This document shows positions 1 through 64,000 of a stretch of DNA of 64,000 nt, piece after piece. The stretch is taken from contig JABDFU010000004.1 of the NCBI GenBank assembly GCA_013286385.1, forward strand, positions 1 to 64,000. The letters are read 5' to 3'. The first letter of the stretch is position 1. The number at the start of each line of letters is the position of its first letter. The DNA is from Bacteroidota bacterium. GTDB lineage: Bacteria; Bacteroidota; Bacteroidia; JABDFU01. The notes under the pieces are model-generated. The model saw only the letters and a list, made by a program, of their open reading frames with translations, had not been told where the DNA came from and did no database searches. The translations under genes and the position numbers were made by a program.

Positions 1-3
1 AAA

Positions 4-330
4 ATGGAAATTGTTAACCGCATTGACGTTGTCGTAAATGGTTTGGAGGCCTTGACGTATCTTAAAAGTGAAGATCATGGCCCTCCTGAATTAATTTTCT
101 TAGACATCAATATGCCTAAAATGAATGGATGGGAGTTTTTGGAACAATACAAATATTTAGACGCCAAACAAAAAGCGAGAGTTGTGATTATGATTTTAAC
201 TACTTCAGAAAATCCTGATGATATAAAAAAAGCTAAAGAAATTGAAGAGGTAACAGGTTTTGAAACAAAACCGTTAAGTGAAAAAATGATGATGGAAATT
301 CTAAACCAGCATTTTCAGGATTATCTCTGA
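4..330 (+). CDS. Response regulator receiver domain protein (5' end may lie outside window)
   Basis: LIFLDINMPKMNGWEFL phospho-acceptor motif, TTSENPDD, conserved K in GFETKPLS. Confidence 0.85.
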   Translation: MEIVNRIDVVVNGLEALTYLKSEDHGPPELIFLDINMPKMNGWEFLEQYKYLDAKQKARVVIMILTTSENPDDIKKAKEIEEVTGFETKPLSEKMMMEILNQHFQDYL

Positions 331-343
331 AATAAAGCGGCCC

Positions 344-2449
344 CTACCGCAGTATTGACAGAAACCCAGCCATCCCCTTTCTGCCGTCCGAAACATACAG
401 AACATAATAGTACGTACCGTCCGGAAATCCACTGGCATTCCAGTTGTTCAGGTAGTTATCACTGTGATAGATGTTCAGACCCCAGCGGTCATAAATGGTG
501 ACTTTGCTGTTTGGAAAATAATTCAGGTTTTTAATTACAAAGTCGTCGTTAATCCCGTCTCCGTTTGGCGTTATTACATTGGGAACGCTGATGATTGGAC
601 AGGGATCAATCTGGCCCTGAACAATTAAGGTATCTCCCGGACAACCTTCGTAAACAGATGCAACTTTATAAATGACTTTTAAAGGCGTGAGAGAAGTTAT
701 TTTTGTTGTGTCATTAATGCTTACCCCTGATCCCGAGGTTTTATCGCTTCCCGTCCACGTAAAACTGGTTCCCGGAAGACAGGCACTGAGGCTGAAGTCC
801 ATAGGCAGTCCGTTACAGACGGTTAACGTATCCGGAGAAGCCGTCATTTGGGGGGAAGGGTTGATGAAAATATTCCTGGATGTGAGACCTTGTACGGTAT
901 CCCCACAGGCATCCACGACCAAAGGTGGCGGAACCGCTATAGTATCAGCTTTTCCACAGAAAACAGGACAATGCGGAATGGTCAGGTTGAGCGTGAGTAC
1001 ACCCTCTGTACTGCATCCTCCGGATGCAGTACCTCCGGTTACTTTTGTTGAACTCCAGGGATGGCTCACTGTATAGGGCGGTACTCCGTTCCGGCAAACC
1101 GCTTTCAGTGCCAGTTCGCAACTGTTCGAACAAAGTGTTGTTGTGTTAACTCTCCAGACACAGGTGTCTGTCAACCCTATTATATAGCCACTTAGCGGAT
1201 AAAGGGTAGTGGGATCGTAATAAACATAATTTGTATCACAGCCCGTACCTGCTGAATCCCGGCTCAGATGCTGTACCAGGTAAAATGAATCCGGAGAACA
1301 GGAAGGCGGGTAACAGCAGGCCAGTTCCTGAAGGTTTCCGTACAATCCGCAGGTACTTACAGAAGCTATAATTGATGAGTCACAGAAAGCAGCAGGCTCC
1401 GTAAAACATTTTGTTTTCAGGGAAACCCGACCGTCCTTGACAGGATATAAATTAAGTGTCACATAACTGGTAGTAATATAAAAACCGGTAATGGTGATCC
1501 CCGGAGGTATTGTCACCAGAATACTGTCTGCAGTATAATTGGGCAGCAGACAGGACGGCATGCTTCCTCCTGTCCAATTGCTGACAGGTCCTGTAATAGT
1601 AGGGTCCACTGTTACCGGGTAAGTCGCTTTCTCGAGCCAGCTTTGCCCAACAATGATACTTAAACTGCTGCGACTGTTCGCGGTATTCAACACATAGGCT
1701 CCTGAGCAATACTTCCCGTTGGCATCATAGCAGACGGGCGCATGGAAGCGAGCTTGCTCTTTTCCATTGGCAGAGAGCAGAATAAAATCGCCAAACCACT
1801 TCTCCCCTGCTGGTTTTCCTCTTTTAGAATCCTGAACGAGTCTGCAGTCTCCCGGATACTCAATTTCCTCAGAGGCCGTGAAACCTCCCCTTTCAGGTTT
1901 ATGAAGCAGAATATAGTCGGTTTCTACTGAACCATTTCTGAACGTAATCTTTTTTGTAATGTCCTCTGAAATCCTGATTGTAGCCACGGTCTGATCAATC
2001 GATGAAAGCGTTTGCTTACAGACAACTCCATTCACTTTTACGTCTTTATTAAAGATCAGCTGACCTTTGCCGTCCAGGGTAATGGAAGTGCTCAGGTCTT
2101 CGTTTAAGGCACAGGGATGGAGCTGTTTGTCAGCAAGCCATGAACGGCCCGAAGGTGAAGGCCTAAGCCGGACATCAATGGCCTCAAGGGTTCCAAAGTC
2201 GTTTCTGAACGAAACCGGTTGCGAGCTGAATTGCGAAATCACTTTTCCGTCAGCAGTTTTATACCGGCCTGAAAAAAGTGTTCGGGTTCCGGGAATTTCT
2301 TTGGCCCGATTCAAAAGACTGTCCATGTATGTCGGATGACTGGTATAGGGTCTCATAATTCCGTTTCCGCTTTTTTGCGGAAACGAATCAACTGAAAACA
2401 ATACTGTAAAAGCAAAAAGAAAAACCTTCAACTTCCTCATGATTCTCAT
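344..2449 (-). CDS. Secreted protein with T9SS type B (gliding-motility-associated) C-terminal domain
   Basis: Signal peptide; C-terminus NVITPNGDGINDDFVI...VTIYDRWGLNIYHS...FPDGTYYYVLYV. Confidence 0.85.
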   Translation of the reverse strand: MRIMRKLKVFLFAFTVLFSVDSFPQKSGNGIMRPYTSHPTYMDSLLNRAKEIPGTRTLFSGRYKTADGKVISQFSSQPVSFRNDFGTLEAIDVRLRPSPSGRSWLADKQLHPCALNEDLSTSITLDGKGQLIFNKDVKVNGVVCKQTLSSIDQTVATIRISEDITKKITFRNGSVETDYILLHKPERGGFTASEEIEYPGDCRLVQDSKRGKPAGEKWFGDFILLSANGKEQARFHAPVCYDANGKYCSGAYVLNTANSRSSLSIIVGQSWLEKATYPVTVDPTITGPVSNWTGGSMPSCLLPNYTADSILVTIPPGITITGFYITTSYVTLNLYPVKDGRVSLKTKCFTEPAAFCDSSIIASVSTCGLYGNLQELACCYPPSCSPDSFYLVQHLSRDSAGTGCDTNYVYYDPTTLYPLSGYIIGLTDTCVWRVNTTTLCSNSCELALKAVCRNGVPPYTVSHPWSSTKVTGGTASGGCSTEGVLTLNLTIPHCPVFCGKADTIAVPPPLVVDACGDTVQGLTSRNIFINPSPQMTASPDTLTVCNGLPMDFSLSACLPGTSFTWTGSDKTSGSGVSINDTTKITSLTPLKVIYKVASVYEGCPGDTLIVQGQIDPCPIISVPNVITPNGDGINDDFVIKNLNYFPNSKVTIYDRWGLNIYHSDNYLNNWNASGFPDGTYYYVLYVSDGRKGMAGFLSILR

Positions 2450-2477
2450 AGTTTAATTCAAAATGACCTCTAATTTA

Positions 2478-4235
2478 TCAGGATGATTCGAAATTTCCAA
2501 AAAGAGAAGTGACACGCAACTTTTCAAGAGTGCCCTCAAAATCACTTTTGGGGTTAATATAAATTCTCAGAATCGTTTTGTTGGCCCCCGCCTCTACCCT
2601 GACCCGGACATAAAAAGCATAGTTGTTTGTTTGCCCTTCTTTGCTGATTACACTGAACAATCTTACGCTGTTGCGCTTACGCAACCCATTCGTTTCGACC
2701 TCAGATGTTAAATAAGAATCCCAAAATCCCCTGCTGACTTTTATTTCGGATTCGATTTTTAACCAGACCTCAGCTGATTTAACAGTTGTAGAATCAAGGC
2801 CCAACGATGTTTCCAGCAATAAGACTAAATTGCTTCCTTTGCTTTGAATTTTTCTCGAAGTATCCGTATGCGCAATCACTTTCAGTTGGTACCTGTTTTC
2901 GTTGCCTAAATATTCATTGGTATCCAGCGTACTCATATCCAAAGGGGTAGGGTCGGGATTCAGGTAAATCCGCCCGTAATACGTCCTGTTCATCTGATCG
3001 TAATGCAAAATCTGCTTATTGTATTGTACAATCTGGAACAGGTTTACGCCTATCAGGTACAATCCCAAGCCATAAAAAAAGAATCTCCATTTTTTCTGGT
3101 TGACCTGTTCAATGTATGCTGCCAGTGGGAGTGCAAAAACAGGATAGGACTGGGAAAGCGCCCTTGTTGAATAACTTCCGCCGTAGCGCCAGTCAAACCA
3201 GGAAATGACAATGTAGATGTTCAACAGGCAAAACCATAGTACTGATTTTTTAAACGGATAGGATTTCAGGTAAAACATACCGGCAATAAAGAATACGGTA
3301 ACCGGCGTATAAATAAACCATCCTTTCTGCCATCCGATCAAAACCCTGAAAAATGGATTTAAAAAAGTCCATTTGCTGCCCACATCGTAGATGAAAAATC
3401 CGGTAGCGATTTGCCAGTAAATAAGCTGGGGCAAAACGCCTAGAAATGCGAAAAGAAGTGCAAAGTATACATGGTTCTTATGCTTTCTGACAAACGACCA
3501 CTTCTCTTTTGCAGATTCCTTTGTCTCAGTTCCCCAAAGCAAAGGAATAAACAGCATGATAGCCTCCGTTGGCCTGCTGATGGATGCCAATCCTATTACG
3601 TATCCAATCATGGCGGCCAAAAAAAGGCCTGGCTTTTCATGCCATTTAATTGTCAGGTAAATCATCACAACATAAAGCGGGAAAATGTATCCATGACTTT
3701 GTGCGCTGTCGATGGCAACATACTGAATGATATTGGTTGCCAGCATGAGCAGCAAAAGGGTAATGGCAACAGTGAGGTCGCTGAAATACCGCAACAGGAT
3801 ACTTCTGAGCAAAAACACCGCCAACAAACAATAGATCAGCACGCCAAAAGCAAGTGAATATTGATAAGGAGCTGAAAAGCCATCAGCGTCATAATGAAAT
3901 TTTCGGGCGATTAAATGACCGATCAGAAAAAAGGGCGTTTCCAGCATCGCTACTCCCCCAAGGTATTTGAAGACATATTTATTATCCTTGTAAATATTTG
4001 CCTGATAAACATGACCTCCTGAAAGCCCATATTTTTTGTCTATTTCGGGCAACCATTTAAGGGCCGTAACATCGCGGTAAATAAAAATACCGGGCAGGTA
4101 CATGTAATAACCAAGGGCATCCCAGGTGGTAATCTTCAGTTCGTGTTTTGATTCGAGTCCCGAATAGGACAGCCGGTATTGCAGCAGTACAATACTGACA
4201 ATGCAACAAGCAATTAAAGAATATACGTTTTTCAA
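2478..4235 (-). CDS. Multi-pass membrane protein, glycosyltransferase-39/dolichyl-mannosyltransferase-like
   Basis: Many hydrophobic helices; overall layout; by-eye call. Confidence 0.5.
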   Translation of the reverse strand: MKNVYSLIACCIVSIVLLQYRLSYSGLESKHELKITTWDALGYYMYLPGIFIYRDVTALKWLPEIDKKYGLSGGHVYQANIYKDNKYVFKYLGGVAMLETPFFLIGHLIARKFHYDADGFSAPYQYSLAFGVLIYCLLAVFLLRSILLRYFSDLTVAITLLLLMLATNIIQYVAIDSAQSHGYIFPLYVVMIYLTIKWHEKPGLFLAAMIGYVIGLASISRPTEAIMLFIPLLWGTETKESAKEKWSFVRKHKNHVYFALLFAFLGVLPQLIYWQIATGFFIYDVGSKWTFLNPFFRVLIGWQKGWFIYTPVTVFFIAGMFYLKSYPFKKSVLWFCLLNIYIVISWFDWRYGGSYSTRALSQSYPVFALPLAAYIEQVNQKKWRFFFYGLGLYLIGVNLFQIVQYNKQILHYDQMNRTYYGRIYLNPDPTPLDMSTLDTNEYLGNENRYQLKVIAHTDTSRKIQSKGSNLVLLLETSLGLDSTTVKSAEVWLKIESEIKVSRGFWDSYLTSEVETNGLRKRNSVRLFSVISKEGQTNNYAFYVRVRVEAGANKTILRIYINPKSDFEGTLEKLRVTSLFGNFESS

Positions 4236-4241
4236 TTACAG

Positions 4242-7200
4242 CTACCTAAGCAAGGTAATAGTTCCCTTTTCTGATATCTTTTTTCCGTTCAGGAGAGTGG
4301 CATTCAGGTAATATACGTAAACCGCTTCCTCGGCTTTTGCATCGTTGTACATTCCGTCCCAACCCTGATTGGGGTTGGTGGAACGGAAGACGTTTTCACC
4401 CCAGCGGTCAAACACCAGAAAGTTCAGATGAACAATGCACGTCCCCCTTACATACAACACATCATTCTCTCCGTCCCCGTTCGGCGAAAAAGCCCTTGGA
4501 ACAAAAATATCCCCACAGGATGGCTCTACTGTGATGGTAACGGAGGCTGTGGAACTGCAGCCCTGGTTATCTGTAACCGTTACTGTAAATGTGGTGGTTT
4601 GAGAAATATCAATCGTGGGACTCTGAATCAGGGAGTCTTTCATAGACTCCCCCGGACTCCAGAAATACTGACTGCCACCCGACGCATTCAGCGATAGCTG
4701 GGTTCCTGAAACAATAGTCTGATCGCTTCCGGCCGAGGCCGCTGGCGGATTGTAAACCGTGATCGTAAGACTTGTTGTGGAAGTGCATCCGCTGGCATCT
4801 GTCGCTGTGAGAGTATAGGTAACTGTAGCCGTTGGATTTGCTAAAACAAAGCTTCCGGTAGCTGAAGATAAACTATTGAATGGCAACCAGTTATAGCTAA
4901 CAAATCCACTGCTACTCAAAAGTGTCGAATCACCCTGGCAAAAAGCCGAATCGCTTGCAGTAATAAACACCGGAGTTGCTGAACCTGTGCTTGCAACAAC
5001 CACACTCGATACCGTACTGCAGCCCTTCGAATCGGTAACGGTCAGGGAATACGTTCCGGCAGCAAGATTGGACGCCAGAGAATCGGTCGAGCCTCCGGAT
5101 GACCAGGAATAGGTGTAGGCAGGACTTCCTCCTTTAACAATTGCTGAAACAGAACCGTCAGAAGACCCGCAGCTTGTTTTTTGTGCCAAAAGCGTATCAC
5201 TCAGGCCACCCGTCGTTCCTACAAACAGGCTGAGGGATTGCGTACAGGAATTGGCATCGGTTACTGTAACCGAATAATTTGCCGAAATAAGACCCGAAAC
5301 GATCGAAGATCTTGCTCCATCTGACCATGCATAGGAATAACTTCCTGCACCGCCGGCCGCACTGACAGCGGCCTGCCCATTCGCAGAAGAGCAGGAGGAT
5401 GAAACCGTAGACGGAGTGAGAACTATCTGCATTGGCGAACTGACGGTAAAGAAGGTGTCCGCCTTACATCCGACATTATCCGTTAACGTTAAACTGTAAG
5501 AACCCGCTGCCAGACCCGAAACAGTTGCGCTGCTGGCGCCGTTACTCCAGACATAAGTATAAGGGGGATTTCCTCCTGCGGGACTCATAACGATACTTCC
5601 TGTATGCTGTCCGAAGCAGTTGTTTTCAGTTATTGAAACTGATTTCAGACTTAGGCCTGAGGTTCCAGAAACAACCGTATCAGCAGTTGTTGTACAGGAT
5701 CCACCATCGGTCACAGTGAGGGTGTAATTACCGGCCGAAATATTGCTTAAGGTCGCGGCAGTTGAGCCACTGGACCATGAATACGTAAATGCCGGCACCC
5801 CACCGCTTATAGAAACGGTTATCCCTCCACCGGAAGCGCAACCGGCGTTGGTTGGAGTAAGGCTGCAGCTAAACGCAGAAGAAACAGTGACCTGCAAAGG
5901 CACCCTGAAGAAACCGGGACAGGAACCCACATAATACGTTGTGGTTGTGGTTAAGACAGGAGTTGTAAAATCAGGTCCGGTTCCCAGACTGCTGCCACCT
6001 GTTAGAGAATCGTACCATAGTAAAATTGCTCCTGCAGGAGCAGTTCCGCTAAAACTTGCACTCAGGTTCAGCGAAGCTCCTCCGCATAGTGCGGTATCTC
6101 TTGTAACAATATCGTAGGTTGATAAGCTCTGATTCATCAACCCATTTGCTCCGCTTGTAGCGCCGTTAGGCGGAAACAATTCACCGGCTTTGTTTAACAG
6201 GGGGCTGTTTGTTGTTCCATTTGCTCCCCCGTTTACCTGCTGAGCCATAACTCCCGCACTAAGAGCTATGTACCCTCCGCCACCACCTCCACCAGGACCT
6301 TCAGCTTCAGTCGGGGCTCCAAAATCCAAAGCACCTTTTACAACATTCTGATTCCCACCGGAACCTCCGTTTGCGAAAGCTTGCAGGGAGCCCGTTACCG
6401 TTGAGTTAACCAGTATTGTACCTCCCGCCCCTGCGCCTCCGGCCGCGTCTATTCCTATGTAATTTGTAGCAGCGGGAGTCCCTGTGGTGTTTCCTCCGTT
6501 GAGTCCGTTTGCCAGCAGCTGACCCGAACCCGATACTGTGCCGTAGCATTGAATGTAAATAAGCCCGCCCCCATTACCACCTCCGCCCTCGTATCCGTTA
6601 TCCCCCTGACCTGCTCCTCCGCCACCTCCCAAATAAATCCTTCCGGTACTATAGTCGAGTGGTCTTCCGCCCAGTCCACCTACATTGCTGCGATAATCGC
6701 CTCCCCAGGCGTGATTGCCAGGAGCAACAGTTAAAGGATTGTTTTGTTTATTCGCCCAGGAATAACCGCCTCTTCCACCGCCGGTGGAAGGTGATAACGG
6801 AACCCAAGCCCCTTCGAGAGCCCAGGCAGCATTGTAGGCCGGATTGGGAACCCCTCTTCCGTTCCAAAGCAAAACACTCGCATTTCCGGCATTTGCACCA
6901 CCCCCTCCTCCTGCATTCCAGGAACAACCTCCACCGCCTGCATTGGCAATAGCACCTCTGCCATATTCTCCTATCCGCAGATTGTAAACAGCCTCAAATC
7001 CGGCAATCCCCTCTCCTTTAAATGCTCCCCAATCCACATTCGATGTCCCGCTGAAATTTTCGTTACCGCTAGTTCCAGGGGTCGTAACCGTATCAGCGCC
7101 CCTGAAACCGAGACCTGTAACATTAATGCTTCCTCCGGAACTGATCAGGGTATTTCCACTGATTTCAATCACACAAACGCCTCCGTCTACTCCGTTCCAG

Positions 7201-7748
7201 GCCTGCGCAGCAAGTACTCCGCCGGCATTGATGGTCAGCGAAGAATAACGGGGAACCCTGACAACCTGCGTGCGTCCCGAATCAGCTAAGTAATTATTCA
7301 GGAGCGGACAACTCAGGTCTATAGTCGTCGAACCCGACACATCTTTTACTTCGGCAAATTCGTAAGTTCCTGTTCCGTTATAGGCCAATATCTGGCCAAT
7401 GCTGCTGTCGTTCGGAAGAGCAACCAACGGTGATCCGCTAGTAAAATCTCCGAGAATCCAGGCGCCCTGCGTCTGATAGATAAACAAAAGATCACCTTCC
7501 GCAAGGTTTGAAGGAAATCTCAGGTTCGTATTCAGCGTATTGGAACTAACCTGTATCGAAGTGTTTCCTGCAGTGATGTTTGCAGTCAGGTCGATGTACT
7601 CGTTAACAATTGTGTTGGCCGCGCTGACTGTAAGGGCTCCACTTTTCCCTCGTTGCGCGAGGGAAAAGAAGGACAAAGAAACCAGGAAACCCAATAAAAT
7701 AAATCGCTTATCTTTCATACGGACAACCCTTCCCAGGCCAGAATACAA
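4242..7748 (-). CDS. Large surface protein with SprB-type repeats and T9SS type B sorting domain
   Basis: Gly-rich N-terminal region; repeated GGxPxYTYSWSSGxxxxxxSxLxAGxYSLTVTDxxGC units; PRAFSPNGDGENDVLYV...VFDRWGENVF C-terminus. Confidence 0.85.
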   Translation of the reverse strand: MYSGLGRVVRMKDKRFILLGFLVSLSFFSLAQRGKSGALTVSAANTIVNEYIDLTANITAGNTSIQVSSNTLNTNLRFPSNLAEGDLLFIYQTQGAWILGDFTSGSPLVALPNDSSIGQILAYNGTGTYEFAEVKDVSGSTTIDLSCPLLNNYLADSGRTQVVRVPRYSSLTINAGGVLAAQAWNGVDGGVCVIEISGNTLISSGGSINVTGLGFRGADTVTTPGTSGNENFSGTSNVDWGAFKGEGIAGFEAVYNLRIGEYGRGAIANAGGGGCSWNAGGGGGANAGNASVLLWNGRGVPNPAYNAAWALEGAWVPLSPSTGGGRGGYSWANKQNNPLTVAPGNHAWGGDYRSNVGGLGGRPLDYSTGRIYLGGGGGAGQGDNGYEGGGGNGGGLIYIQCYGTVSGSGQLLANGLNGGNTTGTPAATNYIGIDAAGGAGAGGTILVNSTVTGSLQAFANGGSGGNQNVVKGALDFGAPTEAEGPGGGGGGGYIALSAGVMAQQVNGGANGTTNSPLLNKAGELFPPNGATSGANGLMNQSLSTYDIVTRDTALCGGASLNLSASFSGTAPAGAILLWYDSLTGGSSLGTGPDFTTPVLTTTTTYYVGSCPGFFRVPLQVTVSSAFSCSLTPTNAGCASGGGITVSISGGVPAFTYSWSSGSTAATLSNISAGNYTLTVTDGGSCTTTADTVVSGTSGLSLKSVSITENNCFGQHTGSIVMSPAGGNPPYTYVWSNGASSATVSGLAAGSYSLTLTDNVGCKADTFFTVSSPMQIVLTPSTVSSSCSSANGQAAVSAAGGAGSYSYAWSDGARSSIVSGLISANYSVTVTDANSCTQSLSLFVGTTGGLSDTLLAQKTSCGSSDGSVSAIVKGGSPAYTYSWSSGGSTDSLASNLAAGTYSLTVTDSKGCSTVSSVVVASTGSATPVFITASDSAFCQGDSTLLSSSGFVSYNWLPFNSLSSATGSFVLANPTATVTYTLTATDASGCTSTTSLTITVYNPPAASAGSDQTIVSGTQLSLNASGGSQYFWSPGESMKDSLIQSPTIDISQTTTFTVTVTDNQGCSSTASVTITVEPSCGDIFVPRAFSPNGDGENDVLYVRGTCIVHLNFLVFDRWGENVFRSTNPNQGWDGMYNDAKAEEAVYVYYLNATLLNGKKISEKGTITLLR

Positions 7749-7762
7749 GATACAAAAAATAC

Positions 7763-9523
7763 CTATTGCACGCCAGGCTTATCCTGCAGCATCAGTTCCC
7801 GTATGTATTTTACCGGTGCGCTGCCATAGCTAAGAAATTTTTCATGAAAAGCTTTCAGGTTAAACTGATCCCCCATTTTCTTTTTAAGCTCCTCCCTGAA
7901 ATCATAGATTTCGGTGAAACCTGTAAAATAGCTGCAAAGTTGCACTTGTGTGAGGGAAACCCTTCTCCATTTTCCTTCGGCTTCGGCTTTCTGCTGAAAT
8001 GCCTCGCTCGTTAATAGCTTCATGGCGTCCTCCTTTTCCATTCCCAGGGCATGCACGCTATAATCCAGTATCGTATTGCAGACCGTGCGCAAATGCCATT
8101 TGTAATACATGAGCCACATCTCAGGCTCATTGTTTCCGTATCCGCTTTCAATCATCATGCGTTCTGTATAAACGGCCCAGCCCTCTACCATGGCTCCGTT
8201 TCCGAACAAAGATTTAATCAGACTGGGACTCTGGTTGCTGTAGACCAGTTGAGTGTAATGACCGGGAATGGCTTCGTGTATGCACAAAATCTGAAGAATG
8301 TAATTGTTATACTCCCTCAGGTAACTTTCGGCCCTATCAGGAGCCCAACCGGATAAAGAACCTACGTTGTAATAGGTATTGCCGTTTTTGTCATACGGAC
8401 CCGGCGCATTAATAGATGCACCGGCAACTCCCGCCATATAAGCAGGCTCTTTGCGTATAACCAGAGGTTTGGTCGAGTCTATGAAAATCAGGTTTTTCTT
8501 TTTAATAAAGTCAACCAGAACAGGAATCTGCCGCTCAATAGTCACCTGAAAGGAGTCGGCCTTAACATGCTGAAGTGCAATTTTTTCAAGAACACTGCGG
8601 GTAATTTCAAGATCCTCAGCAGGCATTTTTTCGCTGCCCATGTATTTTTTCCAGAGCGACTTGCTGATTCTGGCCATTTCGGCATGCAACTCATCCTTTC
8701 GCTTAAGGGCGCGTTCATAGATTTCTTCGGAAGTGAAACGGGATTGAATGTCAAATCTGAATTTTGCCTCAAAAAGATCCTTGCCCAGGTGAAAGCTTCT
8801 GGGAGTGTCATTTTTCATCGTTTTCAGCCATTCGGCATAGTCCCTGACCGCCTTTGCCGAATTAACAATACTCGTTTCAAACTCTTTTTTAACGGATTCG
8901 CTAAGGCCCGAAATTTTTACCGAATCCAGCAGGTCTTTTTCCAGAACCGAAACCGAATTCAGGTTTTGCTCAATTCCCAGCTGGGTATGTTCTTTGGTAG
9001 GATTTTTCAGGTATTTCCTGGCCGATTCATAATAAGCAGGTGTACTTTTCAGTCGCCCGTATATTCCCATCAAACGTACATCGAGTTTCGCATAATTGCC
9101 ATTGAGCAATTCGGCAATGCCGCTTACTACATTGTAATCCGAAGGGTTCCATTCAAAAGACTTATAGGAAGTGTTGTTCCAGATCAATTCATTCAGCTGA
9201 TTCTCGATCAGGTAATAATCGGTTTTATTGTTGGAGCTGAGCTTCTGAAGATCATAGGATTTTAACGAATCCAGATTGGCTTTTGCAAATTCATTTTCAA
9301 GGGCCCTGCTGGCCTCCGAAGGAACAATAAGAATACTGTCGTAATTGTGATAGCCCTGACTGGCAGCCCAAACGGGATATACTTTCCAAAGTTTTTCGAT
9401 AAAACTGTTTTTATACGAATCGAAGTGTTGATCACTATTGTCGTTTTGTTGATTGCTATTCTTATTCTGACCGCAGGAAGCGAACAGTACAGATGCTATT
9501 GCGAGTAAGGCTATTCTTTTCAT
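7763..9523 (-). CDS. DUF885 family lipoprotein (putative metallopeptidase)
   Basis: Lipobox ASVLFASCGQ; HEAIPGHYTQ and EGWAVYTERM motifs. Confidence 0.85.
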   Translation of the reverse strand: MKRIALLAIASVLFASCGQNKNSNQQNDNSDQHFDSYKNSFIEKLWKVYPVWAASQGYHNYDSILIVPSEASRALENEFAKANLDSLKSYDLQKLSSNNKTDYYLIENQLNELIWNNTSYKSFEWNPSDYNVVSGIAELLNGNYAKLDVRLMGIYGRLKSTPAYYESARKYLKNPTKEHTQLGIEQNLNSVSVLEKDLLDSVKISGLSESVKKEFETSIVNSAKAVRDYAEWLKTMKNDTPRSFHLGKDLFEAKFRFDIQSRFTSEEIYERALKRKDELHAEMARISKSLWKKYMGSEKMPAEDLEITRSVLEKIALQHVKADSFQVTIERQIPVLVDFIKKKNLIFIDSTKPLVIRKEPAYMAGVAGASINAPGPYDKNGNTYYNVGSLSGWAPDRAESYLREYNNYILQILCIHEAIPGHYTQLVYSNQSPSLIKSLFGNGAMVEGWAVYTERMMIESGYGNNEPEMWLMYYKWHLRTVCNTILDYSVHALGMEKEDAMKLLTSEAFQQKAEAEGKWRRVSLTQVQLCSYFTGFTEIYDFREELKKKMGDQFNLKAFHEKFLSYGSAPVKYIRELMLQDKPGVQ

Positions 9524-9754
9524 AATTGTTGTTTATTTGCGGGCAAATGTACCGTATTTCTTCTTAAAATAAGTCTATTTGCCGCATTTAGCTTATCACT
9601 TCTTCAATAACAATCCGTTTAAATTAAATTTCTAAAAAGACCAGCATTAGCCTGGAAGGTGAGAAAATCCTGTTGATTTTTTGCGTAAATTTGTTGAGCA
9701 AAATCAGATTCATTGAGTTTGAATTTAATCTTTCTTTCGTTTGAACTTCTCCCG

Positions 9755-9905
9755 GTCGAGTAAGCAAGGGCATTTCAGCCCGAGCTTCTCACAGAACCGT
9801 ACGTGACAGTTGCCCGTCATACGGCTCTTGTTATCAAAATCCCTATTTGAATCCAGATTGCCAGTTATAGAACAGTGTCGGGGTTTGGGCTTGTATTGCA
9901 CGTAA
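9755..9905 (-). pseudogene. 5'-truncated group II intron remnant: maturase C-terminal tail plus domains V and VI
   Basis: Minus strand KYKINKGGAYRKLRAIQAQTPTLFYNWQSGFK* followed by GAGCCGTATGACGGGCAACTGTCACGTACGGTTCT (domain V-like, plus-strand 9793-9827) and a domain VI-like segment ending ...CTTACTCGAC. Confidence 0.75.
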
Positions 9906-10094
9906 TTTTCTGTATGCTCCGCCTTTGTTGATTTTGTATTTATCCATAATCCATGGAGTGGTCTTGTATTATTGTATCATTTGTTGCCCAGCGAATGACT
10001 GTACAGCCGTATTTATTATTTGGTAAATCTTTGAATGTGATTGTAGCCATTGGTGGATTAAACCATCCCGTGTTTTCATCCCACCCTTTATTTA

Positions 10095-10229
10095 TTAATT
10101 GCCAACAATTTTTTCTTTTATTGCCATACTCCTACCAAATATTCCGACAACAGCAATAATGAGGATGAGAGCCGCAACAATCGGATGTTTTTTTACCGTA
10201 GTCCATATTGTTGTAAATACGTTCCTCAT
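10095..10229 (-). CDS. 44-aa single-pass membrane peptide, coupled to upstream TPR lipoprotein
   Basis: MRNVFTTIWTTVKKHPIVAALILIIAVVGIFGRSMAIKEKIVGN; ATG directly follows the stop codon of the upstream gene; below the track size cut-off. Confidence 0.4.
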   Translation of the reverse strand: MRNVFTTIWTTVKKHPIVAALILIIAVVGIFGRSMAIKEKIVGN

Positions 10230-10985
10230 CTATTTCGTTCCGAGCTTATCATTAATGGATTTCAAATAATCAGAATTTATAAATCTTTTATCGCTCGCAA
10301 CTGTTTTATTATAATAGTCCAAAGCTCTTGAATAATCCCCTGTTTCAAAATACAGATGGGAATATAGATTATTTAATTGCGGAAAGTCAGGCAAAATCTT
10401 GGCAGCCTTGTCTAAAATGCTGAACGCTGCATCCACAAAGGCTTTATTCTTGGTCTGCATAAATTTATCTATGTATGGATTCGTAGCATCCAGTGAAAGA
10501 AAGACAAAATCAGAATCAGAGCGTGATTTATACAAGGTAAATGCCCTATTATACAATGGAATGGCTTCATCATCCCGATTTTGTTTTGCCATTATATCCC
10601 CGAAGCCCCAATAAATCTTATAATTCGTTGTGTCAAACAGATATGCCTGATTAAACCGTTTGCTTGCGATTTCATTGTTACCTGAACGGAAAAACGTCCA
10701 AGCCTTAAATGCAAAAATATTGCCTGCCTGCACGCTATCGCACTTGCAATCCTTCAGTACATTTCTTATAAAAACATCATCGCTTAATTTTAGCCTTGCA
10801 CTTTCATTCTTATGATTGTACAGTGGGGAAAGATTATGCTGCTGCTTTTCCACTCTTCTGTTATTTTCAATATCAGCCTGTGTTTTAACATTGTTGATAT
10901 ATCCAGTATGCAAGTTAATATCCGAAGGGTTTCTGCTCGCAATGCAACCAGCCAAACAAATAATAAAACCAAAATACTTTTTCAT
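10230..10985 (-). CDS. TPR-repeat lipoprotein
   Basis: Lipobox IICLAGCIA; TPR-like repeats. Confidence 0.6.
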   Translation of the reverse strand: MKKYFGFIICLAGCIASRNPSDINLHTGYINNVKTQADIENNRRVEKQQHNLSPLYNHKNESARLKLSDDVFIRNVLKDCKCDSVQAGNIFAFKAWTFFRSGNNEIASKRFNQAYLFDTTNYKIYWGFGDIMAKQNRDDEAIPLYNRAFTLYKSRSDSDFVFLSLDATNPYIDKFMQTKNKAFVDAAFSILDKAAKILPDFPQLNNLYSHLYFETGDYSRALDYYNKTVASDKRFINSDYLKSINDKLGTK

Positions 10986-11001
10986 TCCTGATGCCCTACA
11001 T

Positions 11002-12420
11002 TTAAAACTTTATTCCTACCTCAATTTTAAAACCATAATCGCTGGGATAAGTCTGTGAGCTTAAAAGTTGTCCGAATACACTTAATCCCACAACAAGTGC
11101 GTTATCAGATTTCGGAACAAAATAAATCCCTGTGTTTCCGTACATCCCAATTATTAAGTTTGAAGTGGAATTTCCATATTCATAGGTAATCAATTCGCTG
11201 CCAATTGGCACTTGTACCCGAAAATTGAACATAAAATAATCGCCAATCCTTTTAAATACATTTACTCCAGGCTTGACATAATATATGCTTTCTGTTTGCC
11301 CACTGCTGACGGAATTTAACTGAATGTATTCAAAGGAGACCACTGCAGGGAAAATCCATTCATCATCAGCCTTTTTTGCCCATTTGTAAAAGGACAAAGA
11401 ATAGCCTGTTGCGTTGACACCGTACGCATAAGAAAATGTAAGTAAATATTCTTTCGGAGTTTTCTTCTCTTTTATGTATGAATTTTCCTGTGATAAATTC
11501 GGGGGACGATTATTCTGTTTGTTTACAGAGGAAGTGTCATGGGAAATTGGTGTAGCAGGTCTGAACGAATAATATTTGTATAAGGAATCTCTTTCACTTG
11601 CTTTGCTGATGGCATAAGATGAAACGTCTGAAATAGGTATGGTGTGAATTTTCCCAAATACTTCATACGAAATGCTGTCTGCAGTTACCTCGGCAATGAT
11701 TATACTGTTGTCAAAGGATTTTCCTGTGGACTTTAATACAATGTCATCCTCTGATTTAGAATCCTTTTCTTTATTTCCCGATTTTGCGTAGGCATCAGAT
11801 ACATTCTGAAAATGTATGATTCCGTTATTTGCTAATTCACTGCCATTCATCAGGGAGGAAGCGGAATCTCGATACTGCCGTGCCAACTTAAATTTTGACT
11901 TGTTTTTGTAATACACTTCCATGTCCTGATAGCTGGCTGCTATTCCCTGCTTGTCCCCGACTTCTTTCATTAATTGTAATGCCTTTTTAAGCGATTCCAA
12001 GGCTTCAGGATATTTGTATTGGTCAATGTAAACACCAGCAATATTAATCAGGCATATTCCTGTTTCTTTTTTATCCCCGACTTCCTGTATGGTGTTTAAT
12101 GCGGAGATATAACTTTCTAAGGCTCTGGATAGTTCAGATTTATGGATGTAAACACTACCGATGCTTACGTAACAGGCGTATGTTTCCTTTTTAACTCCTC
12201 TTTTTTCACTGATTTTCAGAGCTTCATTATAATAGTCCAAGGCATCCCAATATTTTTCCTTGGCAAAATAGGTATCAGCAATGTTACGTGCGATTTTATA
12301 TCTGTTGGTATCTGAAACGGATGTGTTTTTGTAAACAGTCAGCAGCGAATCCATTTTCTTTTTCTGACCGAAAAGAAATGAGCAGTAAAAAATAAATAAA
12401 AATGATAGCAGTGGTTTCAT
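11002..12420 (-). CDS. TPR-repeat protein with C-terminal beta-barrel-like region
   Basis: Signal peptide; TPRs (YWDALDYYNEALKISEKRGVKKE...); beta-rich C-terminus. Confidence 0.65.
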   Translation of the reverse strand: MKPLLSFLFIFYCSFLFGQKKKMDSLLTVYKNTSVSDTNRYKIARNIADTYFAKEKYWDALDYYNEALKISEKRGVKKETYACYVSIGSVYIHKSELSRALESYISALNTIQEVGDKKETGICLINIAGVYIDQYKYPEALESLKKALQLMKEVGDKQGIAASYQDMEVYYKNKSKFKLARQYRDSASSLMNGSELANNGIIHFQNVSDAYAKSGNKEKDSKSEDDIVLKSTGKSFDNSIIIAEVTADSISYEVFGKIHTIPISDVSSYAISKASERDSLYKYYSFRPATPISHDTSSVNKQNNRPPNLSQENSYIKEKKTPKEYLLTFSYAYGVNATGYSLSFYKWAKKADDEWIFPAVVSFEYIQLNSVSSGQTESIYYVKPGVNVFKRIGDYFMFNFRVQVPIGSELITYEYGNSTSNLIIGMYGNTGIYFVPKSDNALVVGLSVFGQLLSSQTYPSDYGFKIEVGIKF

Positions 12421-12503
12421 CTACCGCAAGTTACAAATGTTTTTCGTCTGGAATAATCAGGTAAAATCCAGCAGTTACTTGAAAAGGATTTTTTAGAACC
12501 AAT

Positions 12504-13238
12504 CTAAAATGAAATATTTAAACTTCCAGTTTTTCCGCTCTTAATGAGCATTGACGCACTGTCAGAGTAAGCAATCTTATTAACTGTAAACTGCCATTTC
12601 AAAAACAGGCGCTTATTCGGCATTATGTGATAAACAAAGGTTGTATCTAATAGTTTGGAATTACTGTTGAAATTTCCTCCCGCTGAAGTTAAATTATTGA
12701 AATTGGAAATCAAACTTAGGGTGCTGCCTGTTGCTTTTGAAGTGTCTTTTAAATGAATGCTCAGATAAGCTACAGGGACACAGGATATATTTGAATTAAA
12801 ATAACATTCGTATCCATTGTAAGATGCAGCTGGAGCAGGATGGATAAATACTGTTTGACCAACAAAACTGTCATTACAAGCTCTAAAAATGTAATTATTA
12901 TTTGCTAAGCTGGCAATTGTGCTGAAGGGCTGAATAAATTCAAAAATACCTTGGTTGTAGCTGCTGGCAGGCATATAGCCATCGTTTGACACTCCGTTGG
13001 TAGTGGCAGAATCAGTAAGAAGATAAAATATTGTGGAGCCGCAAATGGGCACTTTTGTTACGGAATCACTCACTACCCCTTGAAACATTGCTATTGGCGG
13101 AGAATTATGTGCTGCTGTTCCCAATGGCTGATTATTGGAGGTATCCTTAGAACAGTCAACAAGGAAAATGGAAATGGCAGAAATAATCAAAATGCTTATC
13201 GGAATTCTGCCTTTCTGCATACAGCTAAGATATGTCAA
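12504..13238 (-). CDS. Hypothetical lipoprotein
   Basis: Lipobox-like ISIFLVDCSKD. Confidence 0.45.
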   Translation of the reverse strand: MTYLSCMQKGRIPISILIISAISIFLVDCSKDTSNNQPLGTAAHNSPPIAMFQGVVSDSVTKVPICGSTIFYLLTDSATTNGVSNDGYMPASSYNQGIFEFIQPFSTIASLANNNYIFRACNDSFVGQTVFIHPAPAASYNGYECYFNSNISCVPVAYLSIHLKDTSKATGSTLSLISNFNNLTSAGGNFNSNSKLLDTTFVYHIMPNKRLFLKWQFTVNKIAYSDSASMLIKSGKTGSLNISF

Positions 13239-13412
13239 TAAAAATTCAGAATCCAGCTATTACTGTACACTCCTGCTCCGAAATCCATCCGCCAAATTCC
13301 TCATTCCCTTAACCTGAGCCGAGTTATGCTCCCGAAAAAGTACAATCCTCCCAAATTCCTGCCCCCCTCCCAAATTTCCCCCTCTTTTCCTCCATACTTT
13401 CCCAAAAAATCC

Positions 13413-13453
13413 TATTTTTGCTGTCCCGACCTCAAAATCGGACGTTCTTTGAC
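13413..13453 (+). promoter_or_regulatory. Stable-RNA-type leader: TATTTTTG (-7 TAnnTTTG) and boxA-like GTTCTTTGAC
   Basis: Identical in all three repeat copies; same TATTTTTG lies upstream of tRNA-Asp at 52881. Confidence 0.55.
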
Positions 13454-13671
13454 CCAAACTTTCTTTTAATTTCTTTCAAACCTGCACCCCCATCAGCACA
13501 AAACTGGAGTGCTATAGCTGGAGTGCTGGAGTGCTATAGTCATGTAGCCAAATGCTGCCAAATGTGCCATTTTGCACGAAAACACAGCAACCAGGCTCCG
13601 AAGGATTTGAAGAAATCACAGTACCAAGAACCTCTGAACGCATTGATTAACAGCAAGTTCAGACAAAATAA

Positions 13672-13714
13672 GCGGAAGTAGCTCAGTTGGTAGAGCGTAA
13701 CCTTGCCAAGGTTA
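13672..13714 (+). pseudogene. tRNA-Gly(GCC) 5' fragment, interrupted after the anticodon arm
   Basis: GCGGAAGTAGCTCAGTTGGTAGAGCGTAACCTTGCCAAGGTTA, then unrelated sequence; GGTTAAGGTCGG resumes about 60 bp downstream. Confidence 0.8.
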
Positions 13715-13872
13715 GTCTCTGGAAAAGTGGCGTGCTGGGTCAAAGCCAATAAAATCAATAAGTTTACTGAATTAGGGTTAAGGTCGGAAAGGACTGGAGT
13801 GCTGTGCTGGCGTGCTGGCGGAGTGCTGAGGGGGCAGGAGTGGAGTGCTGAGTAATTTAAACAAACTCATAG

Positions 13873-14280
13873 TCATCTTTCGCCATTACCACAAACGGGG
13901 TGAGTGGTATGCGGTTCGCTGTTAATCTCAACATTTTTGACTGCCTCACCCTCAAGTGCTATTGTTTCTCTTAGAAATGTGCTTTCAGTAATGGAATAGT
14001 TCAAAGCAAAATAATATTTCGCACCCCAAGAATAATAAACTTTCTTGAATTCCTTTGCCTTCCCATTCCTGACAATGATGTACCGTTCAATCTTTTTGTT
14101 TCCTTCAATTGATTTTTCAATCGTAATTCCTGCAGGGTATTTTTTTGCTAAAGTGTTCAGGTATATGGAGTCTCTGGTGTTTTGCGGTGATGTCTGCCCA
14201 AACCCAGCCACCGAAAACCCTACAAACGCCAATAATATCAGTAGATGCGTAGTTTTCAATATGTAAATCCGTTTCAACAT
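13873..14280 (-). CDS. Small secreted protein sharing a domain with the C-terminus of the 27324-29555 protein
   Basis: Signal peptide from MLKRIYIL; KYPAGITIEKSIEGNKKIERYIIVRNGKAKEFKKVYYSWGAKYYF. Confidence 0.6.
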   Translation of the reverse strand: MLKRIYILKTTHLLILLAFVGFSVAGFGQTSPQNTRDSIYLNTLAKKYPAGITIEKSIEGNKKIERYIIVRNGKAKEFKKVYYSWGAKYYFALNYSITESTFLRETIALEGEAVKNVEINSEPHTTHPVCGNGER

Positions 14281-14942
14281 CCAAAGAAGATTGGCATCAC
14301 GTAGTTTATTGAAACGATTAGCAATGCAATAATAATTACGCCAGCTATAATTCTGCTTAGAATGATTGAGCACTTGCGAAATATTTTAGTAATCAATAGG
14401 CTCAGCAAAATCCAAACGATATAAAAGATAACGATTAAAATTCCCAAGACAAGTTCCATTGCGGTGTCTTTGGAGTTAAAAGACCTTCCAGTATGGCGAT
14501 TTAGGACAAGTATCTTTTCTGGTTGCTCGTTTGTAAAGGCAATCCTAAGTTCAATCTGTTGGTTTGAGTTTATAATGTTCTGTGAAATTGGTTCTATAAC
14601 CTCAATGTTTCTACTGAAATGTTCAAGCCCAAAATCTATTGTATCTCTTGTGGACACAAATTTTGCCCTGATTGATTTAATAAATATTTCATTCTTACAG
14701 CGAAGTCCGTGGTATTTGTCAAAATAATCTCTGTCATTGGTGCTGTCGTGCTGAAGTCCTACTATTGAAAAGTTTCCATGCGAGGGATAATATGAACACC
14801 TGAGCATATATCCACAATACCTGTTAAATCCGTTTGAATTGTTGCTGTTATCCTGATATGTCGTACAAAGAGGAGCAGAAAAATACATAAAAGCTCCAAT
14901 AATAATAATTAAGGCAACTAATCCGAGAAGTAGTTTTTTCAT
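14274..14942 (-). CDS. Hypothetical membrane protein
   Basis: N- and C-terminal hydrophobic helices; stop overlaps start of the 13873-14280 gene. Confidence 0.5.
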   Translation of the reverse strand: MKKLLLGLVALIIIIGAFMYFSAPLCTTYQDNSNNSNGFNRYCGYMLRCSYYPSHGNFSIVGLQHDSTNDRDYFDKYHGLRCKNEIFIKSIRAKFVSTRDTIDFGLEHFSRNIEVIEPISQNIINSNQQIELRIAFTNEQPEKILVLNRHTGRSFNSKDTAMELVLGILIVIFYIVWILLSLLITKIFRKCSIILSRIIAGVIIIALLIVSINYVMPIFFGC

Positions 14943-15093
14943 TAGCCCTAAAGTTAAACCAATTTCAGCGTATTTCAATTGGAATGGAACTGCATCTCAT
15001 TCCGTGACCGAAAGCAACTCCTGGCTCAAATCTGGCAGGAAAACGCTGGTAATATTCTTAGACAAGGGGTGTTTGTCGGAGGAAGGGCAGTCA

Positions 15094-16056
15094 CTACTTC
15101 TCTTTCCGCTTTATTTCCGCCTCAATCAGAGCACGGTCTTTGTTCAACTCTGCTTTCAGTTCCTTTTCGCTTGGCAGATAAAGTTTATACCGAGAAGAAA
15201 ACATTTGTTTGTTTTCCTTCAATACGGAATACTTAATCACGGACTCATTCTGCTCCGAACACAATATTAATCCTATGGTTGGATTATCGCCTGGCTGTTT
15301 AAATTTCTCCTCATACATCCGCACGTACATATCCATTTGTCCAACGTCTTGATGAGCAAGCTTGCCGACTTTTAAATCAATCAGAACAAAGCATTTCAGG
15401 ATATAGTTGTAGAATACCAGGTCAATGTAATAATGTTCAGTGTCCGCATCAATGTGTTGCTGACGGCTTACAAAGGAAAAGCCTTTGCCCAGCTCCAGCA
15501 GGAAGTGTTGTATGTTATTGAGCAGTGCCTGTTCCAGTTCGCTTTCATATAAATGCTCGCTTGGTTTTATCTGTAGGAATTCTAACACATACGGCTCTTT
15601 TATAAAATCGGTAATGTGCGGAGCAAGAGCCTTCGTTTTTTGTTTGGCTTCTTTTTGAACAGCTTTTTTGTTTTTACTGCTTAAAATTCGTTCGTAATAA
15701 AAACTGTTTATCTGCCTTTCTAAGCCACGTACACCCCAGTTCTGTTCCACGGCTTCTTTAATGTAGTAAGCCCGTGCGTCAGGATTTTCAACACGCATCA
15801 GCAATTTATATTGCGACCAGGATAATTCTCTCCACACCGTGGAGAGAATTTGAGCTTCCGAATCAGATTTACGGATGCGTGCATTTTTTCCTCTGGTTAA
15901 AACAGTCAAATTATCAACGGCTTCCTTGTTATTGGAAACTCTCCACACTGTAGAGAGAATTGGGAAGGTGTTGTAAAATTGTCGCATATTCCAAAGGCTC
16001 TGCACACTATAACCGCCTTTAAATTCCTTGTTCAATCTGTCTGATAAGTCCTGCAA
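15094..16056 (-). pseudogene. DUF1016/YhcG-family PDDEXK nuclease, apparently 5'-truncated
   Basis: LSWSQYKLLMRVENPDARAYYIKEAVEQNWGVRGLERQI...DLVFYNYILKCFVLIDLKVGKLAHQDVGQMDMYV; upstream in-frame codons give VNIGKKKAEYGKAVLQ but most of the expected N-terminus is absent. Confidence 0.7.
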
Positions 16057-16287
16057 TACTGCCTTCCCGTATTCTGCCTTCTTTTTGCCAATATTTACTC
16101 TCTGGTACGGGAATTCTTTGCATTTTACCGAGAATTGATTTTTTAAGTCCTAGAGCCTCCAAGCCCAAATCCTTCAGAGGCTCCAGACCCCTTCAGTTGC
16201 TTGAATTGGGTTTGGGTATCTTTGGGGATTTTGTTGGTAGGAGGAATTGGGGATTTTACCTAAATTAGCATATAGGCAGCCTGCACC

Positions 16288-18303
16288 ATGAAAAGGATTT
16301 TACTTTCTGTATTTTTGTTTGTTTCGTGTATGACTGATGCACAATGGGTGCAGACGAGTGGCCCAAGTGGATTGGATGGAACAGCTTACTGCCTTCTCAT
16401 TGATGGAAGTAATATTTTTGTAGGAACCCTAAATGGTGGCGTTTTTCTTTCCTCAAATAACGGAAACAGTTGGAATGGTGTCAATTCGGGAATAACAAGT
16501 CTTTACGTTAATGCTTTGGCTGTAAAAGGTGATACTTTGTTTGCAGCCACTGAAGGTGGCGGGGTTTTTATGTCCACCAATAATGGTGTCAAATGGTTGT
16601 CCTCAAATTCAGGCTTAACAAATCCTAATGTATCTGCATTGTTGGTTGACGGGAATAATATTTTTGCTGGAACTATCAATAGTGGTGTTTTTCTCTCAAC
16701 AAATAACGGTTCAAGCTGGTCTTCTATCGGATTGGATACGCTTCAAGTCAATGCTATTGCGGTGAATGGTAACAATTTATTTGTGGCTACGGATGAAGTA
16801 TCTAAAAGGACAGGAGTGTTCAAATCAAGCGATAATGGTATAACCTGGATAAATATTGGATTTACCAACACCTCTGTTAACACCCTAGCTATAAGTGGAA
16901 GTAGCTTATTTGCAGGAACTGATTCAGGAGTTTTTGTTTCTACGAATAATGGCTCAAATTGGAATTCGGTTGGGTTAGATACCCTAATAATATGGGATTT
17001 AACATTTAACGGTAGTAATTTATTTGCAGGAACAAAATACGGGGCTTTCTTATCCACAAATAATGGGACGAACTGGACATCTGTTGGTGGTGGACTTCCA
17101 CATTCATATATTTTTTCAATAGTGAATAATGGGGCAAATCTATTTGCAGGCGGTGATGAAGGAGTTTTTCAATCAACCAATGGTGGCTTCAACTGGATTC
17201 CAACAAATTCAGAACCTGCTAATACCACTGTCTTTTCTTTTGCATCTATCGGGAGCAATATATTTGCGGGGGCAGATTATGGCGGGCTTTTTCTCTCCAC
17301 TGACAATGGCACGAATTGGTTATCTGCTGGATTAGATACTTTGGTAAGTGGTTCCTTGACAGTTAATGGAAGCACCCTGTTTGCTGGAACAAGTAATGGT
17401 GTTTATTATTCTACAAACAATGGTACTGCTTGGTTATCCGCTGGATTTGATACTTTGGGGGTTTCTGTTTCAAACATTGGCGATAATCTTTTTGTTGGAA
17501 CTGATTATGGCATTTATTTGTCAACTAATAATGGCTTGAATTGGACTGGAATAAATTCAGGATTACCAATGGGCGGAGCATTTCTTTTCCCAGCATTTGG
17601 TGATAGCCTATTCGCAACGGTTGCTAACGGTCTTTATCTCACTACTAACAATGGTACAAATTGGAACATCATTACAGGTAATCTCTGGGCAAATGGTCAA
17701 ATTAGTGCAATGGCGATAATAGATAGTAATTTGTTTGTTGGGATTATAGGATTAATTGGTGGTGTTTTTCGTACCTCGGATAAGGGTTCGTCCTGGATAG
17801 AAATGAACTCAGGACGTTATGGACATGATATTATTAATTCTTTTGCTGTGAGCGGAATAAATTTGTTTGCTGGTACTGAAGCTGGTGGAGTTTTTGTAAC
17901 GACAAACTATGGTTCCAATTGGACAGCTATCAATTCAGGTCTTTTTAATCTGAATGTTACAAAATTGGGAATTAACAGTGGCAATATATTCGCAGGAACA
18001 AATGGTGATGGCATATTCATTGCACCTGTTTCTTCCTTTTTAACTGGAATTACAGAAATAAAATCCCAGCCTTCCCAATTTACTATCTTCCCAAATCCAA
18101 CCAATTCCTCCTTCACAATCAAATCCTCTTCCACCGAAAAACAGCTCCTTCAGGTATTTGATATTACAGGCAAATTAATTTTCACGGAAACAATTTTCGG
18201 AACGGCTACCATTGATGCCAACAATTTCGCCCAGGGAGTCTACAATCTTTCCGTTTCAAGCGAACACGGAAATGAGAACAAAAAGTTGGTTATAGTCAGG
18301 TAA
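16288..18303 (+). CDS. Secreted beta-propeller repeat protein with T9SS type A sorting domain
   Basis: Repeats LFAGTxxGVFxSTNNGxNWxxxGLDTL; C-terminus FTIFPNPTNSSFTI...VFDITGKLI...GVYNLSV. Confidence 0.85.
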   Translation: MKRILLSVFLFVSCMTDAQWVQTSGPSGLDGTAYCLLIDGSNIFVGTLNGGVFLSSNNGNSWNGVNSGITSLYVNALAVKGDTLFAATEGGGVFMSTNNGVKWLSSNSGLTNPNVSALLVDGNNIFAGTINSGVFLSTNNGSSWSSIGLDTLQVNAIAVNGNNLFVATDEVSKRTGVFKSSDNGITWINIGFTNTSVNTLAISGSSLFAGTDSGVFVSTNNGSNWNSVGLDTLIIWDLTFNGSNLFAGTKYGAFLSTNNGTNWTSVGGGLPHSYIFSIVNNGANLFAGGDEGVFQSTNGGFNWIPTNSEPANTTVFSFASIGSNIFAGADYGGLFLSTDNGTNWLSAGLDTLVSGSLTVNGSTLFAGTSNGVYYSTNNGTAWLSAGFDTLGVSVSNIGDNLFVGTDYGIYLSTNNGLNWTGINSGLPMGGAFLFPAFGDSLFATVANGLYLTTNNGTNWNIITGNLWANGQISAMAIIDSNLFVGIIGLIGGVFRTSDKGSSWIEMNSGRYGHDIINSFAVSGINLFAGTEAGGVFVTTNYGSNWTAINSGLFNLNVTKLGINSGNIFAGTNGDGIFIAPVSSFLTGITEIKSQPSQFTIFPNPTNSSFTIKSSSTEKQLLQVFDITGKLIFTETIFGTATIDANNFAQGVYNLSVSSEHGNENKKLVIVR

Positions 18304-18340
18304 AATCCTGAAAATTTCCCGTCTCAAACTCATTTCCTCA

Positions 18341-18606
18341 ATTTTTTCAATGTTTCCCACCGTCATTTCCCAAAAAATCCTATTTTTGCTGTCCCGACCT
18401 CAAAATCGGACGTTCTTTGACCCCAATTTCTTTCAAACCCACAGCCCGTCAGCACAAAACTGGAGTGCTATAGCTGGAGTGCTATAGCCATGCTGCCAAA
18501 TGCTGCGAAATGTGCCATTTTGCACAAAAACACAGCACTACAGAAACGGTAGAAATTGAAGAAATCACAGTACCAATAACCTCTGAACTGATTGAATAGC
18601 GGACTA
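18341..18606 (+). repeat. Repeat element copy 2, truncated
   Basis: Shares the invariant core, CTGGAGTGCTATAG repeats, GTGCCATTTTGCAC hairpin and GAAATCACAGTACCAA block with copies 1 and 3. Confidence 0.85.
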
Positions 18607-18750
18607 TGCTGCCGTTTTGTGACGAGCTTTCTTTTTCCTATTAAGTTTATATTCTTTAATCAATTCGCTGATTTCCTTTGCTTCCTTATCTGTCAGACGT
18701 GTTGGTTTTACAACGAGGTCTGGTTCAGTTGATTTTCTTTGCAGTCTCAT
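18604..18750 (-). CDS. 48-aa Lys/Arg-rich small protein downstream of the GNAT-like gene
   Basis: MRLQRKSTEPDLVVKPTRLTDKEAKEISELIKEYKLNRKKKARHKTAA; 4-bp gap from the preceding gene; below track cut-off. Confidence 0.45.
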   Translation of the reverse strand: MRLQRKSTEPDLVVKPTRLTDKEAKEISELIKEYKLNRKKKARHKTAA

Positions 18751-18754
18751 AGCT

Positions 18755-19264
18755 TTACTTTTTAAAATATTGGTTGATTAATTTTAGTGATGTTTTATCG
18801 CTGATAACCATTCTTTGTCCACCTAATGACTCTGCTCCAAGTGCCTTTTGATAATAACCGATGAGTGCTGTCTTGGCTTCAAATACAACAAAACCTTCCA
18901 AGCCAGCTTCCAATGAACGCTTACAGGCATAGGCAAACAAATTTCCTCCCACTCCTTCATATAGTTTCCCACTTCCACGATTAAATTTCGCATTTTCAAC
19001 AACGTTAATAAACACAAAACCATTATCAAACCTAAAAGAGATAAGCCCCTGAATTATAGTCGGGTTGTCCTTAATGGTCATCTTATACACTTCATTTCTT
19101 GCGACAGCTAATTCACTTTGCCAGTTGAAAATCCAATCCTTTCTTTTTATTTCTTTATTTGAAACCTTTTGGAACTCGATTACAAGGATATCCCCCGAAA
19201 TAGTATTAACTATTGAGTTTGTTAACCTATCAATTTCTATATCAATACCTGCTTTTCTTGCCAT
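18755..19264 (-). CDS. GNAT-like N-acetyltransferase-fold protein
   Basis: KLYEGVGGNLFAYACKRSLEAGLEGFVVFEAKTALIGYYQKALGAE resembles acetyl-CoA binding loop and C-terminal GNAT region. Confidence 0.5.
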   Translation of the reverse strand: MARKAGIDIEIDRLTNSIVNTISGDILVIEFQKVSNKEIKRKDWIFNWQSELAVARNEVYKMTIKDNPTIIQGLISFRFDNGFVFINVVENAKFNRGSGKLYEGVGGNLFAYACKRSLEAGLEGFVVFEAKTALIGYYQKALGAESLGGQRMVISDKTSLKLINQYFKK

Positions 19265-19312
19265 TTTGCAAGGCTAATTTACGCAAAATAAGCCGTTTTC
19301 CCCAGTAGTTTC

Positions 19313-19330
19313 CGTCCGTATATACGGACG
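19313..19330. promoter_or_regulatory. Perfect 18-bp palindrome CGTCCGTATATACGGACG, candidate operator
   Basis: Direct reading; 48 bp upstream of the 19264 start codon. Confidence 0.45.
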
Positions 19331-19489
19331 TTTTGTTTCAATTCCACGTAACCGACCGTAGTCTGAAGAGAGCCTGCCATTCCGTTTCAGGCACTTCAGT
19401 CTTTTTTTGTCTTTTGAAGGTTTTGGAATGTGGGCTGAAAACCAATTTTCAGCACTCCTGTTTCAAAAGAAACAGTAACAAGGCTCAAT

Positions 19490-19903
19490 TTAAAGAAGTC
19501 CTGTTCCCAATCCAATTGCAAGAAGTGTAATCATCACTGTGACTATCCATTGAACAAAGTCAATTGTGATTTTTTTTAGGAGCTTACTGCCTATGTATGC
19601 TCCTGCAAACGCAGAGCCAATTGCAGCCAATAGGATTTTTAAATTGTCCTGAATATTGATGTTGGACAAACGACTGAAATAAACGGAAAGTCTTGTGAGG
19701 TCAACTACACAGGCAATGAATATTCCTGTTGCGATGAAGCTTTCCTTCGTCAATCCGCAACGGAGAAGAAACATACTTCTCAATGCTCCTTGATTCCCTG
19801 ATAATCCGCCAAAAAAACCACTGATGAGACCACCAGCATATAATTTATTTTCGTCAAACTGAATTTTCTTTAAAGCAGGAACAGTTTCAAATAATGCAAA
19901 CAC
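19490..19903 (-). pseudogene. TauE/SafE-family permease, C-terminal half only
   Basis: FALFETVPALKKIQFDENKLYAGGLISGFFGGLSGNQGALRSMFLL matches the middle to C-terminal part of the family; N-terminal helices absent. Confidence 0.75.
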
Positions 19904-19958
19904 ATTAGTGTCCGGTTAAAATAGTAATAAGTTCTTTGAAAATATTGATAGACAAGGG

Positions 19959-20153
19959 TTGCAGAGAGTTTTAGCGGTCAGGAGTGGAGATAATTTTATA
20001 AAGTCAGCCAAATTTGAAATAAGTATATCTGAAACAGATAAGCCAAAGAAATTATTCAGATGTGTCGCTATTCTTGAAGATAAAGACGGAAAAATCTACA
20101 GGAGCAAAATCCACACTGATTCTTCTTTGGAAAAGAAAATTAAAGTGTTTTGA
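19959..20153 (+). CDS. Hypothetical small protein
   Basis: ORF only. Confidence 0.25.
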   Translation: MQRVLAVRSGDNFIKSAKFEISISETDKPKKLFRCVAILEDKDGKIYRSKIHTDSSLEKKIKVF

Positions 20154-20294
20154 ATGAAACCCAACGCCCTCTGGCATTCCAAAAACAAAATGCCCAAGAA
20201 CGCCACTACCCAGCAGCGGATTAAATGGCATCTTGCTCATCAGAGGAACTGTGGCTGCAGGGAGATTCCTGAGAAATTGAAAGAGGAGATTAAA
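20154..20294 (+). CDS. 46-aa small protein with His/Cys motif
   Basis: MKPNALWHSKNKMPKNATTQQRIKWHLAHQRNCGCREIPEKLKRGD; ORF below track cut-off. Confidence 0.3.
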
Positions 20295-20311
20295 AAACGG
20301 GAAACAAAGAA

Positions 20312-20971
20312 TTGAAATTGCAGGTAAATATGACGTACAGGCTTAGAACAGTATCCGTGGTAAAATTCTTAATTTTCGGAATTGGTGGCTCAATAATTTT
20401 AATGGCTGGTACTACCGCTTTTGGTTATCATCATTTCAGTAGAACTGTAGTTGAATGTCTTACGATGATTGCTTTTGCTTCAGCAATTCTTCTCTCTCAC
20501 TTCCTTGCCTCAGCCGAGATGGACGTTACAATCACTGAAACATCTGTCAGTTGGGATAACAAGACAGTTTTATTTGATGATATTATTGGATATTCTGTAA
20601 ACAGGAGCATCTTTATAACAGCGTTTGCAATAAAACTCAAATCAAACAAGGTTGTAAGCATTAACGCCTTTGATTTTGGAAAATTCAAGGAAACCTTTCG
20701 GGAATTTACAGATGAATTAATAAGAGCAATTAAAGCAAAATCAATTAATGCAGAAAAAATGATTTATAGTGAAATGTATAATAGGAATTTGAAGTTCCGC
20801 ATTAAATGGCATTACTATGTAGACATCCCAATTGTTATCGTTGTTAACTTGGGTTTTCTCTATTTTAAAATAATAAAAAATGTTCCTCTTGAATGGTACA
20901 AGCTATTCTTTTTGAACGTTTTATTTTTGAGCACTTTTAAATATTTGCAGGTACGGAAGAAGAAGGAATAG
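20312..20971 (+). CDS. Hypothetical membrane protein
   Basis: Paired N-terminal helices, central PH-like segment, paired C-terminal helices. Confidence 0.45.
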   Translation: MKLQVNMTYRLRTVSVVKFLIFGIGGSIILMAGTTAFGYHHFSRTVVECLTMIAFASAILLSHFLASAEMDVTITETSVSWDNKTVLFDDIIGYSVNRSIFITAFAIKLKSNKVVSINAFDFGKFKETFREFTDELIRAIKAKSINAEKMIYSEMYNRNLKFRIKWHYYVDIPIVIVVNLGFLYFKIIKNVPLEWYKLFFLNVLFLSTFKYLQVRKKKE

Positions 20972-21002
20972 AATTATTGAGGTAAAATCCTGCCGACAAA
21001 AC

Positions 21003-21409
21003 ACACATTCCCTTAACCTGAGCCGAGTTATGCTCCCGAACATGGTACAATCCACCCCAAATCCCATCCCCTCCCAACTTTTCCCCCATTTTCCTCCATA
21101 CTTTCCCAAAAAATCCTATTTTTGCTGTCCCGACCTCAAAATCGGACGTTCTTTGACCATCATTTTCTTCTTTTTTTGAGCACCGCTGTAGTGCTATAGC
21201 TGGAGTGCTGTAGTGCTATAGCAATGCTGCCAAATGTGCCCAAATGTGCCCTTTTGCACGAAAACACAGCAACCAGGCTCCGAAGGATTTGAAGAAATCA
21301 CAGTACCAAGAACCTCTGAACGCATTGATTAACAGCAAGTTCAGACAAAATAAGCGGAAGTAGCTCAGTTGGTAGAGCGTAACCTTGCCAAGGTTAAGGT
21401 CGGCGGTTC
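21003..21409 (+). repeat. Repeat element copy 3, ending in broken tRNA-Gly
   Basis: Long identical blocks with 13299-13714. Confidence 0.9.
21354..21409 (+). pseudogene. tRNA-Gly(GCC), 5' portion intact, T-arm and 3' acceptor disrupted
   Basis: GCGGAAGTAGCTCAGTTGGTAGAGCGTAACCTTGCCAAGGTTAAGGTCGGCGGTTC then AGGATTCCTCTTTGAGTCCGGCTGAC; no CTTCCGC partner. Confidence 0.75.
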
Positions 21410-21552
21410 AGGATTCCTCTTTGAGTCCGGCTGACTTTACAATATCAAAAGAATCCTCCCCCTTCTACCCTCTTCAATATTACAGAAAGTGATTTTACAA
21501 AATCAATCCCACTTATTTACTACTTTTGGGCCTCTTAAAAAAAACAAAAAAC

Positions 21553-26061
<4,509 letters not shown>

Positions 26062-26117
26062 CCGTTCTATTTGTGTACCTTTGGTGTTCAGCGATTCGCT
26101 TATTTATAAATTAATAG

Positions 26118-27308
26118 TTGCCAAAATTGACCTTTAACGATTTTCATTTTGAAAAAGATCTGATGGAAGGCCTGGATTCCATGGGCTTCAGCAAGCCGAC
26201 TCCCATTCAGGAACAAGCCATTCCGGTTATCATGAATAACCGGGACATTATAGCCTGTGCACAGACCGGAACCGGAAAAACAGCAGCTTATCTGTTACCG
26301 ATCATCAATAAATTGTCCAAAAAACCCTCTGATTTTGTCAATACACTGATCATTGCCCCTACCCGGGAACTGGCTATTCAGATTGATGAAGCCTTGCAGG
26401 GTTTCGCTTATTTTGCCCCGGTAAGCTGCATTGCTATTTACGGGGGAAATGACGGTTTTTCATTTGAACAGGAGAAAAAAGCACTTACCCAGGGAGCGAA
26501 TATAATTGTTGCAACTCCGGGAAGACTTATTTCTCACCTGAATATGGGCTACGTAAAAATGCAACACCTCGAACACCTTATTCTGGATGAAGCAGACCGT
26601 ATGCTGGACATGGGTTTCAGCCTCGATATCAATAAAATTATCGGATTTCTTCCCAAACAGCGTCAGACTCTGCTTTTTTCGGCAACAATGCCTCCGAAAA
26701 TCAGAACGCTGGCCAAACATATTCTGGTCAGCCCTGAACAGATTAACATTTCTCTTTCAAAACCTGCAGAAGGCGTTTTACAGGGAGCCTATGTCGTTTA
26801 CAACTCCCAAAAACAAGAGTTGCTGAAAGGATTACTTAAAGGGAAAGACCTGGCCAGCATTATTGTTTTTTCCTCCACCAAGGACAATGTAAAACAGCTG
26901 GAGCGGGAATTGCTGAAACTTAAATTTAATGTATCCGCAATACACTCAGACCTCGAACAGGAAAAGCGAAACGAAGTGCTGAGGGATTTTAAAAACAGAA
27001 AAATACAAACCCTGGTAGCTACCGATATATTATCCAGAGGAATTGATGTAGACTCTATAGGATTGGTTGTCAATTACGACGTACCCGGGGATGCAGAAGA
27101 TTATATACACCGGGTCGGAAGAACTGCCCGCGCTGAATCAACCGGAATCGCGCTTACGTTTATCAACCCTGAAGATCAGCGCAAGTTTAAAAAGATCGAA
27201 GAACTAATCGGTTCAGAGGTGAAAAAATTGCCTTTGCCTGAAGGTATGGGACCGGGACCTGAATACAATCCGGAAAAAAACGAAGGAAAGCCCCGCAAAC
27301 GCTATTAA
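26118..27308 (+). CDS. DEAD-box RNA helicase (TTG start)
   Basis: TPIQEQAIPVI, AQTGTGKTAAYLLP, LDEADRMLDMGF, SATMP, YIHRVGRTAR. Confidence 0.93.
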   Translation: MPKLTFNDFHFEKDLMEGLDSMGFSKPTPIQEQAIPVIMNNRDIIACAQTGTGKTAAYLLPIINKLSKKPSDFVNTLIIAPTRELAIQIDEALQGFAYFAPVSCIAIYGGNDGFSFEQEKKALTQGANIIVATPGRLISHLNMGYVKMQHLEHLILDEADRMLDMGFSLDINKIIGFLPKQRQTLLFSATMPPKIRTLAKHILVSPEQINISLSKPAEGVLQGAYVVYNSQKQELLKGLLKGKDLASIIVFSSTKDNVKQLERELLKLKFNVSAIHSDLEQEKRNEVLRDFKNRKIQTLVATDILSRGIDVDSIGLVVNYDVPGDAEDYIHRVGRTARAESTGIALTFINPEDQRKFKKIEELIGSEVKKLPLPEGMGPGPEYNPEKNEGKPRKRY

Positions 27309-27323
27309 TTTACCTTCCCGGCG

Positions 27324-29555
27324 TTATTGAGCTTCTGAATTAAATTCAGCTTCGGTTATTGGCACATCATCTTTGAAATAGAAAATCTGCCCCCAGGCCC
27401 ATGTACTCTTTCTGTAAATTGCGGCATTGCTCCCCTTCACTACATAAAGCTTTACAATTTTACAATTTCCCTCCTGAGACTTTTCCTCGGTAACGCCCTG
27501 AGGATATTTAGACACGAGGGCATTGACGTATTGCTTTTTTACCTCCGGATCAGCATCCTTTGCAGGAGCAACAATGGCTGTTGATTTGGTGGCAGGAGTA
27601 ACCTTAGCCGGGACGACTACAGCAGGTTTTGTTGCAGCAACAGTTTTTTCTTTGGCCAAGAGATCATTGATAACGGTAATTTTATCCTTTGGGTATTTTT
27701 CATCAGGCATAAGCGTCAGAGCTTCCTGATAAATCGGCTTCGCCGATTTGTATTGTTTTAACAAAAACTGCTTATCAGCATTCTCAATCAAACCTTTGTA
27801 TTTCTCTTTTTTAGCCATTTCAGCGTCTCTTGCTGCCTTATCAGCGGCAAGTTTATCCGCCATTTCTTTGTCTTTCGCTGCTTTATCAGCGGCAGCCTGC
27901 TCTTCTATTTTTTTTATCTCAGCAAGCCTGTCTTTCGGTAGTTGTTCGGCTGGTTTTATGCTTAGCGCCTCATTATATCCGGCTTTTGCAGACGGATAGT
28001 CTTTTGAATCAAAGAATTTATTTGCCTTGGTAATAGCCAAAACATATTTGTCGTTAATTTCTTTTTCCCTGGCGGCCTTTTCTGCTTCTGTAGCATTCTT
28101 ATTTGCAATATCGGTAAGGATTTTTTCTATTTCAACCAACTTGTTCCTGGGATACGCTTCCTCCGTTTTTATCCCTGCAGCCTCATTGTAGGCTGCTTTT
28201 GCTACGAGGTAATCCTTTGCAGCAAAGCCTTTGTCACCTTTCACAATGGCTGCATTGTATTTATCATTGAGTTCTTTTTCTTTTGCGGCCTTATCAGCTG
28301 CAAGTTTATCTGCGGCCGTTTTATCGGCAGCAGCTTTTGCTGCTTTATCTGCCGCAAGTTTATCCGCAGCTGTTTTATCCGCAGCAGCCTTTTCTGCTGC
28401 AAGTTTATCCGCGGCGGCCTTATCTGCTGCAAGTTTATCTGCGGCTGCTTTATCGGCAGCAGCTTTTTCAGCTGCAAGTTTATCCGCAGCCGCTTTATCG
28501 GCAGCAGCCTTTTCTGCCGCAAGTTTGTCCGCAGCGGCCTTATCAGCTGCAAGTTTATCTGCGGCCATTTTATCGGCAGCAGCCTTTTCTGCCGCAAGTT
28601 TATCCGCGGCGGCCTTATCAGCTGCAGCTTTTGCTGCTTTCTCTGCCGCAAGTTTGTCCGCAGCGGCCTTATCAGCTGCAAGTTTATCTGCGGCCATTTT
28701 ATCGGCAGCAGCCTTTTCTGCCGCAAGTTTATCCGCGGCGGCCTTATCAGCTGCAGCTTTTGCTGCTTTCTCTGCCGCAAGTTTGTCCGCAGCCACTTTA
28801 TCTGCTGCTGCTTTATCGGCAGCAGCCTTTTCTGCTGCAAGTTTATCCGCGGCGACCTTATCTGCTGCTGCTTTTGCTGCTTTCTCTGCCGCAAGTTTGT
28901 CCGCAGCCGCTTTATCTGCTGCTGCTTTGTCGGCAGCAGCTTTTGCTGCAGCGGCCTGACTTGCTGCATTCGCATCCGCAGTAGCCTTGTTTTTGTCCTC
29001 CTCCAACTTCTTCTTGTCCTCTTCTTCTGCCTTCTTCTGAACCACTGATAATTTTTCCAGTTTACTTCTCATAGACTGGGTATAACTCTCATCATAATTG
29101 AAATCGTTCTCTGAACTCTGATACGAAAACTTGGCAATGGGTTGACTCAGAATCGCATTTAATTCATTAACATCGACCCCTTTGGGTATTTCAAATAGGA
29201 CAATTTCAGAAAGATCAACTCCTCCGAAGCCTTTTTTTCCTCTCGAATCAGGAACATTTTGGGTATTAAAACTGAAAATTTTGGTAATGTGATTCGCCTT
29301 GGTAACAGTAATAGTATAATTCGCATTGGGATCCAGAACGAAGTCAAATTTTCCATTACTGGTGGTAATGGTTTGTTTAACCTGAACGCCGTCTTTTATT
29401 AAGCTGACAACCGCGCCGTCCATTTTTTTGCCTCCTTTGGTAACCCTTCCGCTAACCGGAAAGTTCCAGGTCTGGGTTTGGGCCATGACCTGAAATCCCA
29501 ATAGTAAAATCAGGGGTAATAGAATTACCTTACGTATTTGTATCGCTTTTATCAA
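27324..29555 (-). CDS. Secreted Ala/Lys/Asp-repeat protein with N-terminal carboxypeptidase-regulatory-like domain and conserved C-terminal domain
   Basis: Signal peptide; SGRVTKGGKKMDGAVVSLIKDG; long AAADKLAAEKAAADK repeats; C-terminal KYPQGVTEEKSQEGNCKIVKLYVVKG. Confidence 0.7.
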   Translation of the reverse strand: MIKAIQIRKVILLPLILLLGFQVMAQTQTWNFPVSGRVTKGGKKMDGAVVSLIKDGVQVKQTITTSNGKFDFVLDPNANYTITVTKANHITKIFSFNTQNVPDSRGKKGFGGVDLSEIVLFEIPKGVDVNELNAILSQPIAKFSYQSSENDFNYDESYTQSMRSKLEKLSVVQKKAEEEDKKKLEEDKNKATADANAASQAAAAKAAADKAAADKAAADKLAAEKAAKAAADKVAADKLAAEKAAADKAAADKVAADKLAAEKAAKAAADKAAADKLAAEKAAADKMAADKLAADKAAADKLAAEKAAKAAADKAAADKLAAEKAAADKMAADKLAADKAAADKLAAEKAAADKAAADKLAAEKAAADKAAADKLAADKAAADKLAAEKAAADKTAADKLAADKAAKAAADKTAADKLAADKAAKEKELNDKYNAAIVKGDKGFAAKDYLVAKAAYNEAAGIKTEEAYPRNKLVEIEKILTDIANKNATEAEKAAREKEINDKYVLAITKANKFFDSKDYPSAKAGYNEALSIKPAEQLPKDRLAEIKKIEEQAAADKAAKDKEMADKLAADKAARDAEMAKKEKYKGLIENADKQFLLKQYKSAKPIYQEALTLMPDEKYPKDKITVINDLLAKEKTVAATKPAVVVPAKVTPATKSTAIVAPAKDADPEVKKQYVNALVSKYPQGVTEEKSQEGNCKIVKLYVVKGSNAAIYRKSTWAWGQIFYFKDDVPITEAEFNSEAQ
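28231..28975 (-). repeat. In-frame tandem repeats encoding (A/K)AADKLAAEKA
   Basis: Reiterated GCAAGTTTATCCGCGGCGGCCTTATCAGCTGC-type units; ~150-bp higher-order duplication. Confidence 0.9.
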
Positions 29556-29623
29556 GTAGATCGCTTAATAGACCCTCTTACAAGGCAAATATCGATAAAA
29601 ACAAAGCACAGTCTTTATACCTG

Positions 29624-30145
29624 CTAAAAAGTATTGGCAATTTCTTTTTTAATGTAATCAATTGCTAATGAGGTAGGTAAGGACTTAATCCGGGAGGAGG
29701 ATTCGATGAGTAGTTGGGCCAGCTCTGATGCCGGGGCAGATTCCGGAATTTTAATGGCCGCAAGATTGACCAACTTTACAATTTCCTCCTTGGCATTTCT
29801 GACCATTTCCCAGGCGGCATTACTCATATATATCTGCTGAGAAAGGTTGTGCTCGAACTCTGAGCGTATGGTTGAAATTAACTCGGCGTGAAGCTGCCTG
29901 GAGCTGAGCGTGGGGCGGCTAAGCCTCAAAACCAGGCCTGAGGGTGAAATCCGTTCAAGAAACAAAACCACCCGTTCATAGGCCTGCAGGCGAATCGGTG
30001 TCGTCAATTCTTTAGAAGCTATTTTAAGATTTACCAGGCGTTTTTTGCTTTCATTGTCCAGGAAATTTTTAATCAGGTAAAAGGCGGTTAAAAAAACAAC
30101 AATAGAAGGAATAATAATTTTCAGCAGTTCAATGAATGGATCCAT
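29624..30145 (-). CDS. Conserved hypothetical protein with one N-terminal TM helix
   Basis: MDPFIELLKIIIPSIVVFLTAFYLIKNFL...; adjacent to OmpA gene. Confidence 0.55.
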   Translation of the reverse strand: MDPFIELLKIIIPSIVVFLTAFYLIKNFLDNESKKRLVNLKIASKELTTPIRLQAYERVVLFLERISPSGLVLRLSRPTLSSRQLHAELISTIRSEFEHNLSQQIYMSNAAWEMVRNAKEEIVKLVNLAAIKIPESAPASELAQLLIESSSRIKSLPTSLAIDYIKKEIANTF

Positions 30146-30152
30146 GTTTTTT

Positions 30153-32243
30153 TTATTTTTCTAAAATTACAAATTCTGTCCTTCGGTTTTTCGAGCGCCC
30201 TTCTTCGGTGTCATTACTTGCCACCGGCATTGTCTTTCCAAAACCTTTAAATCCCAGCAAGCGATCCTTTGAAATCCCCCTTTGCTGCAGAGCCTCTAAA
30301 ACGGTGTAGGCGCGATCAGAGGAAAGAGCCAGATTATTCTGGTCATTGCCCACATTGTCTGTATGTCCACGAATCTCGACTTTGATTCCTGAATTTTCTT
30401 TCATGAATTCAACAAACTCTTCAATTACGATCATTGATTCTTTTTTCAACTCCGCCGAATTTGTTTCGTAGTATATATTGTTCAGGGTATACGTTTGACC
30501 AATTGCAATTTCTTTGGTTTCCAGATCAACCTTAACGGGTTTTCTGAATCCCGAATCATTCAGGGATACCAACTGAGAACTGAAAGCATAATCCTCCTTT
30601 TTAATCGTTAAAATAACATCTTTGGTTTTCTTCGTATTGACCATAACCGCATAGGTTCCATTGGAGGAATCCACTACTGCTTCAATACGCTCTTTTGTTG
30701 TGGCATCTTTCACTTCAATTTTCCCTCCCTCAATAGGGTTCCCCGAAGGATCTTTTATCCTCCCAACCAACAGTTCTACATTTTCAGGTCTTGCTTCCTT
30801 GTATAAATCAAATGAAAAAATATCCCATCCTCCGACTCCCCTGCCCTTCACTTTTGCTTTCTGATTGCTTGCAAAATAACCCAGGTTGCCGTCCGTACTG
30901 ACAAAAAATCCAAGATCATCCCCGACATCATTTATCGGATACCCAATGTTTACCGGCTCAGTCCATTCCTTCTTATCATTTTTACGGCTGTAAAAAATAT
31001 CATATCCACCTAAACCCATGTGTCCGTCAGACGAAAAATACAAAGTTTCACTGTCGGAGTGCATAAAGGGGGACTTTTCGTTGCCCGACGTATTGATTAC
31101 TGCACCCAGATTGACCGGAGGACTCCAATTTCCGGTTTTATCTCTTTCCGTTTTATACAAATCGGCTCCCCCGAATCCACCCTTGCGGTCGCTGGCAAAA
31201 TAAAGCGTCTTGCCGTCTGCCGCAATAGTAGGCTGTGAATCCCAGGCCACCGGGTCGTTTATCCCGGGAACCTTTTGAATGTCGCTCCAATCGTATCCGT
31301 TGAAATCTGAATAATAGATGTCGCAATTGGCCTGCACCCCTCCTTCGTCCTTACAAATGGTAAAATAAACATGCTTATTGTCTATCGAAAGTGAGGCTCC
31401 TCCTTCATTTTCACTTTTCTGATTAAAAGGGCTTTTCATAGGCTGACCCTGATCAAAATCTCCCGCCTTGTTTCTCTTGCTGTAACAGAAATATTCAGCC
31501 TCTGCATCGCTTTTCCAAACCCGGTCTTTTAGTTCCACCGGCATTTTTCGGGTAAACATCATCATCTGATTGTCCGGAGAAATGATCGGCAGGTATTCAT
31601 CCCTGACCGTACAGATTCCTTTTACCGGTATAGGATCGAAGGGCACCGGCTTTTTAAAAATCTCCGAATAAAATTTCGAATACTTGTACATTTCTTTGGC
31701 CTGGTAAATAAAGGCATCGTATTTTTCATTGAACTTATTATCGTCGTCATCACTGAAATCAATGTACTTTTTCAAATACACTTTTGCAGAATCGTAATTC
31801 TCTTCTTCGTAATAACTGAATCCGACGTAATAGTAGGGATCTGAGTGGTACTTCGGACAAATCGAGATAACCTTCTTGAAATAGGGTACGGCCGGCTTAA
31901 ACGGTTTATTGTCCAGAATCAGAGTCTTTATTTTCTCTGCTGCAAACATATAATTGGCCTCCACATAATCGGGCTCAAGGGCAAGGGAAGCTTCCAGAGC
32001 CTTCATCCGCTCCTCTTTTTTCAACTGTTTTTTATTGCAGCCTTTCTCATATAGCTCCACAGCCTTTTTATCCTCCATCTCCTGGCAGGAAACAAGTTTT
32101 ACCTCTCCTTTGTTCTTTTTTTTAGGCGGCGCTGGTGCGGATTGAGCAAAAGCAAATTCACTCAGCAGTCCCGATGCAACACTCAGCAATACCGAAGCAA
32201 AAAGAAAAAAAAGGCCCGACTTGAATTTATTCACGATTTTCAA
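30153..32243 (-). CDS. OmpA-family protein with TPR, PD40 and carboxypeptidase-regulatory-like domains
   Basis: LYFASDRKGGFGGADLYKTER; LYFSSDGHMGLGGYDIFYSR; VEIRGHTDNVGNDQNNLALSSDRAYTV. Confidence 0.9.
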   Translation of the reverse strand: MKIVNKFKSGLFFLFASVLLSVASGLLSEFAFAQSAPAPPKKKNKGEVKLVSCQEMEDKKAVELYEKGCNKKQLKKEERMKALEASLALEPDYVEANYMFAAEKIKTLILDNKPFKPAVPYFKKVISICPKYHSDPYYYVGFSYYEEENYDSAKVYLKKYIDFSDDDDNKFNEKYDAFIYQAKEMYKYSKFYSEIFKKPVPFDPIPVKGICTVRDEYLPIISPDNQMMMFTRKMPVELKDRVWKSDAEAEYFCYSKRNKAGDFDQGQPMKSPFNQKSENEGGASLSIDNKHVYFTICKDEGGVQANCDIYYSDFNGYDWSDIQKVPGINDPVAWDSQPTIAADGKTLYFASDRKGGFGGADLYKTERDKTGNWSPPVNLGAVINTSGNEKSPFMHSDSETLYFSSDGHMGLGGYDIFYSRKNDKKEWTEPVNIGYPINDVGDDLGFFVSTDGNLGYFASNQKAKVKGRGVGGWDIFSFDLYKEARPENVELLVGRIKDPSGNPIEGGKIEVKDATTKERIEAVVDSSNGTYAVMVNTKKTKDVILTIKKEDYAFSSQLVSLNDSGFRKPVKVDLETKEIAIGQTYTLNNIYYETNSAELKKESMIVIEEFVEFMKENSGIKVEIRGHTDNVGNDQNNLALSSDRAYTVLEALQQRGISKDRLLGFKGFGKTMPVASNDTEEGRSKNRRTEFVILEK

Positions 32244-32260
32244 TCCTTAATGCATGATGG

Positions 32261-33340
32261 TTACCTGGTATATGATCTGTTCCGCAGCACATGATCTGCC
32301 AACACCAGAGCAGCCATTGCTTCAACAATCGGAACAGCCCTGGGAAGAACACAGGGATCGTGCCGGCCTTTACCGGCCAGATCGACCATTTTCATTGAAG
32401 CATTCAGGGTCTTTTGCTTTTTCATAATTGTCGCAACCGGCTTAAAAGCAACTCTGAAATAGATATCCTCTCCATTGCTGATTCCTCCTTGTATGCCGCC
32501 TGAATGATTGGTAAGCGTACTTACTTTTCCCTTTTTAAGTGTAAAAAGATCGTTGTGCTCTGAACCTTTCATGCTGACACCTTCAAATCCAGATCCGTAT
32601 TCAAAACCTTTGACCGCATTGATACTCAACATAGCCTTTCCAAGGTCGGCGTGCAGCTTGTCAAATACGGGTTCCCCCAGACCCACAGGTGTTCCCCGTA
32701 TTACACAGGTAATCACTCCGCCTATGCTGTCTCCTTCTTTTCGAACCTCTTCTATGTGTTTAATCATGAGACGGGCCGTTTCTGCATCCGGGCAACGAAC
32801 CGGGTTTGTCTCTGCATCTGAAAGACTAAGTTCGCTGTATAGCTTGCTGAGCTTTACAGCTCCAACCTGAGAAGTAAAGGCCTGAATCCGTATTCCTGAT
32901 TTTTTCAGCAACAGTTTTGCGATAGCACCCGCCACTACTCTGGAAACAGTCTCCCTGGCTGAAGATCGCCCCCCTCCCCTCCAATCCCTTCGGCCATATT
33001 TGGCGTCATAGGTGTAATCGGCATGAGAAGGACGGTAAACGTCTTTCAGGTGATCGTAATCTTTTGACTTGGAATCCTCGTTGGGTATGATAAAACCAAT
33101 GGGCGTACCGGTGGTTTTCCCGTCCGTAATGCCCGACAAAAACTTAACCACGTCAGACTCCTTACGCTGACTGACCAGTTTTGACTGGCCAGGTCTTCGC
33201 CGGTCAAGCTCAGATTGAATAAAATCCAGGTCCATCTCAAGGCCCGCAGGACAACCGTCCACTATTCCTCCCATTGCCTGGCCGTGCGACTCTCCAAAAG
33301 TGCTCAGACAAAATACGGTTCCAAAACTATTTCCTGCCAC
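32261..33340 (-). CDS. aroC: Chorismate synthase
   Basis: [59 protein letters not shown]. Confidence 0.96.
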
Positions 33341-33505
33341 GGCATAAAAGTACGGAATTTGAAACTTATACCAATTTCCCCGGCATTAACTGAAACCAAA
33401 CAGTTTTACATTACTCACCTCTACTATTTTGATATAAATGAGTTCATGAATGCTTCGCATTTCGTAAACTTGTCAAGTTTCAGTATATCTTTAGTGAATC
33501 GCAGA

Positions 33506-34786
33506 ATGAAGATTCTGATAAAAAATATAGGCGTTTTGGTTCAAACGGAAGAGGCTTCAGGCGAAGGCTCTGGCAAGGGTTCTGGAGAAGGCTCAAGGCA
33601 AAAGGTCTGCGGAGCCCGGATGAGCGTACTTCCCTGCCTGAAAGACGCATGGATTGCCCTTGATTCGGGCCTTATAGCCGATTACGGGCCAATGGATAGC
33701 TTCCCCGGAATTTCAGACTGGTCGAACCTGAAGGTAATTGACGCTACTGGTAAGTGCGTTTTTCCAAGCTGGTGCGATTCCCATACCCATTTGGTTTATG
33801 CCGGCAGCAGGGAAAATGAATATTCAGACCGCCTGAAGGGTTTGTCTTATCAGGAAATCGCCATCAGGGGCGGTGGTATACTTAACTCCGCAGCATTGCT
33901 AAGAAAAACACCCGAAAAGGAGTTGTATGACTCAGCCATGCTCAGGATTAAAGAAGTTCTGCTTCAGGGAACAGGTGCCATTGAAATAAAAAGCGGGTAC
34001 GGTCTCGACCTCGAAAGTGAACTGAAAATGCTCAGGGTAATAAAAAAAATAAAGGACACGAGTCCCCTGACCGTTAAGTCTACTTTTCTGGGTGCTCATG
34101 CCGTTCCTTCAGAGTTTAAAGGGAATACTGCCGGATACCTGAATTACCTGATCGCCGAAATGCTTCCTGCCATTGCCTCAGAAGGACTTGCCGATTATTG
34201 CGATGTGTTCTGTGAAAAAAACTATTTCAGCAAGGAAGAAACGCTGAAGGTTCTGGAGGCCGGTCTCAAACACGGCCTCAGGCCAAAGGTTCATGCCGAG
34301 CAATTGAGTCACAGCGGTGGCATTGAAGCAGGAGTTTGTTGTAATGCGATAAGCGTAGATCACCTTGAATTTGCCAGCGATAGTGATATTGAGTTCCTTA
34401 GGAATTCATCCACTATGCCAACTATTCTGCCGGGAGCTCAGCTCTTCCTCCAGTTACCATCCGCACCGGTGCGAAAAATGATAGCAGCAGGACTTCCCCT
34501 GGCAATTGCCAGCGACTTCAATCCGGGAAGCTGCCCAAGCGGAAACATGAATTTAATGCTGGGACTGGGCTGCATGCTTTACAAGATGACTCCCGAAGAA
34601 GTTATTCATGCCGGCACCCTGAATTCAGCCTATGCAATGGACCTTAGCTCCAGCCATGGCAGCATAGCCATCGGCAAAAAAGCAAATCTGTTTATTACCC
34701 GTGAAATCCCTGGCTACTCCTTCCTCCCCTATTCATTCGGAAGCAACCTGGTGGAAACCGTCATTCTCAACGGAGAAATTCAATGA
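33506..34786 (+). CDS. hutI: Imidazolonepropionase
   Basis: FPSWCDSHTHLVYAGSRENEYSDRLKGLSYQEIA; EIKSGYGLDLESELKML; AIASDFNPGSCPSGNM. Confidence 0.94.
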   Translation: MKILIKNIGVLVQTEEASGEGSGKGSGEGSRQKVCGARMSVLPCLKDAWIALDSGLIADYGPMDSFPGISDWSNLKVIDATGKCVFPSWCDSHTHLVYAGSRENEYSDRLKGLSYQEIAIRGGGILNSAALLRKTPEKELYDSAMLRIKEVLLQGTGAIEIKSGYGLDLESELKMLRVIKKIKDTSPLTVKSTFLGAHAVPSEFKGNTAGYLNYLIAEMLPAIASEGLADYCDVFCEKNYFSKEETLKVLEAGLKHGLRPKVHAEQLSHSGGIEAGVCCNAISVDHLEFASDSDIEFLRNSSTMPTILPGAQLFLQLPSAPVRKMIAAGLPLAIASDFNPGSCPSGNMNLMLGLGCMLYKMTPEEVIHAGTLNSAYAMDLSSSHGSIAIGKKANLFITREIPGYSFLPYSFGSNLVETVILNGEIQ

Positions 34787-36096
34787 GGCCTACCCATCGG
34801 TTTTCAGGCGAAATTTTCAAGTCCTCTGTTTTTTGGATGCTGATTTTTTCCTTTCTGCTCAAAACCTTTTTTCTGTTTTTTTTTTCACCCCCTTTCAGGC
34901 TCTGGGAAGATCATACGATCGCATTAAATATTTTAAGCACCGGTAATTTTTACATCGACATAGACGGAGCGGTAAACCATAGCTTTCAATTTCCCGTCTA
35001 CCCAACTATTCTGTCGGTACTTTACCTGGTTTTCGGCTGCCATCCCATTGTCGCCTGCCTTTACAACAATTTCATTAATCTGCTTACGGGTTTTGTGCTG
35101 GCCGGATTATTAAAAGAATTCCTTGCCTGCCTGAACCTGTCTTTTCTATCGGAAAAGAAAAGAAAATCAGTTATACGGTTAACTGTTTTTGCCTATATCC
35201 TTCACCCCGCAATTAATTTTTACACCCTCTGCAATGTTCACCCTTTTATCCAGAACATGTTCTTTTTGCTTCTGGCCACTTCAATGGGCTTGAGGCTTGC
35301 AAAGAGAGTGTCTTCACCGCAAACTCCGGACAGAAAACACACCCTGGTATTTGGTCTTGTTTTAGGCCTGGCCATTCTTGACCGGGGAACCGCATTGTTT
35401 TCAATACTCCCATTTACCCTTGTCCTTTTTTTCAGAAAGGGGCTAACGAAGACCATTTCTCAACTTGCCCTGATTCTGCCTCTTGCAGTTGCGGTCTGCC
35501 TGCCCTGGATCCTTCACAATTATGCTACCGATAAGATAACCGGGCTTGAATCCGCAGCCGGAAAAGATATGCTTAAGGGGCTCCTGAAGAATTCAGAAGG
35601 CAGCAATTATTTATCCGACGGCAGTTTTTACAGTGAAGCCTTTTCAAAAGCTGAGATGGACCACATTGGGAGGCTCACAGCCGGACAGCAAAACACCTAT
35701 TACATGCAACGGGTCAGGGATATTTGGAAAACACATCCTGGATTTGCCATAAAAATGTACCTGATTAAACTCAAAAATTTCTGGTGGTTCAGAACCCGCG
35801 CCGGAAATGAACAAAGCCAACGCATACAAAAACTTGTTCCGCTTTACAAATCGTTTTACCTCATTGTTTTACTGCTTGTTCTCGCTTCGTTCTATTACTT
35901 AAGAGGCAAAGTCCTGATTTTACTATCCGTTCCAATGGCGCTTTCGCTGCTTCAGGCAGCTTTTTATGTTGAAACAAGGCATCGCATAATTATTGAACCC
36001 CTGTTGATTTTTATTGCGTTGCTCGCCCTCACTTGCATTTTCTCCAGGACTCGCATGCCTTTTCTCCCGGAAAAGAATAGTAACTTCACAGATTAA
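34783..36096 (+). CDS. Multi-pass membrane protein, glycosyltransferase-39-like
   Basis: Hydrophobic helices; overlaps hutI stop. Confidence 0.5.
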   Translation: MRPTHRFSGEIFKSSVFWMLIFSFLLKTFFLFFFSPPFRLWEDHTIALNILSTGNFYIDIDGAVNHSFQFPVYPTILSVLYLVFGCHPIVACLYNNFINLLTGFVLAGLLKEFLACLNLSFLSEKKRKSVIRLTVFAYILHPAINFYTLCNVHPFIQNMFFLLLATSMGLRLAKRVSSPQTPDRKHTLVFGLVLGLAILDRGTALFSILPFTLVLFFRKGLTKTISQLALILPLAVAVCLPWILHNYATDKITGLESAAGKDMLKGLLKNSEGSNYLSDGSFYSEAFSKAEMDHIGRLTAGQQNTYYMQRVRDIWKTHPGFAIKMYLIKLKNFWWFRTRAGNEQSQRIQKLVPLYKSFYLIVLLLVLASFYYLRGKVLILLSVPMALSLLQAAFYVETRHRIIIEPLLIFIALLALTCIFSRTRMPFLPEKNSNFTD

Positions 36097-36107
36097 ATTT
36101 CAGGATC

Positions 36108-37799
36108 ATGGAAAAATTAATTGAATGTGTTCCTAATTTCAGCGAAGGAAAGGACTTGCATTTGATCAAACAGATCACCGATGAAATTGAGAAAACAGAC
36201 GGCGTACGCCTGCTGAATGTTGATCCGGGTAAGACCACGAACAGGACTGTCGTTACTTTTGTAGGTACCCCCGAGGCCGTTTGCGAAGCTGCTTTTCAGG
36301 CTATCCGAAAAGCAGCTGAACTGATAGACATGCGCAAACAGCACGGGGAACATCCCCGGATGGGAGCCACTGATGTATGCCCCCTGATTCCTGTTTCGAA
36401 TATCAGCATGGAAGAAACGGCCATATGGTCGAAAAAACTTGCCGAAAGGGTCGGAAAAGAACTGAACATTCCGGTCTATTTATATGAAAATTCCCAACCC
36501 AATCCTTTACGCAAAAACCTTTCCCTCATCCGTTCGGGTGAATACGAAGGCTTTTTCAAAAAAATAACCCAACCGCAGTGGAAACCCGATTTCGGCCCTT
36601 CGGTTTTCCCTGCAGCCACCGGAGCAACGGTGATCGGGGCGCGTGGTTTTCTGGTAGCCTACAATATCAATCTGAATACAACTTCTGTCAGACGCGCAAA
36701 TGCCATAGCTTTTGATGTCAGAGAAACAGGAAGAGTGAAACGAGAAGGCCATCCTGTTACCGGAAAACCAATAACAGACAGCAAAGGAGAGCCGGTCTAT
36801 ATTCCTGGGACGCTGAAATCGGTAAAAGCCATAGGCTGGTACATTGAAGAATTTGGCATTGCCCAGATATCTATGAACCTGACCGACATTTCGGTTACTC
36901 CGGTACATGCAGCTTTCGAGGAAGTATCCAAAAAAGCCATGGAAAGGGGCATCCGTGTCACCGGATCTGAATTGGTCGGACTTATTCCTTTAGACGCTTT
37001 ACTGCAGGCAGGAAGGTATTTTCTTCACATGCAAAAACGCTCCCTTGGCATCTCTGAAAAAGAGTTGATAAAAATTGCGGTCAAATCATTGGGGCTCGAA
37101 GAACTGGGCCCCTTTAAACCTGACGAGCGCATAATCGAATATTTACTGGCAGACAAAAGTTCATCAAAACTGGCTAAGCTTTCGCTAAAGGAATTTTCAG
37201 AAGAAACGGCTTCTGAAAGCTCTGCTCCGGGAGGGGGTTCTGTTTCAGCCTACCTGGGATCATTGGGTGCGGCTCTTGGAACCATGGTCGCCAATCTTTC
37301 TGCTCACAAACCCGGATGGGACGAACACTGGGAGGAATTTTCAAAATGGGCCGAAAAAGGGATGGTTCTGCAAACCCGGCTTCTTGCGCTGGTTGATGAA
37401 GACTGCTCTTCGTTTAACAATATAATGGCGGCCTTTTCGCTTCCCAAATCCACTGCCGAAGAAAAGAACAGGAGAACTCAGGAAATACAAAGGGCTACTA
37501 AAACTGCCACAGAGGTGCCGCTGCAGGTGATGGAACTCAGTCTGAAGTCCATGGAACTGATTCAGGCTATGGTAGAAAAAGGAAATCCCAATTCTGTTTC
37601 GGATGCAGGTGTTGCGGCCTTGTGTGCCAGAAGTGCGGTAATGGGAGCGTATCTGAATGTCACCATTAACGCCAAAGGCCTTCAGGACAAAACGCTTGCA
37701 CAGCAACTAATAAGCAAAGGAAAGGCGCTGCAGGAAAAGGCTGGTGCCCTGGAAACATCAGTGCTATCAGCTGTTAGCGCTAAAATAAACGGAAATTAG
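36108..37799 (+). CDS. ftcD: Glutamate formimidoyltransferase / formimidoyltetrahydrofolate cyclodeaminase
   Basis: MEKLIECVPNFSEGKDLHLIKQI; EHPRMGATDVCPLIPV; C-terminal SSAPGGGSVSAYLGSLGAALGTMVANL. Confidence 0.93.
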   Translation: MEKLIECVPNFSEGKDLHLIKQITDEIEKTDGVRLLNVDPGKTTNRTVVTFVGTPEAVCEAAFQAIRKAAELIDMRKQHGEHPRMGATDVCPLIPVSNISMEETAIWSKKLAERVGKELNIPVYLYENSQPNPLRKNLSLIRSGEYEGFFKKITQPQWKPDFGPSVFPAATGATVIGARGFLVAYNINLNTTSVRRANAIAFDVRETGRVKREGHPVTGKPITDSKGEPVYIPGTLKSVKAIGWYIEEFGIAQISMNLTDISVTPVHAAFEEVSKKAMERGIRVTGSELVGLIPLDALLQAGRYFLHMQKRSLGISEKELIKIAVKSLGLEELGPFKPDERIIEYLLADKSSSKLAKLSLKEFSEETASESSAPGGGSVSAYLGSLGAALGTMVANLSAHKPGWDEHWEEFSKWAEKGMVLQTRLLALVDEDCSSFNNIMAAFSLPKSTAEEKNRRTQEIQRATKTATEVPLQVMELSLKSMELIQAMVEKGNPNSVSDAGVAALCARSAVMGAYLNVTINAKGLQDKTLAQQLISKGKALQEKAGALETSVLSAVSAKINGN

Positions 37800-37812
37800 G
37801 TACAACCTTCTT

Positions 37813-40074
37813 ATGAACAGGATTCTGGCGAGGTACGATGTGTTGCGGAGGTTCGTTTTTTCCTTCTCCATTCAGTTGTTGATGGTTCATTTCAAAAAGA
37901 ACCTCACCATGATGATCTTCTGGCTGGTTCTGTTCGGTATTGTAAACGGATCCGTCGCTTCAAAATATGGTGTTTCCTTTCTTTTTCTAAGCCCGGAGTA
38001 TTTTGACCGGGTAAATTTTCTTTCGTATTTCATCGTGGGATTTGCTGTAGGGGGATTTATAATGGCATTCAACATTTCCAGTTATATCATGAACGGCTAC
38101 CGATTCCCTTTCATCGCTACGCTCTACAATCCCTTTTTAAAATATTGTATCAACAATTCCGTTTTGCCGTTTACTTTCGTTGCCACTTACCTGTATAAAG
38201 TTTACCAGTTTCAACTGAGCGAAAAAGTCTTTGCCACTGTTCATATTCTCTTTCTGGAGTCCGGATTTTTAGCCGGACTCATACTTTTTGTTTTTCTCTC
38301 GGTGTCCTATTTCTTTACGATCAACAAGGACATCTACAAAATGTTCGGTGTAAGGGGTCAGGAAGCGATCAGAGAAAGAGAAAGAATAGGCAAGCAAAGG
38401 CTGGAATGGAAAAACCTGAACCTGATCAAAGAATCCCGCGACTGGTATGTTGAAACCTACTGGACCCTGCCCTTTGTAAACCGGCTTGTAAGGCCGGTTC
38501 GCCATTACAAAAAAGAAATGCTCCGGAAAGTTTTTAAACAAAATCACCAAAATGCGTTTTTCTTTGTCCTGATTTGTACGGTAACCTTGTTTGTGCTGAG
38601 CTTTTTTCAGGACAAACCTTTTTTCATCATTCCGGCCGGTGCCAGCATACTGCTTTTATTTACCATGTTTATCATGCTGACCAGCGCGCTTTACGTCTGG
38701 ATAAGGGGTTGGGCAAGCCTGCTGCTGATTCTGATTTTTCTTACCGTCAACGGACTTTACAAGCTCGACGTGTTTAACAATAGCAATAAAGCGTACGGAC
38801 TCAATTACGATACCGTGAAAGCTTCCTTTACCAATTCGGTGCTGGACAAAATGAACTGTGATTCCCTTCAGCGGGAGGCTGACATACGCTATACCATTGA
38901 AATCCTCAACAAGTGGAGGCTTAAAAACATCAGCGCAAACGAAAAAAAACCCAAGCTGGTGCTTATCAATGCTCCCGGAGGTGGATTACGGGCCTCTCTC
39001 TGGACCTTTTATTCCCTGCAATACGCAGACAGTGTCCTGGGGGGTGAACTGCTCAAACATACCGAACTCATCACGGGGTCCTCAGGCGGAATGATAGGTG
39101 CAGCCTATCTAAGGGAACTTTACTGGAGAAAACAAACCGGACGACTAAACAGCACTCATTTTTCGGAATACGTAAACAATATGGGTAAGGACGTTCTGAA
39201 TCCGATTGCCTTTAGCCTGGCCGTAAACGATTTTTTCTTTCCGCTTCAGAAAGTAAAAAAAGGCTCTTTTCAATACAATAAGGACCGGGGCTATGCATTT
39301 GAATGGAAGTTAAACCTCAACACAGACGGCATTCTCAACCGCTCCCTGCACGACTACCTCCAGCCCGAAAAAGAGGCAATCCTTCCCTTGATGATCTTTT
39401 CCCCCACTGTGGCTAATGACGGAAGAAAACTATTTATTTCAGCTCAACCCATATCCTATCTCTGCCAGAATTATTTTACCCAAAATGCTCATGTACAGCC
39501 CCTTTACGACGGAATTGAATATTCCCGCTTTTTTGAACCCCAGGGCGCTCAGAACACCCGGTTCAGCAGCGTACTGAGAATGAGCGCAACCTTCCCTTAT
39601 GTTTCACCAATCGTTTCGCTTCCGAGCGAACCCCGCATCGAAGTACTGGATGCAGGAATGAGGGACAATTTCGGATTGGAAACTTCGCTTAAATTTCTTT
39701 TTGCTTTCCGTAACTGGATAACCAGCAATACAAGTGGTGTTGTTATTATTCAGATAAGGGACAAAAAGAAAGAGTCTCCGATTGACGAAAACCCAACCCG
39801 GGATATTCTTCAGAATGCAGTTTTGCCCCTGGGCTTATTGTACAGCAACCTGTTTAACATTCAGGATCTGAATCAAAATCAGCTACTGCAATATGCAAGT
39901 CTGTGGTTTGACCAGCAGGTTGACATTATCAACCTTGAAATGAAAAGAACTAAAGTGGATAATATTTCCCTGAGCTGGCACCTTACCAATAACGAGAAAA
40001 GCAGGATTCTTGAATCAGTTAACCTAAAGGAAAATCAACAATCCATTCAGAAACTGAAAGAATTGCTGAATTAA
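37813..40074 (+). CDS. Membrane-anchored patatin-like phospholipase
   Basis: N-terminal TM helices; INAPGGGLRASLWT, TGSSGGMIGAAYL, LDAGMRDNFG. Confidence 0.75.
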   Translation: MNRILARYDVLRRFVFSFSIQLLMVHFKKNLTMMIFWLVLFGIVNGSVASKYGVSFLFLSPEYFDRVNFLSYFIVGFAVGGFIMAFNISSYIMNGYRFPFIATLYNPFLKYCINNSVLPFTFVATYLYKVYQFQLSEKVFATVHILFLESGFLAGLILFVFLSVSYFFTINKDIYKMFGVRGQEAIRERERIGKQRLEWKNLNLIKESRDWYVETYWTLPFVNRLVRPVRHYKKEMLRKVFKQNHQNAFFFVLICTVTLFVLSFFQDKPFFIIPAGASILLLFTMFIMLTSALYVWIRGWASLLLILIFLTVNGLYKLDVFNNSNKAYGLNYDTVKASFTNSVLDKMNCDSLQREADIRYTIEILNKWRLKNISANEKKPKLVLINAPGGGLRASLWTFYSLQYADSVLGGELLKHTELITGSSGGMIGAAYLRELYWRKQTGRLNSTHFSEYVNNMGKDVLNPIAFSLAVNDFFFPLQKVKKGSFQYNKDRGYAFEWKLNLNTDGILNRSLHDYLQPEKEAILPLMIFSPTVANDGRKLFISAQPISYLCQNYFTQNAHVQPLYDGIEYSRFFEPQGAQNTRFSSVLRMSATFPYVSPIVSLPSEPRIEVLDAGMRDNFGLETSLKFLFAFRNWITSNTSGVVIIQIRDKKKESPIDENPTRDILQNAVLPLGLLYSNLFNIQDLNQNQLLQYASLWFDQQVDIINLEMKRTKVDNISLSWHLTNNEKSRILESVNLKENQQSIQKLKELLN

Positions 40075-40271
40075 TTCAAAATTAACTCCAGTTTACCCAA
40101 CAGGTTGTTATCCCTTATACTCAAAGCTTTGGAATAGTTAAGTATACTGGCAATAACCAGTTCTGAAGGGTTTCTGTCACCTGAACCTCGGGCCAGGGAA
40201 TCAGCCCGGGAAACTGATTTGTTTTTTGAACTTAATTTGAACAGCTGGTTCAGCGTAGTAGTTTTGCTCAT
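40071..40271 (-). CDS. Conserved hypothetical small protein
   Basis: 66-aa ORF downstream of sigma factor. Confidence 0.35.
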   Translation of the reverse strand: MSKTTTLNQLFKLSSKNKSVSRADSLARGSGDRNPSELVIASILNYSKALSIRDNNLLGKLELILN

Positions 40272-40362
40272 GCAAATCGGGCTTTTGTTTGTTTACTCAC
40301 AACAATTTGTTTACGTACAAATAACGCGGGTAAAACAGCCTTATTGCATCAACAGAAAAAAA

Positions 40363-40965
40363 TTATGTAGATAAAACCAAGCCCTTTTCGCTAACCATTT
40401 TACGCAGGTTAATCAGAGCATACCTCATCCGGCCAAGGGCCGTATTAATGCTTACATTGGTAGATTCGGCAATCTCTTTAAAGCTCATATCATAATAGTG
40501 CCGCATCATCAGAACCTCCCTCTGATCCTCGGGAAGCTTGGTTACAAGTTTTCTTAAGTCCTTGTTAATCTGACGTTTAGTAATATCTTCCTCAGCCGTT
40601 GGTTCATCGTTCTGAATTAGGTCAAAAATATCAAACTCCTCTCCGTCTTCATTGGCCCCACCGCTTACTGTAGGCATGCGGCTGTCTTTGCGAAAATGAT
40701 CAATCATTAGGTTATGAGCTATGCGCTCAACCCAGGGCAGAAACTTCCCTTCTTCATTGTACTGTCCCCTGCGGAGGGTATTGATGACCTTAAAAAAGGT
40801 TTCCTGAAATACGTCATTGGCCAGATCCCGGTCACTGGATATAGTCATGATATAGGAAAACAGTCGTCTTTTGTGGCGGTGAACCAAAGTTTCAAGAGCT
40901 GACTCTTCGCCCTTCATATACAGATTTACAAGCTGATGGTCGTCCATTAACTGCTGCGTACTCAT
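40363..40965 (-). CDS. ECF-type RNA polymerase sigma factor
   Basis: DLANDVFQETFFKVINTL; LPEDQREVLMMRHYYDMSFKEIAESTNVSINTALGRMRYAL. Confidence 0.92.
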   Translation of the reverse strand: MSTQQLMDDHQLVNLYMKGEESALETLVHRHKRRLFSYIMTISSDRDLANDVFQETFFKVINTLRRGQYNEEGKFLPWVERIAHNLMIDHFRKDSRMPTVSGGANEDGEEFDIFDLIQNDEPTAEEDITKRQINKDLRKLVTKLPEDQREVLMMRHYYDMSFKEIAESTNVSINTALGRMRYALINLRKMVSEKGLVLST

Positions 40966-41150
40966 AGGTACCTCCTTTTTTATGTTTAGTTAGCACTAAA
41001 TAAAAAAGTAGCAGTTGTCTATTAATGGATCCGTTTAAGAAGTTAAACGCTGCAATAAACCGAATATTGCATACGCTGTACTAATTTTTACGCTACAAAT
41101 ATGTAACATATCGGGCAGAAAAGCAAATTAATAAGTATGTATCTTTCGTC

Positions 41151-42062
41151 ATGCAATTACTTAAAAAAATGTGCTCCATTCAGGCTCCCTCGGGGAATGA
41201 AAAAGCGATGACGGCATTTGTTCTGGATTATGTAAAAAAGAACAAATCAAAATGGGTGGTTCAACCCAGAATATACAAAGGGAAAGATTTCCAGGATTGT
41301 CTGCTGTTGGTTTTCGGCAAGCCACGAACGGCAGTTTTTGCCCACCTCGACGCTATCGGATTCACCGTCCGATACAACAAGGAATTGATAAAAATAGGCG
41401 GGCCCCGGACTGAAAACGGTTATGCTCTGGTAGGCAAGGATAGTATAGGAAAAATTGAATGCCGGCTAAACGTAGCCAAAGACAACAAGCTCAGTTATAC
41501 GTTTAACCGCGAAATCGACAGAGGTACTTCCCTGACGTTCAAACCCGATTTCAGGGAATCGGTATCCCATGTCCAATGCTGTTATCTGGACAATCGTTTA
41601 GGTGTATGGAATGCACTGAAAGTCGCTGAAACCCTTAAAAACGGCATTATTGCGTTCTCCTGCTGGGAGGAACAGGGAGGTGGAAGCGTGGAATACCTGG
41701 CTCGGTTTATATACAAAAAATTCAAGGTCAGGCAAGCCCTTATAAGTGATATTACATGGGTAACAGAAGGAATTAAGGCCGGAAAAGGAGTGGCCATTTC
41801 TATGCGGGATTCTGGACTTCCGCGCAGAAGCTATGTCGAAAAAATCATTTCCATTGCCCAAAAAAACAAGCTGACATTTCAGCTCGAAGTCGAAGGAAGC
41901 GGAGGAAGTGACGGCAACGCTCTTCAGCGCTCCCCTTACCCTTTTGACTGGTGTTTTGTAGGCGCGCCCGAAGAACAGGTGCACTCACCAAATGAAAAGG
42001 TACACAAAGACGACATTCAAAGCATGACCAAAATGTATCAGGTTCTGATGAAGGAATTGTAA
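41151..42062 (+). CDS. M42/M20-like aminopeptidase
   Basis: [49 protein letters not shown]. Confidence 0.75.
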
Positions 42063-42086
42063 CGCTGATCAGACAGTACCGAAGGC

Positions 42087-42815
42087 TTATTCCTCCACTT
42101 TGTGGTGAAGACTTTGTTCAGCGCTCTGCTTAATAATATGATGGGAGGTTTCCACACCCAGATAGCGATCAATGGCATGATGAACAACATAAATCACCGG
42201 CGTCAGTAGAATCGCAATGATCAGCTTAATGCTGTAATCGGTCAGCGCCGTATTGAAAAAAATGCCGGTACTCATTTTTCCGGGGAGCCAAAAAGCAATT
42301 CCCAGCACCACAAAAGTATCCACAAGCTGCGACACAACGGTAGAACCGGTCGAACGCAGCCACATCATTTTTCCTCCTGTTTTGTCCCGTAACAGCCAGA
42401 AAATAAAAACATCCACAAACTGAGAAGTCAGAAAAGCGATAATACTTCCGACAATGATCCACATGCTTTGCCCGAAAACTGCATTGAATTGGTTGTCGTT
42501 TACTGATGCAGAAATAGGTGCAGCATGGACGCGGGTTGCAAACAACAACAAAATAAAGGTGTAAGAAATCAGTCCTGCCGTAAGCAGTGAAAGCTTTCGC
42601 ACGCCTTTGGTACCAAAATATTCATTGATAATGTCTGTTGCTATGAATACCACAGGCCACGGAATAATACCGATACTCATAATAAAGGGGCCTTTTCCGA
42701 AAAAGGGTCCAAGTGCAATCAGCTTTGATCCGATCAACTCAGCGACTACCGCGTTTGTTATAAAAAAACCGGCCAGTACGATAAATACAATGTCCTTTCT
42801 TGAACTGAAAATCAT
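42087..42815 (-). CDS. yhhQ: Queuosine precursor transporter, YhhQ family
   Basis: NAVVAELIGSKLI; WPVVFIATDIINEYFGTKGVRKL; SQFVDVFIFWLLRDKTGGKMMWLRSTGSTVVSQLVDTFV. Confidence 0.85.
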   Translation of the reverse strand: MIFSSRKDIVFIVLAGFFITNAVVAELIGSKLIALGPFFGKGPFIMSIGIIPWPVVFIATDIINEYFGTKGVRKLSLLTAGLISYTFILLLFATRVHAAPISASVNDNQFNAVFGQSMWIIVGSIIAFLTSQFVDVFIFWLLRDKTGGKMMWLRSTGSTVVSQLVDTFVVLGIAFWLPGKMSTGIFFNTALTDYSIKLIIAILLTPVIYVVHHAIDRYLGVETSHHIIKQSAEQSLHHKVEE

Positions 42816-42828
42816 GGCATTACTGGTT

Positions 42829-44109
42829 TTAAAGCGTTGTTAAAAATTCCTCAATCGAAGCATAAATGGATTTTAATTCTGATTCTGAAATGCAATACGG
42901 AGGCAACACATAAATAATATTGCCCAGTGGTCTCATCAGAATACCCTTGCTTATGAAAAACGCATAGGCCCTTTTCCGAAGATCATTGAAATACGAAGTT
43001 ACTCCCGATGTTTTCAATTGAATCGCCAGAATTGTCCCTTTGCTTCTGGCCTCGACGACTTTCGGGTTTCCTGTCAATCCGGAAGCGAATTTACTATGCA
43101 TCCTTGAGATCAGGTCTACCGAGGCAAATACATCCGTTCTTTCAAATACTTCCAGGCTCCCGATTGCCGCAGCACAGGCAATCGGATTGGCGGTGTACGA
43201 ATGGCCGTGAAAAAAAGCAGAGGTCCCGTTTCTTTCAAAACTTTCGTAAATGTCGGCACTGCTGGAGGTAATTCCCATGGCCATTGTTCCACCGGTAAGG
43301 CCTTTGGACAGACAAAACAGATCGGGCTTTTCCTGAATCTGATCACAGGCAAAGAACGTTCCGGTACGTCCGAACCCGGTCATGACCTCATCTGCAATAG
43401 TAAGGATAGAATTTTCCCGGCAAACGGCAAGCATTTCGCTGAGGATGCCGGGTTCATACATGAGCATCCCGGCGGTACCCAGCACCAGAGGTTCGAAAAT
43501 AAAGCAGGCGTACGCTGAAGCCATTTTGCCCGAACACCTGTTCTTCAACTCCTGTAAGACAGTCGCTTCCTGTCCTTTCAGGGGCACATCAATGTAGTCT
43601 ACGTCAAACAAAAAACTCCGGAAGGGTTCGGTGAAAGCACCCCGTTCGCTTACTGACATGGCCCCGAAGGTATCCCCATGATAAGAGTTTTTAAACGCCA
43701 GTACTTTTTTCCTGGGCTGGCCTTTGTTGTATCCGTATTGAATCGCCATTTTAAGGGCAACTTCCACTGCTGTGGATCCGTTGTCCGAGAAAAACAGCTT
43801 ACTCTGATTGGAGGGAAGTCTGGACAGAAGCTTTCCCGCAAGCACAACTGCCGGTTCATGGGTAAAGCCCGAAAAAATAACATGATCAAGTTTCTTCAGC
43901 TGATTACCTACGCATTCAGCGATGTGCGGATGCGAATGCCCGTGAATAGTGGTCCACCAGGATGAAATAGCATCTATGTATTTTTTACCGTTCTGATCAA
44001 TTATGCAGGAACCCGAAGCGGATGCGACCGGAACCGGAATCCCGTAAAGGTCCTTATCTGAATAAGGATGCCAGACCGTCTTTCGGTCCCGTTCAATAAG
44101 ACTGCTCAT
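42829..44109 (-). CDS. bioA: Adenosylmethionine-8-amino-7-oxononanoate transaminase
   Basis: VWHPYSDKD; ISSWWTTIHGHSHP; FSDNGSTAVEVALKMA; FFHGHSYTANPIACAAA. Confidence 0.94.
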   Translation of the reverse strand: MSSLIERDRKTVWHPYSDKDLYGIPVPVASASGSCIIDQNGKKYIDAISSWWTTIHGHSHPHIAECVGNQLKKLDHVIFSGFTHEPAVVLAGKLLSRLPSNQSKLFFSDNGSTAVEVALKMAIQYGYNKGQPRKKVLAFKNSYHGDTFGAMSVSERGAFTEPFRSFLFDVDYIDVPLKGQEATVLQELKNRCSGKMASAYACFIFEPLVLGTAGMLMYEPGILSEMLAVCRENSILTIADEVMTGFGRTGTFFACDQIQEKPDLFCLSKGLTGGTMAMGITSSSADIYESFERNGTSAFFHGHSYTANPIACAAAIGSLEVFERTDVFASVDLISRMHSKFASGLTGNPKVVEARSKGTILAIQLKTSGVTSYFNDLRKRAYAFFISKGILMRPLGNIIYVLPPYCISESELKSIYASIEEFLTTL

Positions 44110-44720
44110 ATCCCCTGAAATTGAGTTACGTTTTTAAGAACACTGGTCCTGCCGAATCCCGGTTCAAAAGGGATGTGCCCCAGTTTTTTTAAGCCGCTTT
44201 GCTTTAAAATCACCTGTTCGGATGCGCCGTTGATCTCGCCCGAAAAAATAATTCCCAGAACGGACAGCTTTCGGCGTTTGAGTTCGGCGCAGGTCAACAG
44301 GCTGTGATTGATACTGCCCAGGTAAAAATTGACAACCAGGATCACCCCCGCATTCAGGTGTCCAATCAGATCGGCTACCAGTTCGTTTTCATTTAAAGGA
44401 ACCAGCAGTCCTCCTGCCCCTTCAATAACCAAAGTCTGATTTGCCGATTCGGGTAAAGTAATTTTGCCCAACTCGATACGGATTCCTTCTTTTTCAGCCG
44501 CAGCGTGAGGCGATGCGGCTTCCTTCAGGCAATAGGCTTCCCGATGAATACGGCTTTTCGTATTGCTGATCAACCTTCGTACCGTTTCAGCATCAGTCTC
44601 CGGCTCAGTTCCGCACTGCACGGGTTTCCAGTAATCCGCTTTCAAAGCTTCTGTTATAACAGCAGATGCGATGGTCTTCCCGGTGTCCGTACCAATTCCG
44701 GTTATAAAAATTTTTCTCAT
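44106..44720 (-). CDS. bioD: Dethiobiotin synthase
   Basis: MRKIFITGIGTDTGKTIASAVITEAL; WKPVQCG; IEGAGGLLVPLN. Confidence 0.94.
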   Translation of the reverse strand: MRKIFITGIGTDTGKTIASAVITEALKADYWKPVQCGTEPETDAETVRRLISNTKSRIHREAYCLKEAASPHAAAEKEGIRIELGKITLPESANQTLVIEGAGGLLVPLNENELVADLIGHLNAGVILVVNFYLGSINHSLLTCAELKRRKLSVLGIIFSGEINGASEQVILKQSGLKKLGHIPFEPGFGRTSVLKNVTQFQGI

Positions 44721-45856
44721 TTGTCCGGAGCGTCCAGAACATTATCAATTGCCTTCATCAATCCGTCTATTTGTTCGCTGGTATTAAAACTGTGAATGCA
44801 AATCCGTATGCGCTCCTTTCCCTGAGGAACAGTTGGGCTCGTAATCGGCCTCGCATCATAACCCGAAGCCTGAAGCCCTAAAGCCAGGGCTTTTACCCGC
44901 TTGTTTCCACTGACCAACAGGTGCTGGATAGGACCAGGATTTTTACTTATGGTAATCGCTTGCGTTACTTTTTGGTTAAAATACTGAATCCTGCTGTGCA
45001 GTTCTGATTTTGCAAGGGGATGCCTTTCGAGCATCTCGTAAGCGCATCGTATAGCCTGAAGACTGTACAAAGGTAACGCAGTCGAAAATATAAAAGGCCG
45101 TGAAAAATTAACCAAATGATCCCTCAGACTACTGCTTCCCAAAACAATCGCCCCATGGCAACCCAACGCTTTCCCGAATGTGTGAAGCCGGGCAAACACC
45201 GACTTTTGCAATCCCAGTTCACTTACCCTTCCTTCCCCTCTGTTGCTATTGCCATAGAGACCGGTGGCATGGGCTTCGTCAACAATCAGGCCCGCCTTGT
45301 AAACCCGGCAAAGTTCAGTTAATTCGGACAACGGAGAAAAGTCCCCGTCCATTGAATACAGCGACTCCACAGCCACGTATAATTGACCGACCGCCTTCGT
45401 CAGGAGCTGCTCAAGGTGTTTCAGGTCATTGTGTCTGAATTTATAGGTATGGGCATGACTCAGTCTTAATCCATCGATCACCGAGGCATGTATCATTTCG
45501 TCGTAAAGAATAGTATCTCCCCTGCCGGCAATACAGGAAAACAAACCCAGATTGGCATCGTATCCCGAGTTAAAAAGCAATCCGCAATCCGCCTGGTGGT
45601 ATTCGGCAATAAAAGTTTCCAGTGCTTCGGCTTCCGTTGAATTCCCACTCAGCAGACGTGATCCGGTCGAACCGTTGACTCTTCTGACATCTGTAATCTT
45701 CTGCAAGGCAATTAACTTATGCAATTCCTCTGAACGCGCCAGGCCCAGGTAATCATTTGAAGTAAAATCAATAAGGTCAGAAGGCAAGACCTGTAATGCC
45801 CTTAAATTACCTTCTGAAATCCGCTTGCTAAGAGAACTACTTTGCATAAAGAACAA
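44717..45856 (-). CDS. bioF: 8-amino-7-oxononanoate synthase
   Basis: DFTSNDYLGLAR; GSTGSRLLSGN; DEAHATGLYG; HTFGKALGCHGA. Confidence 0.92.
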   Translation of the reverse strand: MFFMQSSSLSKRISEGNLRALQVLPSDLIDFTSNDYLGLARSEELHKLIALQKITDVRRVNGSTGSRLLSGNSTEAEALETFIAEYHQADCGLLFNSGYDANLGLFSCIAGRGDTILYDEMIHASVIDGLRLSHAHTYKFRHNDLKHLEQLLTKAVGQLYVAVESLYSMDGDFSPLSELTELCRVYKAGLIVDEAHATGLYGNSNRGEGRVSELGLQKSVFARLHTFGKALGCHGAIVLGSSSLRDHLVNFSRPFIFSTALPLYSLQAIRCAYEMLERHPLAKSELHSRIQYFNQKVTQAITISKNPGPIQHLLVSGNKRVKALALGLQASGYDARPITSPTVPQGKERIRICIHSFNTSEQIDGLMKAIDNVLDAPDK

Positions 45857-46591
45857 TCAGTTCCTTGAAATGTCCAGGCGGACACCCGCGATAACACTAA
45901 AACTTATGATATTGTGTACGATTTTAGAATAATCGTAATCCGAACTGTTTTTAAAATACTGGTATTCAACCAATGGATTCAGAAACACATAAAGATGCTG
46001 GGTTAATTTATAGTCGGCTATCAGCCCTGCTCCCGTGTAAAAAGTGCTTGGCAAATCGCTGCCACCGAAAAAACCCTCATGGGCTGTACCACCCGAGTAG
46101 CCGTAAAATCCAATATTGCCCTTAAAATTAAGTGAGTAGAGTTTTTGCTGATCCACAATCAACGGAGCCTCGAAGTGAGCGTACATTTTTTCAAATCCAA
46201 AGGTCTGGTCAAAAATTATCTTACTTCCGTTTGATCCGTAGGAATTTCCGATAAGGGTCAGCTCATCCAGATAATTGTTTTCGAAACTTATTCCCAATCC
46301 CACACGAAATTTAGAAATCGGTGCCCCCACTTCAAAATTCACACAATTACTGGCATTGCTTGCCCTAAATCGTCCATTTTCAGATGGGATCAGGTTACCA
46401 TCCCGGTCGTATAAACTGGAACTTCCGCTGTTTGAAAACCATTGAGAAGCACCGAGTCCATAACCCGCACTGATAAAATATTTTTTGCCCCTTGAGGAGT
46501 TGCTGTTTGAATAATAATCTTCAGTCTGTGCTGAAAGCCCGGCTATACCTATAAAAAACAATACAGTTGAACAGGTAGGTATCTTTTTCAA
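45857..46591 (-). CDS. Outer-membrane beta-barrel-like protein embedded in biotin operon
   Basis: Signal peptide; alternating aromatic beta strands ending [12 protein letters not shown]; 4-nt overlap with bioB, abuts bioF. Confidence 0.6.
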
Positions 46592-47580
46592 TCCAATACG
46601 GTTTCGTTTACTAGAGTATTTTGTACAGTATTCTGTTTGGGTTTAAGTCCAAGGCTATCAAAAAGTCTCCTGTCCTGTTTGAAATCAGGATTCGCGGTCG
46701 TCAGCAGCTTGTCTCCTGCAAAAATCGAATTGGCACCGGCTAAAAAACAAAAGGCCTGTCCTTCATCCGACATGGCTGTTCGTCCTGCAGAAAGCCTGAC
46801 CACTGTTTTTGGCATCACAATGCGCGTAGTCGCAATCATCCGTATCATATCCCAGATTGGCAACAAAGGTTGTTTCTCCAGAGGCGTTCCCGCTACAGGT
46901 ACCAGTGCGTTTATTGGCACCGATTCGGGCTGAGGGTCGAGACGCGACAAAGTCAGCAGAAGCTTCACTCTGTCCTCAGCCGATTCACCCATGCCGATGA
47001 TGCCGCCCGAACAAACCGTGACACCCGCTTTACGCGCGTTTGCAATTGTAGTAAGCCGGTCGTCGTAGGTTCGGGTAGTAATAATGCTTTTGTAATTTTC
47101 TTCAGACGTATCCAGGTTGTGGTTGTAAGCATATAAGCCCGCATCGGCAAGCCGCTGAGCCTGTGATTCGGTAAGCATTCCAAGCGTGCAGCAAACTTCC
47201 ATATTCAATCCGTTCACGGCCTTCACCATTTCCAGAACGCGGTCAAAATCGCTGTTGTCACGAACCTCCCGCCAGGCAGCCCCCATACACAAACGCGAAG
47301 CCCCACCTGCCTTTGCTTTTTCAGCAGCAGAAAGAACCTGTTCGATGGGCATCAGTTTGTGAACATCCACACCCGTATTGTAGCGCGCGGCCTGGGGACA
47401 GTAAGAACAGTCCTCCGAACAGCCGCCTGTTTTAATTGAAATTAACGAGCTGACCTGAACTTCAGAAGAATTGTTGTATTTGCGATGAATTCCGGCAGCT
47501 CTATAAACCAATTCAAGCAAAGGGCTGTTATAAGTGTCCAGAATTTCAGTAAGGGTCCAGTCTGATCTGATATCTTTCAT
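46588..47580 (-). CDS. bioB: Biotin synthase
   Basis: [46 protein letters not shown]. Confidence 0.97.
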
Positions 47581-47640
47581 AGATAACGGGAATTAAGCGT
47601 TACAAACAAATTTAATCTTTTAATTCAATAAATTTGCAGG

Positions 47641-48315
47641 ATGCGGATAGATATTATTACCATTCATGCCGAACTTATCAAAAGTCCGTTTGAGCATTCT
47701 ATTATAAAAAGAGCCCTTTCCAAGGGCCTTGCAGAGGTTAATTTTATAAACCTGCGCGATTTTTCAGATACGAAGCACAAATCTGTCGACGATTACCAGT
47801 TTGGAGGAGGTGCCGGCATGGTGATGATGATTGAACCGCTGTCAAAATGCATTGAAAGCTTAAAAGCCGAGCGTAATTACGATGAAATTATTTACCTGAG
47901 CCCGGACGGAGGTCGTTTTGACCAGAAAACAGCTAATTTTCTGTCTACCTGCTCCAACCTGATGCTGGTATGTGGTCATTACAAAGGGATAGACGAACGG
48001 GTCAGGGAACTTTACATTACCAGAGAAATTTCGATAGGTGATTATGTGATATCCGGGGGAGAATTGGCGGCCGCCATTGTGGCGGATGCCGTAATTCGGC
48101 TGATTCCAGGGGTGCTTTCTGATGAAACTTCTGCCCTGTCAGATTCCTTTCAGGACGGCTTGCTTGCCCCGCCGGTCTATACCCGGCCTGCTGACTTTAA
48201 AGGGCTTCAGGTTCCGCAAATTTTGCTTTCAGGGGATCCCCGGAAGATTGAACAATGGAGAATGGAACAGGCACTTGAGCGCACCCGCAAAAGGAGACCT
48301 GACCTGCTAATGTGA
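47641..48315 (+). CDS. trmD: tRNA (guanine-N1)-methyltransferase
   Basis: [52 protein letters not shown]. Confidence 0.96.
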
Positions 48316-48371
48316 TTTTAGGAAAAAAACCATTACATTTGGTCTTTAATTGATTCTGCTAATTTAATTCT

Positions 48372-48929
48372 ATGAGTGACGACACAGAGTTTATCGAGCA
48401 CGCCTATAGTTTAATGTCTGATCAACAGATACTTCTGGCGTATCTGGGTGATGTAACTCCTGAATTGATTAATGCCATCCTGAAAGGCGTAAAAAACGAT
48501 TCCATAGCGTTTCAGGAGGAAGAACTGCTCACCAAAAAGAAGGTTTACAATATTATCGTTGAGTCGCTTGAAAACATCAACCGCCATTCGGATGTAGAGG
48601 AAAAGCAGCAGCACCTTTCCCTCTTTATTCTGGGAAAGGCCGGGAAGCATTATTACGTTATTTCCGGAAATTACATCTACAACAATCAGATTGATAAGCT
48701 TAAAAAAATGATTGACGAGGTAAATGCGCTTGACAAAGACGACATCAAGAAAATCTACCGCAATATTCTGGCTGAGGGAAAACTCTCGGTAAAAGGAGGA
48801 GCCGGGCTGGGTATTATTGATATGGCCATTAAGTCAGGAAACAAACTCGATTACGAGTTCATTCCGACCGGAAACGACATTTCATTTTACATTTTAAAAA
48901 CCCAGATCAGCGCAGAATTAGCAGTTTAA
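48372..48929 (+). CDS. SiaB-like kinase family protein
   Basis: Layout and adjacency to SiaC-like gene; GAGLGIIDMAIKSGNKLDYEF. Confidence 0.7.
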   Translation: MSDDTEFIEHAYSLMSDQQILLAYLGDVTPELINAILKGVKNDSIAFQEEELLTKKKVYNIIVESLENINRHSDVEEKQQHLSLFILGKAGKHYYVISGNYIYNNQIDKLKKMIDEVNALDKDDIKKIYRNILAEGKLSVKGGAGLGIIDMAIKSGNKLDYEFIPTGNDISFYILKTQISAELAV

Positions 48930-48951
48930 CACACATTGTAAAGAGATTTAT

Positions 48952-49356
48952 ATGGACGCATTAATCATTGAACAAACAGAGTTTTCGCCAAAAGTAGTAT
49001 TGGACCCTGTAAACAATAAATTTGAAATTTCGGGAGAGTCCAGGCCTGAAAACGCAAGCAAATTTTACGAACCCATTGTTAAGTGGCTTGAACAGTATCA
49101 GGCCGTCCTCTTTTACCAGAAAGGACAAAGCGGAAAAGCCAACAAAGTAGTTTTCGATATTTCCCTTGATTATTTCAACTCTACCTCAGCCAAGCATTTA
49201 CTCGATATCCTGAAACAATTAGACAATTATTACAATGAGGGCCACGAGGCGCTGATTCGCTGGTTCTATTACGAACAGGACGAAGACATGCGCGATTCGG
49301 GAGAGGAATTCAGCAAACTAATAAACGTACCTATCGAATTCATCGTTAGGGAATAA
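48952..49356 (+). CDS. SiaC-like regulatory phosphoprotein (DUF1987)
   Basis: FEISGESRPENASKFYEPIVKWL; FDISLDYFNSTSAKHLLDIL; YYEQDEDMRDSGEEFS. Confidence 0.8.
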   Translation: MDALIIEQTEFSPKVVLDPVNNKFEISGESRPENASKFYEPIVKWLEQYQAVLFYQKGQSGKANKVVFDISLDYFNSTSAKHLLDILKQLDNYYNEGHEALIRWFYYEQDEDMRDSGEEFSKLINVPIEFIVRE

Positions 49357-49366
49357 TTTTACCTGT

Positions 49367-50314
49367 ATGAAAAAAATTTTAGCGAACGATGGGATCGATG
49401 CCCAGGGAAAAAGCCTGCTCGAAAAAGCAGGCTTTACTGTAATAACCGAAAAAATTGCACAGGAAGACCTGGCCCAGGCCATTAATAAAAATAACTACGA
49501 TGGTCTTACTGTAAGAAGTGCAACCAAAGTACGTAAAGACATCATTGATGCCTGCCCTAACCTCAAACTGATCGGACGCGGGGGCGTAGGGATGGACAAT
49601 ATTGATGTCGAATACGCCAAAACCAAAGGCCTTCAAGTGGTGAATACACCTGCCGCCTCCTCCCTGGCTGTCGCAGAATTGGTTTTTGCCCACCTTTTTA
49701 ATGCGGTTCGCTTTTTGTATGACAGCAACCGCCAGATGCCGCTGACAGGAAGCACCCAGTTCGATGCCCTTAAGAAAAAGTACGCCAAAGGAACGGAGTT
49801 AAAAGGCAAGACCATGGGTATTATTGGGTTCGGCAGGATCGGTCAGGCCGTGGCTAAAATCGCGCTTGGCACAGGAATGAAAGTCATTGCCACGGACCCC
49901 TTTATACGTGAGGCGAACCTTGAAATCGAAATTGCAGGTGCGAATCCGGTCAAGGTCGTTATAAAAACCATTCCAATGGAAGAAGTGCTCAGGAGTGCCG
50001 ATTTCGTCACCCTGCATGTTCCCTCCGGAAAAGTGATCACGTCAAAAGAATTTTCGATAATGAAAAAAGGAGTTATCGTGGTGAATGCTTCCCGGGGAGG
50101 AGTAATTGATGAGAACGACCTGATCGCAGCTCTCAATCAGGGTATAGTCTCCCATGCCTGTCTCGATGTTTTTGAAAACGAACCTACACCAAGTCCGGCT
50201 ATTTTAACTCATCCTAAAATTTCCCTTACACCCCATATCGGAGCAGCGACTGAAGAAGCCCAGGAACGTATTGGCATTGAGCTTGCGGAATTGATTATCT
50301 CCAGGCTTAAATAA
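49367..50314 (+). CDS. D-3-phosphoglycerate dehydrogenase-like 2-hydroxyacid dehydrogenase
   Basis: GRGGVGMDNIDVEYAKTKGLQVVNTP; MGIIGFGRIGQAVAKIALG; ASRGGVIDENDL. Confidence 0.9.
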   Translation: MKKILANDGIDAQGKSLLEKAGFTVITEKIAQEDLAQAINKNNYDGLTVRSATKVRKDIIDACPNLKLIGRGGVGMDNIDVEYAKTKGLQVVNTPAASSLAVAELVFAHLFNAVRFLYDSNRQMPLTGSTQFDALKKKYAKGTELKGKTMGIIGFGRIGQAVAKIALGTGMKVIATDPFIREANLEIEIAGANPVKVVIKTIPMEEVLRSADFVTLHVPSGKVITSKEFSIMKKGVIVVNASRGGVIDENDLIAALNQGIVSHACLDVFENEPTPSPAILTHPKISLTPHIGAATEEAQERIGIELAELIISRLK

Positions 50315-50327
50315 TCCGAAGCTGCTG

Positions 50328-51572
50328 ATGGCGAATATCATCCCCTTTAAGGGAATACGACCGGCCGGCGACAAAGTTCAGTTTGTCGCTTCCAGATCAG
50401 TCGACGGGTATACCAGAAACGAATTACAGGATAAACTCCGCAGCAACCCCTATTCCTTTCTGCACATTATCAATCCCGATTTTCAGGATGGTATACATAC
50501 GCAGCCCGGCAGTGTAGAGCGCCTGAAAAAAATAAAACTCCGTTACCGGCAGTTCAGGGAGAATGGAAACCTGAAACAAGACCAGCAGCTTTCGTACTAT
50601 GTTTACCGCCAGCAAAAAAATTCTACCACCTTTACCGGAATAATCGGATGCAGCAGTATTGACGACTATTTCAGCGGGGTAATCAAAATCCACGAGCAAA
50701 CCCTAACTGAACGGGAAGAAAAACTGAAGGACTACCTGGATATTTGCCAGTTCAACGCTGAACCGGTTCTGTTCAGCTACCCCAATGACAGTGAGATTGA
50801 CCGGATAACGCAGCGTATCTGCCTGGAAACTCCGGCCAACGACTTCAGCACAACCGACCAGGTCAGACACCAACTCTGGATGGTGAGTGATCCCGGATAC
50901 GTTACACTGATCAGGGAACGCTTCAGACAGATTCAGTCGGTATACATCGCCGACGGACACCATCGATCTGCATCTTCTGCCTTGCTGGGCAAGTCAAGAA
51001 GAGCTGAAAATCCCGGATACAAAGGCGATGAACCTTATAATTATTACCTGGGTATCTTTTTTCCCGAAACCCAGCTTAAAATTTATGATTTCAACCGGGT
51101 TGTACACGACTTAAACAAGCTCAGTACAGCTGAGTTTCTTCAACGGATTTCTGAGAAGTTCGAAATGGAAGAAAAAGGATCAACCGTTTATGCACCGGTT
51201 CGGAAACACAACTTCAGTATGTATCTGAATTCAAACTGGTATTCGCTGACCGCAAAACCACGGATCATACACGATATTGAACCTGTGGGATCACTCGATG
51301 CTTTTATCCTGACCGAACATATCCTCTCCCCCATTCTTGGCATACACGACTTAAAAACAGACAGCCGGATAAAATTCATTCCAGGTGTAAAAGGAATGCA
51401 GGCCCTGCAAACCAAAGTGGACAGCAGAGATGCCGTAGCCTTCGGACTTTATCCCGTAGCTATGGAACAACTCAAACGCATCGCCGATACGCATTCGATT
51501 ATGCCGCCCAAAACTACATGGGTGGAACCGAAGCTGAGAAGCGGGTTGGTAATTTATAGTTTGAGTGATTAG
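50328..51572 (+). CDS. DUF1015 family protein
   Basis: IIPFKGIRP; IADGHHRSASSALLG; GLYPVAMEQLKRIAD; MPPKTTWVEPKLRSGLVIY. Confidence 0.88.
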   Translation: MANIIPFKGIRPAGDKVQFVASRSVDGYTRNELQDKLRSNPYSFLHIINPDFQDGIHTQPGSVERLKKIKLRYRQFRENGNLKQDQQLSYYVYRQQKNSTTFTGIIGCSSIDDYFSGVIKIHEQTLTEREEKLKDYLDICQFNAEPVLFSYPNDSEIDRITQRICLETPANDFSTTDQVRHQLWMVSDPGYVTLIRERFRQIQSVYIADGHHRSASSALLGKSRRAENPGYKGDEPYNYYLGIFFPETQLKIYDFNRVVHDLNKLSTAEFLQRISEKFEMEEKGSTVYAPVRKHNFSMYLNSNWYSLTAKPRIIHDIEPVGSLDAFILTEHILSPILGIHDLKTDSRIKFIPGVKGMQALQTKVDSRDAVAFGLYPVAMEQLKRIADTHSIMPPKTTWVEPKLRSGLVIYSLSD

Positions 51573-51587
51573 CCAATAGGGATTAAA

Positions 51588-52241
51588 TTGAATATTGCAG
51601 AAAATATATTAAAGTTCAAACAAGAGCTGCCAGAGTCAGTTCTGTTGCTGGCTGTTTCGAAGACGCATTCTGCAGATCTGGTAATGCAGGCCTATAAAGC
51701 CGGCCAAAGGGATTTCGGAGAAAACAAGGTTCAGGAATTGATTTCAAAGCAGGTCCAGCTTCCTGCCGATATCCGCTGGCACCTGATCGGGCATCTTCAG
51801 TCCAACAAAGTCAAATACATCGCTCCCTTTATCAGCCTTATTCATTCCGTAGACAGCCTTGGCCTGTTGGAAGAAATAAACAAACAGGCGCTTAAAAACA
51901 ACCGTATCATTGATTGCCTTCTTCAGATTTATATCGCCGGTGAAGAAACCAAATACGGATTAAGTTTTGAGGAAGCCAGGCAAATTCTGATTTCGGATGC
52001 CTTCAGGAATCTCAACAATATCAGGATAACCGGATTGATGGGAATGGCCTCCAATACTGAAGATCAAAACCTTATCCGGTCTGAATTCAGGGGCTTGCAT
52101 GATTTTTTTATTCAGCTTTCCCATGTAAATTTTAAACCCGAAATCCTCAGCATGGGTATGAGTTCCGATTATAAAATTGCCATAGAGGAAGGCAGTACAC
52201 TTATTCGGGCCGGCAGCCTTATTTTCGGCAGCAGAATTTAA
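51588..52241 (+). CDS. YggS-family PLP homeostasis protein (TTG start)
   Basis: LLAVSKTHSADLVMQAYKAGQRDFGENKVQEL; WHLIGHLQSNKVKYI; LSMGMSSDYKIAIEEGSTLIRAG. Confidence 0.93.
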   Translation: MNIAENILKFKQELPESVLLLAVSKTHSADLVMQAYKAGQRDFGENKVQELISKQVQLPADIRWHLIGHLQSNKVKYIAPFISLIHSVDSLGLLEEINKQALKNNRIIDCLLQIYIAGEETKYGLSFEEARQILISDAFRNLNNIRITGLMGMASNTEDQNLIRSEFRGLHDFFIQLSHVNFKPEILSMGMSSDYKIAIEEGSTLIRAGSLIFGSRI

Positions 52242-52278
52242 GTGTATAGATTAAAACAGATCTGAAAGATTTCTATTT

Positions 52279-52803
52279 TTGTCTTCTCAAATTTCGCTTT
52301 TCATGAACAAGAATTCTGAAAACAACAAAAACTATTTCGACCCCAAGGAGTACAATTCGCTGATTGTTGGAGCCGAAGAAAAAAAGGCAAGCGCCAAAAA
52401 CAAAGCCAGCCTTATTGCTCTTCTTACCGACTCCCACAACAGGGACGTGCGGGAAGACGTATTAAAGCTGATCAAGAAAGAGCCCAGATCCCTTGAATTT
52501 CTGATTGACGCCATCGAAGACAAGAAACTAAAAAAATACCGGATTGAGCTCATTTCAGCCTGCTGGGAATCGGGTATCGACTGCAGAAACAAGCTCCTTT
52601 ATTTCGTTCAGCTGGCCACCAGCTCGGATTACCTCTGCTGTATAGAAGCTTTCAGCGTCGTTGATGGAATGGACATGCCACTCGATCAGAAAGAACTGCA
52701 GAAATCAATTGAGCACCTCAATACCTACCTCAGCAGTTCCTCAGACGAAAAAACCACGTTGTTAAAGGAACTGGGGCTTCTTCTGGAATCTTACAAGGAA
52801 TAA
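52279..52803 (+). CDS. Conserved hypothetical protein, HEAT-like
   Basis: Helical repeat-like sequence. Confidence 0.5.
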   Translation: MSSQISLFMNKNSENNKNYFDPKEYNSLIVGAEEKKASAKNKASLIALLTDSHNRDVREDVLKLIKKEPRSLEFLIDAIEDKKLKKYRIELISACWESGIDCRNKLLYFVQLATSSDYLCCIEAFSVVDGMDMPLDQKELQKSIEHLNTYLSSSSDEKTTLLKELGLLLESYKE

Positions 52804-52880
52804 TTGATTTTTTTGCCCAAAAAGTCCGGTCCCCCTACCCAGGAATATTAAGTAAATTTTGGCTATTCACTTAAAAAGTA

Positions 52881-52888
52881 TATTTTTG
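52881..52888 (+). promoter_or_regulatory. TATTTTTG -7 element of tRNA-Asp promoter
   Basis: TAnnTTTG match 17 bp upstream of tRNA 5' end. Confidence 0.55.
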
Positions 52889-52905
52889 CACTCCTCAAGA
52901 CCAAA

Positions 52906-52979
52906 GGACTGGTAGTTCAGCTGGTTAGAATACGTGCCTGTCACGCACGGGGTCGCGGGTTCGAGTCCCGTCCAGTCCG
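52906..52979 (+). tRNA. tRNA-Asp (anticodon GTC)
   Basis: GGACTGG...CCTGTCACGCA...GGTTCGAGTCCCGTCCAGTCCG; 7-bp acceptor stem pairs. Confidence 0.95.
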
Positions 52980-52996
52980 CTGATGAATCAAATGAA

Positions 52997-53020
52997 CCTC
53001 GCCAACGGCGAGGTTTTTTG
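52997..53020 (+). terminator. Rho-independent terminator after tRNA-Asp
   Basis: CCTCGCC-AA(C)-GGCGAGG-TTTTTTG. Confidence 0.85.
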
Positions 53021-53139
53021 TTTTCCGGAAAGTCTGAAAGCTTGCTTTCAGAGACTTGGAGGAAAATAAAAAACAGCCTGAAAGGCTTCACTTGATTGTG
53101 ACTCCGGGACGCCGAGGGTCCATGAGCCGACAAAGGAGG

Positions 53140-53210
53140 CGAATAATTCCGTCCAATCCACGAATGAGTAAAACGAGTCCCGCCCACTTGGGCGGGATTT
53201 TTTATTTCCA
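53140..53210 (+). pseudogene. Decayed second copy of tRNA-Asp 3' end with its own terminator
   Basis: CCGTCCAATCCACGAATGAGTAAAACGAGTCCCGCCCACTTGGGCGGGATTTTTT aligns to CCGTCCAGTCCGCTGATGAATCAAATGAACCTCGCCAACGGCGAGGTTTTTT. Confidence 0.55.
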
Positions 53211-53323
53211 GAAAAGCCTAAGAGCTTGCTCTTAAAGGCTTGTAAGGAAATAAAACAGCCTGCTAAATTTTGGGGGCTAAAGGGAAGGATATAGAGCGCT
53301 AAAATGACCTTAAGGCCATAGAA

Positions 53324-53587
53324 GTGCCCCTATTTGACGAATTTCACAAGCACTTGATTGAAAAAGGACTTACGAGCAGAGAAGCGGACCGTTACAAAAA
53401 TGATAGCCGAAGCTTCATTGGCTTTTGTTCCATAAAACTCAACATCAGTAGCCTGGCAGACATATCGCGACCGATGCTTTCGAAGCATTTGGATAAAATG
53501 CAAAGGGCAAGCGGGAACAGTGAAAACCTGAACGAAGAAAAATACAGGAAAAATTGTAAGAATTTCAGATGTACTTATTATCCTTAG
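53324..53587 (+). pseudogene. Possible tyrosine-recombinase N-terminal (SAM-like) fragment
   Basis: FDEFHKHLIEKGLTSREADRYKNDSRSFIGFCSIKLNISSLADISRPMLSKHLDKMQ; no catalytic domain. Confidence 0.35.
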
Positions 53588-54197
53588 CTTCTTTAATTGC
53601 ATCTTCGCGGGAGTGGACATTTAATTTGCTGTATATATTTTTAATATGGGATTTGACCGTTTCCAGATCAATAAACATATCTTTTGCAATCTTATTTCTG
53701 CTTTTCCCTTTAGCAACCTGCTCCAGTATTTCTGTTTCTCTGCGTGTCAAAGGGGAATCCTGATTTTTATGAAATGACTTAATTACAATTTTTGCTATAT
53801 TCATACTCATTGGCGCACCTCCGTCTGAAACTTCCTGGATAGCTTCAATAATTTTTTCCGTTGAGCAGTTTTTGGTAAGGTAACCCGAAGCTCCGTTTTT
53901 CAGAGCACTGAAAACCAAATCTTCATTGTCAAATACGGTGAGCATGATAATGTTACAGGAGGGTAAAGTAGATTTAATTTTGGATATAGAGTCAATTCCC
54001 TTTATGCCTGGGAGCTCAATATCAAGTAAAACTACATGAGGTTGGTCAATGGGTAGACTTTTGAGTGCATCTTCCACATTTGAATAGGAACTGACTACCG
54101 TATAATTTACTACTGCATTTATAAGGTACGAAAACCCTTCTCTGATTGTCTTATCATCTTCAATGATAACAACGCGAATTTGTTTTTCTTTTATCAT
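53565..54197 (-). CDS. NarL/FixJ-family response regulator
   Basis: Receiver VVLLDIELPGIKGID; HTH LTRRETEILEQVAKGKSRNKIAKDMFIDLETVKSHIKNIYSKL. Confidence 0.93.
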   Translation of the reverse strand: MIKEKQIRVVIIEDDKTIREGFSYLINAVVNYTVVSSYSNVEDALKSLPIDQPHVVLLDIELPGIKGIDSISKIKSTLPSCNIIMLTVFDNEDLVFSALKNGASGYLTKNCSTEKIIEAIQEVSDGGAPMSMNIAKIVIKSFHKNQDSPLTRRETEILEQVAKGKSRNKIAKDMFIDLETVKSHIKNIYSKLNVHSREDAIKEAKDNKYI

Positions 54198-54745
54198 TCC
54201 TTTGTTTTGATTGAATTGTTTGGCAAATCAATTTTTATTTCTGTTCCTTCTCCCGGAACGGAACTGATATTAATTACCCCGTTCATACGAATTACCCGGT
54301 TTCGGATATTTTTTAATCCGTTCCCAGGGTATGAATCTGTTGTTTTAAAACTCTTTCCATTATCTCTAATAAAAAGAGTAATATTCCCAGAATCTGATAT
54401 ACTTATCTTCACGCTGACCTTGGCAGCATTCGAATGTTTAAGTATATTATTGTAAATTTCCTTGAAAACCATTATCAGGTTTCTGGTAATATCCAGTTTT
54501 AACTTTGAGCTTTGTGGATTTACATTGTGTTCATATTCAAAATCCATTGAAGTGTATTGAAAAAGTTCTGTTCCAATATCTTTGAGATGCTCTATTGTTT
54601 CATAAACATCATCACTCTGATTATTCAGAGACCATAGAATATCCCTTGTTCCATTATATAGATTCAAGATGTTTTCCTTTATTTGTTGCAAAATTTTGGC
54701 AGATTCAGGGTCTGCTTCTTTTAGTTTAAGTATATCAGTTAATCT
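54194..54745 (-). pseudogene. Sensor histidine kinase, C-terminal fragment (HATPase)
   Basis: ILWSLNNQSDDVYETIEHL; FKEIYNNILKHSNAAKVSV; GNGLKNIRNRV; N-terminal sensor and H-box absent. Confidence 0.75.
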
Positions 54746-55616
54746 GACACCCGAACAGGTATTTGAAATGGGAAAAAGCGAAATGAAGAGGATGCAGGGA
54801 GAAATAAGAACCATTGAAATGAAATTGGGATATAGTAATGATGAAGTTTTTTATAACTATTTACTAAGCGATACGTTTTATTTGAAGAACAAAGAACAGG
54901 TTTTAACCCGGTACGCCGAAATAGATAAAATCGTTAGAAAAAACATTGGCAAACTATTTCCTAAATATACCATACCTGAAATTGGTGTGATGGAGTGGCC
55001 TAATTCTAATGTAAACACACCACCAGGCATGTATCTGGACAAAAAAAGCAATGCTTACGGAAAGGATATTTTTGAGTTTAACTTTTACGGACAAAAACAT
55101 AACAAACGAGCAATGGAATGGCTCTATATGCACGAGGCTATTCCTGGCCATCATTTACAGTTTGAGGCAAGAAAAAACAGCCAGGATAGCTCTTCACTTA
55201 AAAATAATATTTTTTATTTTGGTAATGCGGAAGGCTGGGCTTGTTATGTAGAGGACTTTGGGAAAGAAATTGGACTTTATAAAAATGACTATTCTTATCT
55301 TGGTAAGTGGCAGTGGGATTTGGTCAGATCAGCACGTCTTGTAATGGAGGTAGGCATACATTATTATGGATGGAGTAGAGAAAGAGCCTTACAATACTGG
55401 AAAGACAATATTAAAGGACAGGATGAAATTGCAGGCCGGGAAATAACACGCATAACTAACTGGCCAGGACAAGCATTGTGCTACAAAGTAGGAGCTCTTT
55501 CTATCAAGAAAATTGTTAATCAAAGATTAAAACGTGGCGATTCAATAATTGATGCGCACCGCTTTCTCTTAGATCATAGTGATTTTCCTTTACAGATTTT
55601 ACTGGATAAGAGATAA
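54745..55616 (+). pseudogene. DUF885 family protein, C-terminal fragment
   Basis: LTPEQVFEMG, HEAIPGHHLQFEARKN, NAEGWACYVEDFGKE; about half the length of the paralogue at 7763-9523. Confidence 0.75.
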
Positions 55617-56057
55617 TCTAAAAAATGAATTTCGATCTTAAATTGACCCGACAAAAATGGTAAAAGGCTGTGATCAAATACAACCTATGTCGTTGAAGGT
55701 AAACGAATATAGCCAGTACGACAGAGTGATCGCTCACCTCCTATGTACTAAAAGGGATAGGTGCGAAAAAAAAAGATTAACTTACCTTCTGGTTTCTGAC
55801 GCGGACTTTTTTTCAAGGGTTTCCTTCACCGACAACTTTTCAATATATTACTCCAAAATTTCCTGCTCGGCTTCGCTTAGTTCTGCCCCCAGAACGCCAC
55901 CAGATTTTCTTATGCGTTTTTTCAAATGCCGAATAATGCATCGGTACTTTTTTCTCTCCTAACATTTTGATAAAATACGGCTCGGCGCAGGTACAGTACT
56001 TTGGAAGAAGGGGAATTTCAATAAGGTCTTTTTAATTTTGCTTTATCTTCCACCGAA

Positions 56058-58124
56058 TTATTGAAGAGTTAGCGAATTATTCTCATTCGAACTATGGTCC
56101 TTATTACTCTGGAAAAGCACCGGCTGTATCAGTTTAAACTCAACCCGTCGGTTCACCTCATATTGGTCTTCACTGCATTCGACGTTCTTTACGCAATTAT
56201 TGAGCGGATGTTCATATCCGTAACCTTTGGTTTTAATCCGGAGTCTGCTGACACCCTTGGAGGTAAGATACTTTAAAGACGCTTCTGCCCTCTTTTCAGA
56301 AAGAGCAATATTGTACTCAAAGGTTCCGCGGCAATCGGCATAGCCGCTTATCTCCAGTCTGGGGATAGGATTTAAAAGCATATACTGAGCAACCTGATCA
56401 AGTGTACCAAGAGCATCTGGCCGTATGTCATAGTTGTCAAAGTCAAAATTGATGTTGGAGAATGAAGTTTGATTTGACAGCGGTTCCTGATTTTTTTCAA
56501 CCGGTTGACTATTCTCAGCAGATTGGAACTTTGCTAAAGAATAAGCTCGGTTGATGATAGTATCGTTGATCAGTTTTCCAACACGTAAGGTATCTTCCAG
56601 TTCATAATAACCAGAGGCAGAAACAGTCAAAAGCCAGTTCGAATTTCCAGGCAGTTTAAACTGGGTCAGTCCTTTTGAAAAAACCAACTGACTGTCTGAT
56701 TTTGTTGCGATGTTAACATAGGAAACGGTGCCACTGTCCAGTGGAAGAGACGACTGAAAATCATAAACAGAAACGTTTACCCTTGCGAATTTGATCGTAT
56801 CCTGCTGATTGGGTCTGTATCCAATAGTATAGATACTCGTTGAGACTGATTTATCCATATTGTCCCGGTCCAAATCAAAATGATAAATGTCATCATTCCC
56901 TGTTCCCCCTCCGCGGTTACTGGAGATGTAACCGCTTCTGCCGTTTTTAAGAAAAGCAATGCCAAAATCATCCGTAACAGAATTAAAAGGGTATTTCATC
57001 GGGATTGCTTTGGAGAAGGCTCCGTTTTTTTGAAGTGACACACAGATGTCAAGTCCCCCGAAACCGGCATATCCGTCGGATGAAAAATAAAGATTACCTG
57101 CAGAATCCAAAACAGGATAGATCTCCCGACCTGAAGTATTTACCGCAGGTCCCAGATTAACCGGACTGCTCCAGCCGTCCTTTTCACGATTGCAAACGTA
57201 AATATCCGAGCCGCCAAAGCCACCAGGCATGTCGGAGGAAAAATATAGTTTTGAACCATCGGAACTGATAAAAGGATAAGCAACAGAATAGTTATTACTG
57301 TTCAAAGATAAAGGAGTCATCCCACTCCATTTATACTCACCCATTTTAGCCGAATATATTTTTATCCTGTCTGGTGCCTGGTCTTTCCTCAGACTTTTGG
57401 GAAGGTCATATCGTGTGCGTGAAATGTAAATGCTGTCATAATTTTTTGAAAAAAAAGCGGGGCCGTCATGGAAATGAAGATCGATCATATTTTCTTCCAT
57501 TACCACAGGCATACCAAATTCACCGGACACCGTATCCTTTTTTGCGTAATAAATATCCTGGTAATATCCACCTGTCCACCCGTCAATTATTTTGTCAAAC
57601 ATAGGCTCACGCCGGGTAGACGTAAAAACGATACCATTTTTATAAGGCACTGCACCGAAATCTGAATAGACCGAATTTACTCCTTTCACATCATCCAGCT
57701 TAATGGGCAGATCCCATTTATGATCTTCCGTAACAATGTCGCAGGAATTCAGGTACATTTTTCCAATCGTATCCGACGGCATGAGGCTGTCGTATTTTTT
57801 AAATTCAACTTTTGCCAGATCATACCTATTGTTATTTTTCAACAACAAGCCGTAAGTAAGATAAAACCGGGAGTCCGGGAAAGGACCGAAATTATTCACT
57901 TCAGTATAACTATTCAGAGCCTCTTCATAGTTGTTCATTTTTCGGTAACACTCTCCCAGCTTATAAAACAGCTGCTGACTCGGATGTTTATGAGCCGCTT
58001 TCTTATAAAGTCTGGCTGCTTCAGCAAAATCATCATGATTTGCAAGATTATCCGCCCTCTTTTCCTGTGCAAGGAATGGAATCGAAAATATCGCCAGCAG
58101 AATTGTCAGTCTAATTTTTTTCAC
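56058..58124 (-). CDS. OmpA-family PD40/TPR protein
   Basis: LYFSSDMPGGFGGSDIYVCNR; LYFSSDGYAGFGGLDICVS; LEISGYADCRGTFEYNIALSEKRAEASLKYL. Confidence 0.88.
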   Translation of the reverse strand: MKKIRLTILLAIFSIPFLAQEKRADNLANHDDFAEAARLYKKAAHKHPSQQLFYKLGECYRKMNNYEEALNSYTEVNNFGPFPDSRFYLTYGLLLKNNNRYDLAKVEFKKYDSLMPSDTIGKMYLNSCDIVTEDHKWDLPIKLDDVKGVNSVYSDFGAVPYKNGIVFTSTRREPMFDKIIDGWTGGYYQDIYYAKKDTVSGEFGMPVVMEENMIDLHFHDGPAFFSKNYDSIYISRTRYDLPKSLRKDQAPDRIKIYSAKMGEYKWSGMTPLSLNSNNYSVAYPFISSDGSKLYFSSDMPGGFGGSDIYVCNREKDGWSSPVNLGPAVNTSGREIYPVLDSAGNLYFSSDGYAGFGGLDICVSLQKNGAFSKAIPMKYPFNSVTDDFGIAFLKNGRSGYISSNRGGGTGNDDIYHFDLDRDNMDKSVSTSIYTIGYRPNQQDTIKFARVNVSVYDFQSSLPLDSGTVSYVNIATKSDSQLVFSKGLTQFKLPGNSNWLLTVSASGYYELEDTLRVGKLINDTIINRAYSLAKFQSAENSQPVEKNQEPLSNQTSFSNINFDFDNYDIRPDALGTLDQVAQYMLLNPIPRLEISGYADCRGTFEYNIALSEKRAEASLKYLTSKGVSRLRIKTKGYGYEHPLNNCVKNVECSEDQYEVNRRVEFKLIQPVLFQSNKDHSSNENNSLTLQ

Positions 58125-58139
58125 GTTTCAGGCTTTAGT

Positions 58140-59102
58140 TTAAAAAAATCTTGGATTTACTATGTTTGTTTTAGAAATATTCAGGTCCCAGCCAAGCATA
58201 AGCTCAAATGTTCCGTTATTGTATTGCTGCGTAGCATTCAGATAGCTGTCGTAGGAAGCTCCTATGCGAAACCTGGTTCCTACTTCATATTCAATCATCG
58301 CTATAAATACATTATCCGTACCCTCCATGCCAATCCTTGGAGCGGTTCTCATACCAATGCCTGCAAAATATTTCTGATAAAAAATCAACGAGGCATTGTA
58401 TCCGATATTGACCGGGGCTGCCGGTACATAGGTAATCTGAATGGATGGACGCAGATCAACAATTTCATTCAGCTTAAATACGATTCCTGAGATTAAATAA
58501 TAATGCCGGTAGAACATGGCCGGTTCAGTTATGGCAGCCTCACTCATTAATGTATTATTGTCACCAAACTTAGGCTCCAGTAAATGAGTAGCTGAAGCAC
58601 CTGCATAAAACCGATTTTTATATAAATAGATGCCAAAACTGGCGTCAGGTACTAACGAAGAGGCCACTGTGGTCGGAAAAACCGGATCATTCTTATTTTC
58701 AAGGACAAGCTGATTACCAAAAATTGTCAGATCGTTTAAGGCTCCCTGCAAGCCAAAAGCAAGCTTGTAGCTTCCAACCGGAATGTAATACGAGTAGGTT
58801 GCCTGTACCCCGGTATTTCTCATAGGGCCTTCCTGATCATTATAAATCTGAAGACCTAAACCCACTCTCGAATTCGGTACAGGGCCGTTCATGTTAATTG
58901 ATTGAGTTTCCGGCGAGCCCTGCATACCATACCATTGGGTCCGGTTAATCAGAGTACCTGAAAATGCTTCCCGGCTCCCTGCGTAGGCAGGATTAATTTC
59001 AAGCTGGTTGAAAAAATACTGGGAAAAGCCTGCATCCTGCTGAGCCAGCGAATTCAGAAACAAAAGTCCTCCGGCAAGTAGTGTAAAAGCTTTGGTTTTC
59101 AT
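58140..59102 (-). CDS. PorP/SprF-family outer membrane protein
   Basis: QQDAGFSQYFFNQLEINPAYAGSREAFSGTLINRTQWYGMQGSPETQ. Confidence 0.92.
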   Translation of the reverse strand: MKTKAFTLLAGGLLFLNSLAQQDAGFSQYFFNQLEINPAYAGSREAFSGTLINRTQWYGMQGSPETQSINMNGPVPNSRVGLGLQIYNDQEGPMRNTGVQATYSYYIPVGSYKLAFGLQGALNDLTIFGNQLVLENKNDPVFPTTVASSLVPDASFGIYLYKNRFYAGASATHLLEPKFGDNNTLMSEAAITEPAMFYRHYYLISGIVFKLNEIVDLRPSIQITYVPAAPVNIGYNASLIFYQKYFAGIGMRTAPRIGMEGTDNVFIAMIEYEVGTRFRIGASYDSYLNATQQYNNGTFELMLGWDLNISKTNIVNPRFF

Positions 59103-59112
59103 TTTTACAGTT

Positions 59113-62100
59113 TTATCGTTTAATAAATACCCAACCTTGCTTGGTTTGGCTATCGTAACTGATGGTGTAATAATAGGTGCCGTCCGGCAAATTTTCCCCT
59201 TGCATATTTTGCCCTGACCATACAACAGTTTTGCTGTCATAATTAATTCCAACCCATACCTCATCTCCCCACCTGTTAAGGATCAGTACTTTATTTTCAG
59301 GGTAATCATAAAGCAAAGGAATATCCCAGGTATCATTTATACCGTCGCCATTAGGTGAAATAGCATTATAGAATAGATTGGATGCGGTCGCAGTGATCTG
59401 AATCACGGTCACTCTGACAGAATTTGTTTTTGAACATCCAGTTGAAGTATCCGTCTCAGTTAATGTATAGGTTATCGTAGAATCGGGACTTGCTGTTGGC
59501 TCAGAAACGCTTGCAGAGCTCAAACCCTTGGCAGGCGACCAGCTATAGGTGTTTCCGCGAAGAGCAGCTCCACCGATGGCAACACTTGTGCCCGGATTAA
59601 TGATTTGATCAGGACCTGTATAAGCAAGCGGAGAAGGATTTACAGCAATCGTTACGGTACCTGAATTTGAACAGCCGCCGGTTGAAGTTACTGTCAATGT
59701 ATACGTTGTCGTTGCAGCTGGATCAGCTGTGGGCTGTGAAACCGAAGCAGAACTCAGACCCGTTGAGGGAGACCAGCTATACGTATACCCGGTGACCGGT
59801 GCAGCTCCAATAGAGGTACTTGATCCGTTACAGATGGTAGTTCCGGCTCCCGGATTGGCAACCGGGTAAGGATTGACAGTAACGGTAACCGAATCTGATT
59901 TTCGACAACCGGTAGCTGAAACAGTCTCTGTCAGTACATAAATTGTTGTACTGTCCGGGCTGGCCGTAGGTTCTGAAACCGAAGAGGAACTCAATCCGGA
60001 TGACGGTGACCAGCTGTAGGTATCACCCGATACGGCTGCCGCGCCAATAGAAACAATCGCCCCCTTGCACATCGACTGATTTGCCCCGGTATTGGCAACA
60101 GGAAGCGGATTGACTGTAACTGTAACAGAATTACTTTTTTGACATCCGGTCGCTGAAATGGTCTCCGTTAAAACATATGTTGTAGTGGTGTCCGGACTGG
60201 CTATGGGTTCTGAAACAGAAGCCGAACTCAATCCTGCTGAGGGTGACCAGCTATAGGTATCTCCGAATACTGAGGTCTCGCCAATAGAGACGCCTGATCC
60301 CTGGCAAATGGTCTGATTAGACCCGGCATTAGCTGCAGGAGATGGGTTAACAGCAATGGTAATGGAATCTGATTTTTGACATCCGGTTGCCGAAATCGTT
60401 TCAGTTAACAGGTACGTTGTTGTTGTGTCCGGACTGGCCAATGGCTCAGAAACTGAAGTCGAACTCAGACCCGCTGCAGGTGACCAACTGTAGGTATCGC
60501 CCGACACAGGCGTTGCACCGATAGTAACACCTGATCCCTTGCAAATGGTTTGATTCGGACCGGTATTGGCAGCAGGAAGCGGATTGACCGTAACGGTAAC
60601 AGAATTACTTTTTTGACATCCGGTTGCCAAAATGGTCTCCGTTAAAATATATGTTGTAGTGGTGTCCGGACCGGCTGTGGGCTCTGAAACAGAAGTTGAA
60701 CTCAATCCGGTTGAGGGCGACCAACTATAGGTATCCCCTGATACAGGCGCTGCACCTATGGATACCATTGATCCTTTACAGAGTGCCTGATTCGCCCCTG
60801 TAGTAGCTGCAGGAGATGGATTAACGGTAATGGTAACCGAATCTGATTTTTGACATCCGGTTAGTGAGTTTGTTTCTGTTAAAATATACGTTGTCGTCGT
60901 TGCCGGGCTGGCTGTAGGCTCAGAAACAGAAGTAGAGCTCAAACCCGCCGCAGGCCACCAACTGTAAATTTCATCCGACACCGGCGCTGCTCCAATAGAA
61001 ACACTCGATCCGTTACAAATGATCTGATTAGATCCGGCGTTAACTGCAGGAGCCGAATTGATGTTAACAGTAATGGTAACAGAATCCGTTTTCAGGCATC
61101 CGGTTGCTGAAACTGTTTCGGTTAATGTGTACGTTGTTGTTGTATCAGGGCTGGCAGTAGGCGCTGAAACGGAAGTAGAACTCAAACCAGCCGCGGGCGA
61201 CCAATTGTAGGTATCACCCGATACGGATGCTGCACCAATAGAAACACTTGATCCATTACAAATGGTCTGATTCGGCCCTGTATTAGCTGCAGGAAGCGAA
61301 TTGACCGTAACGATAACAGAATTGCTTTTTTGACATCCGGTCGCCGAAATGGTCTCTGTTAAAGTGTACGTTGTAGTACTTACAGGACTGGCCATGGGCT
61401 CTGAAACAGAAGCAGAGCTCAAACCGGTTGACGGCAACCAGCTGTAGGTGTCACCCGCTACAGGTGCTGTACCAATAGAAACAGCTGATCCATTACAAAT
61501 GGTCTGATCAGATCCGGCATTAGCTGCAGGAGAGGTATTCACAGTTACAGTAACAGAATCTGATTTTTGACATCCGGTTGCCGAAACTGTTTCGGTTAAT
61601 GTGTACGTTGTTGTTGTAATCGGGCTCGCTGTGGGCTCAGAAACAGAAACAGAACTCAAGCCGGCTGACGGCGACCAACTGTAGGTATCACCCGATACAG
61701 GCGCTGCACCGATAGAAGTACCTGACCCCTGGCACAGGGTCTGATTCGGTCCGGTATCAGCGGCAGGAGTCGGATTGACTGTAACAGAAACAGAATTGCT
61801 TTTTTGACATCCGGTCGCCGAAATGGTCTCTGTTAAAGTGTACGTTGTAGTACCTACAGGACTGGCGATGGGCTCTGAAACAGAAGTTGAACTCAAACCG
61901 GTTGACGGTGACCAACTGTAGGTATCGCCTGATGCAGGCGCTGCACCGATAGAAACACCTGATCCTTGACATATCGTCTGATTCGGCCCTGTATCAGCGG
62001 CAGGAAGCGGATTGACCGTAACAATAACAGAATCTGACTTCTGACATCCGGTTGCCGAAATGGTCTCTGTTAAAACATACGTTGTTGTAGTGTCCGGACT

Positions 62101-63363
62101 GGCTAATGGTTCAGAAACAGAAGTCGAGCTCAAACCCGCTGCAGGTGACCAACTGTAGGTATCACCCGATACAGGCGCTGCACCGATGGAAACACCTGAT
62201 CCCTGACACATAGTCTGATTGGCTCCTGCATTAGCTGCAGGTGCCGGATTTACAGTAATAGTAACCGAAGCTGATTTTTGACATCCGGTCAAAGGAAACG
62301 TTGCTGTTACCACGTACGTTGTAGTAGTGGACGGATCTGCCAGGGGTTGTGGAACAGAAGTTGAACTCAATCCGGTTGACGGTGACCAGCTGTAGGTTTC
62401 TCCGGGAACAGGAGAAGTCCCGAGGGTAACAGTTGCTCCGTTGCAAATTGTCTGATCATGCCCGGCATCAGCTATTGGCAAAGGATTCATACTAACCACT
62501 GCGGGAGCCGAATAGCTCGTACATCCGTTGGCATACGTTATACCAACTGAATAGTTACCGATTTCAGCTACCACAATACTTTTACTCGTATCTCCATTGG
62601 ACCAGAGAAATGTTGCACCATTGGAAGAAGTAAGTGTAACAGAGTCTCCCTGGCAAAAACCCAACGTATCTTCGGGTAATATGTGGGCAGCAGGTACCGG
62701 CTTCACTTTAATTGTGAGTGAATCCGTTGCCTGGCAACCGGTTACTAAATTTGTAACCAATAGGGTATACGTTGTTGTATCATCCGGACTGGCTAATGGA
62801 GCTGAAACTGAATAAGAACCCAATCCACGATCCGGAGTCCATGAATACGTATAACCAATAACAGGAGGGGATCCTATCGAAATTGTATCCCCGTAACAAA
62901 CAGTTTGGGGTAGCCCTGGATTGGCTACAGGTGAAGGATTTACGGTAATTAACACAAGAGCCGTATCACACATGGAAGGACTTGCATCATCACAAACCAC
63001 GTATACAATTGTATCCTTACCACTGAAATTTGCAGTTGGAGTGTAATTGATGGAATTCCCATTCAGTGAAGCAATGCCATTTTTGGGTCCTGAATAAATA
63101 CTCGTGGTCATTCCGTCTCCATTAGGATCACTGTCATGTTTTTGCACATTGCATACGACCGTCCCTCCATTTTCACACATAATGATTGTGTCATTTGCAG
63201 CGACCGGGGGCTGATTTGTCAATACACGGAAAGCATGAATCACCCTGTCAGATTCACATTGCCCATTTGTTGCAAATAAAAACAGGAGCGAAATCAGGAT
63301 TACATATTGCACGGGTACCTTCATATCCATTTTATTTTTTATCAAATGTATTCCACAGGTCAA
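59113..63363 (-). CDS. Giant repeat surface protein with T9SS type B sorting domain
   Basis: About 14 repeats of PAANxGxNQTICxGSxVSIGAAPVSGDTYSWSPSxGLSSxSVSEPxASPxxTTTYxLTETxSATGCQKSxSVTVTVN; ISPNGDGINDTWDIP...ILNRWGDEVW C-terminus. Confidence 0.9.
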   Translation of the reverse strand: MTCGIHLIKNKMDMKVPVQYVILISLLFLFATNGQCESDRVIHAFRVLTNQPPVAANDTIIMCENGGTVVCNVQKHDSDPNGDGMTTSIYSGPKNGIASLNGNSINYTPTANFSGKDTIVYVVCDDASPSMCDTALVLITVNPSPVANPGLPQTVCYGDTISIGSPPVIGYTYSWTPDRGLGSYSVSAPLASPDDTTTYTLLVTNLVTGCQATDSLTIKVKPVPAAHILPEDTLGFCQGDSVTLTSSNGATFLWSNGDTSKSIVVAEIGNYSVGITYANGCTSYSAPAVVSMNPLPIADAGHDQTICNGATVTLGTSPVPGETYSWSPSTGLSSTSVPQPLADPSTTTTYVVTATFPLTGCQKSASVTITVNPAPAANAGANQTMCQGSGVSIGAAPVSGDTYSWSPAAGLSSTSVSEPLASPDTTTTYVLTETISATGCQKSDSVIVTVNPLPAADTGPNQTICQGSGVSIGAAPASGDTYSWSPSTGLSSTSVSEPIASPVGTTTYTLTETISATGCQKSNSVSVTVNPTPAADTGPNQTLCQGSGTSIGAAPVSGDTYSWSPSAGLSSVSVSEPTASPITTTTYTLTETVSATGCQKSDSVTVTVNTSPAANAGSDQTICNGSAVSIGTAPVAGDTYSWLPSTGLSSASVSEPMASPVSTTTYTLTETISATGCQKSNSVIVTVNSLPAANTGPNQTICNGSSVSIGAASVSGDTYNWSPAAGLSSTSVSAPTASPDTTTTYTLTETVSATGCLKTDSVTITVNINSAPAVNAGSNQIICNGSSVSIGAAPVSDEIYSWWPAAGLSSTSVSEPTASPATTTTYILTETNSLTGCQKSDSVTITVNPSPAATTGANQALCKGSMVSIGAAPVSGDTYSWSPSTGLSSTSVSEPTAGPDTTTTYILTETILATGCQKSNSVTVTVNPLPAANTGPNQTICKGSGVTIGATPVSGDTYSWSPAAGLSSTSVSEPLASPDTTTTYLLTETISATGCQKSDSITIAVNPSPAANAGSNQTICQGSGVSIGETSVFGDTYSWSPSAGLSSASVSEPIASPDTTTTYVLTETISATGCQKSNSVTVTVNPLPVANTGANQSMCKGAIVSIGAAAVSGDTYSWSPSSGLSSSSVSEPTASPDSTTIYVLTETVSATGCRKSDSVTVTVNPYPVANPGAGTTICNGSSTSIGAAPVTGYTYSWSPSTGLSSASVSQPTADPAATTTYTLTVTSTGGCSNSGTVTIAVNPSPLAYTGPDQIINPGTSVAIGGAALRGNTYSWSPAKGLSSASVSEPTASPDSTITYTLTETDTSTGCSKTNSVRVTVIQITATASNLFYNAISPNGDGINDTWDIPLLYDYPENKVLILNRWGDEVWVGINYDSKTVVWSGQNMQGENLPDGTYYYTISYDSQTKQGWVFIKR
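59640..62930 (-). repeat. Tandem ~255-bp coding repeats
   Basis: Recurring CTGATTTTTGACATCCGGTTGCCGAAA and CCAACTGTAGGTATCACCCGATACAGGCGCTGCACC blocks. Confidence 0.9.
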
Positions 63364-63511
63364 GTCACAAATTTATTTTGTGATACTTGGTATTTAAAAT
63401 AAGATAACTCGCTATTCGGAAAAGACGGTTGAAGTCAGAGATGTCGAAATCTTATACTAGGTATTTTAACCAATCTTTACTTTCCTGACTAAATCTAGCT
63501 TAGCGCATCCA

Positions 63512-64000
63512 ATGTACTTCCAACATTACAAACAAACGGATGAAATGGATTGCGGTCCAACCTGCCTGCGAATGATCGCAAAACATTACGGGCAAAGTTT
63601 CAAACTCCAGGAGTTACGGCAATTGTCAGGCACTACACGTGCAGGAAGCGGCTTGCTGGGAATCAGTGAAGCTGCGGAAAAAATAGGATTCAGGACCATT
63701 GGCGTAAAGCTGAATTTTGAGAGGCTTCTCGTTGACGTTCCTTTACCATGCATAGCACATTGGAACCAAAATCATTTCGTGGTCATCTATAAAATCAAAA
63801 ACAACACGGTATGGATTGCGGATCCGGCCCATGGCTTATTAAAATACAGCAAAGCAGATTTTCTAACCTTTTGGAAAAGTGATGCCAGCGATGGCATTTT
63901 ACTTTTGCTGGAGCCAACTCCCGGATTTAACGGAAATAGGGAAACTGCCGATTCATCTTCCTTACTCCAGAAGGAAAGAGTACAGGGTTTCGCGTTCCTG
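63512..64000 (+). CDS. C39-type peptidase domain, N-terminus of probable peptidase-containing ABC exporter; truncated at window edge
   Basis: MYFQHYKQTDEMDCGPTCLRMIAKHYGQSFKLQELRQLSGTTRAGSGLLGISEAAEKIGFRT...IAHWNQNHFVVIYKIKNNTVWIADPAHGL; Cys/His/Asp in place; absent from ORF track because no stop in window. Confidence 0.88.
   Translation, partial: MYFQHYKQTDEMDCGPTCLRMIAKHYGQSFKLQELRQLSGTTRAGSGLLGISEAAEKIGFRTIGVKLNFERLLVDVPLPCIAHWNQNHFVVIYKIKNNTVWIADPAHGLLKYSKADFLTFWKSDASDGILLLLEPTPGFNGNRETADSSSLLQKERVQGFAFL

Follow-up and report, generated by a model that had tools for sequence, protein, structure and literature searches.

What is the 57-nt sequence that stands in three identical copies, dispersed within 8 kb and facing the same direction, on a contig of a Bacteroidota bacterium, and why are the copies identical? 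In the window, the 64,000-nt stretch of DNA analysed here, an exact match search places this core on the + strand at 13398–13454 (copy 1), 18366–18422 (copy 2) and 21102–21158 (copy 3), with 0 mismatches; shuffled sequences gave 0 matches, and 0 are expected by chance. A sequence-only reading of the window had singled out the unchanged core, measured at 56 rather than 57 nt, and took it for an rRNA or tRNA operon leader, constrained or recently copied. Starting from the 5′ side, the octamer TATTTTTG (13413–13420, 18381–18388 and 21117–21124) fits the −7 consensus TAnnTTTG in all three copies and, as that reading had it, also precedes tRNA-Asp (at 52906). In Flavobacterium psychrophilum, TAnnTTTG is the sigma-A −7 box, located at −12 to −5 (PMC9723704), a spacing that would put the start point of copy 1 near 13425. 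The octamer is followed by a CCGA-N8-TCGG hairpin (13426–13441 in copy 1); the short stem proposed earlier can form but is weak (−5.2 kcal/mol, z −0.40 against shuffles). Near the 3′ end of the core lies the boxA-like box GTTCTTTGAC (13444–13453, 18412–18421 and 21148–21157). Three window sites combine TAnnTTTG with GTTCTTT[AG]A 10–70 nt on, where first-order Markov shuffles give 0.075 on average.

The homology reaches well past the core in some directions and not in others, and the description of the flanks as divergent thus holds only in part. As direct repeats, copies 1 and 3 align throughout (13281–13714 and 20985–21396), with a second stretch of perfect identity, 124 nt long, at 13591–13714 of copy 1. 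Copy 1 (13281–13714) comprises an upstream region, the leader and a truncated tRNA-Gly, and copy 3 (20985–21409) comprises an upstream region, the leader and a damaged tRNA-Gly. Copy 2 (18366–18598) is homologous from the core to 18598 and consists of core, boxA and spacer, with neither the upstream part nor a tRNA.

The surroundings of the copies have features of their own. The 8–20 kb stretch of the window is lower in GC. A group II intron match lies at 9755–9829 on the − strand (Rfam, 65.7 bits). An ORF for a DUF1016/YhcG nuclease (15094–16056, − strand) is probably truncated, its N-terminal domain match beginning at model position 50, and another truncated gene, the ORF at 19490–19903 (− strand), matches only the C-terminal half of TauE/SafE. 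Units of GGAGTGCT, counted 10 times in the window against 1.1 expected, occur at 13506–13535 in the leader spacer and at 13796–13849 behind copy 1, by appearance a local expansion.

The identity of the repeats is revealed by a fourth, diverged copy that a genome search located on another contig (G000:C55:6282–6493, hereafter C55), 87% identical to copy 1. C55 is an intact tRNA-Gly(GCC) gene, called by ARAGORN, with the box starting 207 nt ahead of the tRNA. Its parts follow one another as TATTTTTG promoter box, hairpin, GTTCTTTGACC, a spacer of ~200 nt, tRNA and terminator, the last being CCCTGCCCTTATAAGGCAGGGTTTTTTT, a typical terminator 3′ of the tRNA. Alignment of the window copies with C55 gives a common order of upstream region, TATTTTTG, hairpin, GTTCTTTGACC, spacer and a GAAGAAATMACAGTACCAA stretch, with GGAGTGCTATAG repeats and TTTTGCAC in the spacer; in copies 1 and 3, as in C55, tRNA-Gly comes after GAAGAAATMACAGTACCAA. 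The window repeats are homologous to an intact tRNA-Gly(GCC) gene together with its leader, which bears out the leader interpretation. The three cores are very probably the 5′ ends of duplicated, decayed copies of a boxA-led tRNA-Gly(GCC) transcription unit. The assembly has a genome completeness of 66%, and further intact copies may be absent from it.

The tRNA parts in the window are damaged, each in its own way. In copy 1, alignment with the intact C55 tRNA shows the 5′ part of tRNA-Gly(GCC) at 13672–13714, then an interruption of ~65 nt between GGTTA direct repeats, after which the tRNA resumes as GGTTAAGGTCGG and is then lost. The tRNA of copy 3 (21354–21422) is intact from its 5′ part into the T stem and replaced beyond, in the T arm and the 3′ strand of the acceptor (Rfam, ARAGORN), scoring 33 bits with the Rfam tRNA model compared with 69.6 for C55. 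In copy 2, homology stops at a position corresponding to 13649 in copy 1, leaving 22 nt to the point where the tRNA of copy 1 begins. ARAGORN called no tRNA in any window copy, and none holds a complete cloverleaf. A split tRNA was considered as well, and a search of the window for a separate 3′ half found none. Compared with C55, the tRNA parts in copies 1 and 3 agree at 40/40 positions, whereas the segments just upstream reach only 17/25 and 47/59 (68–80% identity), which suggests that selection acted on the tRNA parts until recently.

The signals around the leaders are incomplete too. Bacteroidota sigma-A promoters are expected to carry a −33 TTG ~17–23 nt from the −7 box. C55 has one at 22 nt, whereas the ~42 nt upstream of the −7 box contain none in any of the three window copies; in this the copies depart from a sigma-A promoter that they otherwise resemble in the shared TATTTTTG and in the presence of TAnnTTTG ahead of most tRNA units tested. 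A terminator scan found no + strand terminator beside any of the three. With the tRNA disrupted or absent and neither a −33 TTG nor a terminator present, the window copies are most likely pseudogenes. They resemble bacterial tRNA pseudogenes in having a truncated or disrupted tRNA-Gly, a retained upstream region and an intact paralogue in the genome, and differ from them in occurring as several dispersed copies with the leader better preserved than the tRNA.

Could the leaders be the functional part? All three copies have an intact −7 box, hairpin and boxA of identical sequence, and copy 2 retains leader and spacer without any tRNA, as would suit three active copies that make a small RNA in its own right, such as a boxA-bearing decoy, with the tRNA remnants incidental. 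We consider this very unlikely: the promoters lack −33 TTG and the copies lack terminators, Rfam at gathering score yields tRNA in copy 3 and C55 but no other family and leaves copies 1 and 2 without a match, the leader was found in only two genomes of the class, and the intact C55 copy leads to a tRNA. The suggestion that the core might transcribe a small RNA is thus unsupported, as the leaders head decayed tRNA-Gly. Less probable again is a version in which orphan leaders are still transcribed and were retained after tRNA loss as boxA-bearing decoy RNAs that bind NusB/S10. Alternatively, the leaders might now serve as promoters for neighbouring genes; copy 3 faces a prolyl oligopeptidase gene at 21526 with no terminator between them. 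However, the first genes 3′ of copies 1 and 2 are encoded on the opposite strand, so that this reading cannot explain the family, and with the −33 TTG lacking as well it is extremely improbable.

The resemblance of the box to an rRNA-leader boxA, noted from the window sequence, proved to be an exact match. GTTCTTTGAC is identical to the box in the 16S–23S spacer of three congeners (G001, G003 and G005), where a stable hairpin (z −2.2 to −4.5) precedes it and 23S rRNA follows; the comparison is with congeners, and no 16S rRNA gene is assembled in this genome. The 16S leaders of the same three congeners carry GTTCTTTGA. Within the genome itself, a tRNA-Thr-Tyr-Gly-Thr operon shows TAGATTTG, a strong hairpin and then GTTCTTTAA. 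The hairpin just 5′ of boxA is strong in the rRNA spacers and the tRNA-Thr operon, moderate in C55 and weak in the window copies. Among other GTTCTTTGAC sites in this genome and its congeners, the leader type is clear only for the rRNA spacers, the C55 unit, the window copies and a copy in G005.

Across 47 unit-leading tRNAs drawn from this genome and its relatives, TAnnTTTG lies within 250 nt upstream of 38, compared with 9 for the reversed motif, and GTTCTTT[AG]A precedes 5, all behind TAnnTTTG, compared with 0/47 for the reversed box. In Escherichia coli, boxA, which sits behind boxB, is described as both required and enough for the rRNA antitermination complex to assemble (PMC10250234). 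By analogy, the box described here may act through NusB/S10. No description of boxA in Bacteroidota tRNA leaders was found in the literature searched, a partial coverage that makes this absence weak evidence. The tRNA-Lys and tRNA-Gln genes of this genome (L106 and L121) have a hairpin-like inverted repeat directly behind TAnnTTTG and no boxA; an early hairpin may be common to stable-RNA starts in this genome.

As opposed to the tRNA, the core is perfectly preserved among the window copies, and its identity calls for a separate explanation. C55 matches the core at only 37/57 positions, with a hairpin region 12 nt longer, whereas immediately 3′ of boxA it agrees with copy 3 at 29/29. These mosaic blocks of identity among the copies point to gene conversion or recent duplication. 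An older layer is visible in the congener G005, which contains one decayed copy: its hairpin–boxA segment GTCCCGACCTCAAAATCGGCCGTTCTTTGACC keeps 31/32 bases in a match of 71% identity overall, pointing to an older constraint on this segment. Judging from these alignments, the identity of the cores probably reflects recent copying or gene conversion on top of the older hairpin–boxA constraint.

The G005 copy starts just behind the −7 box. Near it lies a 75-codon T9SS gene fragment with 71% protein identity to the gene adjoining the C55 unit, and between the fragment and the leader copy is a toxin pair that looks ParE/RelE-like by sequence. The G005 copy thus looks like the C55 locus after rearrangement. 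In this congener, a ParE/RelE-like toxin ORF (L079:1203–1592) runs into the leader remnant and gains a tail of ~30 residues. The position of the G005 start had raised the idea of an RNA-copied insertion, which was set aside given the T9SS sequence near both the G005 copy and the C55 unit, and given that copies 1 and 3 reach beyond the start point on its upstream side. The same start, together with the three dispersed, same-direction copies within 8 kb, could be taken to mean that the leader travels on a short mobile element propagating as a repeat. But the ends of the copies differ and the copies are mosaics, the genome has only four of them, viral contigs contained no leader copy, plasmid matches were confined to the tRNA part, and the T9SS fragment fits a rearranged old locus, which together leave a mobile element very improbable.

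The leader has a narrow distribution. A search of 389 genomes of the class recovered it only from this genome and G005, plus one weak match, to TTTCCC...TATTTTTG in G132, which has no tRNA nearby and was judged to be chance. In a pattern scan across 85,462 species genomes, a set that may lack the genome analysed here, the G005 contig was the sole match. In the congener G004, the same tRNA-Gly stands behind a short leader that lacks boxA, and most tRNA-Gly(GCC) genes fetched from relatives likewise have short leaders without boxA, so a boxA leader is not usual for tRNA-Gly(GCC), a point that, like the weak hairpin of the window copies, weighs against the proposed origin.

A working model follows from the C55 unit. 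RNA polymerase would start at the TTG-N22-TATTTTTG promoter, and the transcript would present first the hairpin and then the boxA-type signal GTTCTTTGAC, a type that in rRNA operons recruits NusB/S10 to make elongation processive; transcription would continue through the ~200-nt spacer and the tRNA and stop at the hairpin–T-run terminator. The window copies would have kept the −7 box, hairpin and boxA as probable pseudogenes, their identity presumably imposed by copying or gene conversion over the older hairpin–boxA constraint. Similar to the boxB–boxA leader of bacterial rRNA operons, which is read by the NusA/NusB/S10/NusG/SuhB antitermination complex, the unit has a hairpin, here of moderate strength, directly 5′ of a boxA-type sequence near a stable-RNA start, and its box is that of the congeners' 23S leader. 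Unlike the rRNA leader, it has a single tRNA-Gly downstream rather than rRNA, and the likeness is one of sequence.

The odd conserved repeat is thus explained as a set of decayed tRNA gene duplicates of an ordinary kind. More broadly, the promoter, hairpin and boxA-like box of rRNA operons, in that order, also head some Bacteroidota tRNA units, as the 5/47 pattern shows, a possible sign that the rRNA antitermination machinery also serves Bacteroidota tRNA operons.
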